DNA from: Microvirga lotononidis
Lineage (GTDB): Bacteria > Pseudomonadota > Alphaproteobacteria > Rhizobiales > Beijerinckiaceae
Assembly (NCBI RefSeq): GCF_034627025.1
Contig: NZ_CP141048.1
Location: 917,501-981,500 of the forward strand
Reading direction: 5' to 3'
Length of the DNA: 64,000 bases
Below are positions 1-64,000 of the stretch, one piece after another. The notes below the pieces were generated by a model that saw nothing but the letters and a program-made list of their open reading frames with translations, was not told where the DNA came from and did not search any database. Positions within the stretch are counted from its first letter, which is position 1. Every line of letters starts with the position of its first letter. The position numbers were made by a program, and so were the translations under genes.

Positions 1-1063
<1,063 letters not shown>

Positions 1064-1237
1064 AGAATTTGATCTCGACTGTAGTCACTACGCAAATTGA
1101 CAGAGTCCATCTCACTCCAGGTCGCCCTGAAGCGGTGTACTCACCAAAGCATAGAACTGGTCGATGTCTATCCACCCGAACCCCAAAAGGTCCGGCGCAA
1201 GGACACCGCCGCCTACGCTTCTCTTCCCTCTCAACAA

Positions 1238-1250
1238 TGTCAAAGAACAA
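1238..1250 (-). promoter_or_regulatory. rRNA leader boxA-like antitermination element
   Basis: The minus strand reads TTGTTCTTTGACA, close to the boxA consensus (TGCTCTTTAACA) bound by NusB/NusE. It lies about 175 nt before the 16S 5' end, within the transcribed leader, where alphaproteobacterial rrn operons carry it. Confidence 0.65.
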
Positions 1251-1368
1251 CGCCGCCTCCTCCGGAGACAGCAAAACAACCACGCAGGCCCAACCGTCCC
1301 TACCAGGACAACCAGGCCCCGAAGCCGCTGGCCGCAGGATCCGTCCGAACCCCGCCGCCGATGAAGAG

Positions 1369-1397
1369 GTTCTAGCCGAACCCTCCGCTGCGGTCAA
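1369..1397 (-). promoter_or_regulatory. Probable rRNA operon promoter
   Basis: The minus strand has TTGACC at 1397-1392, a 17-nt spacer and TAGAAC at 1374-1369, followed by a GC-rich stretch. This is the housekeeping-sigma arrangement seen at alphaproteobacterial rrn promoters. It puts the start site about 300 nt before 16S, with boxA in between. The rest of 1064-1668 shows no convincing gene. Confidence 0.55.
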
Positions 1398-1668
1398 CAC
1401 CTTTTCGAAGAAAATCATTCGAAACCGGCACCCCGCCCCGCCCGTCCAGTATTCGGGCAAGCTTCCGCGGCCGCAGACAGCGTATTCGCCCTCCGCGTTG
1501 CGCTCATCCGACAGAACGAATGCTGTCCGGATGCTTCTCCATGGCGTCAGAGGAGCCGCAGGAACTGACCCAAGACTGGCGTTCATGGCTCGTGGCGTCG
1601 ATCCGGATCCCGCAGGAACCGCGATCGCGACCCGCCCGGCGGCATCCGAAGATCCCGGCCCAAACGGC

Positions 1669-1713
1669 GTCGGAAGAAAAATGAAGCCCGCCCGGCCACA
1701 AGCCGGCGGGGCT
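1669..1713 (-). terminator. Intrinsic terminator of the LOV kinase gene
   Basis: On the minus strand a GC-rich hairpin (arms 1702-1713 and 1685-1696, loop about 5 nt, one small internal mismatch) is followed by a T-rich run around 1674-1684. It lies about 130 nt past the stop of the LOV kinase and separates that gene from the rRNA operon. Confidence 0.6.
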
Positions 1714-1845
1714 GCGGATATGTCCCCTCCAAACCCGTTTGTCAACTCCCGATGCAGCAGGGTCCCAAGAGAGCGCCTACGCCGCCCAGCCGGTATCGGA
1801 CTCGGATCAAGTCAGTCTGCGATCGAAGTGCGGGAAAGCAGGCTT

Positions 1846-3606
1846 TCACCCCTCGTGCCGCGGCCCCTGCGGCGAACCCACCTTCGGAAGGTGCCGCGCC
1901 CGGCCACGGTTGTTGAGGGCTGTTCTGACCCGGTCCGCCAATTCGGAGCGGCGATACGGCTTGCCCAGGACGTCGGCTCCGACCGAAGCCTTTTCCTCCA
2001 TCAGCAGCTCATCGTTGTAGCCGGTCGTCAGGAGCACCCCGATGTCAGGGGCCCGCTCGCGCACGACATCGGCGAGCGCCAAGCCGTTCATGCCGCCCGG
2101 CATCACCAGATCGGTGAACAGCAGGTCGATCTTGTCGCCGGCTTTGCCGAAGACGGCGAGCGCTTCGTCGGCGTCCCTTGCAACCAGGACCTTGTATCCC
2201 AGGGCGGTAAGGTGCTCACGGGCGAGGTCCAGCACATCGTTGCTGTCCTCGACCACGAGGATCGTCTCCGCCTGCCCTCTGGGCTCCGTCAGCGGAAGCC
2301 CTGGGCTCGGCTGGTGCGACGCTTGCTCCTGGGCTCCCGCAGCCGGAAAGAGCATGCGGATCGTCGTGCCTGCCTTCCGCTCGCTTTCGATTTCCAGCCG
2401 GCCGAGCGATTGCTGCACGAAGCCGTGGACCATCGCGAGGCCGAGACCGGTCCCCCTCCCCTGCCCCTTGGTAGTGAAGAAGGGCTCCGTCGCCCGCTCC
2501 AGCACATGCGGCGGCATCCCCTCGCCTTCGTCCCGGATCGTGAGCGCCACATAATCCCCCGGCGGCAGGTGATGAGCGGCCGCATCACCGTTCAGGTGCA
2601 CTTTGGACGTGCCGATCGTGACGGTGCCACCCTTCGGCATGGCGTCACGGGCGTTGATCAGCACATTGAGCACGGCCATCTCCAGATGCACCGGATCGAC
2701 CAGCGCCAGCGGCACGCGAGGCCGCAGGCTGAGCTGCACCTCGATCTGAGGGCCGACCGAGTTCTCCAGTATCTCGCCGAACTCGACGATCAGATTGTTC
2801 AGGTTCGTCGGCTTCGGCTCCAGCCGTGTCTTGCGCGCGAAGGCCAGGAGCTGCTTCGTCAGCTTGGAACCCCGTTCGGCGGCCCGGCTGGCGTTCTCCA
2901 GGGGACGGCGCAGGGAATCGTCCTGGGTGCGGGAGAGCGCCAGCTCCAGGTTACCGGAAACCACCTGAAGCAGATTGTTGAAGTCATGAGCGAGGCCTGC
3001 CGTGAGCTGGCCGATGCTCTCCATCTTCTGCGCCTGGCGGAAGGCGGCTTCCGACGTCCGCCGCCGCGTCACGTCGAGCTGGGACGCGAAGAAGTAGAGA
3101 AGCTTCCCGTCCTTGTCGAAGACGGGGCCGATGAAACAAGCGTTCCAGAAGGGTGTTCCGTCCCGCTTGTAGTTGAGGAGCTCGACGGAGATGGCCCTTT
3201 GCTCGCGGACCGCATTGCGCAGTTCGGCCACGGCCTCCTTGTCCGTCAGGGCGCCCTGGAGGAAGCGACAATTGCGCCCGAGCACCTCCTCTTCCGTATA
3301 TCCGGTCAGATCCTGGAAGGCCCGGTTGGCGAAGGCGATGGGATTGTCCGGAAGATTTGGATCCGTGAGGATCATCGGCATCCGGGTCATCTCGATCGCG
3401 GCGAAGAACACATTGCTGCGGTCGTCGAGACCCGGCTCGCTGATCCTCGCCTCCTGCCAGTGATGAACACCAGGTCCGCCTGTGGGATTGTAGGAGGCAT
3501 GCTCATGCTCGCCCGCGGCAGGGCGACCGACGCTCTGGCCTCCACCTTGGATATCGGCCTCGTTCCTCGATACACCCTGCTTTTTGTCGATCTGATCGTG
3601 ACTCAT
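1846..3606 (-). CDS. LOV-domain hybrid histidine kinase with receiver domain (putative blue-light sensor)
   Basis: 586-aa cytoplasmic two-component sensor. Residues about 65-180 form a LOV-type PAS domain with the flavin-adduct motif GRNCRFLQG (Cys113). A HisKA domain follows with H-box LAHDFNN (His207), then an HATPase with N318, DEGEGM (359-364) and GTGLGL (385-390). The C-terminal receiver (about 448-565) carries Asp499 in FTDLVMPG. In this family blue light forms a flavin-cysteine adduct that changes kinase output; the attached receiver may pass phosphate on or act as an off switch. ATG 3606 is preceded by AAGG at a suitable distance. It is a single gene with its own terminator. The neighbouring sensor kinases and NepR-like gene suggest a link to the general stress response, which is inference. 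Confidence 0.9.
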   Translation of the reverse strand: MSHDQIDKKQGVSRNEADIQGGGQSVGRPAAGEHEHASYNPTGGPGVHHWQEARISEPGLDDRSNVFFAAIEMTRMPMILTDPNLPDNPIAFANRAFQDLTGYTEEEVLGRNCRFLQGALTDKEAVAELRNAVREQRAISVELLNYKRDGTPFWNACFIGPVFDKDGKLLYFFASQLDVTRRRTSEAAFRQAQKMESIGQLTAGLAHDFNNLLQVVSGNLELALSRTQDDSLRRPLENASRAAERGSKLTKQLLAFARKTRLEPKPTNLNNLIVEFGEILENSVGPQIEVQLSLRPRVPLALVDPVHLEMAVLNVLINARDAMPKGGTVTIGTSKVHLNGDAAAHHLPPGDYVALTIRDEGEGMPPHVLERATEPFFTTKGQGRGTGLGLAMVHGFVQQSLGRLEIESERKAGTTIRMLFPAAGAQEQASHQPSPGLPLTEPRGQAETILVVEDSNDVLDLAREHLTALGYKVLVARDADEALAVFGKAGDKIDLLFTDLVMPGGMNGLALADVVRERAPDIGVLLTTGYNDELLMEEKASVGADVLGKPYRRSELADRVRTALNNRGRARHLPKVGSPQGPRHEG

Positions 3607-3708
3607 AAAGACCTTGCGACCCGGCTCGACCTGGGTCTCGCCTCATGATTGTAAACATCCGGGAACTGGCAATCGTCACCAGCCGGCATGGCACCCGGAC
3701 AAGAGCCA

Positions 3709-6644
<2,936 letters not shown>

Positions 6645-6645
<1 letters not shown>

Positions 6646-6863
6646 TACCCGCAAGCCTGGTCCGAGGGCCGTGCCGCCCTGTTGCGCTGGTTCTGGCGCT
6701 CCAGCCTCTGGAACAGACGCAGGCTCACCCGGACCGCCTCGCCCATATCCCGATGACGGCTAGACCTATTCTGCGCGCGAATGAACAGGGCCGGTTCCGC
6801 CGTGAGCGAGACGTTGTGGGTCGGATCGAAGGGCATGAAGACAAGTCCAGTGAGAGAGGGCAT
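6645..6863 (-). CDS. Small hypothetical protein, possibly coupled to the downstream hybrid kinase
   Basis: 72-codon frame whose TAA stop overlaps the ATG of the hybrid kinase (TAATG). Codon choice is GC-rich at third positions through most of its length, as in neighbouring genes. The N-terminal half (LVFMPFDPTHNVSL) looks protein-like and the C-terminal half is Arg/Gln-rich. I do not recognise a family. The ribosome-binding site is weak. It may be a small protein, a leader peptide, or a chance frame; the start-stop overlap is the main support. Confidence 0.4.
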
Positions 6864-7000
6864 CTAGATGTCACGCCTAGCCAATCAAGAGAGCGCGAAT
6901 GCGTCACAAAGGCCGAGGCAGACCGGCTTTCGCCCGTCAGGCGCAGGCGCGAAGCCGCGATGGGTAGTCACCCGAGCCTCACTCAGATCCCCTGAGACAT

Positions 7001-8044
7001 TCAATACTCCGGCACGAGCCTTTCCTCGACGAGAGGAATATCCATGTGGCAGGACAATCCCTCGCGATCATAGGCGATGCTGATCGTCGCATGGCACTGA
7101 TGCGTCAAAACCCGATGCAGCAACGTCGAGCCGAAACCCTTTCGACTGGGCTTCTCGACAGGTGGACCGCCGCGCTCCAGCCATTTGATGTCGAGGCGGC
7201 GCCCCGCTTCCCGATCACGCACGGCCCACACCACGGAAATCTGCCCGCCCGGAACCGAGAGCGCCCCGTGTTTCGCCGCATTCGTCGTCAACTCATGCAC
7301 AGCCATACCGATCGGCACTGCGAGATCGGCCGAAAGCTCAACGGGTGGCCCGTCCAGGGTGATCCGCCGCTGTGCGCCGTCATCGTAATGGGACAGCTCA
7401 TTCCTGAACATCTCGATCAGCGGCGCCGTCTGCCAGTAATCCTCCGTCAGGAGATTGTGCGTATTGGACAGGGACACGATCCGGTCCGAGAACGAATTGT
7501 AGAATTCGTCGACCGAGCGCGTGGAACGGGCCGTGGCTCCAAGCAGGCCCTGTACCGTCGCAAGCGTATTCTTGACCCGGTGATGCAGCTCGCGGATCAG
7601 CAGGGCCTGACGTTCATGCGTCCGCTGGCGCTCCTCGAGATGGGCCTCGACCTCCCTCTGCCTCTGGCGCGCGCGCAGCGCCGAACGTACGGCATTCACC
7701 AGGACTGTCGGATGGAACGGACGCTCCAGCACCGTCACGTTGCCGAGCAACTCGGTCAGGTGCTCGACCGGCGAGCCGCCGCGATGGGTCAGCAGAATGA
7801 ACGGAAAATCGGACCAGGGTGGCTGCCGTTCGACCCAGGCGGCAAGCTCCCGCCGGTCGGCGCTGAGCAGAGCCTCCTCGGTGATCACCCCGCAGGCTGC
7901 CGCATCCAACCCCGCAACGAGTGTCTCGGGACTGGAGCAGATAGTGGCTTTGATTCCGACTTCGCCGAGAATGGCCGCTGCCACCACGCCGTCCCGCCCG
8001 TGCGGGGCAAGGATCAGCACGGATACCTCATCGGCCTGCGTCAT
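7001..8044 (-). CDS. HWE-family histidine kinase with degenerate receiver-like N-terminus
   Basis: 347-aa kinase. The N-terminal about 125 residues resemble a receiver fold, but the usual phospho-acceptor Asp position reads GVITEEAL, so it is probably a pseudo-receiver. The H-box is ELHHRVKN (His155), followed by an HWE-type catalytic part with HELTTNAAKHG and the W-x-E and GFGSTLL signatures that define the HWE class. Such kinases often feed single-domain receivers or the PhyR stress regulator. ATG 8044 lies inside the 3' end of the KaiC-like gene (17-nt overlap), so the two are co-transcribed and probably translationally coupled. An in-frame start at 8056 is possible. Confidence 0.87.
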   Translation of the reverse strand: MTQADEVSVLILAPHGRDGVVAAAILGEVGIKATICSSPETLVAGLDAAACGVITEEALLSADRRELAAWVERQPPWSDFPFILLTHRGGSPVEHLTELLGNVTVLERPFHPTVLVNAVRSALRARQRQREVEAHLEERQRTHERQALLIRELHHRVKNTLATVQGLLGATARSTRSVDEFYNSFSDRIVSLSNTHNLLTEDYWQTAPLIEMFRNELSHYDDGAQRRITLDGPPVELSADLAVPIGMAVHELTTNAAKHGALSVPGGQISVVWAVRDREAGRRLDIKWLERGGPPVEKPSRKGFGSTLLHRVLTHQCHATISIAYDREGLSCHMDIPLVEERLVPEY

Positions 8045-9545
8045 CGTCGGTCTCACGCTCCTCGAGAAGCGAGGCGCGTCGGCCCTCGAATGTCGGTACG
8101 CCTGTCAACACACCCCGGAACTGCTCCAGTGGCGGACCAACGCGCAAGCCCTGGCTGTCGATCCGAAATTCGCGGATCGTATCTTCGTGCGGGCCCGTGC
8201 GCCGTTTAACCACCGACAACGCTCTCCGGATCCGCCCGTCGGCCTCGAAGAACCGAAGCAACACGACAGCATCGCTCAGGTAGGTCAGATCGATCGGCGA
8301 GACCATGTGGCCGACCATGCCGTGCTGTGCCAGGATCAGGATCGTCACAACGCCTTGCTGGTTCAGATAGGTGAGCAGCTCGTGCATCTGAAGCACGATG
8401 AAGGGCTGCTCCGGCATGGCATTCAGGTACCCGGTCAGGCTGTCGATCAGCACGACCTTGGCACCTCCCTGCTCTACGGCATCCCGCACCCGGCCCGAGA
8501 ACTCACCGGGTGAGACATTGGCCGGATCGATCTGCTCGATCCGCAATCGTCCTGACTCCACATGAGCCGTCAGGTCGAAGCCGACCCCCATTGCCCTTTG
8601 CATCAGGATACCGGTCGTCTCGTCGAAGCTGACCATCAAGGCCGGCTCACCGCGCTCCAGGGCGGCCCAGAGATAGCCGAGCGCGAGCGTGGACTTGCCC
8701 GCGCCCGAAGGGCCGACAACCAGGGTACTCGTCCCCCGGCTCAACCCTCCGCCAAGAAGGGTATCGAGTTCACCGATGTTGCTGGGGATTGTTTCGAGTG
8801 CGAACGACGTATGGTGATCGGATGCCACGAGGCGAGGGAAGATCCGCAGCCCGCCCCGTTGGATGACGAGATCGTGATAGCCGCCCCGGAAGGCGGTTCC
8901 GCGCATCTTGGTGACACTGAGCCGGCGCCGCTCCGCCCCATAGGCTGGAACAACCTGCTCGAGACGGATGACGGCATGACTGATCGAGTGCAGGTTGAGA
9001 TCGTCCTGCTCGGATGTAAGGTCGTCGAGCATCAGCACAGTGGCATCGTTGAGCAGGAAATAGCTCTTCAAGGCCAGAACCTGCCGCCGATAGCGCAAGG
9101 AACCCTGGGACAGCAGCCGGATCTCGGACAGGGAGTCGAACACGACCCGACTCGGCTTCACCCGTTCGATCTCCGCCAGTGCCATGCGGACTGTCTCACC
9201 GAGTTCCAGATCAGACGAGTAGACGAGACTCTGTTGCTGCTGCGGGTCGAGACTCAGTTCCGGTGGCACCAGTTCGAAGATCTCGATACCGTCCAGGGCC
9301 CAGCCATGACGCGAGGCGACGGACAGGAGTTCACGCTTGCTCTCGGACAGGGTGATGTAGAGGCAACGTTCCCCCTGCTCTGCCCCGGCAAGGAGAAACT
9401 GCATCCCCAGCGTCGTCTTTCCCGAGCCGGGCCGCCCCTCGATGAGGTGAGCGCGGTTGGCGGCATACCCGCCGGCGAGAATATCGTCGAGGCCGGGAAC
9501 CCCGGTCGGAACCGGGGCGGCATCGGAATGCGACGGTAACGTCAT
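8028..9545 (-). CDS. KaiC-like double RecA-domain ATPase
   Basis: 505-aa protein with two tandem KaiC/RecA domains. Walker A motifs are GRPGSGKTT (37-45) and GPSGAGKST (278-286); the second domain also has VVLIDSLTG (364-372) as Walker B. This is the cyanobacterial KaiC size and layout. By my alignment the Ser431/Thr432 autophosphorylation pair is replaced by Thr-Tyr (around 421-422). The catalytic double Glu is Ser-Glu in the first domain and Asp-Glu in the second. No kaiA or kaiB is nearby; the partner is the overlapping HWE kinase gene, an arrangement found in non-cyanobacterial KaiC systems that act as signalling or timing modules rather than proven clocks. The start is ATG 9545 with a weak ribosome-binding site. 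Confidence 0.88.
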   Translation of the reverse strand: MTLPSHSDAAPVPTGVPGLDDILAGGYAANRAHLIEGRPGSGKTTLGMQFLLAGAEQGERCLYITLSESKRELLSVASRHGWALDGIEIFELVPPELSLDPQQQQSLVYSSDLELGETVRMALAEIERVKPSRVVFDSLSEIRLLSQGSLRYRRQVLALKSYFLLNDATVLMLDDLTSEQDDLNLHSISHAVIRLEQVVPAYGAERRRLSVTKMRGTAFRGGYHDLVIQRGGLRIFPRLVASDHHTSFALETIPSNIGELDTLLGGGLSRGTSTLVVGPSGAGKSTLALGYLWAALERGEPALMVSFDETTGILMQRAMGVGFDLTAHVESGRLRIEQIDPANVSPGEFSGRVRDAVEQGGAKVVLIDSLTGYLNAMPEQPFIVLQMHELLTYLNQQGVVTILILAQHGMVGHMVSPIDLTYLSDAVVLLRFFEADGRIRRALSVVKRRTGPHEDTIREFRIDSQGLRVGPPLEQFRGVLTGVPTFEGRRASLLEERETDDDAGR

Positions 9546-9795
9546 GGAAGTCTCAACGGGTCAACTGTTTCGATCACGTCCGAGTCAACGCCTCAGTCCC
9601 ATGCTGCTCAACGATCCGACGTTCAGCTCAGCGATACGATGTGACCCTCATGAGGAGGCGCTAGCATGATCTTGTAGATAGGAGCCGCGGACCTGTCTGT
9701 CCACATGTGCACACATCGCCAAGGTTATGTTCACAGTTGAACGTAAGTTGCTCTTGTGCGTTGGACCAGCCGAAGCCATGGAGGAAGGACGCCCA

Positions 9796-10605
9796 ATGCA
9801 GCCTGCCACGATCCCATCACGCCTCAGGGAAAGGATTGCCGGCAACAATCTTCTGAGTGCCCTCAGACCTGAAGACCTGGCCATCGTGGCGCCTTCGCTT
9901 CAGGAATGGGAGGGAGAAGCCGGATCGAAGCTTTACCAGCCTGGAGACGAGGTCAGGTTCGTCTACTTCCCCTGTGGGCCCAGCCTGGTCTCGTTCGTGG
10001 TAGAGCTCGAGGAAGGTCTCACGGTGGAAACGGCCCTGATCGGGCGCGAGGGAGCGGTCGGCGGGATCGTGAGCCAGGGACGCCTTCCGGCCTATGCCCG
10101 TTCCGAAGTCCAGTTCCCAGGTCCGTTCCTGCGCTTATCGACTGCGGATCTCGAGGAGTTCGAAACCCGGTCGCCTAGCCTGAGGCATCTGTTCGCCCGC
10201 TACGCGGATTGCATGCTGGCGCAGGTCTTCCAGTCTGTGGCGTGCAATGCGGTTCATACGATCGAGCAGCGCACTGTGAAATGGCTGCTGGCGGCGATCG
10301 ACCGAACGGGCGACCATGACATTCCCCTGACCCAGGAACAGCTGGCCAGCATGATGGGCGTCGGACGAAGCTATGTCAGCCGCGTTATTCAGTCCTTAAA
10401 GCGCCGGCATTTGCTGGAGACGCGCAGAGGCGGCGTCCGTGTCCGGGACATGGACAGGTTGGATGGCCTGTCATGCGGGTGCAACAATGCTCTTCGCCGC
10501 CATTTCGAACAGGTGCTGGCGGGCGTCTATCCCACGGTCGAGGAGAGTTCGGCTCAGAAGGCAGCAGCAGGTAGCAGGCACCCTGGCTCAAGGATGAAGG
10601 CCTGA
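9796..10605 (+). CDS. Crp/Fnr-family transcriptional regulator
   Basis: 269-aa regulator. A cyclic-nucleotide-binding-type beta barrel spans about 20-140 and a Crp-type winged helix-turn-helix about 165-235 (LTQEQLASMMGVGRSYVSRV). It lacks the Fnr N-terminal cysteine cluster, so it is not an oxygen-sensing Fnr by sequence; a Cys-rich CGCNN patch sits after the HTH. The ATG at 9796 is preceded by GAGGAAGGA at good spacing, which favours it over longer in-frame starts from 9727. It is transcribed divergently from the KaiC-like gene across about 250 bp. Hyphomicrobiales carry many such regulators with unknown ligands. Confidence 0.85.
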   Translation: MQPATIPSRLRERIAGNNLLSALRPEDLAIVAPSLQEWEGEAGSKLYQPGDEVRFVYFPCGPSLVSFVVELEEGLTVETALIGREGAVGGIVSQGRLPAYARSEVQFPGPFLRLSTADLEEFETRSPSLRHLFARYADCMLAQVFQSVACNAVHTIEQRTVKWLLAAIDRTGDHDIPLTQEQLASMMGVGRSYVSRVIQSLKRRHLLETRRGGVRVRDMDRLDGLSCGCNNALRRHFEQVLAGVYPTVEESSAQKAAAGSRHPGSRMKA

Positions 10606-10697
10606 CGCGCTTTCACCCTCCTGCGGCAGGGCGCATTGGAAGCACGTGACCTCTGCAAGGGGCCGGCGCATCATCAAGGCCGGCACGCTGCGCGAGC

Positions 10698-10716
10698 CGC
10701 CCGGGCAAGCCGGGCG
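10698..10716. terminator. GC-rich hairpin between convergent genes
   Basis: Arms CGCCCGG (10698-10704) and CCGGGCG (10710-10716) with a 5-nt loop lie between the convergent Crp-family gene and the Pro-rich exported protein gene. There is no T-run, so termination activity is uncertain. Confidence 0.35.
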
Positions 10717-10735
10717 TGCTCTGCTCGATGAACCG

Positions 10736-11356
10736 TTATCGCGAACGCGAGTCCTTTCGGCTCTTGAACCTGTTCACGCTTCCCGTGGTCGAGACATCAT
10801 TCGTGTTGGAAGCAAGCATGCCGCCGGATTTCACCGCATCCGTATTCCACGCGATGTTTTCTGCCGGGAGCAGATGAGCAACGAGCTTTCGTGTCTCACG
10901 GGACAGGTGCTTGCCTGCCTGGGCCAGGGGCTTGAAGTCCGCAAGCTTGTGCGCCTCCCCCGGTCGGCCGGTAAATACGCGCAATCCATCGGGAAACATC
11001 ACCATGTCACCTGGACGCAAGGTGCTGTCGGCCAGAAGCGCCGGAACAGGATTGGCAATTTCGCCGATCGGCTTGGGCTCGACGGGTTTCTTGATCTCCG
11101 GCTGCTCCAGAACGACGGGCTTCGGCCGTGGCCGAGGCTTCTGGTAGGATCGTTCAAGTCCCTGATCGGGCTGGTACCCAAAGGATTGAGCCGGCGGGGG
11201 CGGCGGGGCAGCAGGTTGGGTGAGTGCCTGGAGGAATGCGAAAATCCCCTCGGCGTGGGCCGGTACGCTTCCCGCCGCTACCGGGAGGATCAGAGCCAGA
11301 GCCAATATGCTTCCAGGCTTCGCCCGTGTTGAAAGTGGCATTCTGAGCTTCAGCAT
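10736..11356 (-). CDS. Exported proline-rich protein, EcfG-promoter associated
   Basis: 206-aa protein of unknown function. An N-terminal signal peptide is visible (basic start, hydrophobic stretch about 16-32, cleavage near AHA-EG). A Pro-rich segment follows (about 48-100, including a PPPPP run and repeated Lys-Pro pairs), then a more globular tail containing DSTLRPGDMVMFPDGLRVF. This fits a periplasmic or cell-envelope protein. The ATG at 11356 follows AGGAGG by 6 nt. The start codon lies 27 nt downstream of an excellent EcfG-type promoter (11383-11407), so I infer induction in the general stress response. I recognise no enzyme motif. Confidence 0.75.
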   Translation of the reverse strand: MLKLRMPLSTRAKPGSILALALILPVAAGSVPAHAEGIFAFLQALTQPAAPPPPPAQSFGYQPDQGLERSYQKPRPRPKPVVLEQPEIKKPVEPKPIGEIANPVPALLADSTLRPGDMVMFPDGLRVFTGRPGEAHKLADFKPLAQAGKHLSRETRKLVAHLLPAENIAWNTDAVKSGGMLASNTNDVSTTGSVNRFKSRKDSRSR

Positions 11357-11382
11357 CCCCGGCCTCCTACGATGATGGAAGC

Positions 11383-11407
11383 AACGTGGCTAAGCTCCTC
11401 ACGTTCC
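11383..11407 (-). promoter_or_regulatory. EcfG (general stress sigma factor) promoter for the exported Pro-rich protein
   Basis: On the minus strand GGAAC (11407-11403), a 16-nt spacer and CGTT (11386-11383) match the alphaproteobacterial EcfG consensus GGAAC-N16/17-CGTT exactly. It sits 27 nt upstream of the start codon of the Pro-rich protein gene. Confidence 0.75.
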
Positions 11408-11465
11408 TGTTACTCCGCTACAAACGCAAAATAAACATAAGTTATAAGAATATGCGGATTGGGCC

Positions 11466-11490
11466 GGAACGGTCTGTCGCGAAATCAGTT
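11466..11490 (+). promoter_or_regulatory. EcfG-type promoter for the NepR-like gene
   Basis: On the plus strand GGAAC (11466-11470), a 16-nt spacer and AGTT (11487-11490) match the EcfG consensus except for the first base of the -10 element. It lies about 42 nt upstream of the NepR-like start and diverges from the perfect EcfG promoter at 11383-11407. Confidence 0.62.
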
Positions 11491-11531
11491 GAATTCGCAC
11501 TTCGAAAGTAAGGCGACTGGTGGGGATACCG

Positions 11532-11750
11532 ATGGAGTCTGGAGCTGACGAGGACTGGCCTGAAGGCCATATCATCGTTGTGCCTCATGCATGGCGGGAC
11601 GACGATCTCTGGAACGACATGCAGGCCGAAGCCCAGGAGCGGATCGGCACGACATTATGCGAGATGTACGCTGAATTCCTTCAGCAGCCACTCCCTCCAG
11701 GTTTGCAGAAAGCGATCCTGTCGCTCGAGTCGGGATCGAAGACGCACTGA
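11532..11750 (+). CDS. NepR-like anti-sigma factor
   Basis: 72-aa protein. Its second half (about 30-68; IGTTLCEMYAEFLQQPLP) fits the NepR helix pattern, in which a small amphipathic protein holds the stress sigma factor EcfG and is titrated away by phosphorylated PhyR. The acidic N-terminus (ESGADEDW) is variable in the family. ATG 11532 has GGTGGGG just upstream; GTG at 11520 is possible. Unlike the canonical locus, no phyR or ecfG lies next to it, so it is probably a second, orphan NepR paralog. Its own EcfG-type promoter suggests negative feedback on the stress response. Assignment rests on pattern similarity over a short protein. Confidence 0.65.
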   Translation: MESGADEDWPEGHIIVVPHAWRDDDLWNDMQAEAQERIGTTLCEMYAEFLQQPLPPGLQKAILSLESGSKTH

Positions 11751-11891
11751 TATTCTTACCGAGGCCTCGGGAGAGGACAGGACAGCAAGGTGTTATGGCG
11801 GCGACATCGGTCAGCGCAGAACCACGTCCTGTCACCGCATCGGGTCTACCCTCCGCCAAAGGCCGCCTTTAGGCGCTCTGCTTGCGAGCCC

Positions 11892-12938
11892 TTACTCAAC
11901 CTTCTCTCCAGGATCAACGTCCGTCCATCCCGCGCTTTCCCCGCCCGCCCGTGGCTGAGGCCTGGAGACGATTTCCATGAGAAGCCCCCCGACCCCCAGG
12001 GACATGATGTCCGCCCGGGTCACAGGCACATTGGCCAGCAGGCGGTGCAGGATCCAGTCGAAGCCATTCTCCTTCGGGGACCGGGCGCAGCCGGGCGCGC
12101 CGATGACGGGCTTGCCGCCAATGGACCCGACAAGAAGCAGGTTTCCCGGATCGACCGGCATGCCGAAATGCTCTACCCGCCCGCCCGCCATCTCGATGGC
12201 CGAGGGGATGACGTCACGACGGTCGGCGATGGCCGATGCTCCGAAGATAACGATGAGTTCCGCGTCGCCCCGCGCCAGCAGTGCCAGTTCCTCGGCCAGG
12301 GGAGCGGCTTCGTGCGGCACGCGGTGATCCTGCGTGATCCGCGCCTGCGCAGGCTCCAGCCGTCGGCCAAGCACGGCCAGGGTCTTGTCGACGACGCTCG
12401 GCTTGAGGCCGGGAAGGACCGTCGAGACGACCCCGATTGCATGCCGCCGGTAAGGTGCGATACGCAGCGCGCCGTCGCCGGCTCGCGCGATGCCCTTCTG
12501 CAGCAGGACCTCCGGAATGGCATAGGGAATGATCTTGACGGTGCCGACCATCTCTCCCGCGACGACGGGCTTATAGGCCGGCAGGGTGGCGGCCGTCATG
12601 GCCTCGTCGACAGCGTTGAGCCCATGGACGGCATCGACGTCGATGACGAGCACTCCCGCGGTTTCGGCGTAGAGATTGGAGCGTCCCGTAAAAGGGTCTT
12701 CGACAGCGACGTCGTCTCCCGCCAGGGCACGGGCGAGCCGGAAGGCCGCATCGTCCTCGGCGATGTCGCCGGGCTCGAAGCGGGCTGCGATGAGGGTCTC
12801 GACCCCGGCCTCCTTCAGGCGCCCGGCGATTTCGGCTGTGACGAGGGTCCCTTTCTTCACGATCGTTTCGCCCGCCCTGACGCTGTGAGCCGCCAGGGCT
12901 CCGACGGCCTCCTCGATCGGAACCTGTCCGAACTTCAC
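11892..12938 (-). CDS. Molybdopterin-binding protein (MoeA/MogA-like domain)
   Basis: 348-aa protein with a molybdopterin-binding fold. It contains LIVIFGASAIADRRDVIP (about 228-245) and a segment GGKPVIGAPGCARSPKENG before the end, typical of the MoCF-domain proteins encoded beside xanthine-dehydrogenase/CO-dehydrogenase-type enzymes. In many relatives this domain is fused to a MobA/MocA-like nucleotidyltransferase; here that part is absent. It probably handles the Mo cofactor, for example presenting it for cytidylylation or insertion into CoxL. Its ATG overlaps the stop of the XdhC C-terminal gene (ATGA), so the three minus-strand genes form one operon. Confidence 0.8.
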   Translation of the reverse strand: MKFGQVPIEEAVGALAAHSVRAGETIVKKGTLVTAEIAGRLKEAGVETLIAARFEPGDIAEDDAAFRLARALAGDDVAVEDPFTGRSNLYAETAGVLVIDVDAVHGLNAVDEAMTAATLPAYKPVVAGEMVGTVKIIPYAIPEVLLQKGIARAGDGALRIAPYRRHAIGVVSTVLPGLKPSVVDKTLAVLGRRLEPAQARITQDHRVPHEAAPLAEELALLARGDAELIVIFGASAIADRRDVIPSAIEMAGGRVEHFGMPVDPGNLLLVGSIGGKPVIGAPGCARSPKENGFDWILHRLLANVPVTRADIMSLGVGGLLMEIVSRPQPRAGGESAGWTDVDPGEKVE

Positions 12939-13627
12939 GTCAAGCGCCTCCGCTCCTTGCGCAGGCTCGCGACGATTTCGGCCAGGATGGAGAGCGCGAT
13001 CTCCGCGGGCGAAACGGCCCCGATGTCGAGACCGATGGGCGCATGGATCCGGGCGATGTCCGCTTCGGTGAACCCGGACGCGGTCAGGCGTTGAACGCGG
13101 CGCTCGTGGGTTTTGCGCGAGCCCAGCGCACCGATGTAGAAACTGTCCGACCGCAGAGCCGCCGTGAGCGCCGGATCGTCGATCTTCGGGTCATGGGTGA
13201 GCGCGACGAGAGCCGTGTAGCGGTCGATCCCGATGTCGGGCAGCACCGCGTCTGGCCATTCGGCCACGACTGCAACGTCGGGGAAGCGTTCCGGCGTCGC
13301 GAAGGCGGTGCGCGGATCGATGATGGTGACGTCGAGGTCGAGGCCTTTGGCCATGGGCGCAAGGGCCTGACTGATATGCACTGCCCCGATGACGATCACT
13401 TTCACCGGCGGTGCCTGCACGGTCAGGAAATATCGGCGCCCATCCCGTTCAATGAAACCGCTCTTGCCCTGGCGCAGAGCCCCCTGAAGCTCCTGGGCCA
13501 GGGGGTCGCTCCCGACCTCCGCCTCCAAGACGAGACGCTGCTCGCCCGCCTCGACATCGGTCACGAGGATGGCGGCGCGGCGGGCAGCGCGCTCCGCGTT
13601 CAGACGCGACAGGAGGTCCAGGCGCAT
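12935..13627 (-). CDS. XdhC-family protein, C-terminal Rossmann half (CoxF/CoxI-like)
   Basis: 230-aa protein containing the XdhC Rossmann domain: VKVIVIGAVHISQ at the nucleotide-binding turn, DPRTAFATPERFP, and FYIGALGSRKTHERR near the end. XdhC proteins bind the sulfurated Mo cofactor and protect and insert it into molybdenum hydroxylases. Here the N-terminal XdhC domain is a separate gene ending 5 nt upstream. The ATG at 13627 fits the gene spacing; a longer in-frame start at 13693 would overlap the upstream gene. Operon order is XdhC-N, XdhC-C, molybdopterin-binding protein, divergent from the cox structural genes. Confidence 0.85.
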   Translation of the reverse strand: MRLDLLSRLNAERAARRAAILVTDVEAGEQRLVLEAEVGSDPLAQELQGALRQGKSGFIERDGRRYFLTVQAPPVKVIVIGAVHISQALAPMAKGLDLDVTIIDPRTAFATPERFPDVAVVAEWPDAVLPDIGIDRYTALVALTHDPKIDDPALTAALRSDSFYIGALGSRKTHERRVQRLTASGFTEADIARIHAPIGLDIGAVSPAEIALSILAEIVASLRKERRRLT

Positions 13628-13632
13628 GCTCT

Positions 13633-13956
13633 CTAATCCACCCGCTCGACATAGACGCTGATCCGCCCGCCGCACGACAGGCCGACCTGCCAAGCGGTCT
13701 CGTCGGCGACCCCGAACTCGATCATGCGCGGCTTGCCATCGGCAATCACGTCCAAGGCTTCCGTGATGACCGCTCCCTCGACGCAGCCTCCGGACACGGA
13801 TCCCAGGAAGTTCGTATCCTCATCGATGACCAGATGGCTGCCCACGGGTCGAGGGGCCGATCCCCAGGTCTCGACCACGGTCGCGATTGCCACCCCCCTG
13901 CCCTCGCGCCTCCAGGCTTCCGCCGTCTTCAGGATATCAGTATCGGTCGAGACCAT
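13633..13956 (-). CDS. XdhC-family protein, N-terminal half
   Basis: 107-aa stand-alone XdhC_CoxI domain. The typical motif GSAPRPVGSHLVIDE is followed by GSVSGGCVEGAV and, at the end, GLSCGGRISVYVE. The conserved Cys residues lie in SGGCVEG and LSCGG. It is encoded directly before the C-terminal Rossmann half in a different frame. ATG 13956 has GGGAAG 4 nt upstream, better than the in-frame ATG at 13980. The pair probably works together as a Mo-cofactor chaperone for the cox enzyme. Confidence 0.85.
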   Translation of the reverse strand: MVSTDTDILKTAEAWRREGRGVAIATVVETWGSAPRPVGSHLVIDEDTNFLGSVSGGCVEGAVITEALDVIADGKPRMIEFGVADETAWQVGLSCGGRISVYVERVD

Positions 13957-14175
13957 GTTTCTTCCCGGTGTTAGGCGCATGGGGCGGCCCCGCGGGCCCG
14001 CACTGAACAGTATTTAGAGCATCTTCCGGAACCGCCCATGATCGATATTGCCACTTCCGATCCTCGAACTGCAACCGGCAGGGAAGCGGGCACCTATCGT
14101 CTCATTGACAGGCACGGTGGAGCGGCGTCTCATCGATGGTGAACAAGCACCTTCGTCGGATGGATCGCGACCGGG

Positions 14176-14643
14176 ATGCTGAACGACATCTACAGCCGCC
14201 GCATCCTGGAGCTCGCGGCCGATATACCGCTTCAGGGTCCTCTGCCGGACGCCCATGCGAGCGCGAAGGCTCATTCGAAGCTGTGCGGGTCGACGGTCAC
14301 GGTTCATCTGAAACTCGACGGGGGCGTCGTCAGTGCCTTCTCCCACGAGGTGAAGGCCTGCGCCCTCGGCCAAGCCTCCTCATCGGTCATGGGGCGGCAC
14401 GTGGTCGGCTCGACCGCCGATGAGCTGCGGGCGCTCCGGGAGGACATGCGCCGCATGCTGAAGGATGGCGGAGAGCCCCCTTCGGGCAAATGGGCCGAGC
14501 TGGCGCTCCTGCAACCCGCGCGGGAGCTGAAATCCCGACACGCCTCCATCCTCCTGACCTTCGACGCCGTCGTGGACGCGCTCGCCAAGGCCGAAGCGGC
14601 CAGGACGGAGCAGGCGTGCAATGCAGCAACGCTTGGCAGATGA
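14176..14643 (+). CDS. NifU/IscU-like iron-sulfur cluster assembly scaffold protein
   Basis: 155-aa protein resembling the IscU/SufU scaffold fold. SKLCGSTVTVHLKL contains the first conserved Cys and VKACALGQASSSVM the second; the typical third Cys region is weak (HASILL), although a Cys occurs near the C-terminus. It may help mature the 2Fe-2S subunit encoded downstream. It is transcribed in the direction of coxG, which starts about 60 nt after its stop, and diverges from the xdhC pair. The ribosome-binding site is weak, so the start is uncertain. Confidence 0.72.
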   Translation: MLNDIYSRRILELAADIPLQGPLPDAHASAKAHSKLCGSTVTVHLKLDGGVVSAFSHEVKACALGQASSSVMGRHVVGSTADELRALREDMRRMLKDGGEPPSGKWAELALLQPARELKSRHASILLTFDAVVDALAKAEAARTEQACNAATLGR

Positions 14644-14701
14644 CGCGCCGCCTGAATTGTACTTACTCTGTAGCCGGTCTGTGACACGAGGAGATCCGAA
14701 C

Positions 14702-15163
14702 ATGGCCATGACGATGCAGGGAGAAGTCGAACTTCCGGCCGACCGGGCAACGGTATGGGCCGCCCTCAACGCTCCGGAGGTTTTGAAAGCGGCCATTCCC
14801 GGGTGTCAGGAACTGGAGAAGATCAGCGACACGGAATTCCAGGCAACTGCCAAGGTATCGGTCGGACCCGTCAAGGCGACCTTCAAGGGCGGCGTCACTC
14901 TTACCGACCTCGACCCACCCAACGGCTATACCATCGGCGGTGAGGGCCAGGGAGGGGTCGCCGGCTGGGCCAAGGGCGGCGCGAAGGTGCGGCTCGAAGA
15001 CATCGAGGGCGGAACGAAGCTGATCTACGATGTCGAAGCCAATGTGGGCGGCAAGATCGCCCAGCTCGGCGGACGCCTCATCAACGGTGTCGCCAAGAAA
15101 TACGCCGACGAGTTCTTCGCGAATTTCGCCAGGATACTCTCGCCCGAGACTACCGCTGCGTGA
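14702..15163 (+). CDS. coxG: CoxG-type protein (SRPBCC fold, CO dehydrogenase subunit G family)
   Basis: 153-aa SRPBCC/START-like protein. Motifs typical of CoxG include WAALNAPEVLKAAIPGC, the GPVKATFKG strand and GGKIAQLGGRLINGVAKKYA near the C-terminus. CoxG is implicated in maturation and membrane recruitment of CO-dehydrogenase-type enzymes. ATG 14702 is preceded by GAGGAGA. It lacks the long disordered C-terminal tail and membrane helix present in some CoxG proteins. It lies in the cox operon ahead of coxS. Confidence 0.88.
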   Translation: MAMTMQGEVELPADRATVWAALNAPEVLKAAIPGCQELEKISDTEFQATAKVSVGPVKATFKGGVTLTDLDPPNGYTIGGEGQGGVAGWAKGGAKVRLEDIEGGTKLIYDVEANVGGKIAQLGGRLINGVAKKYADEFFANFARILSPETTAA

Positions 15164-15336
15164 TCATCCTGTGAGTCATTCTGCGCCATCTGCCGATACT
15201 TGACCGTTCAAACGGAGAGGGCCACACTCGGCCTCGATGGATCGCATTCGTGCGGCCGTCCAACAAAAATGCCTGCTGGCGCCTGAGACCACCCGAAGGT
15301 CGGCCGGGCCGCTGGCGCCAGAGGAGGATACCACGC

Positions 15337-15831
<495 letters not shown>

Positions 15832-15974
15832 ACCGACAGGCTCACCGAAGACGCGACGCCCTCATCGACGGGTGGAAGCTGCGGGCGAGCCTCGAAGCAG
15901 GCGCGATCTCACCGACGTCCGTGCCGAGGCCCCGCTCCCACCTCATGAGGCCCATGAAGACAAGTGAGGACAAC

Positions 15975-18338
15975 ATGACCGCAACAGGGATCGGCGCACC
16001 CGTCCGCCGGAAAGAGGATCAGCGTTTCGTCACCGGCCAGGGGCGCTACGTGGACGATTTCAACCGACCTGGCCAGACCTACGCCTATTTCCTCCGCTCG
16101 CCCCACGCCCATGCGGTGATCCGGTCCATCGACACGGGCCCGGCCAGGATCATGCCGGGCGTCGTCGCCGTCTTCACGGGTGACGACCTCGCGGCCGACA
16201 AGATCGGCGGCCTCATCTGCGGCTGGATGATCCATTCGAAGGACGGCTCGCCGATGAAGGCCGGGCCTCATCCGGCCCTCGCCCAAGGCAAGGTGCGCTA
16301 CGTGGGCGACCATGTGGCGGTGGTGATCGCCGAAACGCTGGCCCAGGCCAAGGACGCCGCCGAGGCCATCGTGGTCGATTACGACGTCCTGCCGGCGGTG
16401 GTCGACACGGCGCAGGCCACCAAGGCATCCGTGCAGGTGCACGACGTCTCGCCCGACAACACCGTCTTCAACTGGCATCTCGGCAACAAGGACGAGACGG
16501 AGGCGGCCTTCGCGCGGGCCAAGCACGTCACGACAATCGATCTCGTCAACAACCGGCTGGTACCCAACGCCATCGAGCCCCGCGCGGCCGTCGGCGAGTA
16601 CGACCCCGGGACCGACAACTACACGCTCTACACGACGAGCCAGAACCCGCACGTGGCCCGTCTCGTCCTGTCGGCCTTCATCGGCGTCGCGCCGGAGCAC
16701 AAGCTGCGCGTCATCGCGCCGGATGTGGGCGGCGGGTTCGGCTCGAAGATCTTCATCTACGCCGAGGAGACGGTCTGCGTCTGGGCCGCGAGGAAGGTCA
16801 AGCGCCCTGTCAAGTGGACATCCGACCGCTCGGAAGCCTTCCTGTCCGACGCGCATGGGCGCGATCACGTCACCCACGCGGAGATGGCAACCGACGAGAC
16901 CGGCAAGATCATCGGCCTGCGGGTCCACACCACGGCCAATCTCGGCGCCTATCTCTCGACCTTCTCGTCATCGGTACCGACTTATCTCTACGCACCGCTC
17001 CTGTCGGGCCAGTACGACATCCCGGCGATCTATTGCGAGGTGGATGCGGTCTACACGAACACCGCCCCCGTCGATGCCTATCGCGGCGCGGGCCGCCCTG
17101 AAGCTACTTTCGTGGTCGAGCGGCTCGTCGAGAAGACCGCCCGCGAGCTGGGCCAGGACCCGGCCGAGTTCCGCCGCCGGAATTACATCACGCAGTTCCC
17201 GCACGCGACGCCCGTGATCATGACCTACGACACGGGCGACTATGCCGCCTCGCTCGACAAGGCCCTGGAGATCGCCGACTACAAGAACTTCCAGCAGCGC
17301 AAGCAGGAGAGCGCCCGTCGCGGCAAGCTCAGGGGCATCGGCTTCTCGAGCTACATCGAGGCTTGCGGCATCGCTCCTTCGCAGGCCGTCGGGTCTCTCG
17401 GCGCGGGCGTGGGCCTGTGGGAATCCGCCGAAGTGCGCGTCAACCCGACTGGCTCGGTCGAGGTGCTGACGGGCTCGCACAGCCATGGCCAGGGCCATGA
17501 GACAACCTTCGCCCAACTGGTCTCGGACCGGCTCGGCATCTCCATCAATCAGGTCAGCATCGTGCACGGCGACACCGACAAGGTGCAGTTCGGCATGGGC
17601 ACCTACGGATCGCGCTCCGGCGCGGTCGGGATGTCGGCCATCGCGAAGGCCATCGACAAGGTGATCGCCAAGGGCAAGAAGGTCGCCGCCCATGTGCTCG
17701 AAGCGTCGGAGGGCGACATCGAGTTCAAGGACGGACGGTTCGGCGTCGCCGGCACCGACCGTTCGCTGGCCTTCGGCGAAGTCGCGCTCCAGGCCTATAT
17801 CGCGCACAAGTTCTCGGGCCAGGACCTAGAGCCCGGCTTGAAGGAGGGAGCGTTCTACGACCCGACCAACTTCACCTTCCCGGCGGGCGTGCATATCTGC
17901 GAGGTGGAGATCGATCCGGATACGGGCGTGACCAGCATCCAACGCTGGACGGCGGTGGACGATTTCGGCGTGATCATCAACCCGATGATCGTCGAAGGCC
18001 AAGTCCATGGCGGCATCGCGCAGGGCGTCGGCCAAGCGCTCCTCGAAGGAGCGTTCTACGACCAGAGCGGACAGCTCATCACGGCGAGCTTTAACGATTA
18101 CTGCATGCCGCGCGCGATCGACCTGCCGTCGTTCCAGGTCGGCATGACGGTAACCCCCTGCCCTTCGAACCCGCTCGGGATCAAGGGCTGCGGAGAAGCC
18201 GGAGCCATCGCGGCTCCGCCGGCCGTCATCAATGCGATCACCGACGCCCTCGGCCATGAGGACATTGCCATGCCGGCCACGCCCCAGGCGGTGTGGCGCG
18301 CGGCCCAGAAGGCGCGCATGCCCATGGCGGCGGAATAA
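15975..18338 (+). CDS. coxL: Form II CoxL-type molybdenum hydroxylase large subunit
   Basis: 787-aa Mo-binding catalytic subunit of the xanthine oxidase family. The active-site loop reads AYRGAGR (368-374), the form II signature. True form I CO dehydrogenases have AYxCSFR with the Cu-ligand Cys, which is missing here. Other family motifs are DVGGGFGSK, the [13 protein letters not shown] loop and [15 protein letters not shown] at the C-terminus with the conserved Glu. The enzyme therefore probably hydroxylates an aldehyde, heterocycle or other unknown substrate; CO activity is doubtful. ATG 15975 follows GAGGA. Confidence 0.93.
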
Positions 18339-18350
18339 GGGGAGGATGGA

Positions 18351-19157
18351 ATGTACGCTTTCGAATACCACCGCCCGACGAGCATCAAGGAGGCCGCCGG
18401 TCTCATCGGTCAAGTCGAGGATGCCAAGTTCCTCGCCGGCGGCCACACCCTGTTGCCGACCATGAAACTGCGGCTCGCCGGCCCCGCCAACCTGATCGAT
18501 CTCGGTCAGATCGCGGAGCTGCGCGGCATCGAGCGCACCGACGACACGCTCACCATCGGGGCCATGACCAAGCATGTGGAGGTCGCCAACGCGGCCGAAG
18601 TGAAGGAGGCAATCCCGGCCCTGGCGGAACTCGCCGAACTCATCGGTGATCCGCATGTGCGCAATCGCGGCACCATCGGCGGTTCCATCGCAAACAACGA
18701 TCCTTCGGCGGATTATCCTGCCGCCTGCCTCGCCCTGAACGCGACGATCGTCACGAACCGACGAAAGATCGCGGCGGACGATTTCTTCCAGGGCATCTTC
18801 ACGACGGCCTTGGAAGAGGGAGAGATCATCACCCAGATCGCGTTCCCGATCCCGTCTCAGGCGGCCTATGCCAAATTCCGCAACCCGGCATCGCGTTACG
18901 CACTCGTCGGCGTGTTCGTGGCCAAACATGCCGATGGCGTGCGCGTCGCCGTGACTGGCGCAGGTTCGAACGGCGTTTTTCGCCCGAACGATATGGAACA
19001 GGCGCTGAGCGGCAACTTCACCCCGGAGGCCCTCGACGGCGTCGTCGTGCCGGAAGCTGAGATGAACAGCGACATCCATGCGGATGCCGCGTATCGCGCT
19101 CACCTCGTCGGCGTCATGGCCCGCAGGGCCGTTCAGGCGGCGGTTGCACGGGGCTGA
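18351..19157 (+). CDS. coxM: Molybdenum hydroxylase FAD-binding medium subunit
   Basis: 268-aa FAD subunit. FAD-contact motifs are [11 protein letters not shown] (29-39) and [17 protein letters not shown] (about 112-128), followed by the CO_deh_flav_C domain. It accepts electrons from the CoxS clusters. ATG 18351 lies 12 nt after the coxL stop and has GGGGAGGA upstream. Placing M after L is characteristic of form II operons. A strong hairpin follows at 19182-19211 before coxD. Confidence 0.93.
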
Positions 19158-19181
19158 ACAGCCACACCAGCAGAACGTTGA

Positions 19182-19211
19182 CATGATGCCCGGGCGAGCC
19201 CGGGCATCATG
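19182..19211. repeat. Perfect 14-bp inverted repeat between coxM and coxD
   Basis: Arms CATGATGCCCGGGC (19182-19195) and GCCCGGGCATCATG (19198-19211) are perfectly complementary with a 2-nt centre. There is no T-run. The core resembles REP-like palindromes common in Hyphomicrobiales. It may stabilise the upstream coxGSLM mRNA or lower expression of coxD/E. Confidence 0.75.
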
Positions 19212-19233
19212 CCCTCAGGGAGCATAAAGACCC

Positions 19234-20148
19234 GTGGCCGACCAACCCGGTTCCATCGACGACACCTTGGCCCTTCTGCAGCGCACCGGCTATGTGGCCG
19301 ACCGGCCTCTCGCGACGGTGCTCTTCCTGGCTCTCAGGCTCGGGCGGCCGCTCTTTCTGGAGGGGGAAGCGGGCGTCGGCAAAACCGAGATCGCGAAGGT
19401 GCTCTCGACCGCACTCGGGCGTCGCCTCATCCGCCTGCAATGCTACGAGGGCCTCGATGTCGCGTCCGCGGTCTATGAATGGAATTACGCCGGGCAGATG
19501 ATGGCGATCCGGCTGGCCGAGGCCACCGGTGCGGTGGAACGCGACACCCTGGAGGACGATCTGTTCTCGGAGCGCTACCTGGTGAAGCGTCCGCTCCTGC
19601 AGGCTCTCGAACCTGACACCGCCGGCGCACCGGTCCTCCTGATCGACGAACTCGACCGCACGGACGAGGCCTTCGAAGCCTTTCTTCTGGAGGTGCTCTC
19701 CGACTTCCAGATCACCATACCGGAATTCGGCACGGTCAAGGCGGAGCATCCTCCGATCGTCATCATCACGTCGAACCGCACGCGCGAGATTCACGACGCG
19801 CTCAAGCGCCGCTGCCTCTATCATTGGGTCGATTATCCGGATGCGGAGCGGGAGCTCGCCATCCTCAGGAGCCGCATCCCACAGGCTTCCGACCAACTGT
19901 CCCAGGAGATCGTCGCCTTCGTGCAGGCGATCCGCAAGGAGGATCTGTTCAAGGCTCCCGGCGTGGCGGAAACCCTCGACTGGGCCTCGGCCCTTGTGGA
20001 GCTCGACGCGGTGGCGCTCGATCCGGCTCTGGTGTCGGATACGCTCGGCGTGCTGCTGAAGTACCAGGACGACATCCAGAAGATGCAGGGCAGCCGGGCG
20101 AAGGAGATGCTGGATCGCGTTCAGGGCGCGTTGAGGACACCCGCGTGA
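19234..20148 (+). CDS. coxD: MoxR-type AAA+ ATPase (CoxD)
   Basis: 304-aa AAA+ ATPase with Walker A GEAGVGKTE, Walker B VLLIDELDR and sensor ITSNRTREI. In CO-dehydrogenase systems CoxD is a chaperone that helps build the active-site metal cluster, working with the VWA protein CoxE. The start is GTG 19234, downstream of AGGGAG and close behind the palindrome. Its stop overlaps the GTG of coxE (GTGA), showing coupling. Confidence 0.9.
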   Translation: MADQPGSIDDTLALLQRTGYVADRPLATVLFLALRLGRPLFLEGEAGVGKTEIAKVLSTALGRRLIRLQCYEGLDVASAVYEWNYAGQMMAIRLAEATGAVERDTLEDDLFSERYLVKRPLLQALEPDTAGAPVLLIDELDRTDEAFEAFLLEVLSDFQITIPEFGTVKAEHPPIVIITSNRTREIHDALKRRCLYHWVDYPDAERELAILRSRIPQASDQLSQEIVAFVQAIRKEDLFKAPGVAETLDWASALVELDAVALDPALVSDTLGVLLKYQDDIQKMQGSRAKEMLDRVQGALRTPA

Positions 20149-21365
20149 CGGATGCGCTCGCCAGCCGGGGCGAAGGCCGTCTCGCGGACAACATCGCCTA
20201 TTTCGCCAGGGCCCTGCGGGCCGCGGGCCTGCCGGTCGGGCCCGGGGCGGTTCTCGATGCCATCGCGGCTGTCGCGACGGTGGGGATCGGTCCGCGCGAG
20301 GACTTCTATTGGATTCTCCATGCCGTGTTCGTGAAGCGGCACGAGCACAGCATCCTGTTCGATCAGGCCTTCCGGATCTTCTGGCGGCGGCGCGCGCTGA
20401 TCGAGAAGCTGATCGCCCAGATGTCGCCGGTCGCTCCTGGCAGAGCTCAGGAGGAGAAGGCGCCGAAGGCCGGCGCCCTGCGCGTGGCCGAGGCACTTGC
20501 CACTCCGCGACAGGAGAAACCGGATCCCGTCGAGAGGACGGAGTTCTCCGCCCGCCTGACCGTATCGGATCGTGAAGTTCTGAAAGTGAAGGATTTCGCC
20601 CAGATGTCGGCCGCGGAGATCGCAATGGCCAAGCGCTTGATCGCAGACATATCCCTGCCGGACGACGAGGTGACCACGCGCCGGTTCCTGTCCGATCCGC
20701 GCGGCCGCCGAATCGATCCGCGCCGGACCTTCCGGCGGTCGCTGCGCGGCGGCGGGGCCGTGATCGACCTGGCCTATCGCTCCCCGGCCGTGAGGCACGC
20801 GCCAGTGGTGGCGCTCGTGGACATATCGGGATCCATGGCCGATTACTCCCGCGTCTTCCTGCATTTCCTGCATGCCATCGCGGAGAAGAGGCGACGGATT
20901 CATTCCTTCGTCTTTGCGACCCGGCTGACCAATATCAGCCGCGAGCTGATGAGCCGCGACCCGGACGAAGCTCTCGCCCGCGCATCGAAACGCGTGCAGG
21001 ACTGGGAAGGAGGGACCCGCATCGCCCATGCGCTGCATGAGTTCAACCGCCACTGGTCACGCCGGGTTCTCGGTCAGGGTGCGATCGTGCTGCTTTTCAC
21101 GGATGGGCTCGAGCGGGAGGTGACGCCGGAGCTGACCTTCGAGATGGACCGGCTCAAGCGCTCCTGCCGCCGACTCGTCTGGCTCAATCCGCTCCTTCGA
21201 TTCGACGCCTTCGAGGCCCGCGCCTCCGGAATCCGCGCGATGCTGCCCCATGTCGACGAGTTCCGGCCCATTCATAACCTCGCGTCGATGGAAGACCTCT
21301 GCCGCACGTTGTCCGGCGACCCGTCCAAGAGGGCCTTTCCACGCCAGTGGCTGCGGGCATCGTGA
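20145..21365 (+). CDS. coxE: VWA-domain protein CoxE
   Basis: 406-aa protein. The C-terminal half is a von Willebrand A-type domain with the MIDAS motif DISGSMADYS and a later FTDGLE loop. The N-terminal half is the CoxE-specific region (IGPREDFYWILHAVF). It is the usual partner of the MoxR ATPase CoxD in metal insertion and maturation. GTG 20145 overlaps the coxD stop by 4 nt and is preferred over longer in-frame extensions that would overlap coxD extensively. It is the last gene of the cox operon; no clear terminator was found after it. Confidence 0.9.
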   Translation: MTDALASRGEGRLADNIAYFARALRAAGLPVGPGAVLDAIAAVATVGIGPREDFYWILHAVFVKRHEHSILFDQAFRIFWRRRALIEKLIAQMSPVAPGRAQEEKAPKAGALRVAEALATPRQEKPDPVERTEFSARLTVSDREVLKVKDFAQMSAAEIAMAKRLIADISLPDDEVTTRRFLSDPRGRRIDPRRTFRRSLRGGGAVIDLAYRSPAVRHAPVVALVDISGSMADYSRVFLHFLHAIAEKRRRIHSFVFATRLTNISRELMSRDPDEALARASKRVQDWEGGTRIAHALHEFNRHWSRRVLGQGAIVLLFTDGLEREVTPELTFEMDRLKRSCRRLVWLNPLLRFDAFEARASGIRAMLPHVDEFRPIHNLASMEDLCRTLSGDPSKRAFPRQWLRAS

Positions 21366-21453
21366 AAATCGGGTTCGTCAATCCTCCATCGCTCGGGGAG
21401 CCTGCTCATAAAGGTGAACCTGCGGCCCAGGATCCACTTCACGGCACAATGCC

Positions 21454-21663
21454 CTAATCCTCCGCCTCACTGGACCGCTTGGCTGACCGCGTTCGGCTGC
21501 GTGGCTTGCGTGTATACGTGTTCGGCCGCGTCACAGGCTCGGACGGCACGACGGGACTCTTCGGCTTCGTCCCTTCGCGGCTGAAGAAAACCGCGCTGCA
21601 ACATAGGACGAACAGAAAAGGCATCACCAGAAGGACGAAGATCTGTGTATCGGTCATTCCCAT
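21454..21663 (-). CDS. Small single-span membrane protein, hypothetical
   Basis: 69-aa protein with one N-terminal transmembrane helix (about 8-28, FVLLVMPFLFVLCCSAVFF) and a basic, Ser/Arg-rich cytoplasmic-like tail. No known family is recognised. The start is either ATG 21663 or ATG 21657; neither has a strong ribosome-binding site. It is convergent with coxE and divergent from a short plus-strand frame. Confidence 0.5.
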   Translation of the reverse strand: MGMTDTQIFVLLVMPFLFVLCCSAVFFSREGTKPKSPVVPSEPVTRPNTYTRKPRSRTRSAKRSSEAED

Positions 21664-21844
21664 GAATCGCGCAGTGATGTCGGTGAAGGGCGTCGCTCGT
21701 CAGGCGCTCGCACGTGGTCCCGAAGACGCCCGAAAATGGCAGGAAGAACTCGATAGGAATGCGGGATTGTCGCTGGCGATGCGTGATCTACATCCAGGAT
21801 ATGCGTCATCCCCTTGGCACATGGACGCCCTGATCGAAGCTTGA
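21662..21844 (+). CDS. Small hypothetical protein
   Basis: 60-codon frame (or 55 from ATG 21677) with readable composition (ARGPEDARKWQEELDRNAG). No domain is recognised and no clear ribosome-binding site is seen. It diverges from the small membrane protein with abutting starts. It may not be a gene. Confidence 0.3.
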   Translation: MNRAVMSVKGVARQALARGPEDARKWQEELDRNAGLSLAMRDLHPGYASSPWHMDALIEA

Positions 21845-21934
21845 GACAGCGCCTCGGTCGGGGCGCTCTCTCGCTTCCTCACGCGGCATCGATGATACCG
21901 ATTCCGGAGGTGCTGCGCTCGACATTCGAATGAA

Positions 21935-22019
21935 TGGTGCGGCCGAGAGGACTCGAACCTCCACGGGTCTCCCCGCTACCACCTCAAGGTAGTGCGTCTA
22001 CCAATTCCGCCACGGCCGC
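21935..22019 (-). tRNA. tRNA-Leu (anticodon GAG)
   Basis: The minus strand folds as a class II tRNA: acceptor GCGGCCG/CGGCCGC, anticodon stem CTACC/GGTAG with loop TTGAGGT (anticodon GAG), long variable arm, T-loop GGTTCGAGTCC, and an encoded CCA end (21935-21937). The length is 85 nt. Confidence 0.95.
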
Positions 22020-22033
22020 GCTGGGGCTCTGTT

Positions 22034-22085
22034 AGCGCATCGTGCGGAAAAGGGGAACCCGGTTTTTCGCTCGCGACGATGCGCT
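22034..22085. repeat. Dispersed palindromic repeat, copy 1
   Basis: Begins AGCGCATCGTGCG (22034) and ends ACGATGCGCT (22076-22085), giving 10-bp complementary ends around a core like GGAAAAGGGGAACCCGG. A related sequence (AGCGCATCCTACGGAAAAG...) lies at 34973-35008, and AGCATCGTGCGG pieces lie at 43829-43840 and about 43904-43917. This is an interspersed-repeat family. Confidence 0.55.
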
Positions 22086-22177
22086 GGTCCAGGAATGGGC
22101 AGCCGGGTCCATAAAAAAGCCGTCGATCTCCCCGATGGCCTGCGCTCCATATCGACCCATACGAGGTTACAACCACC

Positions 22178-22615
22178 TTGAGCACCGGATTTATCGCGAC
22201 TGCCATCGTTCTGATCATCGGCTACATGATCGTGTCTCGGGTCATCGGCCTGGCTTTCCGCCTTGTGGTTCCCGTGGCATTGCTCATCATCCTGGGCGGA
22301 GCCGGCATATTCTCGAGCCTGATTCCGGAGCGTGGCCCAGACGTATCTCATGGCCAAGCCCAGCATCGTCCCGCGAGCGACATCGGCGATCTCCGCCTGC
22401 GCGACATCGCCGATGTCGCCGTGGACGCGATTCGCTCCGTGCTGCAGGGCGGTCTTGCCCTCCTGAACGGCGTGAGCGGCGATACCGAACCGGAGCTGAG
22501 GCGCGAGCCGCGCTGGTCCGACGAGCAGCAGCGCATTCGTCGGTATGAACCGTATGACGAACGCTCCGACTTCGTCGACGATCCGCGGCAGGGCGAGCCA
22601 CGGCATCGCTGGTAG
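22178..22615 (+). CDS. Membrane-anchored hypothetical protein
   Basis: 145-aa protein with an N-terminal hydrophobic segment of about 45 residues, probably two short spans (about 5-24 and 26-48). A hydrophilic, Arg/Asp-rich soluble tail follows, ending in RRYEPYDERSDFVDDPRQGE. The start is TTG 22178 with GAGG about 12 nt upstream. I do not recognise a family. It lies alone between tRNA-Leu and the BrnA-like gene. Confidence 0.5.
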   Translation: MSTGFIATAIVLIIGYMIVSRVIGLAFRLVVPVALLIILGGAGIFSSLIPERGPDVSHGQAQHRPASDIGDLRLRDIADVAVDAIRSVLQGGLALLNGVSGDTEPELRREPRWSDEQQRIRRYEPYDERSDFVDDPRQGEPRHRW

Positions 22616-22660
22616 GCAGCCCTCTGCAATCGACTTGGAGCAGAAAGTCGTTGATGAACG

Positions 22661-22906
22661 TCAGTCGCCGGATTTCCCAGCGGCTTTGCGCAGGGCCGCG
22701 TTGATGCGCTCCTGCCAGCCTGGACCATCCTCCTGGAAATACGCGAGCACGTCCTGGTCGATGCGCAGCGTGATGGTTTCTTTCACGCCTGGGATCGCAG
22801 CCGCCTTGGGCGGTCCTTCGATCGGCTTCGTCGTGACCTTCTTGAACGCCGCTTCCGCCGCCTTCAAGGGATCTGTCGTGCGACGTCCGCCCGGTGATCT
22901 CGACAT
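22661..22906 (-). CDS. BrnA-like antitoxin, apparently without a toxin partner
   Basis: 81-aa protein. The C-terminal half (KETITLRIDQDVLAYFQ followed by GPGWQERINAALRKA) matches the BrnA antitoxin ribbon-helix-helix pattern, in which a beta strand and two helices dimerise on DNA. The N-terminal half is a basic, Pro/Ala-rich linker. ATG 22906 has AGGAGC upstream; the longer in-frame start at 23017 is less likely. BrnA normally follows a brnT toxin gene, and none is visible on either side, so it may be an orphan or a repurposed regulator. Confidence 0.7.
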   Translation of the reverse strand: MSRSPGGRRTTDPLKAAEAAFKKVTTKPIEGPPKAAAIPGVKETITLRIDQDVLAYFQEDGPGWQERINAALRKAAGKSGD

Positions 22907-23170
22907 GCTTTTGCTCCTGCGATTGAGCCGTAGGGATCCGACTCGTGCATGGTAGCAGGTTCGGAAAAATTTGAACCCTGACAGTTTCCGCTGAGCGGCC
23001 GCTGCGGATCGGGCCACGTCATCGAACGATATTCCACATCATCGGGGGAGCGCCGAATTTAGACTTGTGTCTCGGACAACTTCTCCTTGCTGAGGCCCGA
23101 TCCGTCTGCGTACATTGAACCCCATCAACGACAAGAACAATCAATCCTGCAGGAACTTTGGGGGGACCTC

Positions 23171-24631
23171 TTGGCCGAGTACGACCTGGTCATCAAAGGT
23201 GGGAGCGTCGCGACCACCGAAGGCGTCGCGACGATGGACGTGGCGATCCAGGGTGGAACCATCGCCGCATTGGGCCGCGACCTTCAGGGCCGCGCCAGAA
23301 TCGTTGCCGCCGGCAAGCTCGTTCTGCCCGGCGGCGTGGATGCTCATTGTCATATCGAGCAGCTCTCCGGCGGCGGATTGATGAATGCCGACACCTTCGA
23401 GACGGCGACACGCTCCGCCGCGTTCGGCGGAACGACAACGGTCATATCCTTTGCGGCCCAGCACCGCGGAGACAGCCTGCGCGATGTGGTGGAGAACTAT
23501 TCGCGCCTCGCAGCAGCCGGCGCGGTGACGGATTATGCCTTCCATCTCTGGATTTCAGACCCGACGCCTGAAACATTGGAGCAGGATCTCCCGCGCCTGA
23601 TCGAGGCCGGCCATCGGTCGATCAAGATCTTCATGACGTATGATCGGGTGCGCCTTCTCGACGAGCAGGTGCTCGACGTGATGATGGTAGCGCGCAAGCA
23701 CGGAGCCCTGGTCTGCGCCCATGCCGAGAACCACGGCATGATCAAGTGGATGGCCGACAGGCTCATCTCTCGCGGTTATGTCGAGCCGAAGTTCCATGGC
23801 GTGAGTCATCCACGGGTCTGCGAGATCGAGGCCTTCGAGCGCCTGAGCCGCTTCTCGCAGCTTCTCGACCAGCCCGTCATGCTGTTCCACGTCTCGACTG
23901 CGGAAGGCGCCGCGGTCGTCCGGCGCGCGCGTGGCGAGGGCATCAAGATCTTCGCGGAAACCTGTCCGCAATACCTGTTCCTGACGGCCCAGGACCTCGA
24001 CCGTCCGGACCTCGAGGGCGCCAAGTGGATGTGCTCCCCTCCTCCGCGCACGACGTCGGACCAGGAGGCCCTATGGCGCGGGATCGATCTTGGAGACCTG
24101 CAGATCGTCTCCTCCGACCACGCACCCTACAGGTTCGATGAAAGCGGCAAGCTGGCAGCCGGGGCGAACGCGGATTTCAAGCAGATCGCGAACGGTCTGC
24201 CTGGCCTTGAGACCCGTCTGCCGCTGCTCTTCGACGCCATGGTGAGCCAGGGGCGCTCGACCATCGAGAAATTCGTCGAGCTGACCGCCACCGCCCCGGC
24301 GAAGATGTACGGGCTCCATCCTCGCAAAGGCGCCATCGCGGTGGGCGCCGATGCGGACATCGCGATCTGGAATCCCGACCGGGAAGTCGTTCTCCGGGAC
24401 GATGGCCTGCACGATAATGTCGGCTACAATCCCTTCGCGGGCCGCAGGCTGAAAGGCTGGCCGGAGACCGTCCTGCGCCGCGGCGAGACGATCATCAGCG
24501 ACGGGCGGCTTCAGGCGGCTCCGGGATCGGGGCAATTGCAGCTGCGCGACATCGCGGCCTCCATGCGGCCGACCGGCAGGCTCAGCCCCGAGTTCGATCC
24601 CGCCACCAATTTCGGCGCGCAGCTTCTGTGA
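23171..24631 (+). CDS. Dihydropyrimidinase/hydantoinase-family cyclic amidohydrolase
   Basis: 486-aa metal-dependent hydrolase of the D-hydantoinase/dihydropyrimidinase family. Binuclear metal ligands are visible: DAHCHIE, the carboxylated Lys in SIKIFMTYDRV, CAHAEN, LFHVSTAEG and SSDHAPY. The family opens cyclic amides such as hydantoins or dihydropyrimidines. TTG 23171 is chosen because GGGGGGA lies just upstream and the protein then starts at the first beta strand (AEYDLVIKGG); an in-frame start at 23087 would add a non-homologous tail. It is the first gene of a run of four plus-strand genes (hydantoinase, amidohydrolase, racemase, amidohydrolase) spaced 57, 7 and 36 nt apart. Confidence 0.9.
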   Translation: MAEYDLVIKGGSVATTEGVATMDVAIQGGTIAALGRDLQGRARIVAAGKLVLPGGVDAHCHIEQLSGGGLMNADTFETATRSAAFGGTTTVISFAAQHRGDSLRDVVENYSRLAAAGAVTDYAFHLWISDPTPETLEQDLPRLIEAGHRSIKIFMTYDRVRLLDEQVLDVMMVARKHGALVCAHAENHGMIKWMADRLISRGYVEPKFHGVSHPRVCEIEAFERLSRFSQLLDQPVMLFHVSTAEGAAVVRRARGEGIKIFAETCPQYLFLTAQDLDRPDLEGAKWMCSPPPRTTSDQEALWRGIDLGDLQIVSSDHAPYRFDESGKLAAGANADFKQIANGLPGLETRLPLLFDAMVSQGRSTIEKFVELTATAPAKMYGLHPRKGAIAVGADADIAIWNPDREVVLRDDGLHDNVGYNPFAGRRLKGWPETVLRRGETIISDGRLQAAPGSGQLQLRDIAASMRPTGRLSPEFDPATNFGAQLL

Positions 24632-24688
24632 TCGCGCCGGCAGCCTGCCTCATCACCCATCAACCCATTCCCATCGGGTCGACAGATC

Positions 24689-26137
24689 ATGACCGACACA
24701 ATCAAGGTTGTCCGCAAAGCCGCCTGGGCTGTCGCCTGGGACGAGGCTTCCTCGCAGCACGTCTACATGCGCGATGCCGACATCGCCTTCTCGGCCTCCG
24801 GAATTCTGTATGTCGGCCCGGATTATCAGGGCCGCGCCGACAAGGAGATTGCCGGCGCAGGACTCATGGCGATGCCGGGCCTCGTCAACATTCATTGTCA
24901 CTCCGGCGACGAGCCGATCGCGAAGGGCTTGTTCGAGGATGTCGGAACAGCCGCTCTCTGGGGCAATGCCCTGTATGAATATTCGGCCCTGATCGACGCC
25001 GACGCGGACGCCAAGGCCGCCTGTCAGACGGTGATGCTGAGCGACCTGATGCGCAGCGGCGTGACCACGCATCTCGATATCGCATCGCCTTCCCCGAAAT
25101 GGCTCTCCCTTGCGGCCGCGAGCGGTTTGCGGGCCTATCTCGCACCCGGTTTCCGCGAGGCGCAGTGGCGCATGGCCGGAAGCCATCGCCTCGACTTCGC
25201 GTGGAACACGGCCCAGGGCCGCGAGCGATATGCCGAAGCCCTGGCTTTCGTCGACGAAGCGCGTGCGCATCCCAGCGGCCGCATCGACGGCGTGGTTGCA
25301 CCGTCGCAGATCGAGACCTGTTCCGAGGAGCTGATCCAGGACGCCGTCGCCGAGGCGCGCCGCCGCGGCATGCGCATCACCATCCATGCCGCTCAGACCA
25401 TGGCCGAGCATGAGGAATTGCTGCGGCGGACCGGCGAAACCGCCCCGGCATTTCTGGAGCGCCTCGGCGTCCTCGGACCGGACCTGATCCTGGGCCATTG
25501 CATCTTTCTCGATCACCATTCCTGGACGAGGCATCGCAGCCGTGACGACCTGACTCGGCTCGCCGCAAGCGGAACATCGGTCGCCCACTGCCCCGTCACC
25601 TTCGCGCGCAGCGGCATGACCCTGGAGAGCCTCGGCGCCTATCGTCGGGCCAGCGTCAATGTCGGTCTCGGCACCGACAGCTATCCGTTCAACATGCTGG
25701 AAGAGATGCGGGAGGCGCTGATCTGCTCGCGCATCGCCGGCCGCAGCGTTTTCGATCTCGATACCGGCAGCCTGTTCGCGGTCGCGACGACGGGCGGGGC
25801 GAAGGCTCTTGGTCGCAACGACATCGGCCGGCTGGCGGTCGGCGCCAAGGCGGATCTGGCCTTGGTGGATGTGAGCCATCCGGCCATGCAGCCCGTCCAC
25901 GATCCGTTGCGCAACCTGATCCATTGCGCTGCGGAGCGCGCCATTCGCGACGTCTATGTGGATGGGCAGGCCGTCCTGAAGGACCGACGCGTCGTCAACC
26001 TCGATTACGACGGCGCGGTTCGGGAACTGCAGGATGCACAGAAGCGCGCCTGCCGGCGGGCCGAGCGGGACGATCCGCAGGGCCGCCCTATCTCCGTCCT
26101 CGCTCCCTATTCCCTGCCGTTTGCTCGCCAAGGATAA
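24689..26137 (+). CDS. ATZ/TRZ-type amidohydrolase
   Basis: 482-aa cytosolic amidohydrolase. Mononuclear metal ligands appear as NIHCHSGDEP (HxH), ITIHAAQT, LGHCIFLDHH and GLGTDSYPFNM (Asp). The family removes amino or amide groups from N-heterocycles, including s-triazines, guanine and cytosine relatives. It is homologous to the gene two places downstream (same length; shared GHCIFL and VAHCPV-FAR blocks), so the operon holds a duplicated pair. The ATG at 24689 lies 57 nt after the hydantoinase gene. The substrate is unknown. Confidence 0.87.
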   Translation: MTDTIKVVRKAAWAVAWDEASSQHVYMRDADIAFSASGILYVGPDYQGRADKEIAGAGLMAMPGLVNIHCHSGDEPIAKGLFEDVGTAALWGNALYEYSALIDADADAKAACQTVMLSDLMRSGVTTHLDIASPSPKWLSLAAASGLRAYLAPGFREAQWRMAGSHRLDFAWNTAQGRERYAEALAFVDEARAHPSGRIDGVVAPSQIETCSEELIQDAVAEARRRGMRITIHAAQTMAEHEELLRRTGETAPAFLERLGVLGPDLILGHCIFLDHHSWTRHRSRDDLTRLAASGTSVAHCPVTFARSGMTLESLGAYRRASVNVGLGTDSYPFNMLEEMREALICSRIAGRSVFDLDTGSLFAVATTGGAKALGRNDIGRLAVGAKADLALVDVSHPAMQPVHDPLRNLIHCAAERAIRDVYVDGQAVLKDRRVVNLDYDGAVRELQDAQKRACRRAERDDPQGRPISVLAPYSLPFARQG

Positions 26138-26144
26138 GTCGATC

Positions 26145-26816
26145 ATGGCTTCTCCGGTCTATGTGATCAATCCGAACTCGTCCCAGACCGTCATGGCGGA
26201 GATCGACAAGGCCGTAGCACCCCTGCGAAGTGCGGGCGGGCCCGGCATCGTCTGCCTCTCCCTGGCCGAAGGACCGCCCGGCATCCAGTCCCAGCGGGAT
26301 GTGGACGGCGTCGTGACTCCGATCCTGCGCAAGGCAGCCGACCTGGAGGCAAACGCGGGTGCGTTCGTCATCGCGTGCTTTTCGGATCCCGGTCTCCACG
26401 CCCTTCGCGAGCAGAGCCGCCGTCGCGTCTTCGGTATCGCCGAATGCGGCGTGCTGGCGGCGCTCACTCTCGGCCAGCGCTTCGGCGTCATCGCAATCCT
26501 GCCGACATCCATTCCGAGGCATCTTCGCTATTTCGGCGCGATGGGCGTCATGGACCGCTTCGCGGCCGATCTGTCGATCAGCCTCGGCGTCGCGGAACTC
26601 TCCGACGAAGATCGAACCTTGACCCGCATGGTCGAAGTCGGGCGGACGCTGAAGGATATGCACGGCGCCGACGTTCTCGTCATGGGATGCGCCGGCATGG
26701 CCCGATACCGCGCCGCACTGGAAGGTGCGGTCGGCATCCCGGTCGTCGAGCCGACGCAGGCTGCCGTTGCCATGGCGGTCGGCCACGTTCGCCTGTCGCA
26801 AGCGCTCGCATTCTGA
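26145..26816 (+). CDS. Aspartate/glutamate (hydantoin) racemase family protein
   Basis: 223-aa protein of the Asp/Glu/hydantoin racemase superfamily. It starts VYVINPNSSQTV as in hydantoin racemases, and the two catalytic Cys lie in IACFSDPG and VMGCAGMA. It would interconvert enantiomers of the hydantoin or an intermediate so that the stereospecific hydrolases can use both. ATG 26145 follows AAGGATAAG and starts 7 nt after the previous stop, so it is co-transcribed. Confidence 0.87.
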   Translation: MASPVYVINPNSSQTVMAEIDKAVAPLRSAGGPGIVCLSLAEGPPGIQSQRDVDGVVTPILRKAADLEANAGAFVIACFSDPGLHALREQSRRRVFGIAECGVLAALTLGQRFGVIAILPTSIPRHLRYFGAMGVMDRFAADLSISLGVAELSDEDRTLTRMVEVGRTLKDMHGADVLVMGCAGMARYRAALEGAVGIPVVEPTQAAVAMAVGHVRLSQALAF

Positions 26817-26852
26817 ATACTTACACTCCTCCTCTGCCTCTTGGAGCCTGAA

Positions 26853-28301
26853 ATGACCGCCCCCGACAAGACGACTCTCTTCCGCAACTGCGACTGGATC
26901 GTCGCCTGGGATGAAGACGCCCGATCCCATGTCTATCTCCGTAACGCGGATTTCGTGATCCGTGGCGCCGACATCGTCCATGTCGGCAAGGGCTATGCCG
27001 GTCCCATCGATGCCGAGGTCGACGCCAGCAGGATGATGATCATCCCCGGCTTCGTGGACATCCACAGCCATCCCGGACACGAGCCCGGCTGGAAGGGAAT
27101 GCTGGAGGAACTGGGCAGCCCGCGCCTCGGCCAGAGTTCGCTCTACGAGTTCATGCCGGTCTTCCAGATCGGCCCCGAATACACGCGCCCTGCCCTGCGG
27201 GTGGCAACGTCGGAGCTCTTGAAAAGCGGTGTGACGACGATCTGCGATCTCGGCCGCCCCCGCACGACCTGGGCCGATGAATATGCGGAGACCGGCATCC
27301 GCGCCGTGCTCTGGGGCATGTTCCGGTCCGGCCCCTGGAAGACCACCAACGGTCATTCGGTGGAATACGACCTCGATCCGGCAACCGGAGACCGGTTGCT
27401 GCGTGAGGCCATCGAAATCGCCGATGCTGCGTCGAAGCACCCGAGCGGACGCATCACCGGCTTCATCGGACCGGCGCAGATCGATACCTGCACCGAGGGC
27501 CAGATCCGGGACGCGCTCGATGCGGCGCGGGAGCGGGGTCAGCCGATTCAGATCCACGCGGCGCAGAGCATCGTGGAATTCCAGGAGATCATGCGCCGCT
27601 ACGGCTCAACGCCGATCGAATGGCTGGACAAGATCGGAGCGCTGGGTCCTGACACGATCATCGGCCATTGCATCTTCCTGAACGACCATCCGTGGCTGCA
27701 CTGGCCTCACGCCAACGATTTCGAGCGCCTGCGCGACAGCGGCGCCCAAGTGGCGCATTGCCCCGTAGTCTTCGCGCGCCGCGGCATCGCCCTAAACACC
27801 TTGAGCCGTTATGTGAAGGCCGGCATCCGGTGCGGCATCGGGACGGACAGCTTCCCGCACAACATGCTCGATGAACTCCGCATGGCCTGCTACGCCGGCC
27901 GCATCGTGGGAGGCAGCTTCACGGCGGCCACGACTCACGATGCCTTCATGGCCGCCACCGCCGTTGGTGCCGACATGATCCGCCGCCCCGACCTGGGACG
28001 CCTGGCGCCCGGCTGCAAGGCGGATTTCTCGGTGGTTGACATGAGCAACCCCTATATGCAGCCGGATTACGAGCCCGTTCGCAGCCTCGTCTATTCGGCC
28101 AACGACAGGGCTATCAAGGACGTCTATGTGGACGGCCGCCAGGTCGTGAAGGATGGCGAGGTCCTCGAGTTCGACATCGGCGAGGATCTCGAAATGCTGC
28201 GCAAGGGGCAAGCGGAAGCCATCGCGGCAGCACCGCAGCGGGACTGGGCCGGACGCGGGCTCGAGGAACTGAGCCCCAGGGTCTTTCCAATTCGGAATTA
28301 A
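26853..28301 (+). CDS. ATZ/TRZ-type amidohydrolase, second paralog
   Basis: 482-aa amidohydrolase paralogous to the gene at 24689. Metal ligands are DIHSHPGHEP, IQIHAAQS, IGHCIFLNDH and GIGTDSFPHNM. The first HxH motif reads HSH instead of HCH and the substrate-proximal loops differ, suggesting a different but related substrate. ATG 26853 has GGAG 9 nt upstream; TTG at 26841 is the alternative. It is the last gene of the operon, followed by a strong terminator at 28331. Confidence 0.87.
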   Translation: MTAPDKTTLFRNCDWIVAWDEDARSHVYLRNADFVIRGADIVHVGKGYAGPIDAEVDASRMMIIPGFVDIHSHPGHEPGWKGMLEELGSPRLGQSSLYEFMPVFQIGPEYTRPALRVATSELLKSGVTTICDLGRPRTTWADEYAETGIRAVLWGMFRSGPWKTTNGHSVEYDLDPATGDRLLREAIEIADAASKHPSGRITGFIGPAQIDTCTEGQIRDALDAARERGQPIQIHAAQSIVEFQEIMRRYGSTPIEWLDKIGALGPDTIIGHCIFLNDHPWLHWPHANDFERLRDSGAQVAHCPVVFARRGIALNTLSRYVKAGIRCGIGTDSFPHNMLDELRMACYAGRIVGGSFTAATTHDAFMAATAVGADMIRRPDLGRLAPGCKADFSVVDMSNPYMQPDYEPVRSLVYSANDRAIKDVYVDGRQVVKDGEVLEFDIGEDLEMLRKGQAEAIAAAPQRDWAGRGLEELSPRVFPIRN

Positions 28302-28330
28302 GTGGCGTCGCAACGACGTTCTGAAAGACG

Positions 28331-28359
28331 AAAGGCCCCGAACCATTTCGGGGCCTTTT
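28331..28359. terminator. Bidirectional intrinsic terminator
   Basis: AAAGGCCCCGAA, a short loop and TTCGGGGCCTTTT form a perfect GC-rich hairpin flanked by A and T runs. It serves the amidohydrolase operon on the plus strand and the convergent YtcJ-like gene on the minus strand. Confidence 0.92.
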
Positions 28360-28401
28360 GATTTCGAGCGCTGTTGGTTCACCAGCCAATCATCTGAAGC
28401 T

Positions 28402-30039
28402 TTAACCGGCCGTTTCCCCATGACGATCGAACACGATCTCGCCGCCGCGAATCGTGAGATCGCACCGGGTGTCATGCAGGATGTCTTCAGGGGACGCCGT
28501 CAGGAGATCGCGGGAGAAGACCGCGACGTCGCCCGCAAGACCTGGATCGAGACGACCCCATTCATGCTCGGCTTTGTTCACATAGGCTCCGAATTCCGTG
28601 AAGGCCATGATCGCCTGCTCGATGGACACCACCTCCCGCTCGTCCATGACGGTTCCATGAGCCGTCTTGCGGGTCAGCATCGAGAAGAAGTTCGGAAAGG
28701 GATTGATGTCGCAGACCGGAGCATCACTGCCGGCGGCAGGCTTGAAACCGAGACCGATCCAGGTCCGAAGCGGATAGGACGGTTTCGCTCTCTTCTCGCC
28801 GACGACTGAAACATAGAGGTCGCCGAAATCGTAAATGAACACCGGCTGCGGCACCGGTTGAACGCCCAGGCGCTTCATGCGTGCATTCTGATCGGCTCTC
28901 GCATAGCCCGCATGCTCGATTCTGTGGCGGCGGTCCGGATCCGGCATCGCCTCGAGAGCAAGCTCGAAGGCATTGAGGGTCTGCTCGATCGCGGCATCGC
29001 CGATCGCATGAACGGCAAGCTGATAGCCCTTGGCGTGATAATCATGCACGAGGTCGTTCATCTCGTTGTCGTGCAGGAGCATGAGCCCATGGGTCTTCGG
29101 CTCTCCGAGATAGGGCTCGCTCATGGCGGCGGTTCGACCGCCCGCACTGCCGTCGGTGAAGATCTTCACGGGTCCGACGCGCAGCATGGAATCGCCCGCT
29201 CCCGTCACCACGCCGTCCGCATAAGCCTGCTCCACGATGCCGCCCGGGCCGCCGAGGAGGCACTGGGTCGTCCGAACGGGCAGGCGGCGGAGGCGCTGGG
29301 CCGTGCGATAGGCGGCGACCTCGCGGTATCCTGCCCTCATGCCGACGCCCGCATCCATCACGCTGGTGATGCCGTAGGACAGGCATGCGCGGCCGGCATC
29401 GTCGATGGCCTGAACGAGTTCCTGGTCCGTTGGCTCGGGCAGCACGGCCTTGAGCCGGTCGCGACCTGTCTCGGCCAGCAGACCGGTCAGCCGACCGTCC
29501 CGCTGCTCGATGGCGCCTCCCTGGGGGACCGGCGTCGTCTCGTCGATGCCCGCCAGCTCCAGCGCCTTCGAGTTGCAGATCGTCACGTGGCCGCAGGCCC
29601 GCACGATCGCGACCGGATGATCGGGCGCAACCGCGTCGAGTTCCTCACGGAGCGGATGGCGTCTCACATCGAGCTCGAACTGGTCGTAGCCGCGCCCTTG
29701 AATCCAATGGCCAGGCGGAGTGACGGCAGCGCGCTGCCGAACCTTGTCGAGCAGGGCCGCGAGCGTCGGCGCGGACGATGCGCGCACATCCACATGTCCC
29801 ATGATCACGCCGTAGGGGAGAAGATGCATGTGCGAGTCGCACAATCCCGGCGTGGCGAGGCGGCCCCGCAGATCGATCACCCGGGTCGACGGCCCGATCA
29901 GCGGCTCCATGTCGGATGTGCATCCGGCCGCGAGAACCTGTCCGGACCACAGGGCGACGGCTTCGGTCACCTGCTCTGAATATCCGCGGAACACGCGGCC
30001 GTTTGTGAGGACGATATCGGCTTTGGGCAGGATGGGCAT
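28402..30039 (-). CDS. YtcJ-like amidohydrolase (amidohydrolase family 3)
   Basis: 545-aa member of the YtcJ/NfdA (N-substituted formamide deformylase-like) branch. Metal-site motifs are CDSHMHL, KIFTDGSAGGR with the bridging Lys, VHAIGDAA, HRIEHAG and AGSDAPV. The family hydrolyses exocyclic C-N bonds such as formamides; the true substrate is unknown. ATG 30039 is taken as start because the protein then opens with the usual ADIVLTNGRVF strand; a TTG at 30057 is in frame. It diverges from the transporter genes and converges on the amidohydrolase operon, so it probably belongs to the same catabolic locus. Confidence 0.87.
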   Translation of the reverse strand: MPILPKADIVLTNGRVFRGYSEQVTEAVALWSGQVLAAGCTSDMEPLIGPSTRVIDLRGRLATPGLCDSHMHLLPYGVIMGHVDVRASSAPTLAALLDKVRQRAAVTPPGHWIQGRGYDQFELDVRRHPLREELDAVAPDHPVAIVRACGHVTICNSKALELAGIDETTPVPQGGAIEQRDGRLTGLLAETGRDRLKAVLPEPTDQELVQAIDDAGRACLSYGITSVMDAGVGMRAGYREVAAYRTAQRLRRLPVRTTQCLLGGPGGIVEQAYADGVVTGAGDSMLRVGPVKIFTDGSAGGRTAAMSEPYLGEPKTHGLMLLHDNEMNDLVHDYHAKGYQLAVHAIGDAAIEQTLNAFELALEAMPDPDRRHRIEHAGYARADQNARMKRLGVQPVPQPVFIYDFGDLYVSVVGEKRAKPSYPLRTWIGLGFKPAAGSDAPVCDINPFPNFFSMLTRKTAHGTVMDEREVVSIEQAIMAFTEFGAYVNKAEHEWGRLDPGLAGDVAVFSRDLLTASPEDILHDTRCDLTIRGGEIVFDRHGETAG

Positions 30040-30230
30040 GGACCACTCGCGCGGCAAGGGCGGGTGCAGCGGGCGCTGCAGTCGGAGGCGGGCGAGTGTG
30101 CATACCTTTTAGTCAATCAGCAAGATCCCAAACATCTTACGTTAGGAAATTCTATCCTTGAAACCTTGATTGTTTCGGGTCTAGCTTGAAGTACAGCGAC
30201 CAGATAAGGCGCAGAAAAAGAGGGAGTACA

Positions 30231-31268
30231 ATGATTCAATCGAAATCCTTAGGCCGGTGGCTCGCACTGGGCCTCATCGCCGGTGTCGCGTCTGTTTCCG
30301 CCGCGCCGGCATCTGCTCAATCGACCCTTGATACGGTCAAGAAGCGCGGCAAGATCCTGTGTGGCGTATCGCCGGTCGCTCCCGGCTTCTCCTATGCCGA
30401 CGACAAGGGCGTCCGGCGGGGCTTCGATGTCGACATCTGCCGCGCCGTGTCGGCCGCCATCTTCGCCGATCCCGACAAGGTCGAATATGTTCCGCTGAAC
30501 ACCAATGTCCGGTTCCAGGCGGTTCAGTCCGGAGAGGTCGACATCCTCTCCCGCCAGAACACCTGGAGCTTCTCGCGCGATGCCTCCCTCGGCCTCGATT
30601 TCGGCCCCGTGGTGTTCTACGACGGCCAGGGCCTGATGGCTCCGGCCAAGCTCAACGTGAAGAGCGCCAGCGAACTCGCCGATGCGGCGATCTGCCTGCT
30701 GCCTGGAACGACGACCCTTCAGAACCTGGAGGATTTCTTCCGGCCCAAGAACATCAAGTACGAATCCGTGGTGTTCGAGAACTCCGACGAATGGCGCAAT
30801 GCCTTCTTCAACGGACGCTGCGATGCCATCACGACGGATCGCTCTGACCTCGCTTCCGTCCGTGCGATCGCCAACGACCCGTCGCAATATGTCGTCCTGC
30901 CGGAGACCATCTCGAAGGAGCCGCTTGCACCGACGATCCGCCAGAACGATCCCAACTGGCGCGATATTCTGAACTGGTCGATCTATACCCTCATCGGCGC
31001 AGAGGAGAAGGGCGTTACCCAGGCGAATGTCGATGAGCAGCTCAAGAGCGAGGATCCCGAGATTCAGCGCATGCTCGGCGTGAACGGCGACTTCGGGAAG
31101 ATGCTCGGCCTCGACAACAAATGGGGCTACAACATCATCAAGTCGCTCGGCAATTACGGCGAGGTCTTCGACCGTAATCTCGGCCCGAAGACCCGGCTGG
31201 GCCTGACGCGCGGCCCGAACGAGCTCTGGACCAAGGGCGGCCTGCTTTACGCGCCCCCGTTCCGGTAG
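30231..31268 (+). CDS. General L-amino-acid-type ABC transporter periplasmic binding protein (AapJ-like)
   Basis: 345-aa solute-binding protein. The signal peptide (GRWLALGLIAGVASVSAAPASA) is cleaved near residue 30. A SBP_bac_3 fold follows, with TVKKRGKILCGVSP and RGFDVDICRAVSAA; RQNTWSFSRDASLGLDF is typical of AapJ/BztA. ATG 30231 has AGAGGGAG upstream; the in-frame ATG at 30186 is less likely. A terminator-like hairpin after its stop probably leaves the binding protein more abundant than the permeases. Position beside amidohydrolases suggests import of an amide or amino-acid-like compound. Confidence 0.9.
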   Translation: MIQSKSLGRWLALGLIAGVASVSAAPASAQSTLDTVKKRGKILCGVSPVAPGFSYADDKGVRRGFDVDICRAVSAAIFADPDKVEYVPLNTNVRFQAVQSGEVDILSRQNTWSFSRDASLGLDFGPVVFYDGQGLMAPAKLNVKSASELADAAICLLPGTTTLQNLEDFFRPKNIKYESVVFENSDEWRNAFFNGRCDAITTDRSDLASVRAIANDPSQYVVLPETISKEPLAPTIRQNDPNWRDILNWSIYTLIGAEEKGVTQANVDEQLKSEDPEIQRMLGVNGDFGKMLGLDNKWGYNIIKSLGNYGEVFDRNLGPKTRLGLTRGPNELWTKGGLLYAPPFR

Positions 31269-31279
31269 TCTGAGATCGA

Positions 31280-31307
31280 CGGGTGGCCTCAGGGCCACCC
31301 GTTTCCC
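31280..31307 (+). terminator. Partial terminator between binding protein and permease
   Basis: ACGGGTGGCC (31280-31289), a 4-nt loop and GGCCACCCGT (31294-31303) form a perfect 10-bp hairpin followed by TTCCCC. The weak T-run suggests partial termination or 3' mRNA protection, as is usual between binding-protein and permease genes. Confidence 0.65.
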
Positions 31308-31334
31308 CCTCAGTCCTATCCGGAAAGGATCATC

Positions 31335-32507
31335 ATGCGCGTCGATGCGATGAGCGGGACGAGACTCCTGTACAATCTGCGTTTTCGGGCGATCCTGTAT
31401 CAAGTGATCGCCGTCGGAAGCATCGTCCTCCTCGGACTTTATCTGTTCTCCAACGTATCGCAGAAGCTGGCCGAGCAGAATATCGCCACGGGCTTCGGCT
31501 ACCTGAGCCGTGAAGCGGGCTTCGTGATCAGCCAGACATTGATCGACTACAAGCCCACCGATACGTATGGCCATGCCATCCTGGCCGGCATCGTCAACAC
31601 GGTCTGGGTTTCGGCCTGGAGCGTGGTGCTCGCGACGATCATCGGGCTTTTCGTCGGCATCGCCCGTCTTTCCCGCAACCCGCTGCTGGCGCTGCTGGCC
31701 TTTCTCTATGTGGAGGCTTTGCGCAATGTGCCTCTGCTTCTCTATCTCTTCCTCTGGTACGCCCTGATCGTCACGAGCCTGCCGGCCGTGCGCGAAGCAT
31801 GGGAAATCCTGCCCCATGTCTTCTTGAGCAACAGCGGCCTGACCGTACCGTCCCTCTTGTGGACCGGTGCCCATACGATCGTTCTCCTGGCGCTTGTGCT
31901 CGGAGGTGCTCTCGGGATTTTCGTTCACCGCCGGGCGACGGCTCTGCGGATCAGCACAGGCAAGACGCGGACGACGTGGCCCTGGGTCGCCCTGGCTCTT
32001 CTGGTCCCTCCGATGCTCGCGATCTTGATCGTGCAGCCCGACCTGACTGTCAGCCTTCCGGAGAAGGGACGCTTCCGCCTGACGGGCGGTGCCCAGCTCA
32101 GGCCGGAATTCACAGCCCTTCTGGTGGGCCTTGCTCTGTCGGCTTCCGCGGGCATCGCCGAGATCGTGCGAAGCGGGATTTTGTCGGTTCGCAAAGGGCA
32201 ATGGGAGGCAGCTCGCGCGCTGGGCCTGCGCGATGGATTGACAATGCGCCTCGTCATTCTTCCCCAGGCGCTCCGCGTGATCATTCCGCCGCTCACAAGC
32301 AGCTACCTGAGCCTGTTCAAGAACTCGTCTCTCGCCATCGCGATCGGCTATCCGGATCTCGTCATGGTCTCGAATACGACCATGAACCAGACCGGACAGG
32401 CCATCGAGGGCATTGCGATCTTCATGCTCGTCTATCTCGGCCTGTCGATCATGATTTCCCTGTTCATGAACTGGTACAACAGCCGCGTCGCGCTGAAGGA
32501 GCGCTAG
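31335..32507 (+). CDS. Amino-acid-type ABC transporter permease (AapQ-like)
   Basis: 390-aa inner-membrane permease. It has several hydrophobic spans and the cytoplasmic EAA-loop EAARALGLRDGLTMRLVILPQ-like region that docks the ATPase. The N-terminal half has the AapQ/BztB extended region with a periplasmic loop (SQKLAEQNIATGFGYLSREAG). The next permease gene starts 3 nt after its stop. It is the heteromeric partner of that protein. Confidence 0.9.
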   Translation: MRVDAMSGTRLLYNLRFRAILYQVIAVGSIVLLGLYLFSNVSQKLAEQNIATGFGYLSREAGFVISQTLIDYKPTDTYGHAILAGIVNTVWVSAWSVVLATIIGLFVGIARLSRNPLLALLAFLYVEALRNVPLLLYLFLWYALIVTSLPAVREAWEILPHVFLSNSGLTVPSLLWTGAHTIVLLALVLGGALGIFVHRRATALRISTGKTRTTWPWVALALLVPPMLAILIVQPDLTVSLPEKGRFRLTGGAQLRPEFTALLVGLALSASAGIAEIVRSGILSVRKGQWEAARALGLRDGLTMRLVILPQALRVIIPPLTSSYLSLFKNSSLAIAIGYPDLVMVSNTTMNQTGQAIEGIAIFMLVYLGLSIMISLFMNWYNSRVALKER

Positions 32508-32510
32508 GCC

Positions 32511-33623
32511 ATGACGACCGCGACCGACATCGCCGAAGCCCAGTTGAAGATGCCGGTTCGACGGGAGCCGGATATCGGCCGCCGCCTGCTGCATCGTACG
32601 CTCAAGCCTCTCATCGGGACGCCGCTCAATGCGGTGATCACGCTCGCTTGCCTGTGGGTCCTGTGGCTTGGCGCCAAGGGCGCCTATGGCTGGCTCGTGA
32701 CCCGGGCGGTCACGGAAGGAGGCGCCCAGGCCTGCAAGGTCGGCAACGGAGCCTGCTGGCCCTTCTATGAGGCGAAGCTGCGCTTCATGATCTTCGGCGT
32801 CTATCCCTATGACGAGCAGTGGCGTGTGCTGCTCGCCATGATCCTGTTTCTCGGCGCCATGGGGATCACCATGATCCCGCGCTTCTGGAGCAGAAATCTT
32901 CTCGTGCTCTGGGGCGTCACGATCGTCGCGACGGCGATCCTGATCGGGGGTGGCGTATTCGGCCTCTCCTATGTGCCGACGACGCAATGGAGCGGGTTAC
33001 CGCTTTCGTTTCTGCTGTCCGCGGTCGGGCTCGCCTTCGGCTTTCCTCTCGGCGTCGTTCTCGCCTTGGCCCGCTCGTCGACGCTCCCTGCCATCCGAGT
33101 GATCGCCATCATCTTCATCGAGGTGATTCGAGGCGTGCCGCTGATCAGTATCCTGTTCATGGCATCCGTGATGCTGCCGCTCTTCATGCCAAGCGGTGTC
33201 ACGGTGGACAAGCTGCTGCGGGCGCAGATCGCCATCATCATCTTTGCAGCGGCCTATATCGCGGAGGCGGTCCGTGGCGGATTGCAGGCGATCCCTCGAG
33301 GGCAGCACGAGGCCGCCAGCGCGATGGGCCTGCATTACTGGCAAGCCATGCGCCTCATCGTTCTGCCGCAGGCATTGAAGATCGCCATCCCTCCGCTCGT
33401 CAACATTTCCATCGGCTTCTTCCAGGACACGACGCTCGTCACGATCATCGGCCTCCTGGACTTCCTGTCTACGGTCCGCACGGCCATGACGGACCCGAAC
33501 TGGGTCGGTATCGCGGTCCTCGAAGGCTACGTCTTCGCGGCCTTCGTTTTCTTGGTGTTCTCATACGGAATGGGAGCATACAGCCGCTTCCTGGAGCGGC
33601 GAATGCGCCTCGGCCACGACTAA
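32511..33623 (+). CDS. Amino-acid-type ABC transporter permease (AapM-like)
   Basis: 370-aa inner-membrane permease with the conserved EAASAMGLHYWQAMRLIVLPQ-like EAA loop and the AapM/BztC segment GLPLSFLLSAVGLAFGFPLG. It forms the translocation pore with the preceding permease. In standard aapJQMP loci an ATPase gene (aapP) follows at once. Here the next gene is a minus-strand oxidoreductase and no ATPase is present, so the complex must use an ATPase encoded elsewhere. Confidence 0.9.
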   Translation: MTTATDIAEAQLKMPVRREPDIGRRLLHRTLKPLIGTPLNAVITLACLWVLWLGAKGAYGWLVTRAVTEGGAQACKVGNGACWPFYEAKLRFMIFGVYPYDEQWRVLLAMILFLGAMGITMIPRFWSRNLLVLWGVTIVATAILIGGGVFGLSYVPTTQWSGLPLSFLLSAVGLAFGFPLGVVLALARSSTLPAIRVIAIIFIEVIRGVPLISILFMASVMLPLFMPSGVTVDKLLRAQIAIIIFAAAYIAEAVRGGLQAIPRGQHEAASAMGLHYWQAMRLIVLPQALKIAIPPLVNISIGFFQDTTLVTIIGLLDFLSTVRTAMTDPNWVGIAVLEGYVFAAFVFLVFSYGMGAYSRFLERRMRLGHD

Positions 33624-33641
33624 CCCCCCATCTGAGAGGGC

Positions 33642-34937
33642 TCAGGCGGCGCGTGCCGCCTGACGCTCTTTTGCGCGATCCAGGGCCTGGTAGGTCCAGT
33701 ATGTGAGCTGCGCCGCAGCAACCCCGAACGGTCCTCCATTCCACGCGAGGCTGAAGGGTTCGTAGAGACGGTAGCGATCACTCGTACCGAGGATTCCTTC
33801 GGCGATCACGCGCCCTCCGATGGCCGTCGTGTTCATGCCGCGCCCGCCGAAGCCGAACACGTGCCAGACGCCAGGCTGCAGCTTGCCGATGAGCGGCATC
33901 AGATGGCGTGCATAGGCCATGAGGCCCGACCAAGCCGTCTCCACACGCACGCCTTCGAGCTGTGGATAGGTGGAGGCCATCGTCTTCTGCATCATCTCGG
34001 CAAGACGACGCGGTTCGGTCGTGCGCGTCGTGATCCGTCCGCCCCAGAGAAGCCGTGTTCCTTCATCGACAACGCGGTAGTAATCGCCTGCGCGCCGGTT
34101 GTCGCTGATCGCCATCGGCGTCAGCACCGCCTGTGCGATTTTCTCCGGCGCCGATTCCGTCAGGAGGACATAGGTTGCAATCGGGAGAATGCTGCGCCGC
34201 AAGCGGGGCACCAGATTGTCCGTATAGCCGCCGCCTGCCAGGACCACGTCACGGGCCCTGACTTCACCGCGCTCCGTCCTGACGACCTTCTCCGCACCAT
34301 CGAAATCGCATCCGGTCACGCGTGAGCCTTCGAAGATTTTCCCGTTCAGGTCCTCGATCGCCTTCGCCAGGGAGCGGGCATAGTTGAGGGGATGGAAGTG
34401 AAAGGATGCGGAATCGTAGAGCGCCTGAAAATACTTCGGCGAGCGCAGGACGGCGCGTACGGCGTCGGCCTGCATCACCTCCACGTGGTAGTCGAAAGTT
34501 CTCTTCAGCATCTCGCATTGGCGCGCGAGGCTCTCAGGATCGTGGTAGCGCAGCACGCTCATCTTGCCATAAACGCGCTTGTTCTCGGTCATACCGAGAC
34601 CATCGAGGTTTCCCTCGACGATCCGTACACCCTCGATCGAGAGCCTGTGCAAGGCTTCCGCCCGCTCGCTGCCGACCATGCGGGAGATGTTGGCATGGCT
34701 CGTCGCGTAGCCCGGGCCGACGAAGCCTCCATTGCGCCCCGATGCCCCCCAGCCGACCCGCTCGGACTCCAGAACCACGACCGACCGGCCTGCCCGGGCC
34801 AATTCGAGAGCTGCCGTGAGACCTGCTAATCCTCCCCCGACAATGGCGACATCGGCCTTGACCGTCCCTGCGAGCGAATGTCGTTGGGAAGCATCCGCGA
34901 GTGTACGGGCGTAGTAGGTGTCGCCATAGCCGGTCAT
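33642..34937 (-). CDS. FAD-dependent oxidoreductase, DAO family (PuuB-like)
   Basis: 431-aa flavoenzyme. The N-terminal dinucleotide fold VAIVGGGLAGLTAALELARAG and WGASGRNGGFVGPGY are typical of gamma-glutamylputrescine oxidase and related D-amino-acid-oxidase-family enzymes. The C-terminal flavin segment is HVFGFGGRGMNTTAIGG. It probably oxidises a secondary amine or amino-acid-like product of the neighbouring amidohydrolases. ATG 34937 has a GGGGGG ribosome-binding site; an in-frame ATG at 34979 adds 14 residues. It is convergent with the permease genes. Confidence 0.87.
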   Translation of the reverse strand: MTGYGDTYYARTLADASQRHSLAGTVKADVAIVGGGLAGLTAALELARAGRSVVVLESERVGWGASGRNGGFVGPGYATSHANISRMVGSERAEALHRLSIEGVRIVEGNLDGLGMTENKRVYGKMSVLRYHDPESLARQCEMLKRTFDYHVEVMQADAVRAVLRSPKYFQALYDSASFHFHPLNYARSLAKAIEDLNGKIFEGSRVTGCDFDGAEKVVRTERGEVRARDVVLAGGGYTDNLVPRLRRSILPIATYVLLTESAPEKIAQAVLTPMAISDNRRAGDYYRVVDEGTRLLWGGRITTRTTEPRRLAEMMQKTMASTYPQLEGVRVETAWSGLMAYARHLMPLIGKLQPGVWHVFGFGGRGMNTTAIGGRVIAEGILGTSDRYRLYEPFSLAWNGGPFGVAAAQLTYWTYQALDRAKERQAARAA

Positions 34938-34972
34938 GAAGCCCCCCAATCCAGGTGATCTTCGCAAAGCGT

Positions 34973-35008
34973 AGCGCATCCTACGGAAAAGTGGACCCGG
35001 TTTTCTCC
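34973..35008. repeat. Dispersed palindromic repeat, copy 2
   Basis: AGCGCATCCTACGGAAAAG followed by TGGACCCGGTTTTCTCC resembles the element at 22034-22085. It lies upstream of the flavin oxidoreductase, and the reverse-complement end is less well preserved. Confidence 0.45.
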
Positions 35009-35072
35009 TGCAAAGGGCAGCAAAACGTCTTATGGTCTCCGCTCGGATCCACGACGGATCCGCTTCGAATTC

Positions 35073-36536
35073 CTATGATCCGATCCCGTTCCGACGACCA
35101 CGCGCGGAACTCCTTCTGCGAGTGGTCCAGAGCTCCTGCGCCCTCCTCAGATGCTCCTCGAAGGATTCCGCAGTTTTGCTCATCGTGAGAAGCGCGACGG
35201 CAACCGTGTGGGTTATGATGGCAACGGCCCGCTCGTCACGAATGGTGCCCTCCCACACGCCGTGCCAGTATTCGAGGCTTGTCATTCCCGCCAGAGCGTA
35301 GGCCTTCGGCTCCGGCTGCGCCGGAACAAGGAGATCTTCCGCCAAACCGTCCACCAGGCGGAGGAGCGTGCTCGAGCGGAAGGGCGTTGCCTCGGCGGCG
35401 TCGCGGCTTGCGCCAAGGATGGTCATGTTCCGGCACCCGAGGATCGACCCTGCATCGCGATGCAGGTCGCGGTAGGCCGGGCGCACGACGCCCATCACGC
35501 TTGCGGGAGCACCGAAAGGGTTGACGAGCGGCATGAGGGAATGGATCGGCGATCGCGTTTCAAGTACGCTGTAGAGCGACAGCAGACGGTGGATCTGCGA
35601 GGATAGAGCAGCTATCGGGATATAGACGATCCCGACATCCGCTATCGCGTCGAAGGCTGCCGCAGGGCTCGCGCAGACGGGAATGCCGATGGCTCTCGCC
35701 GCCGATACGAGCGTGCCCCTGGTGTTGGCACTGCCGTCGTTGCCATGCAGGAGGATACGGTGGCCGGACTGGGCCAGCAGCAGGGCAGCCTGGAGAAACC
35801 AGGGCATTCGTCTGGATTTCGGGGAGATGTAGGCCGGCCAGTCGAGATCGATCGCGATCTCCGGTTTCATGATGTCGATGTGGGCACGCGCCGCTCGAGC
35901 GAACCCCGCAAGCTCGGCTGCCGTTTCTCCCCGGAAGTGCATGACTGAGAGCAGTGCTCCGACCTGCACCGGATCAGCCTTTCCGTCGAGAATAATGGAG
36001 AACGCATCCTGCGCTTCGCTCATCGTGAGGGGGCGGCTGTGTCCGATGCCGGCAGCGATTGTGGCAATGTGCTTGGCAAGCCGCTTGCGGGAATCCTCAG
36101 CTTTCCCAAGGGTCGCGAGTTTTAGCGCGAAGGCCTCGGGAAGTGGCTCCCCCTCCAGCAGGATGCTCGGCCTCGTCGTCAGGGGAGCTGCTTCGATGAC
36201 CGGGCTTCCTGGCATGTCCATTGGATCGATGGCGACGCGCATCGGCGATGCATCGTCCCGCCGCAAGAGAGCTTCCGCCTCGGCCGCCAAGGCACGGATG
36301 CGTTGCCGCATGGATTCCGCGAACGGCGTTGGAATGAGCCGTCGGGACGAGCGAACGAAGATCGGGTCGCCATAGACCTCGCGGATCTGTCCGAGGAGGC
36401 GGCTCATCGCGGGCGTTCCCATCCCCATCCGCTCGGCTGCGCGGCTGACGCTTCCCACCACCAGCAGAGCATCAAGCGCCAAGAGGAGACGGAGATGACC
36501 GAGCTTCAGGGAGTGTTCTTCGGCTGCAGATGTCAC
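35073..36536 (-). CDS. LysR-type HTH fused to a TrpD2/YbiB-like glycosyltransferase-family-3 domain
   Basis: 487-aa protein of unusual design. Residues about 10-92 are a LysR-type winged helix-turn-helix and linker helix (SVSRAAERMGMGTPAMSRLL, then GDPIFVRSSRRLIPT). Instead of a LysR effector domain, about 145-220 match the helical GT3 N-terminal domain (LTMSEAQDAFSIILDG, MHFRGETAAELAGFARA), and about 230-470 match the GT3/TrpD-like domain of YbiB (SRRMPWFLQAALLLAQSGHR, LLHGNDG). The PRPP-binding GTGGD loop of true anthranilate phosphoribosyltransferases is absent, so enzyme activity is doubtful. TrpD2 proteins can bind nucleic acid. I infer a regulator sensing a nucleotide- or heterocycle-like ligand and controlling the adjacent catabolic genes. 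The start at 36536 is tentative. Confidence 0.78.
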   Translation of the reverse strand: MTSAAEEHSLKLGHLRLLLALDALLVVGSVSRAAERMGMGTPAMSRLLGQIREVYGDPIFVRSSRRLIPTPFAESMRQRIRALAAEAEALLRRDDASPMRVAIDPMDMPGSPVIEAAPLTTRPSILLEGEPLPEAFALKLATLGKAEDSRKRLAKHIATIAAGIGHSRPLTMSEAQDAFSIILDGKADPVQVGALLSVMHFRGETAAELAGFARAARAHIDIMKPEIAIDLDWPAYISPKSRRMPWFLQAALLLAQSGHRILLHGNDGSANTRGTLVSAARAIGIPVCASPAAAFDAIADVGIVYIPIAALSSQIHRLLSLYSVLETRSPIHSLMPLVNPFGAPASVMGVVRPAYRDLHRDAGSILGCRNMTILGASRDAAEATPFRSSTLLRLVDGLAEDLLVPAQPEPKAYALAGMTSLEYWHGVWEGTIRDERAVAIITHTVAVALLTMSKTAESFEEHLRRAQELWTTRRRSSARGRRNGIGS

Positions 36537-36597
36537 AATTTTTCTGTCTTCAAGACCTATGGTGGAATGGCCGCATGATGATCGGGAAATGTCTCAT

Positions 36598-36624
36598 CGT
36601 GGAACGGCTATTCCTCATTCCACG
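36598..36624. promoter_or_regulatory. Inverted repeat in the divergent regulator/receptor region (candidate operator)
   Basis: CGTGGAA (36598-36604) and TTCCACG (36618-36624) are perfect complements 13 nt apart. They lie about 60 bp upstream of the LysR-TrpD2 fusion gene. The geometry suits a dimeric HTH regulator; autoregulation is inferred. Confidence 0.4.
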
Positions 36625-36681
36625 AGATCTTTCAAGCCATGCCCCACGACTTTAGAGTCATTATAATTTGCGATTTCCTGA

Positions 36682-36737
36682 ACTCAGAATGAGTCTCAAA
36701 CATAGCCGTTGACCATCATCGGACCGCAAACCTACTA
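36682..36737 (+). promoter_or_regulatory. Candidate promoter and dyad for the TonB-dependent receptor
   Basis: ACTCA-GAA-TGAGT (36682-36694) is a short dyad upstream of TTGACC (36709-36714), a 17-nt spacer and CTACTA (36732-36737), about 40 nt before the receptor start. An iron regulator site is expected here, but the dyad does not clearly match Fur, Irr or RirA consensus sites. Confidence 0.35.
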
Positions 36738-36777
36738 GCTGCCCCATCATTTTTCAGCATGAGGGGCACTGGGACAG

Positions 36778-38997
36778 ATGAGAGGGACCACTAAGCAGAC
36801 TCGGCAGGATTCAAAGAGGGGGCCTTCAACCTCCTCGGCTCCCATCGCACTGCCAGAATCCGCCGTCTCGCGCTCTCAGTGCGGGGGGTACAAGACGGGC
36901 CGAAAGATCGCCGTGCTTCTCGCCTGCACGAGCCTGTCGACAGTTCTTCTCCTCAGCCCTGGAGCTGCCATGGCGCAGGACGTCGAAGCCAGTGCCGCTC
37001 CTGGTAACGATGACGTGATCAACCTGGACCAGATCGTCGTGACGGCCTCCGGGTTCGAACAGACTGTGAAGAATGCGCCTGCGAGCATCTCCGTCATCAC
37101 GCGGGAGGAACTGGAGAGAGGTTCCTTTCGTGATCTGACCGACGCTTTGCGGGAGGTTCAGGGTGTTGTCGTCACCGGTGTCGCCAACGAGAAGGACATG
37201 TTCATCCGCGGACTTCCGGGCACCTACACGCTGATTCTCGTCGATGGGAAGCGGCAGAGCACCAGAGATGCGCGCACCAACGGCAATGCCGGTTTCGAAC
37301 AGAGCTTCATTCCTCCCGTTACGGCCATCGACCGCATCGAGGTCGTGCGGGGCCCGATGTCCTCCCTTTATGGCTCCGACGCCATGGGTGGCGTCATCAA
37401 CATCATCACACGCAAGGTATCCGACAACTGGACGACCTCCGTCACGGCGGACGGCACGCTCCAGCAGCACGAGTATTTCGGCAATTCGGCGCAAGGCTCG
37501 TTCTACACGAGCGGCCCGCTCATCCACCGTATGCTCGGGCTTCAATTGTGGGGACGCGGGTTCGGCCGCCGCGAGGATGATTTCCTCAGCGGCATCACAG
37601 GAGCCCGCGAAGGCAATATTGGCGGACGGCTGACCTTCACCCCGACCGAGAACCACGACATCATGCTTGAAAGCGGTTTCACGCGCATCCGCCGCGACGC
37701 GTCTAAATGGGGAACGCTCGAGAGCACCGCCAACGACACTTACAATCACAATGACCGCAAGTATTGGTCGCTCACCCATGAGGGGCGCTGGGGTCCCACG
37801 ACCTCGACATTCTCGATCATGCAGGAATGGGCGGAGCGACGGAGCTACACGGAGAATCCACGCACGCTCGCTTTCGATAAGAATCCGCGCTCGCCCGAGA
37901 TCCGCAACACGATCGTCGACGGAAAGTTCACCACTCCTTTCGATTTTTTCGGAACCCACACGCTCGTCACGGGCGGCCAATGGTCCAACGCCTCGCTCGA
38001 CGACCAGAATCCGGGTCGGCGCACGCGCATCGACGAGACGTTCACGATCAACCAGTGGGCTCTCTTCGCCGAAGACGAATGGCGCCTCACCGACACCTTC
38101 TCGCTCACGAACGGGCTGCGCATGGATCACCATGAGATCTACGGCGCCCATTATAGTCCTCGCAGCTACGCGGTGTGGCACGCCACCGGGAACCTGACCC
38201 TGAAGGGAGGTCTCTCGACCGGTTTTCGGGCTCCCGAGATCCGCCAGATCGCGCCGGGCTACGCCTATACGACAGGCGGCGCGGGCTGCAGCTACGGGCC
38301 CAACGGAACCTGCGGCGTCATTCTGGCCGACCCCAATCTGCAGGCGGAAACGAGCACGAGCTACGAGATCGCCGCTCTCTGGGACAATCTCGACGGCTTC
38401 ACCGCGAGCGCAACCTATTTCTACACGGATTTCCGTGACAAGATCAGCAACGCGCTGGTTCTGGACGACGCCGGCAACCCGGTGCGCTGGTCGGAAGATC
38501 CGAACTATCGCCTCTGGTACAACTACAACATCGACGATGCGGTCATCCAAGGCGTCGAGCTGGCTGCAAGCTGGCGCGCCACGGAATCGATATCGATCCG
38601 CGGCAGCTACACCTTGACGGATTCCGAGCAGCGGACGGGCGACTTTGCGGGCTTCCCGCTCGCCCGCACGCCCCGGCACATGGCCAATGCGCGCCTGGAT
38701 TGGAACACGCCGATCACCGGGCTCTCGACCTGGACGCAGGTGAACTACCACGGCGCGGAAATTGTGGGCGGCGCACGCATCGGCACGAACGGCACGCCCG
38801 TCATCATCAACGGCGCAGCCGGTCGAAGGTACGATGCCTACGCCACGATGGATACGGGCCTGACCTATAACTTTACCGAGAAGCTTGCCCTGAACGCCGC
38901 CATCTACAACGTCTTCGACAAGGAGATCGAACCTACTGACCACAACACGGTGGTGGAGGGACGGCGCCTCTGGATCGGCATGTCGGCGACCTTTTGA
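36778..38997 (+). CDS. TonB-dependent outer-membrane siderophore receptor (FepA-like)
   Basis: 739-aa outer-membrane receptor. A signal peptide core lies unusually far in (about 43-66, ending GAAMAQD) after a 40-residue hydrophilic extension. The TonB box region is about 75-85 (LDQIVVTASG). The plug domain is about 95-205 (MFIRGLPGTYTLILVDGKRQ; RIEVVRGPMSSLYGSDAMGG), then a 22-strand barrel ending in Phe (MSATF). Overall similarity is to catecholate siderophore receptors of the FepA/PfeA/IrgA type. It starts the iron-uptake locus followed by a binding protein, two permeases and an ATPase. ATG 36778 has GGGACAG upstream. Confidence 0.9.
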   Translation: MRGTTKQTRQDSKRGPSTSSAPIALPESAVSRSQCGGYKTGRKIAVLLACTSLSTVLLLSPGAAMAQDVEASAAPGNDDVINLDQIVVTASGFEQTVKNAPASISVITREELERGSFRDLTDALREVQGVVVTGVANEKDMFIRGLPGTYTLILVDGKRQSTRDARTNGNAGFEQSFIPPVTAIDRIEVVRGPMSSLYGSDAMGGVINIITRKVSDNWTTSVTADGTLQQHEYFGNSAQGSFYTSGPLIHRMLGLQLWGRGFGRREDDFLSGITGAREGNIGGRLTFTPTENHDIMLESGFTRIRRDASKWGTLESTANDTYNHNDRKYWSLTHEGRWGPTTSTFSIMQEWAERRSYTENPRTLAFDKNPRSPEIRNTIVDGKFTTPFDFFGTHTLVTGGQWSNASLDDQNPGRRTRIDETFTINQWALFAEDEWRLTDTFSLTNGLRMDHHEIYGAHYSPRSYAVWHATGNLTLKGGLSTGFRAPEIRQIAPGYAYTTGGAGCSYGPNGTCGVILADPNLQAETSTSYEIAALWDNLDGFTASATYFYTDFRDKISNALVLDDAGNPVRWSEDPNYRLWYNYNIDDAVIQGVELAASWRATESISIRGSYTLTDSEQRTGDFAGFPLARTPRHMANARLDWNTPITGLSTWTQVNYHGAEIVGGARIGTNGTPVIINGAAGRRYDAYATMDTGLTYNFTEKLALNAAIYNVFDKEIEPTDHNTVVEGRRLWIGMSATF

Positions 38998-39319
38998 AAG
39001 CTCCTCCCCTCCTCCCTCCACTAAGCATCGTTCTCCGAACGACGGACAGGAACAGGCATGGCACAGGACGGTATGACGGATATTCACGAGGGACCGCGCC
39101 GGCGCCCCCTCTCAGGACCTGGACTTTTCGTGTCGGCGAAAGCTTTGACGGAGAACCCAACATGCGCCGCGTCGTCCCGACGGCGGACGATACGGCGAAT
39201 TCATCTACAAGCCAGGACAGGCACTCGTTTGGCGACGTGGCCGGATCGGCGGACACGACCATGTGGACGACTGAATGCCCGTATGCCGCAGAAAACGCGA
39301 TAACCAGAGAATTGGAGTG
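38998..39319 (+). other. Intergenic stretch without a supported gene
   Basis: The 322 bp between the receptor and binding-protein genes contain short open frames in all three plus frames, for example GEFIYKPGQALVWRRGR near 39194 and GESFDGEPNMRRVV near 39140 in another frame. The protein-like pieces sit in different frames, so this may be a decayed gene. I see no motif strong enough to name it. Confidence 0.35.
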
Positions 39320-40249
39320 ATGATGACTTTCCCGGCCCGCTACCCGCTCGCCGCCCTCGTTGCCGGCGCCTTGGCCCTCGGCTCCGTAACGGTCGGCGCT
39401 CAGGCGCAGGATCTGACGATCCAGCATGCCAAGGGCGAGACGACCCTCTCCCGGAAGCCTCCGAAGGTCCTCGCGTTCGACATGGCCTCGCTCGATACGC
39501 TGAATGCCCTGGGTGTCGAGGTTGCCGGCGTCCCGACGGCCCGATTCCCGGAATATCTCGCGAAGTACACTTCGGATCGATACGAGAAAATCGGCACCCT
39601 GTTCGAGCCCGATTACGAAGCGGTCAACGCGGCCGAACCCGATCTCATCATTGTGGGGGGCCGCTCCAGCGCCAAATATGCCGACTTGGCGAAGATCGCG
39701 CCGACCATCGATCTCACGGTCGACCCGAAGGACTTCATGAGCAGCGTGAAGCGCAACGTGCGGGTTCTCGGCAAGATTTTCGACAAGGAACCGGAGGCCG
39801 AGACTCAGCTGGCCAAGCTTGAGACATCCATCGCTGATCTTCGCCAGGATGCCGCCAAGGCCGGCAAGGGACTTCTGGTCCTCACGACAGGCGGCAAGAT
39901 GAGCGCCTACGGCCCCGGCTCGCGCTTCGGGATCCTTCATGGGGAATTCGGGATCGTGCCCGTGGTCGAGGGCTTGGCCACGACCAACCACGGGCAGGCG
40001 GTGTCGGCGGAGTTCATTCTCAAAACCGATCCGGACTGGCTTTTCGTGATCGACCGGGACGCGGTGGTCGGTCGGGAAGGCGGCGCGGCCAAGAACGTGC
40101 TGGACAACGAACTCGTCGCCCAGACCACGGCCTGGAAGCAGAAGCAGGTCGTCTATCTCGACCCCGTCAATTGGTACCTGGTCGGCGGCGGGCTGACCGC
40201 CCTGCAGGCCAGCGTCGATCAGATTGCCAAGGCCGTGGCGAAGAAGTAA
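39320..40249 (+). CDS. Siderophore ABC transporter periplasmic binding protein (FatB/CeuE/YclQ-like)
   Basis: 309-aa class III binding protein. The signal peptide is cleaved near VGAQAQD. The body follows the FatB/CeuE pattern: KPPKVLAFDMASLDTLNALG, then EPDYEAVNAAEPDLIIVGGR, and a C-terminal lobe with LVAQTTAWKQKQVVYLD. This family binds catecholate siderophores or their iron complexes in the periplasm. It is exported but lacks a clear lipobox. ATG 39320 follows TTGGAG. It delivers ligand to the permeases encoded downstream. Confidence 0.9.
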   Translation: MMTFPARYPLAALVAGALALGSVTVGAQAQDLTIQHAKGETTLSRKPPKVLAFDMASLDTLNALGVEVAGVPTARFPEYLAKYTSDRYEKIGTLFEPDYEAVNAAEPDLIIVGGRSSAKYADLAKIAPTIDLTVDPKDFMSSVKRNVRVLGKIFDKEPEAETQLAKLETSIADLRQDAAKAGKGLLVLTTGGKMSAYGPGSRFGILHGEFGIVPVVEGLATTNHGQAVSAEFILKTDPDWLFVIDRDAVVGREGGAAKNVLDNELVAQTTAWKQKQVVYLDPVNWYLVGGGLTALQASVDQIAKAVAKK

Positions 40250-40277
40250 CCCGCATCCGGCCGGATACGGATCGACC

Positions 40278-40306
40278 GCGGGTCGCTCACTGAGCGATCC
40301 GCTTTT
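40278..40306 (+). terminator. Attenuating terminator between siderophore-binding protein and permease
   Basis: GCGGGTCGCTC (40278-40288), a 3-nt loop and GAGCGATCCGC (40292-40302) pair over 11 bp with one G-U, followed by TTTT. It lies between the binding-protein stop and the first permease, so it probably lowers permease expression relative to the binding protein. Confidence 0.65.
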
Positions 40307-40308
40307 GC

Positions 40309-41319
40309 ATGTGGAACCTAGGGCCGGTCGAAGGCCCGCTGAAGCCCCGAGCGCCCGTGAGATCCCTCCTCCTTGTCCTGGCAGCCGTCATGGTCCTGGC
40401 TCTGATCAGCCTGCTGATCGGAGCGAGCGATCTGTCGCCGGCGAGCCTCCTTTCGCCACAGGATGGAAGCCAGGCGACTCGGATTCTCGTGGTGTCCCGG
40501 ATCCCCAGGACCGTCGCCCTCGTCCTGGCCGGCATGGCCATGGCGGTGGCCGGACTGATCATGCAGATGCTGACCCAGAACCGGTTCGTCGAGCCGTCGA
40601 CGGCGGGAACCGTCGAGTCGGCTGGCCTCGGCCTTCTGACCGTAACGCTCTTCGCCCCCGACTTGCCCGTTTTCGGCAAGATGCTGGTGGCGGCCGGCTT
40701 TGCCCTGGCTGGAACCGCCCTGTTCCTGCGCATTCTTCGCCTCGTCCCCCTGCGCTCCGTCCTGACGGTGCCGCTGGTCGGCATCATGCTGGGCGGCATC
40801 ATCAGCGCGATCACCACGTTCTTCGCCTATCGTTTCGACCTGATGCAGTCCCTGAACGCCTGGACGACCGGGGACTTTTCCGGCGTCCTTCGCGGCCGCT
40901 ACGAGCTGCTGTGGGTGACCTTCGGCCTGACTCTTCTCGCCTATCTGGCCGCCGACAGGCTCACGCTGGCCGGGACGGGGCGTGACTTCTCGACCAATCT
41001 GGGCCTGCGCTACCGAAGCGTGGTGTCCTTCGGGCTGGTCATCGTCTCCATGGTGACGGCGACCGTCGTCGTCACGGTCGGCATGATGCCGTTCCTCGGC
41101 CTGATCGTGCCGAACGTGGTGAGCATGATGATCGGAGACAACATGCGCCGCGCCCTGCCCCGGGTTGCCGTGATGGGCGCGGGCCTCGTGCTGGTCTGCG
41201 ACGTGATCGGACGGGTGGTGTATTACCCATACGAGGTTCCCATCGGAACCATCATGGGGGTCGTCGGCAGCGCACTCTTTCTGGTTCTTCTGCTGAAGGG
41301 GCGCGGGCGCTTTGCGTAA
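40309..41319 (+). CDS. FecCD-family siderophore ABC transporter permease (CeuB/YclN-like)
   Basis: 336-aa inner-membrane permease of the BtuC/FecCD family with about nine or ten spans. It shows SRIPRTVALVLAGMAMAVAG, GDFSGVLRGRYE and GMMPFLGLIVPNVVSMMIG, the family core. It pairs with the next permease to form the iron-siderophore channel. ATG 40309 is close to the attenuator; GTG 40357 is an alternative start. Its stop overlaps the next gene by 8 nt. Confidence 0.9.
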   Translation: MWNLGPVEGPLKPRAPVRSLLLVLAAVMVLALISLLIGASDLSPASLLSPQDGSQATRILVVSRIPRTVALVLAGMAMAVAGLIMQMLTQNRFVEPSTAGTVESAGLGLLTVTLFAPDLPVFGKMLVAAGFALAGTALFLRILRLVPLRSVLTVPLVGIMLGGIISAITTFFAYRFDLMQSLNAWTTGDFSGVLRGRYELLWVTFGLTLLAYLAADRLTLAGTGRDFSTNLGLRYRSVVSFGLVIVSMVTATVVVTVGMMPFLGLIVPNVVSMMIGDNMRRALPRVAVMGAGLVLVCDVIGRVVYYPYEVPIGTIMGVVGSALFLVLLLKGRGRFA

Positions 41320-42274
41320 CACAGACCTGCATCCAATCCGCGTGCTCGTGATTCTCGCCGCCGTCGCGGCGGCGGTGATCGTGCTGTTCATGACGGTCAA
41401 CGCCAAGGGACGGTGGGATTTCATCCTGGCCTTTCGCGGCGCGAAGGTTCTGTCCATGATCCTGGTCGCCTATGCCATCGCGGTGTCGACCGTGCTGTTC
41501 CAGACGGTGAGCCACAACCGGATCCTGACGCCCTCGATCATGGGCTTCGACGCCCTCTACGGCCTCCTTCAGACCGGCCTGATCTTCGCGCTTGGATCGG
41601 CAGGATTGGGCGCCTTGGATCCGCGCCTGCTGTTCGGGATCGAGGTCGTCACGATGGTGGCGTTCTCCAGCCTCCTGTATCGCTGGCTCTTCTCCGGCAA
41701 CAGCCGCAGCCTTCACCTGCTGCTTCTCGTCGGCATCGTCTTCGGCGTGCTGTTCCGAAGCCTCGCCGGCTTCATGCAGAGGATCATCGATCCCAACGAG
41801 TTCGTCGTCCTGCAGGACCGCCTGTTCGCGAACTTCAACAGCGTCAACGACGACCTGCTGGCCGTCTCGACCGCGGCGGTCGTGGCCGTCTCCATCGTAG
41901 GCTGGCGGATGATGCATGCTTACGACGTGCTGGCCCTGGGGCGGGAAGCAGCCATCAATCTCGGTGTCGATCACACAAGGGCCGTGACGATCGTGCTCAT
42001 GCTGGTGGCCATCCTGATCTCGGTCTCCACCGCCCTCGTCGGTCCCGTGACCTTCTTCGGCTTGCTGGTCGCCAATCTCGCCTACCAGATCGCCGGATCC
42101 CACAAGCACCGCTTCATTCTGCCGGTCGCAAGTCTGTTGGCGGTCATCTGCATCGTCGGCGGACAGCTTGTCCTCGAGCGGATCTTCGCCTTCGACACGG
42201 CGCTCAGCATCGTCATCGAATTCGTGGGCGGGATCGTCTTCCTCGCCCTCCTGATCAGAGGAACGGCCCGTTGA
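41312..42274 (+). CDS. FecCD-family siderophore ABC transporter permease (CeuC/YclO-like)
   Basis: 320-aa inner-membrane permease, second half of the heterodimeric channel. Family motifs include FQTVSHNRILTPSIMGFDALY and VGPVTFFGLLVANLAYQ. The TTG start at 41312 overlaps the preceding gene, and its stop overlaps the TTG start of the ATPase gene (TTGA), so the cassette is translationally coupled. Confidence 0.9.
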   Translation: MRNTDLHPIRVLVILAAVAAAVIVLFMTVNAKGRWDFILAFRGAKVLSMILVAYAIAVSTVLFQTVSHNRILTPSIMGFDALYGLLQTGLIFALGSAGLGALDPRLLFGIEVVTMVAFSSLLYRWLFSGNSRSLHLLLLVGIVFGVLFRSLAGFMQRIIDPNEFVVLQDRLFANFNSVNDDLLAVSTAAVVAVSIVGWRMMHAYDVLALGREAAINLGVDHTRAVTIVLMLVAILISVSTALVGPVTFFGLLVANLAYQIAGSHKHRFILPVASLLAVICIVGGQLVLERIFAFDTALSIVIEFVGGIVFLALLIRGTAR

Positions 42275-43029
42275 TCGAAATCTCTCATGCAAGCAAAGCC
42301 TATGGTGACACCATCGTCGTGCGCGACGTGTCGCTCACTCTGCCCCGGCGAGGCGTCACCTCGATCATCGGCCCGAACGGCGCCGGCAAGTCCACGCTTC
42401 TGTCGATGGTCGGCCGCCTGCTGCCCATGAGTGCCGGGACGGTGACGATTGATGGGCTCGACATCACGCGGACGCCGTCGGACATTCTCGCCAGGCGCTT
42501 GTCCATTCTCCGCCAGGACAACCGGATCAATGCGCGCCTGACCGTTCGCGACCTGGTCGAATTCGGCCGCTATCCCTATTCCAAGGGCCGCCTCACGCCG
42601 GACGACCGGTCCCAGGCGGACAAGGCCATCGGGTTCCTGGGCTTGGAACCGCTGGCGGAGCGCTTCCTCGACGAATTGTCCGGCGGGCAGCGGCAGCGGG
42701 CCTATGTCGCCATGGTGCTGTGCCAGGATACGGACTATGTGCTTTTCGACGAGCCCTTGAACAATCTCGACATGAAGCACGCGGTGGGCATGATGAAGCT
42801 GCTGCGCCGGGCGGCCGACGACCTGGGCAAGACCATCGTCGTCGTCCTCCACGATATCAACTTCGCATCCTGCTACTCCGACTACATCGTCGCCATGCGC
42901 GACGGAGCCATCGTCCGCCACGGCACGCCCGACGAAACGATGACGGCCAGCGTGATCCGGGACGTCTACGACATGGATGTCACGATTCAGGACATGGAGG
43001 GACGGAAGATCGCGCTCTACTACGTCTGA
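42271..43029 (+). CDS. Siderophore ABC transporter ATP-binding protein (CeuD/YclP-like)
   Basis: 252-aa ABC ATPase. It has Walker A GPNGAGKST, Q-loop LRQDN, signature ELSGGQRQRAYVAM, Walker B YVLFDEPLNNLD and H-loop VLHDINFAS. It energises the two FecCD permeases. TTG 42271 overlaps the preceding stop by 3 nt; other starts would break the coupling. It completes a full uptake cassette: receptor, binding protein, two permeases and ATPase. No siderophore biosynthesis genes are present, so scavenging of foreign siderophores is likely. Confidence 0.92.
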   Translation: MIEISHASKAYGDTIVVRDVSLTLPRRGVTSIIGPNGAGKSTLLSMVGRLLPMSAGTVTIDGLDITRTPSDILARRLSILRQDNRINARLTVRDLVEFGRYPYSKGRLTPDDRSQADKAIGFLGLEPLAERFLDELSGGQRQRAYVAMVLCQDTDYVLFDEPLNNLDMKHAVGMMKLLRRAADDLGKTIVVVLHDINFASCYSDYIVAMRDGAIVRHGTPDETMTASVIRDVYDMDVTIQDMEGRKIALYYV

Positions 43030-43149
43030 CGCGTTATCAGAATCGACCAGCCCCCTCTCGCGGGAGGTTCATCAGTCCGGCCGGACGGCGACGGCAGGAA
43101 GCCTCGGCGTGCCTGGAGCCGGTCCGGCGCCTTGGCGTCTGAAGGGAAT

Positions 43150-43224
43150 TGGAGCGGGCGATGGGAATCGAACCCACGACATTCAGCTTGGGAAGCTGAC
43201 GTTCTACCTCTGAACTACGCCCGC
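43150..43224 (-). tRNA. tRNA-Gly (anticodon CCC)
   Basis: The minus strand gives acceptor GCGGGCG/CGCCCGC, D-arm AGTTCAGAGGTAGAAC, anticodon stem TCAGC/GCTGA with loop TTCCCAA (anticodon CCC), T-arm GTGGGTTCGATTCCCAT, and an encoded CCA end. The length is 75 nt. Confidence 0.95.
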
Positions 43225-43555
43225 AAACACTTTCAAATTCAGCAACTTAGCGAATTCAGCAGTTCCTGCCGATGGCGCTATGTGCCGTTTGTGTGCCTTC
43301 CATTTCTAGCAAGGCGGCGGCGTTGGCGTCAAACGCCTTCTTATGGTTCGAGCCCGGGAAGCGGTACCTGGATGAAACGGATAAGCCCTCCTGGATGATC
43401 GCCCGATCGTTCATGCCAGTTGAGGACGAACACCGGACCACTCCTCCCGATCGACCCGACAACGAAATCTCTACTCCACGAGAGTGAATGGAAATTCGAG
43501 AAGGAACCTACCTCGTCCATTGGGTTTGATTTCTCCAAAGAAAGGAGCAAACCCT
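43225..43555. other. Intergenic region between tRNA-Gly and small exported protein
   Basis: About 330 bp with no supported gene. I looked for an integrase remnant beside the tRNA and saw none. Near the downstream gene, GGAAC (43503-43507) is followed 15 nt later by GGTT (43523-43526), a poor-spacing match to an EcfG promoter. Confidence 0.4.
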
Positions 43556-43828
43556 ATGAAAGCAAGTATTCTGTTCGTCGCGCTCGGCCTCGCCGTTCTT
43601 TCCGTCCCTGCTGCCGTTCAGGCACAAGGAATCGTACGCGGTGCCCAGCAGGGAGCCGCCGTCGGCAATCGGGCCGCCGGTCCTGTCGGCGGGGCTGTCG
43701 GTGGCGCGGTCGGCGGCGTGACCGGAGGTGTCGTCGGTGGAGTCAAGGGTGTGCTCGGCATCCCGCAGAGCACCGGCAGTGTGAAGCGGCATCAGACCAC
43801 CCACAAGAAGCGGACAGTTCACCACTAG
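43556..43828 (+). CDS. Small exported glycine-rich protein
   Basis: 90-aa protein. The signal peptide (KASILFVALGLAVLSVPAAVQA) is cleaved after about residue 23. A Gly/Val-rich repeat region (VGGAVGGAVGGVTGGVVGG) follows, then a basic His/Lys tail. Such proteins occur in the envelope of many Hyphomicrobiales, with no known activity. ATG 43556 follows AAAGGAG. A weak EcfG-like promoter 30 nt upstream of the start hints at stress induction. Confidence 0.7.
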   Translation: MKASILFVALGLAVLSVPAAVQAQGIVRGAQQGAAVGNRAAGPVGGAVGGAVGGVTGGVVGGVKGVLGIPQSTGSVKRHQTTHKKRTVHH

Positions 43829-43917
43829 AGCATCGTGCGGGCCCTTCAGGCCGCATCGGCGGCTCGATGGGCCCGCCTGCGATCAGTGGACCCGGTTCCG
43901 GGCGTGGAGCATCGTGC
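43829..43917. repeat. Degenerate dispersed repeat copy
   Basis: AGCATCGTGCGG at 43829-43840 and again near 43904-43917, with AGTGGACCCGGTT between, share blocks with the repeats at 22034 and 34973. It lies between the convergent small exported protein and dcd genes. Confidence 0.4.
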
Positions 43918-43948
43918 CAGCCGTACGATGACCAGAGTGCCGTTGTGG

Positions 43949-45040
43949 TCAGCGGAAGTGCTTGGAGAGCTTCAGGCCCTGAGCCTGGTAGTTCGAGCCG
44001 GCGCCTGCGCCGTAGAGCACGTTCGGACGCTCTGCCATGCGCTCATAGACGAGCCGCCCGACGATCTGGCCGTCTTCGAGGATGAAGGGAACGTCGCGGG
44101 AACGCACCTCGAGAACCGCGCGGGCCCCCTCTCCGCCTGCATCGGCATGGCCGAAGCCCGGATCGAAGAAGCCCGCGTAATGGACCCGGAACTCACCCAC
44201 GAGGGGGTCGAAGGGCACCATCTCGGCCGCATAATCCGGCGGCACGTGCACGGCCTCCTTGGAGGCCAGGATATAGAACTGGCCTGGATCCAGGATCAGG
44301 GTCCGGCTGGAATCCGCATAGAGCGGCTCCCAGAAATCCGCCACGCGGCAGGAGCCGGGCTTGTCCACATCGACGAGGCCCGTATGCCGCTTGGCGCGAT
44401 AGCCGACGAGGTTGTCGGGGCCGAAGCCCGCGAGATCCACGCTCACGGCAACCCCATCCTGGATCGACGGCTCGGCGGAGGTCACGACACGCTCGCGCTC
44501 ATGGACGGCCAGCAGCTCGGCGTCGCTCAGGCGGACATCGCCCTTGCGCAGGCGCAGCTGCGACAGGCGCGTGCCGGTGCGCACCAGCACGGGAAAGGTA
44601 CGCGGCGAGATTTCGGCGTAGAGGCGCCCGTGATAGCCGGCCCCGATGGTGTCGAATTCCTGGCTGCGGTCGGTGATGACCCGGGTGAAGACGTCGATGC
44701 GGCCAGTCGAGCTCTTGGGGTTGGCAGCGGCCGACAGGTCCTCCGGCAGGGCCAGTTCCTCCTGCAGCTCGGCGATATAGACGCTGCCCGTCTCCAGGAT
44801 CGCCCCCTTGGCAAGGTCGATCTCGTGGAAGCTCAACTGGTCGAGCCGGTCCTGGACCGTATGGTTGCGGCCCGGCAGGAAGCTGGCGCGGACCCGGTAG
44901 GCCCGTCGTCCGAGCCTCAGGTCGAGACTGGCCGGCTGGACCTGGTCGGACGCGAAGGGGGTTTCCGGTTTGATGGCTCCCGCCTCGGCAAGGCGCATGA
45001 TGGCATCCGCCGATTGAATCCCGTCCTTCAACGCAACCAT
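43949..45040 (-). CDS. dcd: 2'-Deoxycytidine 5'-triphosphate deaminase, long alphaproteobacterial form
   Basis: 363-aa enzyme of the dCTP deaminase/dUTPase fold. It deaminates dCTP to dUTP, the first step towards dTMP. The sequence contains two related dUTPase-like halves (PKSSTGRIDVFTRVI and TFPVLVRTGTRLSQL in the first, EFRVHYAGFFDPGFG in the second), which explains a length nearly twice that of the E. coli enzyme; this form is usual in the Hyphomicrobiales. It is transcribed alone and diverges from apaG. Confidence 0.9.
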   Translation of the reverse strand: MVALKDGIQSADAIMRLAEAGAIKPETPFASDQVQPASLDLRLGRRAYRVRASFLPGRNHTVQDRLDQLSFHEIDLAKGAILETGSVYIAELQEELALPEDLSAAANPKSSTGRIDVFTRVITDRSQEFDTIGAGYHGRLYAEISPRTFPVLVRTGTRLSQLRLRKGDVRLSDAELLAVHERERVVTSAEPSIQDGVAVSVDLAGFGPDNLVGYRAKRHTGLVDVDKPGSCRVADFWEPLYADSSRTLILDPGQFYILASKEAVHVPPDYAAEMVPFDPLVGEFRVHYAGFFDPGFGHADAGGEGARAVLEVRSRDVPFILEDGQIVGRLVYERMAERPNVLYGAGAGSNYQAQGLKLSKHFR

Positions 45041-45248
45041 GACTGTCTTCCGAGGGGCCGAGCCCTCTTTGAATTGGTGAGCCTGACAATATCTGTAAGG
45101 CTTGTTACGGAATTCTCAATCGCTTTCATGGCCTGGGGATAGTCCCGTGGACAAGGGCCCGGCCCTTCCTCCCCCGGTCGATTGACGAGACCCCAAGGCC
45201 GCCGTACCACGGGCTCATGGAACTCTTCGACCGGCGTGAGGCAGGCTC

Positions 45249-45641
45249 ATGTACAAGGCTGTGACCCGTGGCATCTCCGTGACGGTGACGCCCCGCTACA
45301 TGCCCGAAGAATCTTCCCCCGAGCAGGGCCGCTATTTCTTTGCCTATACGGTCGAGATCATCAACACGGGCCTGGAGCGTGTCCAGCTCCGCGCCCGTCA
45401 CTGGACGATCACCGACGAGCATGGGCAGGTCCAGGAGGTGCGCGGCGCGGGCGTCGTTGGAGAGGAGCCGATCCTGGGCCCAGGGGAGAGCTTCAGTTAT
45501 ACGAGCGGCTGCCCCCTGCCGACGCCGAGCGGCACGATGCAGGGCTCCTATCTGATGGAGACTGCCGCCGGCGAAACCTTCGACGCTGAAGTTCCTGCCT
45601 TCTCGCTCGACATCCCCCGCGCCAAGCGCGTGCTGCACTGA
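45249..45641 (+). CDS. apaG: ApaG protein
   Basis: 130-aa fibronectin-III-like protein. Family motifs are FAYTVEIINTGLERVQLRARHWTITD, shown here from 30 onward, and LGPGESFSYTSGCPL, GTMQGSYLM. The family is linked to Co2+/Mg2+ resistance and occurs as a domain of some F-box and polymerase-binding proteins; its molecular role is unclear. It is the first gene before argE with a gap of 8 nt, so the two are probably co-transcribed. Confidence 0.9.
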   Translation: MYKAVTRGISVTVTPRYMPEESSPEQGRYFFAYTVEIINTGLERVQLRARHWTITDEHGQVQEVRGAGVVGEEPILGPGESFSYTSGCPLPTPSGTMQGSYLMETAAGETFDAEVPAFSLDIPRAKRVLH

Positions 45642-45649
45642 GGTTTTTG

Positions 45650-46822
45650 ATGATGTCCACCGGACAGCGGCTGACGCCGCTCGAAATGCTGGCGAAGCTG
45701 GTTTCGTTCGATACCGTGAGCTCGAAGTCGAATCTGCCCCTGATCGAATTCGTCGAAGGCTATCTGCAGAGCTGGAACGTGCCTTATGTGCGCGTGCCCG
45801 ACGAGACCGGTGAGAAGGCGGCGATCTACGCCACCGTCGGCCCGCAGGACCGGGGCGGGATCGTCCTGTCCGGTCATACGGACGTGGTGCCGGTGACCGG
45901 CCAGTCCTGGACCTCCGATCCCTTCACGCTGCGCGTGGAGAACGGGCGCGCGTACGGGCGCGGCGCCGTAGACATGAAGGCTTTCGACGCGCTGGCGCTC
46001 GCGATGGTGCCGGAGTTTCTGGCCGCCCATCTCACGACGCCGATCCACATCATGCTCTCCTACGACGAGGAGACGACCTGCCTGGGCGTCGTCGACACCA
46101 TCCGCCGCCTCGGACATGATCTGCCCTTGCCTAAGGCCGCCATCGTCGGCGAGCCGACGATGCTGGAGGTGGTTGACGCGCACAAGAGCGTCGTGACCTT
46201 CTCAACCACTGTGCATGGATTCGAAGCGCATTCGTCGAAGCCCTATCTCGGGGCCAGCGCCGTGATGACGGCCGCCGAGCTGATCGCGGAACTGAACCGC
46301 ATCGGCGACGACATGATGGAACGAGGCGACTCGAGCGGACGCTTCGATCCGCCCTACACGACGGTGCATGTGGGCACGATCGCGGGTGGCACGGCGCGCA
46401 ACATCCTCTCGAAGAGCTGCACCTTTCACTGGGAGTTCCGGGGTCTGCCAAGCCTCGACCCGCAGGAGATCCCCAATCGCCTCAATCGCTTCGTCGAGGA
46501 GGTGGCTTTGAAGCGCCTCAACCGCTTCGGCGAGTTCGGACGGATCGAGACGGTCCTTCACGCCGACGTGCCGGGCCTCGCGCCCGATCCGGGCTCGACG
46601 GCGGAAGTCCTGGCGCTTCGCCTCGCTGGCAAGAACCATACGCAGACCGTCCCGTTCGGCACGGAAGCGGGCCATTACCAAGCGGCCGGCATTCCCACCG
46701 TCGTCTGCGGTCCCGGCTCGATCAACCAGGCCCACCAGCCGGACGAGTACATCACGCTGGAACAGCTCGAGGCAGGCCTCGCCTTCATGCGGCGGCTCGC
46801 GGCGACCTGCGCGAGTTCGTGA
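45650..46822 (+). CDS. argE: Acetylornithine deacetylase
   Basis: 390-aa M20 metallopeptidase-family enzyme that converts N-acetylornithine to ornithine. Metal-binding motifs are LSGHTDVVPV, GRGAVDMK, DEETTCLG and IVGEPT, with the final His in PGSINQAHQPDEY. ATG 45650 follows GAGG; TTG 45647 and ATG 45653 are adjacent alternatives. It lies in an arginine-biosynthesis neighbourhood with argD and argF on the opposite strand. Confidence 0.9.
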   Translation: MMSTGQRLTPLEMLAKLVSFDTVSSKSNLPLIEFVEGYLQSWNVPYVRVPDETGEKAAIYATVGPQDRGGIVLSGHTDVVPVTGQSWTSDPFTLRVENGRAYGRGAVDMKAFDALALAMVPEFLAAHLTTPIHIMLSYDEETTCLGVVDTIRRLGHDLPLPKAAIVGEPTMLEVVDAHKSVVTFSTTVHGFEAHSSKPYLGASAVMTAAELIAELNRIGDDMMERGDSSGRFDPPYTTVHVGTIAGGTARNILSKSCTFHWEFRGLPSLDPQEIPNRLNRFVEEVALKRLNRFGEFGRIETVLHADVPGLAPDPGSTAEVLALRLAGKNHTQTVPFGTEAGHYQAAGIPTVVCGPGSINQAHQPDEYITLEQLEAGLAFMRRLAATCASS

Positions 46823-46889
46823 CACCGGCAAGTCTCGATCGGCGCTCGTTCCGAGAGGCTGACTTGTCGAGGTGAGGCGCGAGAACTCT

Positions 46890-46908
46890 CCTCCCCACAA
46901 GGGGGAGG
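46890..46908. terminator. Hairpin between convergent argE and hslO
   Basis: CCTCCCC (46890-46896) and GGGGAGG (46902-46908) form a 7-bp hairpin in the convergent gap, with no long T-run. It could act as a weak terminator for either gene. Confidence 0.4.
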
Positions 46909-46969
46909 GAAACGCGCGTGAACCCGCTGCGAGCCAGCCTCGACGGTGAGATCAGCGAGTGCTGAAGCG

Positions 46970-47968
46970 TTATGAGTCCGAAGCTTCCGACTTCGCGATC
47001 TCGGCTTCCACATCGGCCGGATCGAGGTCGTAGAACCGCGAGCAGAACTCGCAGGTGATGCCGATGCGGCCGTTGTCGCCGACCATGTCGCGGCGGTCCT
47101 CCGCCGAGAAGCGGCGCATCATTCCCATGATGCGCTCGTGCGAGCACGTGCATTCCTCATGCACGTGCTGGCCCTCGAAGACCCGCACGCCGCGCTCGTG
47201 GAACAGGCGATAGAGCAGCGTCTCGCTGGAGACGGTCGGATCGATCAGCTCATGATCCTCGATCGTGCCGACCAGGGACTTGGCTTCGAGCCAGGCGTCG
47301 TCCTCGGACGGCGCGGCCAGATCGTGGGAGGGATGTCCCTCCGGGATGTCGCCCGGATCGAGATCAGCCTGTCGCAGCCGCTCCGACGAGGAGGGCAGGA
47401 ACTGGATCATCAGGCCGCCGGCGCGATAAGTGTGGCGGCCGTTCTCGAACTGCTCGGCAACGGCGAGCCGCACCTGCGTCGGGATCTGCTCCGACTGGCG
47501 GAAATACTGGTGAGCCGCCTCCTCGAAGCCCTGGCCTTCGAGGGCGACAACGCCCTGGTAGCGACTGCGCTCGGATCCCTGATCGATGGTCATGGCCAGA
47601 TAGCCCGAGCCCAGGAGCTCGCCCGTGCCGGGCGTGGCGGGCCCGAGCGCCTCGAGCTTGTCCTTGTCGAATCGGGCGGTCGCGCGCAGACGGTCAGGCG
47701 CGTTGAAATCGACCACCACCATGTCGATGATGCCGTCGGTCTTGGTCTGCAGCTGGAAGCGCCCCTCGAGCTTGAGGGACGCGCCGAGCATGACCGTCAG
47801 GGCCGCGGCCTCGCCGATGACGCGGGCCACCCGGTCGGGATAGCCGTGACGGGCCAGGATCGTGTCGATGGAGGCTCCGAGACGCACCACGCGCCCGCGC
47901 ACGTCGAGAGGCTCGACCGCGAACGGCAGGACGACGTCGTCGTTTCCTTCAAGCGAAGCTGAACTCAT
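46970..47968 (-). CDS. hslO: Redox-regulated chaperone Hsp33
   Basis: 332-aa holdase chaperone activated by oxidation. The C-terminal zinc switch is present as CTCSHERI and CEFCSRFY (CxC and CxxC). Body motifs are [20 protein letters not shown] and [10 protein letters not shown]. Its ATG overlaps the argF stop by 4 nt (ATGA), so it is the third gene of an argD-argF-hslO operon, the common arrangement in Hyphomicrobiales. Confidence 0.93.
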
Positions 47969-48891
47969 GCGTTTGCTGCTCCCAGGCACCAGGCCAGGAT
48001 GCCCTTCTGTGCGTGAAGCCGGTTCTCGGCCTCGTCGAAGACGACCGATTGCGGGCCGTCCATGACCTCGTCCGTCACCTCCTCGCCGCGATGGGCGGGA
48101 AGGCAGTGCATGAAGATCGCGTCCTTGTCGGCCACGCCCATGAGCCTGCCATTGACCTGATAGGGCTTGAGCAGGTTCTGGCGGCGGAACTCGTCGTCGT
48201 CGCCCATGGACACCCAGCAATCGGTCACGACGGCATGGGCGCCATCGGCAGCCTCGAAGGCATCGGTGGTCACGCTGATCTTGGCCCCTTCCTGTTTCGC
48301 CCAGGACAAAAGCTCCGGGCGCGGAGCAAGTTCCGGCGGGGACGCGATCTTCAGGGTGAAATCGAGACGGGCCGCCGCATGGACCCATGAGGCCAGCACG
48401 TTGTTGGAATCGCCCGTCCAGGCGATCGTCCGCCCCTCGATGGAGCCGCGATGCTCCTCGAAGGTCATGATGTCGGCCATGATCTGACAGGGATGCGTCG
48501 TCTTGGTCAGGCCGTTGATGACTGGGATCGAGGCATATTGGGCCAGCTCCGTCACCATGGCATGATCGAGGGTGCGGATCATGATGGCGTCCACGTAGCG
48601 CGAGAGGACGCGCGCCGTGTCGGCAATGCTCTCGCCACGGCCGAGCTGCATCTCCTTGCCGGTGAGCATCAGAGTCTCGCCGCCAAGCTCACGCATGCCG
48701 ACATCGAAGGATACGCGGGTGCGGGTGGACGGCTTGTCGAACACCATCGCCAGGACCTTGCCCTCGAGCGGCCGCTCCTTGCTCTTCTCGCCGCGGCGGC
48801 GCTTGGCCTTGAGCTCCAGGCCGATATTCAGCAGGTGCCGGATCTCCGCGCCGGAAAAGTCGCTGAGATCGAGGAAATGGCGGGTCTTCAT
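47965..48891 (-). CDS. argF: Ornithine carbamoyltransferase
   Basis: 308-aa enzyme joining ornithine and carbamoyl phosphate to citrulline. The carbamoyl-phosphate motif is [11 protein letters not shown], the ornithine loop is near HPCQIMAD, and the catalytic C-terminal motif is [13 protein letters not shown]. Its ATG overlaps the argD stop and its stop overlaps the hslO ATG, both as ATGA. Confidence 0.95.
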
Positions 48892-50096
48892 TGAACTGCT
48901 CCCGGCTGAGCGGTGTTTTTCTGCTCAGCTTCGATGGCCGCACAGGCGGCGTCCAGACGATCGATGGCTTCTCCGAGATCGGCTTCCGTGATGATCAGCG
49001 GCGGCAGAAGCCGGACGACGTTGTCGCCGGCCCCGATCACGATGAGTTTCTGGGCCCGGGCGGCGTTGACGAAATCCGTGTTGGGCACGACGGTGCGCAG
49101 GCCCATCATGAGCCCCTGCCCTCTCACCTCGGCGATGACGCTCGGATGGCGGTCCTTCAGCTCGGCGAGGCGCTGCTTGAGCAGCAGGCCCTTGCGCTCG
49201 ACCCCTTCCAGGAAAGCGGGCTCCAGAATGACGTCGAGCACCGCGTTGCCGACCGCCATGGCGAGCGGGTTGCCGCCGAAGGTCGTGCCGTGAGTGCCGA
49301 GCGTCAGCCCCTTGCCGGCCTCCGCCGTGGCGAGGCAGGCGCCCAGCGGGAAGCCGCCGCCGATGCCCTTGGCGACCGTCATGATGTCGGGGGTCACCCC
49401 GCTCCATTCATAGGCGAAGAGCTTGCCGGTACGGCCGACGCCGGTCTGGATCTCGTCGAAGATCAGGAGAAGGCCGTTCTGGTCGCACAGGGCGCGCAGC
49501 TCGCGCAGGAAGGCGGGCGAGACGCTCCTGACGCCGCCCTCGCCCTGAATCGGCTCGATCATCAGGGCCGCCGTCTGCGGGCCGATCACGGCCTTCAGGG
49601 CCTCCATATCCTCAGGGGGAACCTGGTCGAAGCCCTGCACCTTGGGGCCGAAGCCCTCCAGGTACTTGGCCTGACCGCCGGCCGCGATGGTCCCCAGGGT
49701 GCGCCCATGGAAGGCGCCCTCGAAGGTCACGATATGGAAGCGCTCGGGGTTGCCGTTCACATGATGATAGCGGCGCGCCATCTTGATCGCCGCCTCGTTC
49801 GCCTCGGCGCCGGAATTGGTGAAGAAGACGAAATCCGCGAAGGTGTTGTCGACGAGCCGCTGGGCGAGGCGCTCGCCCTCGGGGATCTGGAACAGGTTGG
49901 AGCTGTGCCAGATCTTGGAGGCCTGCTCGGTCAGGGCCTGGACCAGGTGCGGGTGCGCATGGCCGAGGGCATTCACCGCGATGCCGGCGCCGAAATCCAG
50001 GTATCGCTCGCCATCTCGGCCGTAGAGCCAGGGGCCCTCTCCCTTCTCGAAGGAAAGCTCGGCACGGGCAAAAGTCGGCAGCAATGGCGATGTCAC
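48888..50096 (-). CDS. argD: Acetylornithine aminotransferase
   Basis: 402-aa class III PLP-dependent aminotransferase. It has [18 protein letters not shown] (PLP phosphate site), [14 protein letters not shown] and the PLP lysine in [14 protein letters not shown]. It makes N-acetylornithine from the semialdehyde. GTG 50096 is preferred over TTG 50123 because GGAG lies at good distance. It is the first gene of the argD-argF-hslO operon, whose promoter is followed at once by a terminator-like hairpin. Confidence 0.93.
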
Positions 50097-50140
50097 GGGT
50101 TGTCTCCGCCTAGAGAGGCCCAAGGTCGCACCCGGGCCCG

Positions 50141-50171
50141 AAAAAGAAAGCGCCGCCCCAGCGGGGGCGGC
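50141..50171 (-). terminator. Promoter-proximal intrinsic terminator upstream of argD
   Basis: On the minus strand GCCGCCCC (50171-50164), a 4-nt loop and GGGGCGGC (50159-50152) form a perfect 8-bp hairpin, followed by CTTTCTTTTT (50150-50141). It begins about at the predicted transcription start and precedes the argD ribosome-binding site, so it may attenuate the operon. Confidence 0.65.
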
Positions 50172-50180
50172 ACGGCGGGG

Positions 50181-50208
50181 ATTCTAACGAGGTGCGAGAC
50201 CCTGTCAA
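50181..50208 (-). promoter_or_regulatory. Housekeeping promoter of the argD operon
   Basis: The minus strand has TTGACA (50208-50203), a 16-nt spacer and TAGAAT (50186-50181), a strong sigma-70-type match. The start site would fall near 50174, immediately before the hairpin at 50171-50152. Confidence 0.6.
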
Positions 50209-50466
50209 TTCAAGAGAAATGAAGTCACTCATCACAAGGAATTTTTGCCTGGGGCGAGTTCCTTGGGGAAAACGACATGGCCTGTTCGGGGACTCTTGCG
50301 CCGGAGTCCACCCATCCTGTAACTTCAGGGCAGTCGAGTACAGCATTCGTGCGGCGGCATTCACCCTCAGGAGCGACCCTCGCAACGCGGTCGGACATCA
50401 ACCCTGTCCGCGAGGCGTCTGGGATTCTGAGCCTGAAAGCCCGACACGATGGAGGCAAGTTTAAAA

Positions 50467-51003
50467 ATGATGGATGCGGGCGGAACTTGGACGGACGAGC
50501 GGGTCGAGCTTCTCAAGAAGCTCTGGACCGATGGTTTGAGCGCGAGCCAGATCGCCGCCGAGCTTGGCAACGTCACCCGCAACGCGGTGATCGGCAAGGT
50601 TCACCGCCTCGGCCTGTCCGGCCGGGCCAAGGATGCGAAGCCTGCCGCTTCCGCCGCCGCGCGCCCGCGCAAGGCGACCCGGGCCCCGAGCGCCCCGACC
50701 CCGATCGCGCCGCAGCCCCACGTCAACAACGTGGTGCTGGCTCCGATCCCGATGCCGCCCGTGACCCAGGAGCCTGTGGCCTATGTCGAGGACGACGTCG
50801 CCATCCCCATGTCCGAGCGCGTGACCATCATGGACCTGCGCGAGTCCATGTGCCGCTGGCCCATGGGCGACCCGACGAAGCCCGAGTTCCGCTTCTGCGG
50901 CGCCCGCTCGATCACCGGCCTGCCCTACTGCACCCACCACGCCCGCATCGCCTACCAGCCGGTAGCCGACCGCAAGCGTGAGCGGAAGCTGGCGCGCGCC
51001 TGA
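50467..51003 (+). CDS. gcrA: GcrA cell cycle regulator
   Basis: 178-aa alphaproteobacterial cell-cycle transcription factor. The N-terminal DNA-binding domain reads WTDERVELLKKLWTDGLSA, then NVTRNAVIGKVHRLGLSG. A Pro/Ala-rich linker leads to the C-terminal sigma-70-binding part CRWPMGDP, FRFCGARS, YCTHHARIAY. GcrA acts at promoters with CcrM-methylated GANTC sites. ATG 50467 follows GGAGGC by 10 nt; ATG 50470 and 50449 are in frame. It is a single gene with a strong terminator. Confidence 0.95.
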   Translation: MMDAGGTWTDERVELLKKLWTDGLSASQIAAELGNVTRNAVIGKVHRLGLSGRAKDAKPAASAAARPRKATRAPSAPTPIAPQPHVNNVVLAPIPMPPVTQEPVAYVEDDVAIPMSERVTIMDLRESMCRWPMGDPTKPEFRFCGARSITGLPYCTHHARIAYQPVADRKRERKLARA

Positions 51004-51021
51004 AATCCCAAGCTCTCAAAG

Positions 51022-51061
51022 AAAAGCGCCGCGCTGAGGAGCATCAGCGCGGCGCTTTTTC
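51022..51061 (+). terminator. Intrinsic terminator of gcrA
   Basis: AAAAGCGCCGCGCTGA, a short loop and TCAGCGCGGCGCTTTTT form a long GC-rich hairpin with flanking A and T runs. It starts about 20 nt after the gcrA stop. Confidence 0.92.
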
Positions 51062-51074
51062 GTTTCCCACTCAC

Positions 51075-51103
51075 GTCATCACCGGCCTCGTGCTGGTGAT
51101 CCC
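51075..51103. repeat. REP-like palindromic repeat, copy A
   Basis: The 29-bp element starts GTCATCACCGGCC and ends GGTGATCCC. Its reverse complement matches 56698-56726 with one mismatch. It lies in the convergent gap between gcrA and phoB. Confidence 0.75.
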
Positions 51104-51120
51104 GATGGATTGAGGCGGAG

Positions 51121-51171
51121 CTTCTCCAATCGATATGGCCGGCACAAGGCCGGCCATATCGATTGGAGAAG
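51121..51171. repeat. Perfect 22-bp inverted repeat
   Basis: The arm at 51121-51142 (starting CTTCTCCAATCGATATGG) is the exact reverse complement of 51150-51171, around a 7-nt centre (CACAAGG). It stands 17 bp after a REP-like copy in the gcrA-phoB gap and would form a very stable cruciform or RNA hairpin. Confidence 0.9.
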
Positions 51172-51218
51172 GTTCGGCGCCTATGGTGCGGATCGGACGA
51201 GATAGGCCGCACGATCCC

Positions 51219-51935
51219 TCAGGCGTTCACTGCCTGCTCCTCGCGGGCGAAGGTCTCGTCGAAGGAATAGCCGGCGCCGCGCACCGTGCGGATGGGATCG
51301 GGCCGGCGCGGCAGGTTGATGGCCTTGCGCAGGCGGCCCACATGCACGTCCACGGTACGCTCGTCGATATAGACGTCGTGACCCCAGACGGCGTTGAGCA
51401 GATGCTCGCGGGAGAAGACGCGGCCGGGGCTCTGCATCAGGAACTCGAGGAGACGGAACTCCGTCGGCCCGAGATGAAGCTCCTGTCCGGCGCGCCGCAC
51501 GCGGTGGGTCTCGCGGTCGAGCTCGATATCGCCGGCCCTGAGGAGGGTCGCGATATGCGCGGGCTTCGCCCGGCGCAGCAGCGCGCGGACCCGGGCCAGC
51601 AGCTCGGGTACCGAGAAGGGCTTGACGATGTAATCGTCGGCGCCGGTCGAGAGGCCGCGGATCCGGTCGCCCTCCTCGCCTCGCGCCGTGAGCATGATCA
51701 CCGGCAGACGCTCGGTTTCCGTACGAGCCCGGATGCGGCGGCAGAGCTCGATCCCGGACAGGCCCGGCAGCATCCAGTCGAGCAGCACGATGTCGGGAAC
51801 CTGCTCCCGCAGGCGGATCTCCGCCTCGTCGCCGCGCGAGACGCTGTCGACCTCGTAGCCTTCGGCTTCGAGGTTGTAGCGCAGGAGCAGCATCAGCGGT
51901 TCTTCGTCCTCGACGATCAGAACGCGAGGTCCCAT
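51219..51935 (-). CDS. phoB: Phosphate regulon response regulator PhoB
   Basis: 238-aa OmpR-type response regulator. The receiver has acidic VEDEE, phospho-acceptor Asp53 (LLDWMLPG) and Lys in DDYIVKPF. The C-terminal winged helix has LHLGPTEFRLLEFLMQSPGRV and DVHVGRLRKAI. It activates the pst genes through Pho boxes when phosphorylated by PhoR. It starts 2 nt after the phoU stop region on the same strand and is the last gene of the phosphate cluster. Confidence 0.95.
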   Translation of the reverse strand: MGPRVLIVEDEEPLMLLLRYNLEAEGYEVDSVSRGDEAEIRLREQVPDIVLLDWMLPGLSGIELCRRIRARTETERLPVIMLTARGEEGDRIRGLSTGADDYIVKPFSVPELLARVRALLRRAKPAHIATLLRAGDIELDRETHRVRRAGQELHLGPTEFRLLEFLMQSPGRVFSREHLLNAVWGHDVYIDERTVDVHVGRLRKAINLPRRPDPIRTVRGAGYSFDETFAREEQAVNA

Positions 51936-51937
51936 GA

Positions 51938-52651
51938 TCAGGCTCCGGACGCGACCGTCGCGTCGATGGAGCGATCGTTCTTCGGCCTGTCGATGGCCAG
52001 CGTTTCGCCCGTGACGAGGTAGTGAACGGTCTCGGCGATGTTGGTGGTGTGGTCGCCGATGCGCTCGATGTTCTTGGCGCAGAAGAGAAGATGCGTGCAG
52101 AACGAGATATTGCGCGGGTCTTCCATCATGTAGGTCAGGAGTTCCCGGAACAGGGACGTGTAGAGCGCGTCGATGGCGCCGTCGCGCTTCCAGACGTCGA
52201 GAGCCTTCGCGGTGTCTTTCTGCGCGTAGGCGTCGAGCACGTCCTTGAGCTGCCCGAGCACGAGGTCGCCCATGTGCTGGAGGCCGACGACGATCTTCTG
52301 CGGCTGGAAGTCGTCGCCGATGGCGAGCGCCCGCTTGCCGATGTTCTTCGCCATGTCGCCGATGCGCTCGACATCGCCGGAAATGCGGATCGCCGAGATG
52401 GTCTCGCGCAGGTCGACCGCAAGCGGCTGGCGCCGGGCGATGGTGAGGATGGCATTCTCCTCCACCTCGCGCTGAAGCACGTCGAGGCGCTTGTCGGAGG
52501 TCACGACCACCTGAGCGAGCGTCTTGTCGTGGCGCACGAGGGCCACGATGGAATCGACGAGCATCTTCTCGGCGATGCCGCCCATCTCGGAGATGCGCTG
52601 CCGCAGACCCTGCAGGTCGTTGTCGTAGGAGCTGACGATATGCTCCGCCAT
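51938..52651 (-). CDS. phoU: Phosphate signalling protein PhoU
   Basis: 237-aa all-helical protein built of two PhoU repeats. Metal-cluster-type motifs appear as RISGDVERIGDMAKNIG and CAKNIERIGDHTTNIAE, one per repeat. It couples the PstSCAB transporter to PhoR so that the regulon is off in phosphate excess. It lies between pstB and phoB in the same direction. Confidence 0.95.
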   Translation of the reverse strand: MAEHIVSSYDNDLQGLRQRISEMGGIAEKMLVDSIVALVRHDKTLAQVVVTSDKRLDVLQREVEENAILTIARRQPLAVDLRETISAIRISGDVERIGDMAKNIGKRALAIGDDFQPQKIVVGLQHMGDLVLGQLKDVLDAYAQKDTAKALDVWKRDGAIDALYTSLFRELLTYMMEDPRNISFCTHLLFCAKNIERIGDHTTNIAETVHYLVTGETLAIDRPKNDRSIDATVASGA

Positions 52652-52679
52652 GGGATAGGCCTCCCTTGAAGCGCTTCGA

Positions 52680-53498
52680 TCAGCCGAAGCGGCCCGTGAT
52701 GTAATCCTGGGTTTGTTTCTTGGTCGGGTTCATGAACATCTTGGTCGTAGGCCCGAACTCGATGAGCTCGCCGAGATACATGAACGCCGTGAACTGCGAG
52801 ATGCGCGCCGCCTGCTGCATGTTGTGCGTCACGATCACGATGGTGAATTCCGAGCGGAGCTGCTCGATCAGCTCCTCGATCTTGCCGGTCGAGATCGGGT
52901 CGAGCGCCGAGGTCGGCTCGTCGAGCAGGATCACCTCCGGTCGTTGCGCGATGGTGCGCGCGATGCACAGGCGCTGCTGCTGGCCGCCCGAGAGGCCCAT
53001 ACCCGACTGGCGCAGCTTGTCTTTGGCTTCATCCCAGAGAGCTGCCTTGCGCAGGGCCTCCTCGACGCGCCCGTCGAGTTCCGATTTCGGCAACTTCTCG
53101 TAGAGCTTGATGCCGAAAGCGATGTTGTCGTAGATCGACATGGGAAACGGCGTCGGCTTCTGGAACACCATGCCGACGCGCGCGCGCAGCTCGTTCACGT
53201 CGATGCTGGGCGAAAGCACGTTCTGCCCGTCGAGCAGGATCTGGCCGTCTGCGCGCTGCTCGGGATACAGGCTGTAGATGCGGTTGAAGGTGCGCAGCAG
53301 GGTCGACTTTCCGCAGCCGGACGGGCCGATGAGGGCCGTCACCTGCCGGTCGTAGAAATCGATCGAGATGTCCTTCAGGCTGCGGAAATCGCCATAGTAG
53401 AAATTGAGGTTCTTGACGGCGATGCGCACCGGCGCTCCGATATCCGCAGCCGCCGCGTTTCCGATGGCGCTGCTCGTGTTGAGGGCAATCGTGCTCAT
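52680..53498 (-). CDS. pstB: Phosphate ABC transporter ATP-binding protein PstB
   Basis: 272-aa ABC ATPase. It has Walker [10 protein letters not shown], signature [14 protein letters not shown], Walker [14 protein letters not shown] and H-loop [12 protein letters not shown]. It powers phosphate import and also takes part in PhoR signalling. Its ATG overlaps the pstA stop by 4 nt (ATGA). Confidence 0.96.
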
Positions 53499-54391
53499 CG
53501 GATTCTATCCTTCCTCAGGATGAGGCGCGCCACGACGGACAGCGCCAGGATCGACATGGTGATGATGAGGGCCCCGGCCCAGGCGAGCTCGCGCCAGTTC
53601 TCGTACGGCGCCAGCGCGAACTGGTAAATCGTGACGGGGAGGTTCGAGACGCCGCCCATCAGGGTGGGGCTGAACCAGAAATTGTTGTTGAGGGCGGTGA
53701 AGAGAAGCGGCGCGGTCTCGCCCGCGATGCGCGCGGTGGCGAGGATCACGCCCGTCACCATGCCGGCACGGGCCGCCTTCCAGCTGATCATCACGATCAC
53801 TTTGGACATGGGAGCCCCGAGAGCCGCGCCGGCTTCGCGCAGCGATCCCGGCACGAGGCGGAGCATGTCTTCCGTCGAGCGGACAATGACCGGGACGGCG
53901 ATGATCGCCAATGCGACGCCACCGGCCCAGCCCGAATAGCCGCCCATCGGCTGCACCATGAGGATGTAGACGAAGAGGCCGATGAGGATGCTGGGCGCGG
54001 CGAGCAGAATGTCGTTCACGAAGCGGATGACGGTGGCCAGAACCGAGCCCTTGCCGTACTCGGCCAGATAGGTCCCGGCGAGCACGCCGATGGGCGTGGC
54101 CACTACGATTCCGAGCGTGGTGAGCACGAGGCTGCCGACGATGGCGTTGGCAATGCCGCCTCCCTGCGTTCCGGGCCCCGGGGTCGTCTCCGTGAACACC
54201 GCGGGCGAGAGACCGCCGATGCCCTCATAGAGAAGCATCAGCAGGATCCAGCCGAGGACGAAGGCTCCGAGCAGGGTGAACAGGGTGCAGGCGATCTTGA
54301 GCACGCGATCGGCCAGGTAGCGGCTGCGGCGTACACGTCCCCAGGGCGCGGGTGCCGCAGCCAGGGCTTGGTTGTCGACGACGGTATCCAT
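53495..54391 (-). CDS. pstA: Phosphate ABC transporter permease PstA
   Basis: 298-aa inner-membrane permease with six predicted spans. The EAA-type loop is [21 protein letters not shown], given here as a region around 195-215. It has the typical [12 protein letters not shown] segment. It forms the phosphate channel with PstC, whose gene ends 8 nt upstream. Confidence 0.94.
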
Positions 54392-54399
54392 CCTTCACC

Positions 54400-55374
54400 T
54401 CAAGGGGTCTTCACGCGGGCGATCAGAAGGCGCGCGAGAGCAAGAACGATGAAAGTGACCACGAACAGGATGCAGCCGAGGGCCAGCAAGGCGCTCATAT
54501 GCAGGCCCGATGCTTCATTGAACTCGTTCGCGATCCGAGATGCGATCGTCGAACTCGGATCGAAGAGCGAGAGGGAGAGCCGGTTCGCGTTGCCGATCAC
54601 GAAGGTGACCGCCATCGTCTCGCCGAGCGCGCGCCCGAGACCGAGCATGACGGCACCGATGATGCTGACGCCCGCCTGGGGGAGCAGGACATGGCGCACC
54701 ACTTCCCAGGTGGTGCAGCCGATGCCGTAGGCGCTCTCGCGCAGGATGCTGGGGATCTGGTCCAGCATGTCGCGTGTGATCGACGCGATGAAAGGAATGA
54801 TCATGATCGCCAGAATGATCCCCGCCGTCAGCATGCCGACGCCGGACGGCACACGCGCATAGAGGATGGTTCCGATGATCGGCATGCCCTCGACGAGAGT
54901 CGTGAGGGGGATCTGCACGTAGTTGGCGAAAAGCGGGGCGAAGACGAAGAGGCCCCACATGCCATAGATGATGCTGGGCACCGCAGCCAGCAGCTCGATC
55001 ACGGTCGAGACCGGACGCCGGAGCCAGGGCGGGCAGAGCTGCGTGAGGAAGATCGCGATCCCGATGGAGATCGGCACGCCGATCACCAGAGCGATCAGGG
55101 CCGAGGTCAACGTACCGGTGATGGCGACCCAGGCGCCGAACTGTTCGCCGCCCACGTTCCAGATGCTGGAGGTAATGAACCCGAAGCCGAATTCCTGGAA
55201 GGCGGGCCAGCCTCCGTAGATCATCGTGCCGATGATCCCGGCCAGAACGGCGAGAACGATCAGGGCGGAGCCGTAGCTGGCCCAGCGGAAGCCCTGATCG
55301 AAAACCGGTGAGGTACGGCGGCGGACGGACTGCATGTTGTTCGACACGATGATCTCATCAGACAAAACAGCCAT
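54400..55374 (-). CDS. pstC: Phosphate ABC transporter permease PstC
   Basis: 324-aa inner-membrane permease. Family features are VIELLAAVPSIIYGMWGLFV, the ATPase-docking loop (LRESAYGIGCTTWEVVRHVL) and GRALGETMAVTFVIGN. It partners PstA. It follows pstS by about 33 nt on the same transcript. Confidence 0.94.
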   Translation of the reverse strand: MAVLSDEIIVSNNMQSVRRRTSPVFDQGFRWASYGSALIVLAVLAGIIGTMIYGGWPAFQEFGFGFITSSIWNVGGEQFGAWVAITGTLTSALIALVIGVPISIGIAIFLTQLCPPWLRRPVSTVIELLAAVPSIIYGMWGLFVFAPLFANYVQIPLTTLVEGMPIIGTILYARVPSGVGMLTAGIILAIMIIPFIASITRDMLDQIPSILRESAYGIGCTTWEVVRHVLLPQAGVSIIGAVMLGLGRALGETMAVTFVIGNANRLSLSLFDPSSTIASRIANEFNEASGLHMSALLALGCILFVVTFIVLALARLLIARVKTP

Positions 55375-55407
55375 CCGCCTTACTCCATCTACAGGTCGGG
55401 AACCAGC

Positions 55408-56451
55408 TTACATCTTGTAGACGGGCTGACCGGCGCTGGTCTTGATGTCCTTCGACCAGGTCGAGCGGATCTGCTCGACGACATTGTCCGGCAGCGGGAC
55501 ATAGTCGAGGTCGGAGGCCAGCTTGTCGCCGTTCTTGAAGGACCAGTCGAAGAACTTCAGCACTTCGGCGGCCTGCTCAGGCTTTTCGGCGATCTTGTAG
55601 ACCAGGATGAACGTCGGGTTCGTGATCGGCCATGCATCGTCGCCGGCCTGGTTGGTCAGCGAAATGCCGAAGCCGGGAGCCGAGGACCAGTTGGCGCTGG
55701 CGGCAGCGGCCTGGAACGACTTGATCTCGGGCTGCGGATACTTGCCGGCCTTGTTCTGGAGCAGGGTGTAGGGGATGTTGTTCTGCTTGGCGTAGGCGTA
55801 CTCGACGTAGCCGATCGAGTTCGGAACCTGCTTCACCGTCGCGGCGACGCCTTCGTTGCCCTTGCCGCCCTGGCCGATCGGCCAGTTGACCGTGGTGCCA
55901 GCGCCGAGCTCGGCCTTCCAGGCATCGGAGACCTGCGACAGGTAGGTGGTGAACACGCTGGTCGTGCCCGAGGAGTCGGAGCGGTAGACCGGGGTGATGT
56001 TGGCGCTGGGCAGGTTCACGCCGGCGTTCAGCTGGGCGATCTTCGGATCGTTCCACTTGGCGATCTTGCCCTGGAAGATGTCGGCCAGGACCTGGCCCGT
56101 CAGCTTGATCTGGCCGGGCTGGATGCCCTGGATGTTCACGACGGGAACGACGGCGCCCATCACGGTCGGGAACTGGAGAAGACCGTTCTTCTCGAGATCC
56201 TCGCCCTTCATCGGGGCGTCGGTGGCACCGAAATCGACCGTCTTGGCCTGGATCTGCTTGATGCCGCCGCCGGAACCGATCGACTGGTAATTCATGCCGT
56301 TGCCCGTCTCCTTCTTGTAGGCTTCAGCCCACTTCGAATAGACCGGGAAGGGGAAAGTCGCGCCTGCGCCGGTGATGTCGGCCGCAGATGCCGTGGTCGT
56401 GAGGCTCGCGACGGCAAGGCCGGCCGCAATGGCGTAGGACATGATCTTCAC
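55408..56451 (-). CDS. pstS: Phosphate ABC transporter periplasmic binding protein PstS
   Basis: 347-aa phosphate-binding protein. A signal peptide (about 1-23, ending TTTASA) precedes the mature start ADITGAGATFPFP. Phosphate contacts are in YQSIGSGGGIKQI, DFGATDAPM and RSDSSGTTSVF. GTG 56451 is chosen because AGGAGA lies 6 nt upstream; the in-frame ATG at 56469 would place this ribosome-binding site inside the gene. It is preceded by a three-repeat Pho box. Confidence 0.94.
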   Translation of the reverse strand: MKIMSYAIAAGLAVASLTTTASAADITGAGATFPFPVYSKWAEAYKKETGNGMNYQSIGSGGGIKQIQAKTVDFGATDAPMKGEDLEKNGLLQFPTVMGAVVPVVNIQGIQPGQIKLTGQVLADIFQGKIAKWNDPKIAQLNAGVNLPSANITPVYRSDSSGTTSVFTTYLSQVSDAWKAELGAGTTVNWPIGQGGKGNEGVAATVKQVPNSIGYVEYAYAKQNNIPYTLLQNKAGKYPQPEIKSFQAAAASANWSSAPGFGISLTNQAGDDAWPITNPTFILVYKIAEKPEQAAEVLKFFDWSFKNGDKLASDLDYVPLPDNVVEQIRSTWSKDIKTSAGQPVYKM

Positions 56452-56545
56452 GGTAAGTCTCCTGTTCATTCGAGCGCGACAGGCCGCTTCAAAGCCTGGG
56501 CCGCGTCACGCGATGGGACAGCTAGGCCCGACGGATGTCTCCACT

Positions 56546-56573
56546 ACGACAGTTGGATGACAATTAAATGACA
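56546..56573 (-). promoter_or_regulatory. Pho box of the pst operon (three 11-bp repeats)
   Basis: The minus strand has TGTCAT (56573-56568), TGTCAT (56562-56557) and TGTCGT (56551-56546) in exact 11-bp register with AT-rich spacers. This matches PhoB-binding half-sites and lies about 95 nt upstream of the pstS start. Confidence 0.85.
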
Positions 56574-56635
56574 CCCCCAAAGGATCCCTTGGGAGCGGCG
56601 GAACCTTGGATCGGCATGACCGGGTGAAAGCTCCC

Positions 56636-56726
56636 CGTCATGGCCGGGCTTGTCCCGGCCATCCCGATACGGTGAGGCTCAGCGCTTCATGTGAATTGGG
56701 ATCACCGGCACGAGGCCGGTGATGAC
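56636..56726. repeat. Pair of REP-like palindromes between pstS and phoR
   Basis: Copy one, 56636-56667, contains TCATGGCCGGG and CCCGGCCAT around CTTGT. Copy two, 56698-56726 (GATCACCGG ... CCGGTGATGAC), matches the reverse complement of 51075-51103 with one mismatch. The pair lies after phoR and before the pst promoter region, where it may limit read-through. Confidence 0.75.
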
Positions 56727-56766
56727 TTGGGAGGATGAAGCTCATTGGAACTGGTCGAGTGCCCTT

Positions 56767-58065
56767 TTACGAACGAGGCCCTGCCTCCGGGAACCGAACC
56801 GTGAACCGGGCGCCCTGCCCCGGTTCGCTGGCGATATCGAGATGGCCGCGGTGGCGGTTGACGATGTGCTTGACGATGGCGAGTCCGAGGCCGGTTCCGC
56901 CCTTGTCCCGGCTGTGCGCGACATCGACCCGGTAGAACCGCTCGGTCAGGCGGGGCAGGTGCTCGGGCGCGATGCCCGGGCCGTAATCCTGCACGGAGAA
57001 AACAACCTGCGGCACCGTCTCCCCGGTCCGGACGACCTCCACGTCCACCCTGCCGCCGCTCTCGCCGTATTTGACCGCATTCTCGATCAGGTTTTCGGTG
57101 ACGCGCAGAAGCTCGTCCCGGTCGCCCAGGACGAGGACGGGGCGATCCGGCAGGGTCGCCTGGATGGCCACGCCCCTCTCCTTGGCCAGGGGTGAGAGGG
57201 TTTCCACCATCTGGGACGCGATGGCGGCGAGATCGACGGTCTGGGTGGGTGACAGGTGGGCGCGCATCTCGATCCGCGACAGGGACAGGAGGTCGTCGAT
57301 CAGGCGCTTCATGCGCTGCGCCTGGCCCTTCATGATGTCGAGGAACCGCTCCCTGGCCTTGGCGTCGTCGCGGGCGGGCCCCTGGAGGGTTTCGACGAAG
57401 CCCAGGAGCGAGGCCAGCGGCGTGCGCAGCTCATGACTTGCATTGGCGACGAAATCGGCCCGCATGGCCTCCAGCCGCCGGGCCGAAGTGAGGTCGCGGA
57501 AGAACAGGACCACCCCCGCATTCACCTCCGCGTCGGCGACATCCGCCTGCAGGGGACCGATGTGAACCTCGAAGGTCCGCTCCGTCGGGATGCGCTCGGA
57601 ATACTCGACCTTGAGCGGATGGCCGCTGTCCAGCACTTCCTGGATGCCGTCGAGCACGTCCGGGGTGCGCAGGGCGAAGGACAGGGGGTGACCGGTCTTC
57701 AGCCCCGCGAGAAGATCGTAGGCGGCCCGGTTCGCCTCGATCACCACGGCCCTCTGGTCCACCAGAATGACCGGATCCGGGATCTGGGCCAGAACCGCCT
57801 CCGCCACGCTGGAGCGGGAAGTCGCCTTCGGCTGCGACTTGGTCCTGGTTCCGAGCCCGAGGCTGCGCTTGGGGCCCGCGACGAGAAATCCCGCGAGAAC
57901 GGCCACTCCGGCCCAGACCAGGAGCCACAGGTCCCCATGGCCCCGTGCCAGCGAAACGGACACCAGCACGAAGCAGGTCACGACCGTCCCGCGCAGGGCG
58001 GCATCACGGATCGGAGAGGCGCCCTGTCGGAGGGAATCCGGCGATAGGTCGTCGCGTTGGCTCAT
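56767..58065 (-). CDS. phoR: Phosphate regulon sensor histidine kinase PhoR
   Basis: 432-aa membrane-bound kinase. Two short hydrophobic spans lie at about 26-42 and 46-64. A PAS domain (about 88-195) senses the state of the Pst-PhoU complex. HisKA has the H-box NASHELRTPLASL, and the HATPase has NLIENAVKYG, DYGPGIAPEH and GGTGLGLAIVKH. It phosphorylates PhoB. It is transcribed in the same direction as, and upstream of, the pst-pho genes, separated by about 315 bp that hold repeats and the Pho box. Confidence 0.94.
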   Translation of the reverse strand: MSQRDDLSPDSLRQGASPIRDAALRGTVVTCFVLVSVSLARGHGDLWLLVWAGVAVLAGFLVAGPKRSLGLGTRTKSQPKATSRSSVAEAVLAQIPDPVILVDQRAVVIEANRAAYDLLAGLKTGHPLSFALRTPDVLDGIQEVLDSGHPLKVEYSERIPTERTFEVHIGPLQADVADAEVNAGVVLFFRDLTSARRLEAMRADFVANASHELRTPLASLLGFVETLQGPARDDAKARERFLDIMKGQAQRMKRLIDDLLSLSRIEMRAHLSPTQTVDLAAIASQMVETLSPLAKERGVAIQATLPDRPVLVLGDRDELLRVTENLIENAVKYGESGGRVDVEVVRTGETVPQVVFSVQDYGPGIAPEHLPRLTERFYRVDVAHSRDKGGTGLGLAIVKHIVNRHRGHLDIASEPGQGARFTVRFPEAGPRS

Positions 58066-58119
58066 GGGGGATGTCTCGGAGGCAGGGTCTCCCTTCTTTA
58101 GGAGAGGCAGGCACCGGTG

Positions 58120-59184
58120 TCATCTCCCGCCGAGCTCGACCTCGCCCGCCGGTTCGTCCTCGTCCGGTTTGAAGGACAGCCGGGCGGCCCGGATGCGATT
58201 GCGGATCTCGTAGGCCCCGAGGATCGCGAGGGCGATCACGAAGGGAATGAGGTAGTAGCAGAGCCGGTAGAGGAGCAGCGCCCCCAGGACCTGCTCCCGG
58301 GGATAGTTCGACAGGGCCAGGAGAATCGTGGCCTCGAAGACCCCGAGCCCACCCGGCGCATGGCTCGCCACGCCGAGCATGACGGCGAAGATGTAGACCG
58401 CCAGGAAGGTCTCGAAGCTGAGATTGTGCCCTCCGGGCAGGAGCACGAAGAGAACGCCGGCCCCGGCGCAGACATCGCCCGCCCCGATCAGGATCTGGGC
58501 CAGGGACAGCCGAAAGCCCGGCAGCTCCAATTTCCACCCCTGGATCCTCACCGCGCGGCGCTTGAGCGAGACCCAGACCATGTAGCCGATGACGAACGCG
58601 GCGGCGCCCAGGCCCACCAGCTGGTTCATCCAGATATGGGTGTAGACGAGGCTCGCCAGCTCGTCCGCCTTGCTGATCAGGCTCCAGGCGAGGACAAGGG
58701 CCATGCCGAGCCAGAAGGTCACTCCGGCGATCACGGTGAGGCTCGCCACCCGCCCCGGGCTGACCCCCTTGGGAGAGTAGATCCAGTAGCGGACCGTGCC
58801 GGCCGTCAGCAGGGGGAACCCCAGCGTGAAGCTCACCGCGTAACTCGTGAAGGAGGCGAGCGCGGTCGTCCGGTAGGGAACCTGCAGCTTGAGCTGCCGC
58901 AGGGCAATAGCATCATAGCAGGTCAGCAGGCTGTAGCTGATGGCGGTGAGGAGCACCGCGAGACCGATCTGGCGCAGGCTGGCGGCCGTGAAAGCCGCTT
59001 TCAGTTCGTTGACATCGATTTCCGATACGATGTGCCAGAGAACCACCAACGATGCGCCGAACAGGAGGACGCTCGCCGCCATCCCGATCCAGGCGAACCG
59101 GCGGGAACGGCGCTCCTTCGGATGAAGGGCTTCGGCAGAGGACATCTCCGGCTCGGCCACCGGGCGGGGACTCAAATCATTCAT
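58120..59184 (-). CDS. UPF0104 / lysylphosphatidylglycerol-synthase-type transmembrane protein
   Basis: 354-aa polytopic inner-membrane protein with about eight spans. It matches the membrane (flippase) part of MprF and the YbhN/UPF0104 family: TSYAVSFTLGFPLLTAGTVRYW and ASHAPGGLGVFEATILLAL are the typical conserved blocks. The catalytic synthase domain of full MprF is absent, so lipid translocation or an unknown transport role is more likely. The ATG at 59184 is chosen; TTG 59196 is in frame. It lies just upstream of phoR on the same strand with a 54-nt gap. Confidence 0.83.
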   Translation of the reverse strand: MNDLSPRPVAEPEMSSAEALHPKERRSRRFAWIGMAASVLLFGASLVVLWHIVSEIDVNELKAAFTAASLRQIGLAVLLTAISYSLLTCYDAIALRQLKLQVPYRTTALASFTSYAVSFTLGFPLLTAGTVRYWIYSPKGVSPGRVASLTVIAGVTFWLGMALVLAWSLISKADELASLVYTHIWMNQLVGLGAAAFVIGYMVWVSLKRRAVRIQGWKLELPGFRLSLAQILIGAGDVCAGAGVLFVLLPGGHNLSFETFLAVYIFAVMLGVASHAPGGLGVFEATILLALSNYPREQVLGALLLYRLCYYLIPFVIALAILGAYEIRNRIRAARLSFKPDEDEPAGEVELGGR

Positions 59185-59434
59185 GAAAACGGTCAATCAG
59201 CCTCAGCGTGGAAAAGATCGCATCGGGTATGAGGGCTGTCCTGCATCTATGCTCTGGCAGAAGGAACCGCCAGACGTCGGGGGCCTTTTAATGGTTTCGG
59301 CAGGCCGGCGCTACTCTTTCGCCGGAGAAATCGCCGTGAACCGCCGATGTGGGTTGTCAGCCTCGGAAAAGGCCTACAACAATGATTCCGTGGCATCGGA
59401 GACTTGGCTGCAGGGTCAGGCCTGGGAGTTTTGA

Positions 59435-60826
59435 GTGGATTTCAAGGAAACAGAAACGCAATTTGCTGTTCTGGCGGAGTCTCTGCCTCAACTCGTCTGG
59501 TCGTCCCGCCCTGATGGATCCGTCGACTATGTGAACCGCCGTTGGCGTGAGTTCACAGGTCTTTCCAACGAGCAGCTTCTCGGAAACGGCTGGGAAGCGG
59601 CCATTCACCCCGACGACCTGCCCGACGTGCTGCAGCATTGGCGCCGATCCCTGGAAGCCGGGCAGGATTACGAATGGGAATACCGTGTCAGGACGGGGGC
59701 GGGCGATTACGAATGGTTCCTCAGCCGAGCCATTCCTATTCAGGACCTGACAGGCAAAATCACCCGCTGGTTCGGCACGAGCACCAACATCAATGGACAG
59801 AAGAAGGCCGACGAGACCATCCGCCTGCTCGAAAGCCAGTACCGGCTCGCCCTCGAGGCCGCGGATCTCGGGACGTGGCAGATCGACCTCGAGAAGAACC
59901 TGATCACCTGGGACGAGGGCTCGTGCGCCCTCTACCATATTCCTCACAACGGATTGTACAGCCTGACCCTGGACGAGGCCTGGGCGATGATCCACCCGGA
60001 AGATGTGGAAGGTGTCAAAGAGCGGATCGCCGCCGCTGCCGCACCCGGGTCCGACGGCAAATACGACAGCGAGTACCGAGCCATCCTACCGGATGGGAAA
60101 CTCCGCTGGTTCCGCTCACACGGACAGGCTCTTTATGCGAATGGGGACGATACCCGTCACGCCATAAGCCTTTACGGGGTCGTCAGCGACATTACGGAGC
60201 ATCATGCCCTCGAAGAGACGCAAAAGCTTCTGACGCGGGAACTCAACCATCGGGTGAAGAACCTGTTCGCCATCGCCAACGGCATGGTCTCGATGACCGC
60301 CCGCACGGCGAAGGATACGAAGGACATGGCCAATGCCCTGCGTGGGCGCCTGAGCGCGCTGTCGCGAGCCCATGAGCTGGTGCAGCCCGTCTCGGCGGGC
60401 GATCAGGGCAAGGGTTCGGACGTGGAACTCGCGCGGCTGATCGAAGCGGTTCTCGAGCCCTATCAACAGGCGGGCCAGAACAAGATCACCATCGAGGGAC
60501 CGAGCGTGCTCGTCGGATCGAACACGACCACGAGCCTTGCCCTCGTGCTCCACGAACTCGCGACGAATGCCGCCAAATACGGCTGCCTGTCCTGCCCGGA
60601 GGGCGAATTGTCCATCCGCTGGACCCTGCAGGACGAGAATGTCGACTTTCACTGGACGGAGACCTGTGGCCCCCGCATCGAGACCCCGCCGACCTTCGAA
60701 GGGTTTGGCACCCATCTGTCGCAGCGAAGCATCACGGGGCAGCTCGGCGGTACGCTCGATCGGGATTGGCGTCCGGAAGGCTTGTTCGTCCATATGATCC
60801 TGCCGCTCAACCGCCTGAATTCCTGA
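59435..60826 (+). CDS. PAS-PAS HWE-family histidine kinase
   Basis: 463-aa soluble kinase. Two PAS/PAC domains span about 5-125 (WREFTGLSNEQLLG, HPDDLPDV) and 135-258 (IHPEDVEGV, EYRAILPDGKLRWF). The H-box is ELNHRVKN (His272), followed by VLHELATNAAKYG and the HWE features HWTETCGP and GFGTHL. The class often phosphorylates stress-response receivers. The GTG start at 59435 follows GGGAG. It stands alone ahead of cobU (6-nt gap), and the pairing with cobU is probably incidental. The signal is unknown. Confidence 0.88.
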   Translation: MDFKETETQFAVLAESLPQLVWSSRPDGSVDYVNRRWREFTGLSNEQLLGNGWEAAIHPDDLPDVLQHWRRSLEAGQDYEWEYRVRTGAGDYEWFLSRAIPIQDLTGKITRWFGTSTNINGQKKADETIRLLESQYRLALEAADLGTWQIDLEKNLITWDEGSCALYHIPHNGLYSLTLDEAWAMIHPEDVEGVKERIAAAAAPGSDGKYDSEYRAILPDGKLRWFRSHGQALYANGDDTRHAISLYGVVSDITEHHALEETQKLLTRELNHRVKNLFAIANGMVSMTARTAKDTKDMANALRGRLSALSRAHELVQPVSAGDQGKGSDVELARLIEAVLEPYQQAGQNKITIEGPSVLVGSNTTTSLALVLHELATNAAKYGCLSCPEGELSIRWTLQDENVDFHWTETCGPRIETPPTFEGFGTHLSQRSITGQLGGTLDRDWRPEGLFVHMILPLNRLNS

Positions 60827-60832
60827 GCGATC

Positions 60833-61378
60833 ATGTCCACCTATCGCCGTGTCCTGGTCCTGGGCGGAGCCCGCTCCGGAAAGAGCAGCATCGCCCTGAA
60901 GATCGCCGAGAGCGCGTCGCCGGAGCGGACCTATATCGCTACGGCCCAGGCCTATGATGAGGAAATGCGCGAGCGGATCGCGCAGCATCGCGCCGAGCGT
61001 GACGAATCGTGGCGAACGGTGGACGCGCCCTTCGATCTCGTGGAAGCCGTCCGGGAGCGGACCGCTCCCGGGCAAGCCGTGCTGGTCGACTGCCTGACAC
61101 TCTGGCTGTCCAACATCGTCCTGGCGGAGCGCGACCCGGTCCATGAGGCGGATCGGCTGATCCAGGCCGTTCGGGATGCGGGCGGCCCACTGATCCTGGT
61201 GTCCAACGAGGTCGGCCAAGGCATCGTGCCCGCGACGCCCCTGGGACGGAGGTTCCGGGACGAGCAGGGCCGCCTCAACCAGCGGACCGCGGAGACGTGC
61301 GACGCCGTCGTGTTCGTGGCGGCGGGCTGCCCGATCCTTCTCAAGCCGGCCCCTGCCCTGCAGCTGAGGCTGGAATAG
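60833..61378 (+). CDS. cobU: Adenosylcobinamide kinase/adenosylcobinamide-phosphate guanylyltransferase
   Basis: 181-aa CobU/CobP enzyme of cobalamin biosynthesis. The P-loop is GGARSGKSS, followed by YIATAQAYDEEM, VDCLTLWLSN and SNEVGQGIVP, the family signature blocks. It phosphorylates adenosylcobinamide and adds GMP to give AdoCbi-GDP for nucleotide-loop assembly. ATG 60833 lies 6 nt after the kinase gene. It is convergent with a BtuF-like gene that may supply cobinamide or B12. Confidence 0.93.
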   Translation: MSTYRRVLVLGGARSGKSSIALKIAESASPERTYIATAQAYDEEMRERIAQHRAERDESWRTVDAPFDLVEAVRERTAPGQAVLVDCLTLWLSNIVLAERDPVHEADRLIQAVRDAGGPLILVSNEVGQGIVPATPLGRRFRDEQGRLNQRTAETCDAVVFVAAGCPILLKPAPALQLRLE

Positions 61379-61387
61379 CCCACTTCG

Positions 61388-62239
61388 TCACCGGATCTTG
61401 GCCTGCACCTCGGCGCTCAAGGCGTCGATGGCGGCGGGTGTCGAAGGACCGCCGCAGATCGTCAGCCGGGCGGGAAGCGCCAAACGCCGGGTACGAGGCA
61501 CCGCCTCGGTCAGGGCCGGGTGCGCGAGAAGCGCCGTGCCGTTGTCGACCGCCTGGTTCGACGCTTCATCCACCAGCATGAAATCCGGTGGGTTCGTCAC
61601 GATGGTCTCCAGCCTCGCGACGCCGCCCTCGGTGAGCCCCAAAGCCCCCTGATGCAGCCTGAATCCCATCTGGACCAGGACCTCGCCGATCGGCGACCGG
61701 GGTCCCATGACCCAGCCGCCTCGCTCATAGACGAGGAGGCTGGGCTGCCCTGATACCATCCCCCTTGCCCGTTCCAGGCTGCCATCGATGCGAGCGATCA
61801 GATCCTCGCCACGGTTTGGATGGCCGAGCCTGAGGGCCAGGGCGCGGATCTGACTGCGCCCCTGCTCCAAGCTCGTCCAAGGCGCGAAAGTCATCACGTC
61901 CAGCCCCTGCCGCCTCAGCAGAACGCCCTGCTCCTGCTGGCCATAGGTGCCTGTCAGCACGAGATCCGGCCGAGCGAAGAGGACAGCTTCGGCGCCGCCG
62001 TCGTTCCGGGGCAGTCCGGCGGCCTTGTCGGCGAGAAACGAGAGAGAGGGGTCCCCGGCAAGACGGCTTAGGGACGAAATCCGGCCCCGGTCGGCCAGAG
62101 CCAGAAGAAGCTGGTCGGTACAAAGATTGAGCGAGGCAACCCGCTCCGGCCTTGTCTGAGCCCCTGCCCCGGCGATGAAGAGACCCAGGCACGGCAGCAG
62201 GACCAATGCTGCACGGCAAATTACGGAGCGGTGAAACAT
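61388..62239 (-). CDS. BtuF-like periplasmic binding protein (cobalamin/iron family)
   Basis: 283-aa class III periplasmic binding protein. The signal peptide (FHRSVICRAALVLLPCLGLFI) ends near AGAGAQT. The body has RVASLNLCTDQLLLALAD, FARPDLVLTGTYGQQEQG and a C-terminal IDALSAEVQ helix, the pattern of BtuF-type proteins. Next to cobU, uptake of a corrinoid is the best guess, but a siderophore ligand is not excluded. No permease or ATPase gene is adjacent. ATG 62239 places the signal peptide at the N-terminus; ATG 62269 is an alternative. No cobalamin riboswitch was recognised upstream. Confidence 0.8.
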   Translation of the reverse strand: MFHRSVICRAALVLLPCLGLFIAGAGAQTRPERVASLNLCTDQLLLALADRGRISSLSRLAGDPSLSFLADKAAGLPRNDGGAEAVLFARPDLVLTGTYGQQEQGVLLRRQGLDVMTFAPWTSLEQGRSQIRALALRLGHPNRGEDLIARIDGSLERARGMVSGQPSLLVYERGGWVMGPRSPIGEVLVQMGFRLHQGALGLTEGGVARLETIVTNPPDFMLVDEASNQAVDNGTALLAHPALTEAVPRTRRLALPARLTICGGPSTPAAIDALSAEVQAKIR

Positions 62240-62733
62240 GGGAGCGTTCTCGATCTCCTTCGTGCCCATTCTCTAGCATGTGAAACATAGCGACGAGAAT
62301 GCCCGCGGGCCTGGCGGATCGGCGGTGCGATCAAGCGCCAGTCTACGTTGGAGGACGGGATGGGAAATCAAACAGCCGCCGTGCCGAACGGCTCTACCAA
62401 AGGCGCTTCTAGACGTTAGTATTAGCCTGCGCAAAGTGCAGCTTAATAAGCTATTTTCATCTTACTCTATCGTATTATTCCATCTGCGGCATCATGCCGT
62501 CAGTCATGTTTATCATCAGCAAAGTTTTTCCTTAAAAACTAAGCCTTATTCGAAGATGAACGCTTATTAATAAACTCGTACAAATGGTCGCACCTTGGAA
62601 CATAATCGAATTTTTAACGCCAAGCTGACCCATTCTGGACATATCAGCCCATCACATACTTGCCTCGTCAAACGAAGAACGACCGTGCACCCGCCGTGGC
62701 GGAGAAACGGTGCATTTGCGGGGACATATCCAT
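62240..62733. other. AT-rich intergenic region
   Basis: Nearly 500 bp without a supported gene. About 62410-62640 is clearly more AT-rich than the rest of the window and rich in TTA/TAA triplets and T-runs. Short open frames here have no coding character. It may hold regulatory sites for the downstream transglycosylase-like gene or be a remnant of foreign DNA. Confidence 0.6.
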
Positions 62734-63894
62734 ATGCAAATCGCTCTGACAGCGTCTCAGGACGCATGCCAGCAGACGGCTATTTGCCTTGAGAACCAAA
62801 AGAAGACCGGTTTCCGGTCGCTCGTCGACGCCTGCCGCGTACCCTCGCAGGGAGGGAGAACTCTGCTGGACCTCACCAAGTGCTTCGGTCTCAGCGCATG
62901 CCTGACGATTGCCATCGGTACGGCGGTTCACACGCATTCCGCCTCGGCCGCCGAGGCCTGGACCGCATTGCCGCCGGCCCTCGGCGCCGGACCGGATGCC
63001 ATCCGGTTGCCGCCAGCTCATGCGGCAGCCCCGTTCTCCATGTCCGATCACGAAGCAGCCCCCGCCGATCCGCTTGAAGCCATCGTTCCGGTGGCGCCCG
63101 CGGATACGACGGTTGCAGAACTTCAGAAGCAGATCATCCTGTCCATACCTCTGATCGATACACCCGTCTCCGAGAGCGCGAAGGACGAAGAACCGGTTTC
63201 CCGCGAACTCACGGAATTCATGGAATTCGAGGAGATGCGGGTTCCCGTCTGGATCGTCGATACGATCCTGCGGGCATCCAAGCTCACAGGCGCGGATCCG
63301 GTCTACATGATGGCCCTGGCCGACAAGGAATCGAGCTTCCTGCCCGGCAACAAGGCCTCGACGTCCTCCGCCGTCGGCCTGTTCCAGTTCATCACCAGCA
63401 CGTGGCTCGATGCGGTCCGCTCGTTCGGTCCTCTCCATGGACTGACGGCCGAAGCCGAGGCAATTTCAGGTGCCGGGGCCAAGATCGATGTCGCGGATCC
63501 CATCATGCGCCAGCACATTCTCGGCCTGCGCCGCAACCCCTTCATCTCGGCCCTCATGGCAGCCGAGATGATGAAGCGCGACAAGGCCAAGATCGAAGCC
63601 AAGCTCGGGCGCCAGCTGAGCCGGTCGGAGTTCTACCTTTCTCACTTCTTCGGCGTCGACAGCGCCAGCCGATTCATCGCCCTGGTGGACGACACCCCGA
63701 AGAAGAGCGCTCCGGATGCGTTCCCGGCCGCAGCCAAGTCCAACAAGTCGCTGTTCTTCACCAAGGACGGCAAGAAGACCCGCCAGCTCAGCGTGGCCGA
63801 GGTCTACGACAAGATCGACGGGATGATCGACAAGAGGCTCAATCGTTACGAGGCCGTGTCGGCCCGCGCTACGGCTGACGCCTCAGGCTTCTGA
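62734..63894 (+). CDS. Exported lytic-transglycosylase (SLT) domain protein
   Basis: 386-aa protein. The SLT/goose-lysozyme-like core spans about 170-310: ALADKESSFLPG carries the likely catalytic Glu199, followed by SSAVGLFQFITSTW. The family cleaves peptidoglycan between MurNAc and GlcNAc. A hydrophobic export segment (CLTIAIGTAVHTHSASA) lies 50 residues into the frame from ATG 62734. A strong ribosome-binding-like GGGAGGGAG lies near 62850-62858 just before CTG 62863, so the true start may be downstream. The C-terminal tail is Lys-rich. It stands alone. Confidence 0.75.
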   Translation: MQIALTASQDACQQTAICLENQKKTGFRSLVDACRVPSQGGRTLLDLTKCFGLSACLTIAIGTAVHTHSASAAEAWTALPPALGAGPDAIRLPPAHAAAPFSMSDHEAAPADPLEAIVPVAPADTTVAELQKQIILSIPLIDTPVSESAKDEEPVSRELTEFMEFEEMRVPVWIVDTILRASKLTGADPVYMMALADKESSFLPGNKASTSSAVGLFQFITSTWLDAVRSFGPLHGLTAEAEAISGAGAKIDVADPIMRQHILGLRRNPFISALMAAEMMKRDKAKIEAKLGRQLSRSEFYLSHFFGVDSASRFIALVDDTPKKSAPDAFPAAAKSNKSLFFTKDGKKTRQLSVAEVYDKIDGMIDKRLNRYEAVSARATADASGF

Positions 63895-64000
63895 TCGGAC
63901 GCAAGTGCGTCCACCCCATGCGGCCTGTCTTCCGCGGAGGCCTGGCCCTCGGCAGGCTGGACGTCCGTGCGGTGCGTCAGGCTTGCGGCGGCCGAGCTGG

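Follow-up and report, generated by a model that had tools for sequence, protein, structure and literature searches.

Genes and features of the locus

The window analysed here is a 64,000-nucleotide stretch of the Microvirga lotononidis genome (NZ_CP141048.1, positions 917,501 to 981,500). It holds a gene on the minus strand that joins a LysR-type winged helix-turn-helix (HTH) to a TrpD-fold domain, with a TonB-dependent receptor gene divergent from it and genes of a siderophore ABC transporter beyond. In window coordinates, the features are:

35073–36536, minus strand: LysR-HTH/TrpD2-like fusion regulator gene (487 amino acids)
36315–36494, minus strand: HTH_1 winged helix-turn-helix, residues 15–74, with a linker helix on to residue 91
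36117–36191, minus strand: conserved stretch, residues 116–140, about half of it within a low-confidence part of the structure model
35106–36104, minus strand: TrpD-fold (PRK09071) domain, residues 145–477, without the GTGGD loop
36668–36713, minus strand: conserved intergenic block GTCAA-N6-TGTTTnAGAnnnnTTCTnAnTTC-N3-AA-N3-GCAA, a candidate site for control of the two divergent promoters
36778–38997, plus strand: TonB-dependent receptor, probably catecholate type, divergent from the fusion gene
39275–40249, plus strand: periplasmic siderophore-binding protein (Peripla_BP_2; best NCBIfam match SstD, 162.5 against a cut-off of 450)
40309–41319, plus strand: FecCD-family permease 1
41312–42274, plus strand: FecCD-family permease 2
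42268–43029, plus strand: ABC transporter ATPase (best NCBIfam matches FecE and FhuC, below cut-off)

The best NCBIfam matches of the receptor are PRK13483, PRK13513, IreA, PRK13486, CirA, CfrA and FepA, all below cut-off, and a catecholate type is therefore likely. No DHB-AMP ligase scores over cut-off in this genome (best 232.2 bits, cut-off 723.55), which fits the uptake of foreign catecholates. A separate cluster of amidohydrolase-like, amino-acid ABC transporter and FAD-oxidoreductase genes (28402–34979) adjoins the regulator; its FAD oxidoreductase (33645–34979), just downstream on the same strand, has L-pipecolate oxidase AmaA as best NCBIfam match (170.3 against 600). Codon GC also picks out an open reading frame on the minus strand (42085–42921), opposite the end of permease 2 and the ABC ATPase. 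Frames of this kind are picked in 12 of 80 other loci (best 80 of 144 relatives) and are probably shadow frames.

A LysR-type HTH joined to a TrpD fold

Pfam places HTH_1 at residues 15–74 (E 4.8e-12), Glycos_trans_3N at 167–219 and Glycos_transf_3 at 249–469 of the fusion protein, all above the gathering score, Glycos_transf_3 barely so (27.1 versus 27). Sequence matches in the PDB split in the same way, with LysR-type chains at residues ~14–99 and TrpD/YbiB chains from about residue 155, and residues 144–481 match TrpD/YbiB folds. Among NCBIfam models, PRK09071 (NF006564) covers residues 145–477 at 330.2 bits (cut-off 257); the protein falls below the cut-offs of the YbiB equivalog (96.6 against 185 bits) and of trpD (69.5 against 199 bits). 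An earlier sequence-only reading of this gene had recognised the N-terminal LysR HTH and a TrpD/TrpD2-type fold in place of the effector domain, and both assignments hold. The LysR PBP-like substrate-binding domain is absent from the Pfam matches of the protein even at E ≤ 10, residues 145–470 included. Nor does the frame join two genes by error, because the same architecture recurs across many genera: a LysR-type winged HTH joined to a TrpD-fold domain in one frame is a real fusion.

In the structure model, the linker helix after the HTH spans residues 71–91, with pLDDT block means of 85 (71–80) and 71 (81–90), and is a putative dimerisation helix of the LysR type. The stretch at 116–140, in which P118, P131, P133 and L140 are present in 77 of 77 fusions, may form a hinge.

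Distribution and origin of the fusion

A protein search returned 209 proteins at E ≤ 1e-10 among 7,995 candidates scored. For the matches listed (120 of 209), precomputed annotation gives HTH_1 in 110 and Glycos_trans_3N in all 120; their source names are mostly ‘glycosyl transferase’ or ‘anthranilate phosphoribosyltransferase’, with LysR in none, and one (P0011) adds ‘molybdenum-dependent DNA-binding transcriptional regulator’. One protein labelled Mycolicibacterium aubagnense (P0118) is very close in alignment to P0086 from Mesorhizobium loti, and contamination or mislabelling is possible. A scan of genome contigs found 144 relatives, of which the best 80 were taken as fusion loci, so that closer relatives are over-represented. 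These best 80 of 144 come from Microvirga, Aminobacter, Agrobacterium, Rhizobium, Ensifer, Mesorhizobium, Nitratireductor, Brucella/Ochrobactrum, Azospirillum, Novispirillum and others; one locus, L072, looks frame-damaged. The survey for the same fusion elsewhere, suggested with the sequence-only reading, thus reveals a conserved class of probable regulators.

Within Microvirga the gene is patchy, since 12 of 37 genomes have a match at E ≤ 1e-20, the window’s own included and one a fragment. Across the order, a scan of 397 genomes with at most three candidates scored per genome gave a match in 35, of which 7 (the window’s included) match from the HTH on and the other 28 only from about residue 139 on. 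Fusion relatives are also plasmid-borne, in 42 of 72,556 plasmid records, 21 of those predicted to be conjugative.

A quick tree without bootstrap was built from 32 fused domains (the window’s and 31 from the best 80 of 144 loci) together with 38 distinct unfused relatives. Six wrong-frame rows (L114, L120, L126, L137, L138 and L144) and duplicates of one gene were left out of the unfused set. All fused domains group in a single clade (SH-aLRT 100), and the unfused PRK09071 proteins do not fall on one side of a branch once that clade is included. The fused clade is therefore nested within the unfused PRK09071 family, and the fusion probably arose once, inside it. Among CC-licensed PMC papers, we recognised no report of a LysR-HTH/TrpD-fold fusion.

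Linkage to siderophore receptors

Linkage was counted by tblastn, with the window’s receptor and one Azospirillum receptor among the queries. A TonB-dependent receptor is encoded in 79 of the 80 fusion loci (best 80 of 144), at most 900 bp away in 75 of them and farther in L072, L090, L094 and L102; the sole locus without one, L025, is a 3.4-kb contig. Ten of the 79 receptors match that of the window at just 27–34% identity (E 1e-52 or better), and their substrates may therefore differ. Siderophore-binding-protein and FecCD matches accompany the fusion in 51 of the best 80 of 144 loci by tblastn, a count to be read with the two permeases in mind, which are paralogues, so that a single gene may be hit by either query; clustering places each of the two permease clusters in 50 of the same 80 (best 80 of 144). 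Siderophore ABC genes are not nearby in 28 of the 79 receptor loci (best 80 of 144). Also found near fusions, again among the best 80 of 144, are a siderophore-interacting (SIP) reductase in 12 loci, a PF00756 esterase in 15 and a PKHD hydroxylase in 10. In most loci the fusion gene is divergent from its probable target. Loci of unfused relatives have a receptor in 0 of 20 by tblastn, these 20 being author-chosen and 9–14 kb long versus mostly ~21 kb for fusion loci.

Of three plasmid records examined through their own annotation, two agree, with a TonB receptor gene divergent from the fusion in Cereibacter and in Shinella. The third, from Pannonibacter, agrees in part: it has divergent siderophore-ABC genes, with no receptor in the 13.4 kb covered. 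Receptor type was tested in two loci, the window (CirA/IreA/FepA-like) and the Azospirillum locus L083 (Fiu-like). Azospirillum-type loci place a fusion of the same clade beside another receptor type, Fiu-like where tested: the L083 receptor scores 310 against 686 with the Fiu model and 272.7 with the siderophore-receptor model TIGR01783, over its cut-off of 223.5. The PKHD hydroxylase, in its 10 loci, goes with Azospirillum-type fusions. In Escherichia coli MG1655 (L180, 832000–846000), ybiB lies a few genes from fiu, for a catecholate receptor, and ybiX, for a PKHD hydroxylase; this resembles the receptor–hydroxylase pair of the Azospirillum fusions, maybe by chance.

A conserved block between the divergent genes

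Anchoring by tblastn placed 81 of 81 intergenic regions. In an alignment of 69 Hyphomicrobiales sequences, with 11 Rhodospirillales-type loci and the truncated L095 set aside, a 46-bp block GTCAA..TGTTTtAGAacnaTTCTaAaTTC...AA...GCAA is kept column by column. Its CAA columns are conserved in 68, 69 and 68 of 69 sequences and its GCAA columns in 66, 65, 69 and 67; the G and T of GTCAA are looser, with 46 of 69 reading GTCAA. Compared with the T-N11-A dyad expected of LysR-type operators, the majority columns of the block read TAGAACnATTCTA, but the window reads GAGACTCATTCTG. Searched at ≤3 mismatches, 33 bases of the block occur nowhere else in the genome, a weak result in that the reversed control is likewise at 0.

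Across the intergenic regions, no dyad operator appears to be conserved. One candidate operator, the palindrome TCGTGGAATG-N9-CGTTCCACGA at 36592–36620, conspicuous in the window, was rejected, its core occurring in 0 of 80 other intergenic regions (best 80 of 144). A promoter scan between the divergent genes found no sigma-70-like promoter; a TTGACC/TACTAG pair spotted by eye (36709–36714/36733–36738) is a guess at one.

The block may instead be a site for Irr. Scanned with a consensus that we take to be that of the Irr box (ICE), 52 of 57 non-Microvirga Hyphomicrobiales regions have a match at ≤3 mismatches versus ~1.2% of shuffles. As the whole explanation, an Irr box fits several observations poorly. 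The conserved block is longer than an Irr box; in Microvirga the best ICE-like match lies beside the block, not inside it, in 11 of 12 regions; and just 1 of 11 Azospirillum-type regions has a match at ≤3 mismatches. In the window’s own genome, the consensus at ≤2 mismatches occurs in 9 places versus 5 for the reversed control, none of them at the fusion’s intergenic region. In 9 of 11 Rhodospirillales-type regions there is a stretch like ATCATTATC, loosely defined and reminiscent of a Fur box, a count with no control run. Given these likenesses to Irr and Fur boxes, iron control of the receptor promoter is likely on sequence grounds. Irr is described as a repressor of its genes under iron depletion (PMC3413700), which also counts against Irr as the whole explanation.

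Loss of the PRPP loop

The PRPP loop of the old active site has been replaced. In the enzyme, the GTGGD loop contacts the PRPP phosphate (PMC9835598). The motif is present in 0 of 77 fusions, in line with the sequence-only reading, and in 0 of 38 distinct unfused relatives. In its place the fusions read DWPxYxSP, with D, W and P in 77 of 77, Y and S in 75 each and the last P in 76; the Lys of KHGN is also lost. R378 and D379 (77 of 77 fusions each), Y322 (76 of 77) and E326 (73 of 77) each occur in 0 of 38 distinct unfused relatives, and W424 occurs in 76 of 77 fusions versus 1 of 38. Several of these fusion-specific residues appear from the alignment to lie at or near the old catalytic loops.

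R328, present in 77 of 77 fusions, aligns with an Arg of the genome’s own TrpD; we take its column to be that of the anthranilate-site Arg, which contacts the carboxylate, and to correspond to R193 of M. tuberculosis TrpD. R193 is the anthranilate-site Arg of the M. tuberculosis enzyme (PMC9835598). H264 is likewise found in 77 of 77 fusions. Because YbiB and 38 of 38 unfused relatives keep both residues, R328 and H264 are no sure sign of an anthranilate-like ligand. Residue E382 aligns with a Glu of the genome’s TrpD; 61 of the 77 fusions have E here and 16 have Q.

Fusion has gone along with a more basic domain, whose median net charge is +3 (77 proteins) versus −5.5 for unfused relatives (38); by the same measure YbiB is −3 and TrpD −7. 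This also fits contact with nucleic acid, although net charge says little on nucleic-acid binding, because YbiB itself is −3.

Proposed mechanism and alternatives

We propose, at somewhat better than even odds, that the fusion protein is a dimeric local regulator of siderophore uptake, probably of catecholates, with a dead TrpD fold as sensor and dimerisation module. Regulation of the adjacent receptor is the strongest part, highly probable and well supported by context; action as an activator, not a repressor, is fairly probable; the sensing of a small molecule by the TrpD-fold domain is slightly favoured; and a catechol-type ligand is a tentative suggestion. We infer that the protein dimerises and that it binds the intergenic block. 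The LysR-type winged HTH and linker helix would contact the conserved block between the divergent genes, and the TrpD-fold domain, in place of a PBP-like sensor, would hold the dimer together. A small molecule would be sensed in the cleft that corresponds to the anthranilate/PRPP site of TrpD, and the ligand we favour is an aryl- or catechol-siderophore that has been imported, or the part of it that resembles 2,3-dihydroxybenzoate. Once bound, the ligand would turn on expression of the receptor and ABC operon, so coupling one receptor to one xenosiderophore, and a global iron regulator acting on the same promoter would bring in iron status.

Anthranilate and 2,3-dihydroxybenzoate are ortho-substituted benzoates, both made from chorismate. 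In a more speculative extension, which we rate as rather unlikely, the anthranilate site of the dead TrpD fold became a sensor of catechol-type (aryl) siderophores and the PRPP half was rebuilt; R378, D379, Y322 and E326 there might accommodate the iron or the remainder of the siderophore. This would give LysR-type HTH regulators a new class of effector domain, one that pairs a single receptor with a single foreign siderophore.

The alternative that survives best, possible and to our minds well short of even odds, keeps the same regulator and target and makes the TrpD fold YbiB-like, a dimerisation and second nucleic-acid- or protein-binding module with no ligand, with Irr, RirA or Fur supplying all iron or ligand input at the promoter they would share. 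Among TrpD2 proteins the best studied is YbiB, whose basic grooves bind nucleic acids and the C-terminus of ObgE (PMC10123104). The net positive charge of the fused domain and the Irr-box matches in 52 of 57 regions (≤3 mismatches, versus ~1.2% of shuffles) agree with such a module, but the charge says little in view of the −3 of YbiB. The fusion-specific residues at or near the old catalytic loops suggest instead that the cleft is under selection, and repression by Irr under iron depletion, as described (PMC3413700), is opposite to what uptake genes need.

The sequence-only reading had raised the possibility of a sensor of a nucleotide, PRPP or an N-heterocycle beside a catabolic island for such compounds; that such a sensor controls the adjacent catabolic and amino-acid-transport genes is very improbable. 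The fold is that of PRPP-binding enzymes and an FAD oxidoreductase is encoded next downstream in the same direction, but the PRPP loop is replaced, the Lys of KHGN is gone, and the neighbours that recur are TonB-receptor and siderophore-ABC genes. Of the genes at 28402–34979, taken earlier as a linked catabolic island, only the amidohydrolase has cluster members elsewhere, in 4 of 80 loci (best 80 of 144), all of them from Brucella/Ochrobactrum or other Rhizobiales; the amino-acid ABC and FAD-oxidoreductase genes have no cluster members in any other of these loci (best 80 of 144). A bifunctional protein that is still a transferase or phosphorylase, for example on a siderophore, is hardly credible, for all the E or Q at 382 and the invariant H264, with DWPxYxSP replacing the PRPP/phosphate loop in nearly all of the 77 fusions and TrpD2 proteins reported (PMC10123104) to be without catalytic function.

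Few kinds of bacterial regulator are as common as the LysR type, and to our knowledge its members nearly always use one sensor fold. A conserved family with a dead metabolic enzyme in place of that fold, and a TonB receptor gene nearby in 79 of 80 loci (best 80 of 144), would add a new class of signal input. Such a family would also hint at the way in which many rhizobia and azospirilla select among receptors for foreign siderophores, and records that at present bear tryptophan-pathway or glycosyl transferase names would be corrected.

Comparison with known systems

The fusion protein has neither the effector domain that defines LysR-type regulators nor the TrpD catalytic motif. With canonical LysR-type proteins it shares the winged HTH and the long linker helix, but where these have a PBP-like effector domain it has a TrpD fold. 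Anthranilate phosphoribosyltransferase (TrpD) has the GTGGD catalytic motif, whereas the fusion is without it and under the trpD cut-off. Nearest in fold are YbiB and the unfused PRK09071 proteins. YbiB/TrpD2 shares a TrpD fold without the PRPP loop, and the fusion is under the YbiB cut-off. As to the unfused PRK09071/NF006564 proteins (‘glycosyl transferase family protein’), the C-terminal domain of the fusion is over the family cut-off and branches inside the family. Those proteins are, however, stand-alone chains of ~335 amino acids with no HTH and are mostly acidic, as opposed to 487 amino acids with an HTH, and they lack R378, D379, Y322 and E326 (0 of 38 each) and, in all but 1 of 38, W424.

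The unfused proteins also keep different company, with Dsr-like, molybdopterin-oxidoreductase or DsrC-like neighbours in 12 of 20 loci and a receptor in none of the 20; Pfam was run on representatives of these neighbours. Five loci (L163, L173, L175, L178 and L179) lie among DsrK/L/O/P-like genes and a CobB/CobQ-type amidotransferase gene, four (L166, L171, L172 and L177) follow a molybdopterin oxidoreductase gene, with a tetrapyrrole methylase in two, and three (L161, L162 and L164) are beside DsrC-like genes. The Dsr, nitrate-assimilation and siroheme names are those we presume for these genes, and siroheme or a sulfite/nitrite reductase may be the common thread.

By function, the nearest known analogue would be IrgB of Vibrio cholerae, an ordinary LysR protein and local regulator of a catecholate receptor. 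IrgB is described as an activator of the IrgA enterobactin receptor (PMC7600106); the fusion described here would do a comparable job with a different sensor fold.
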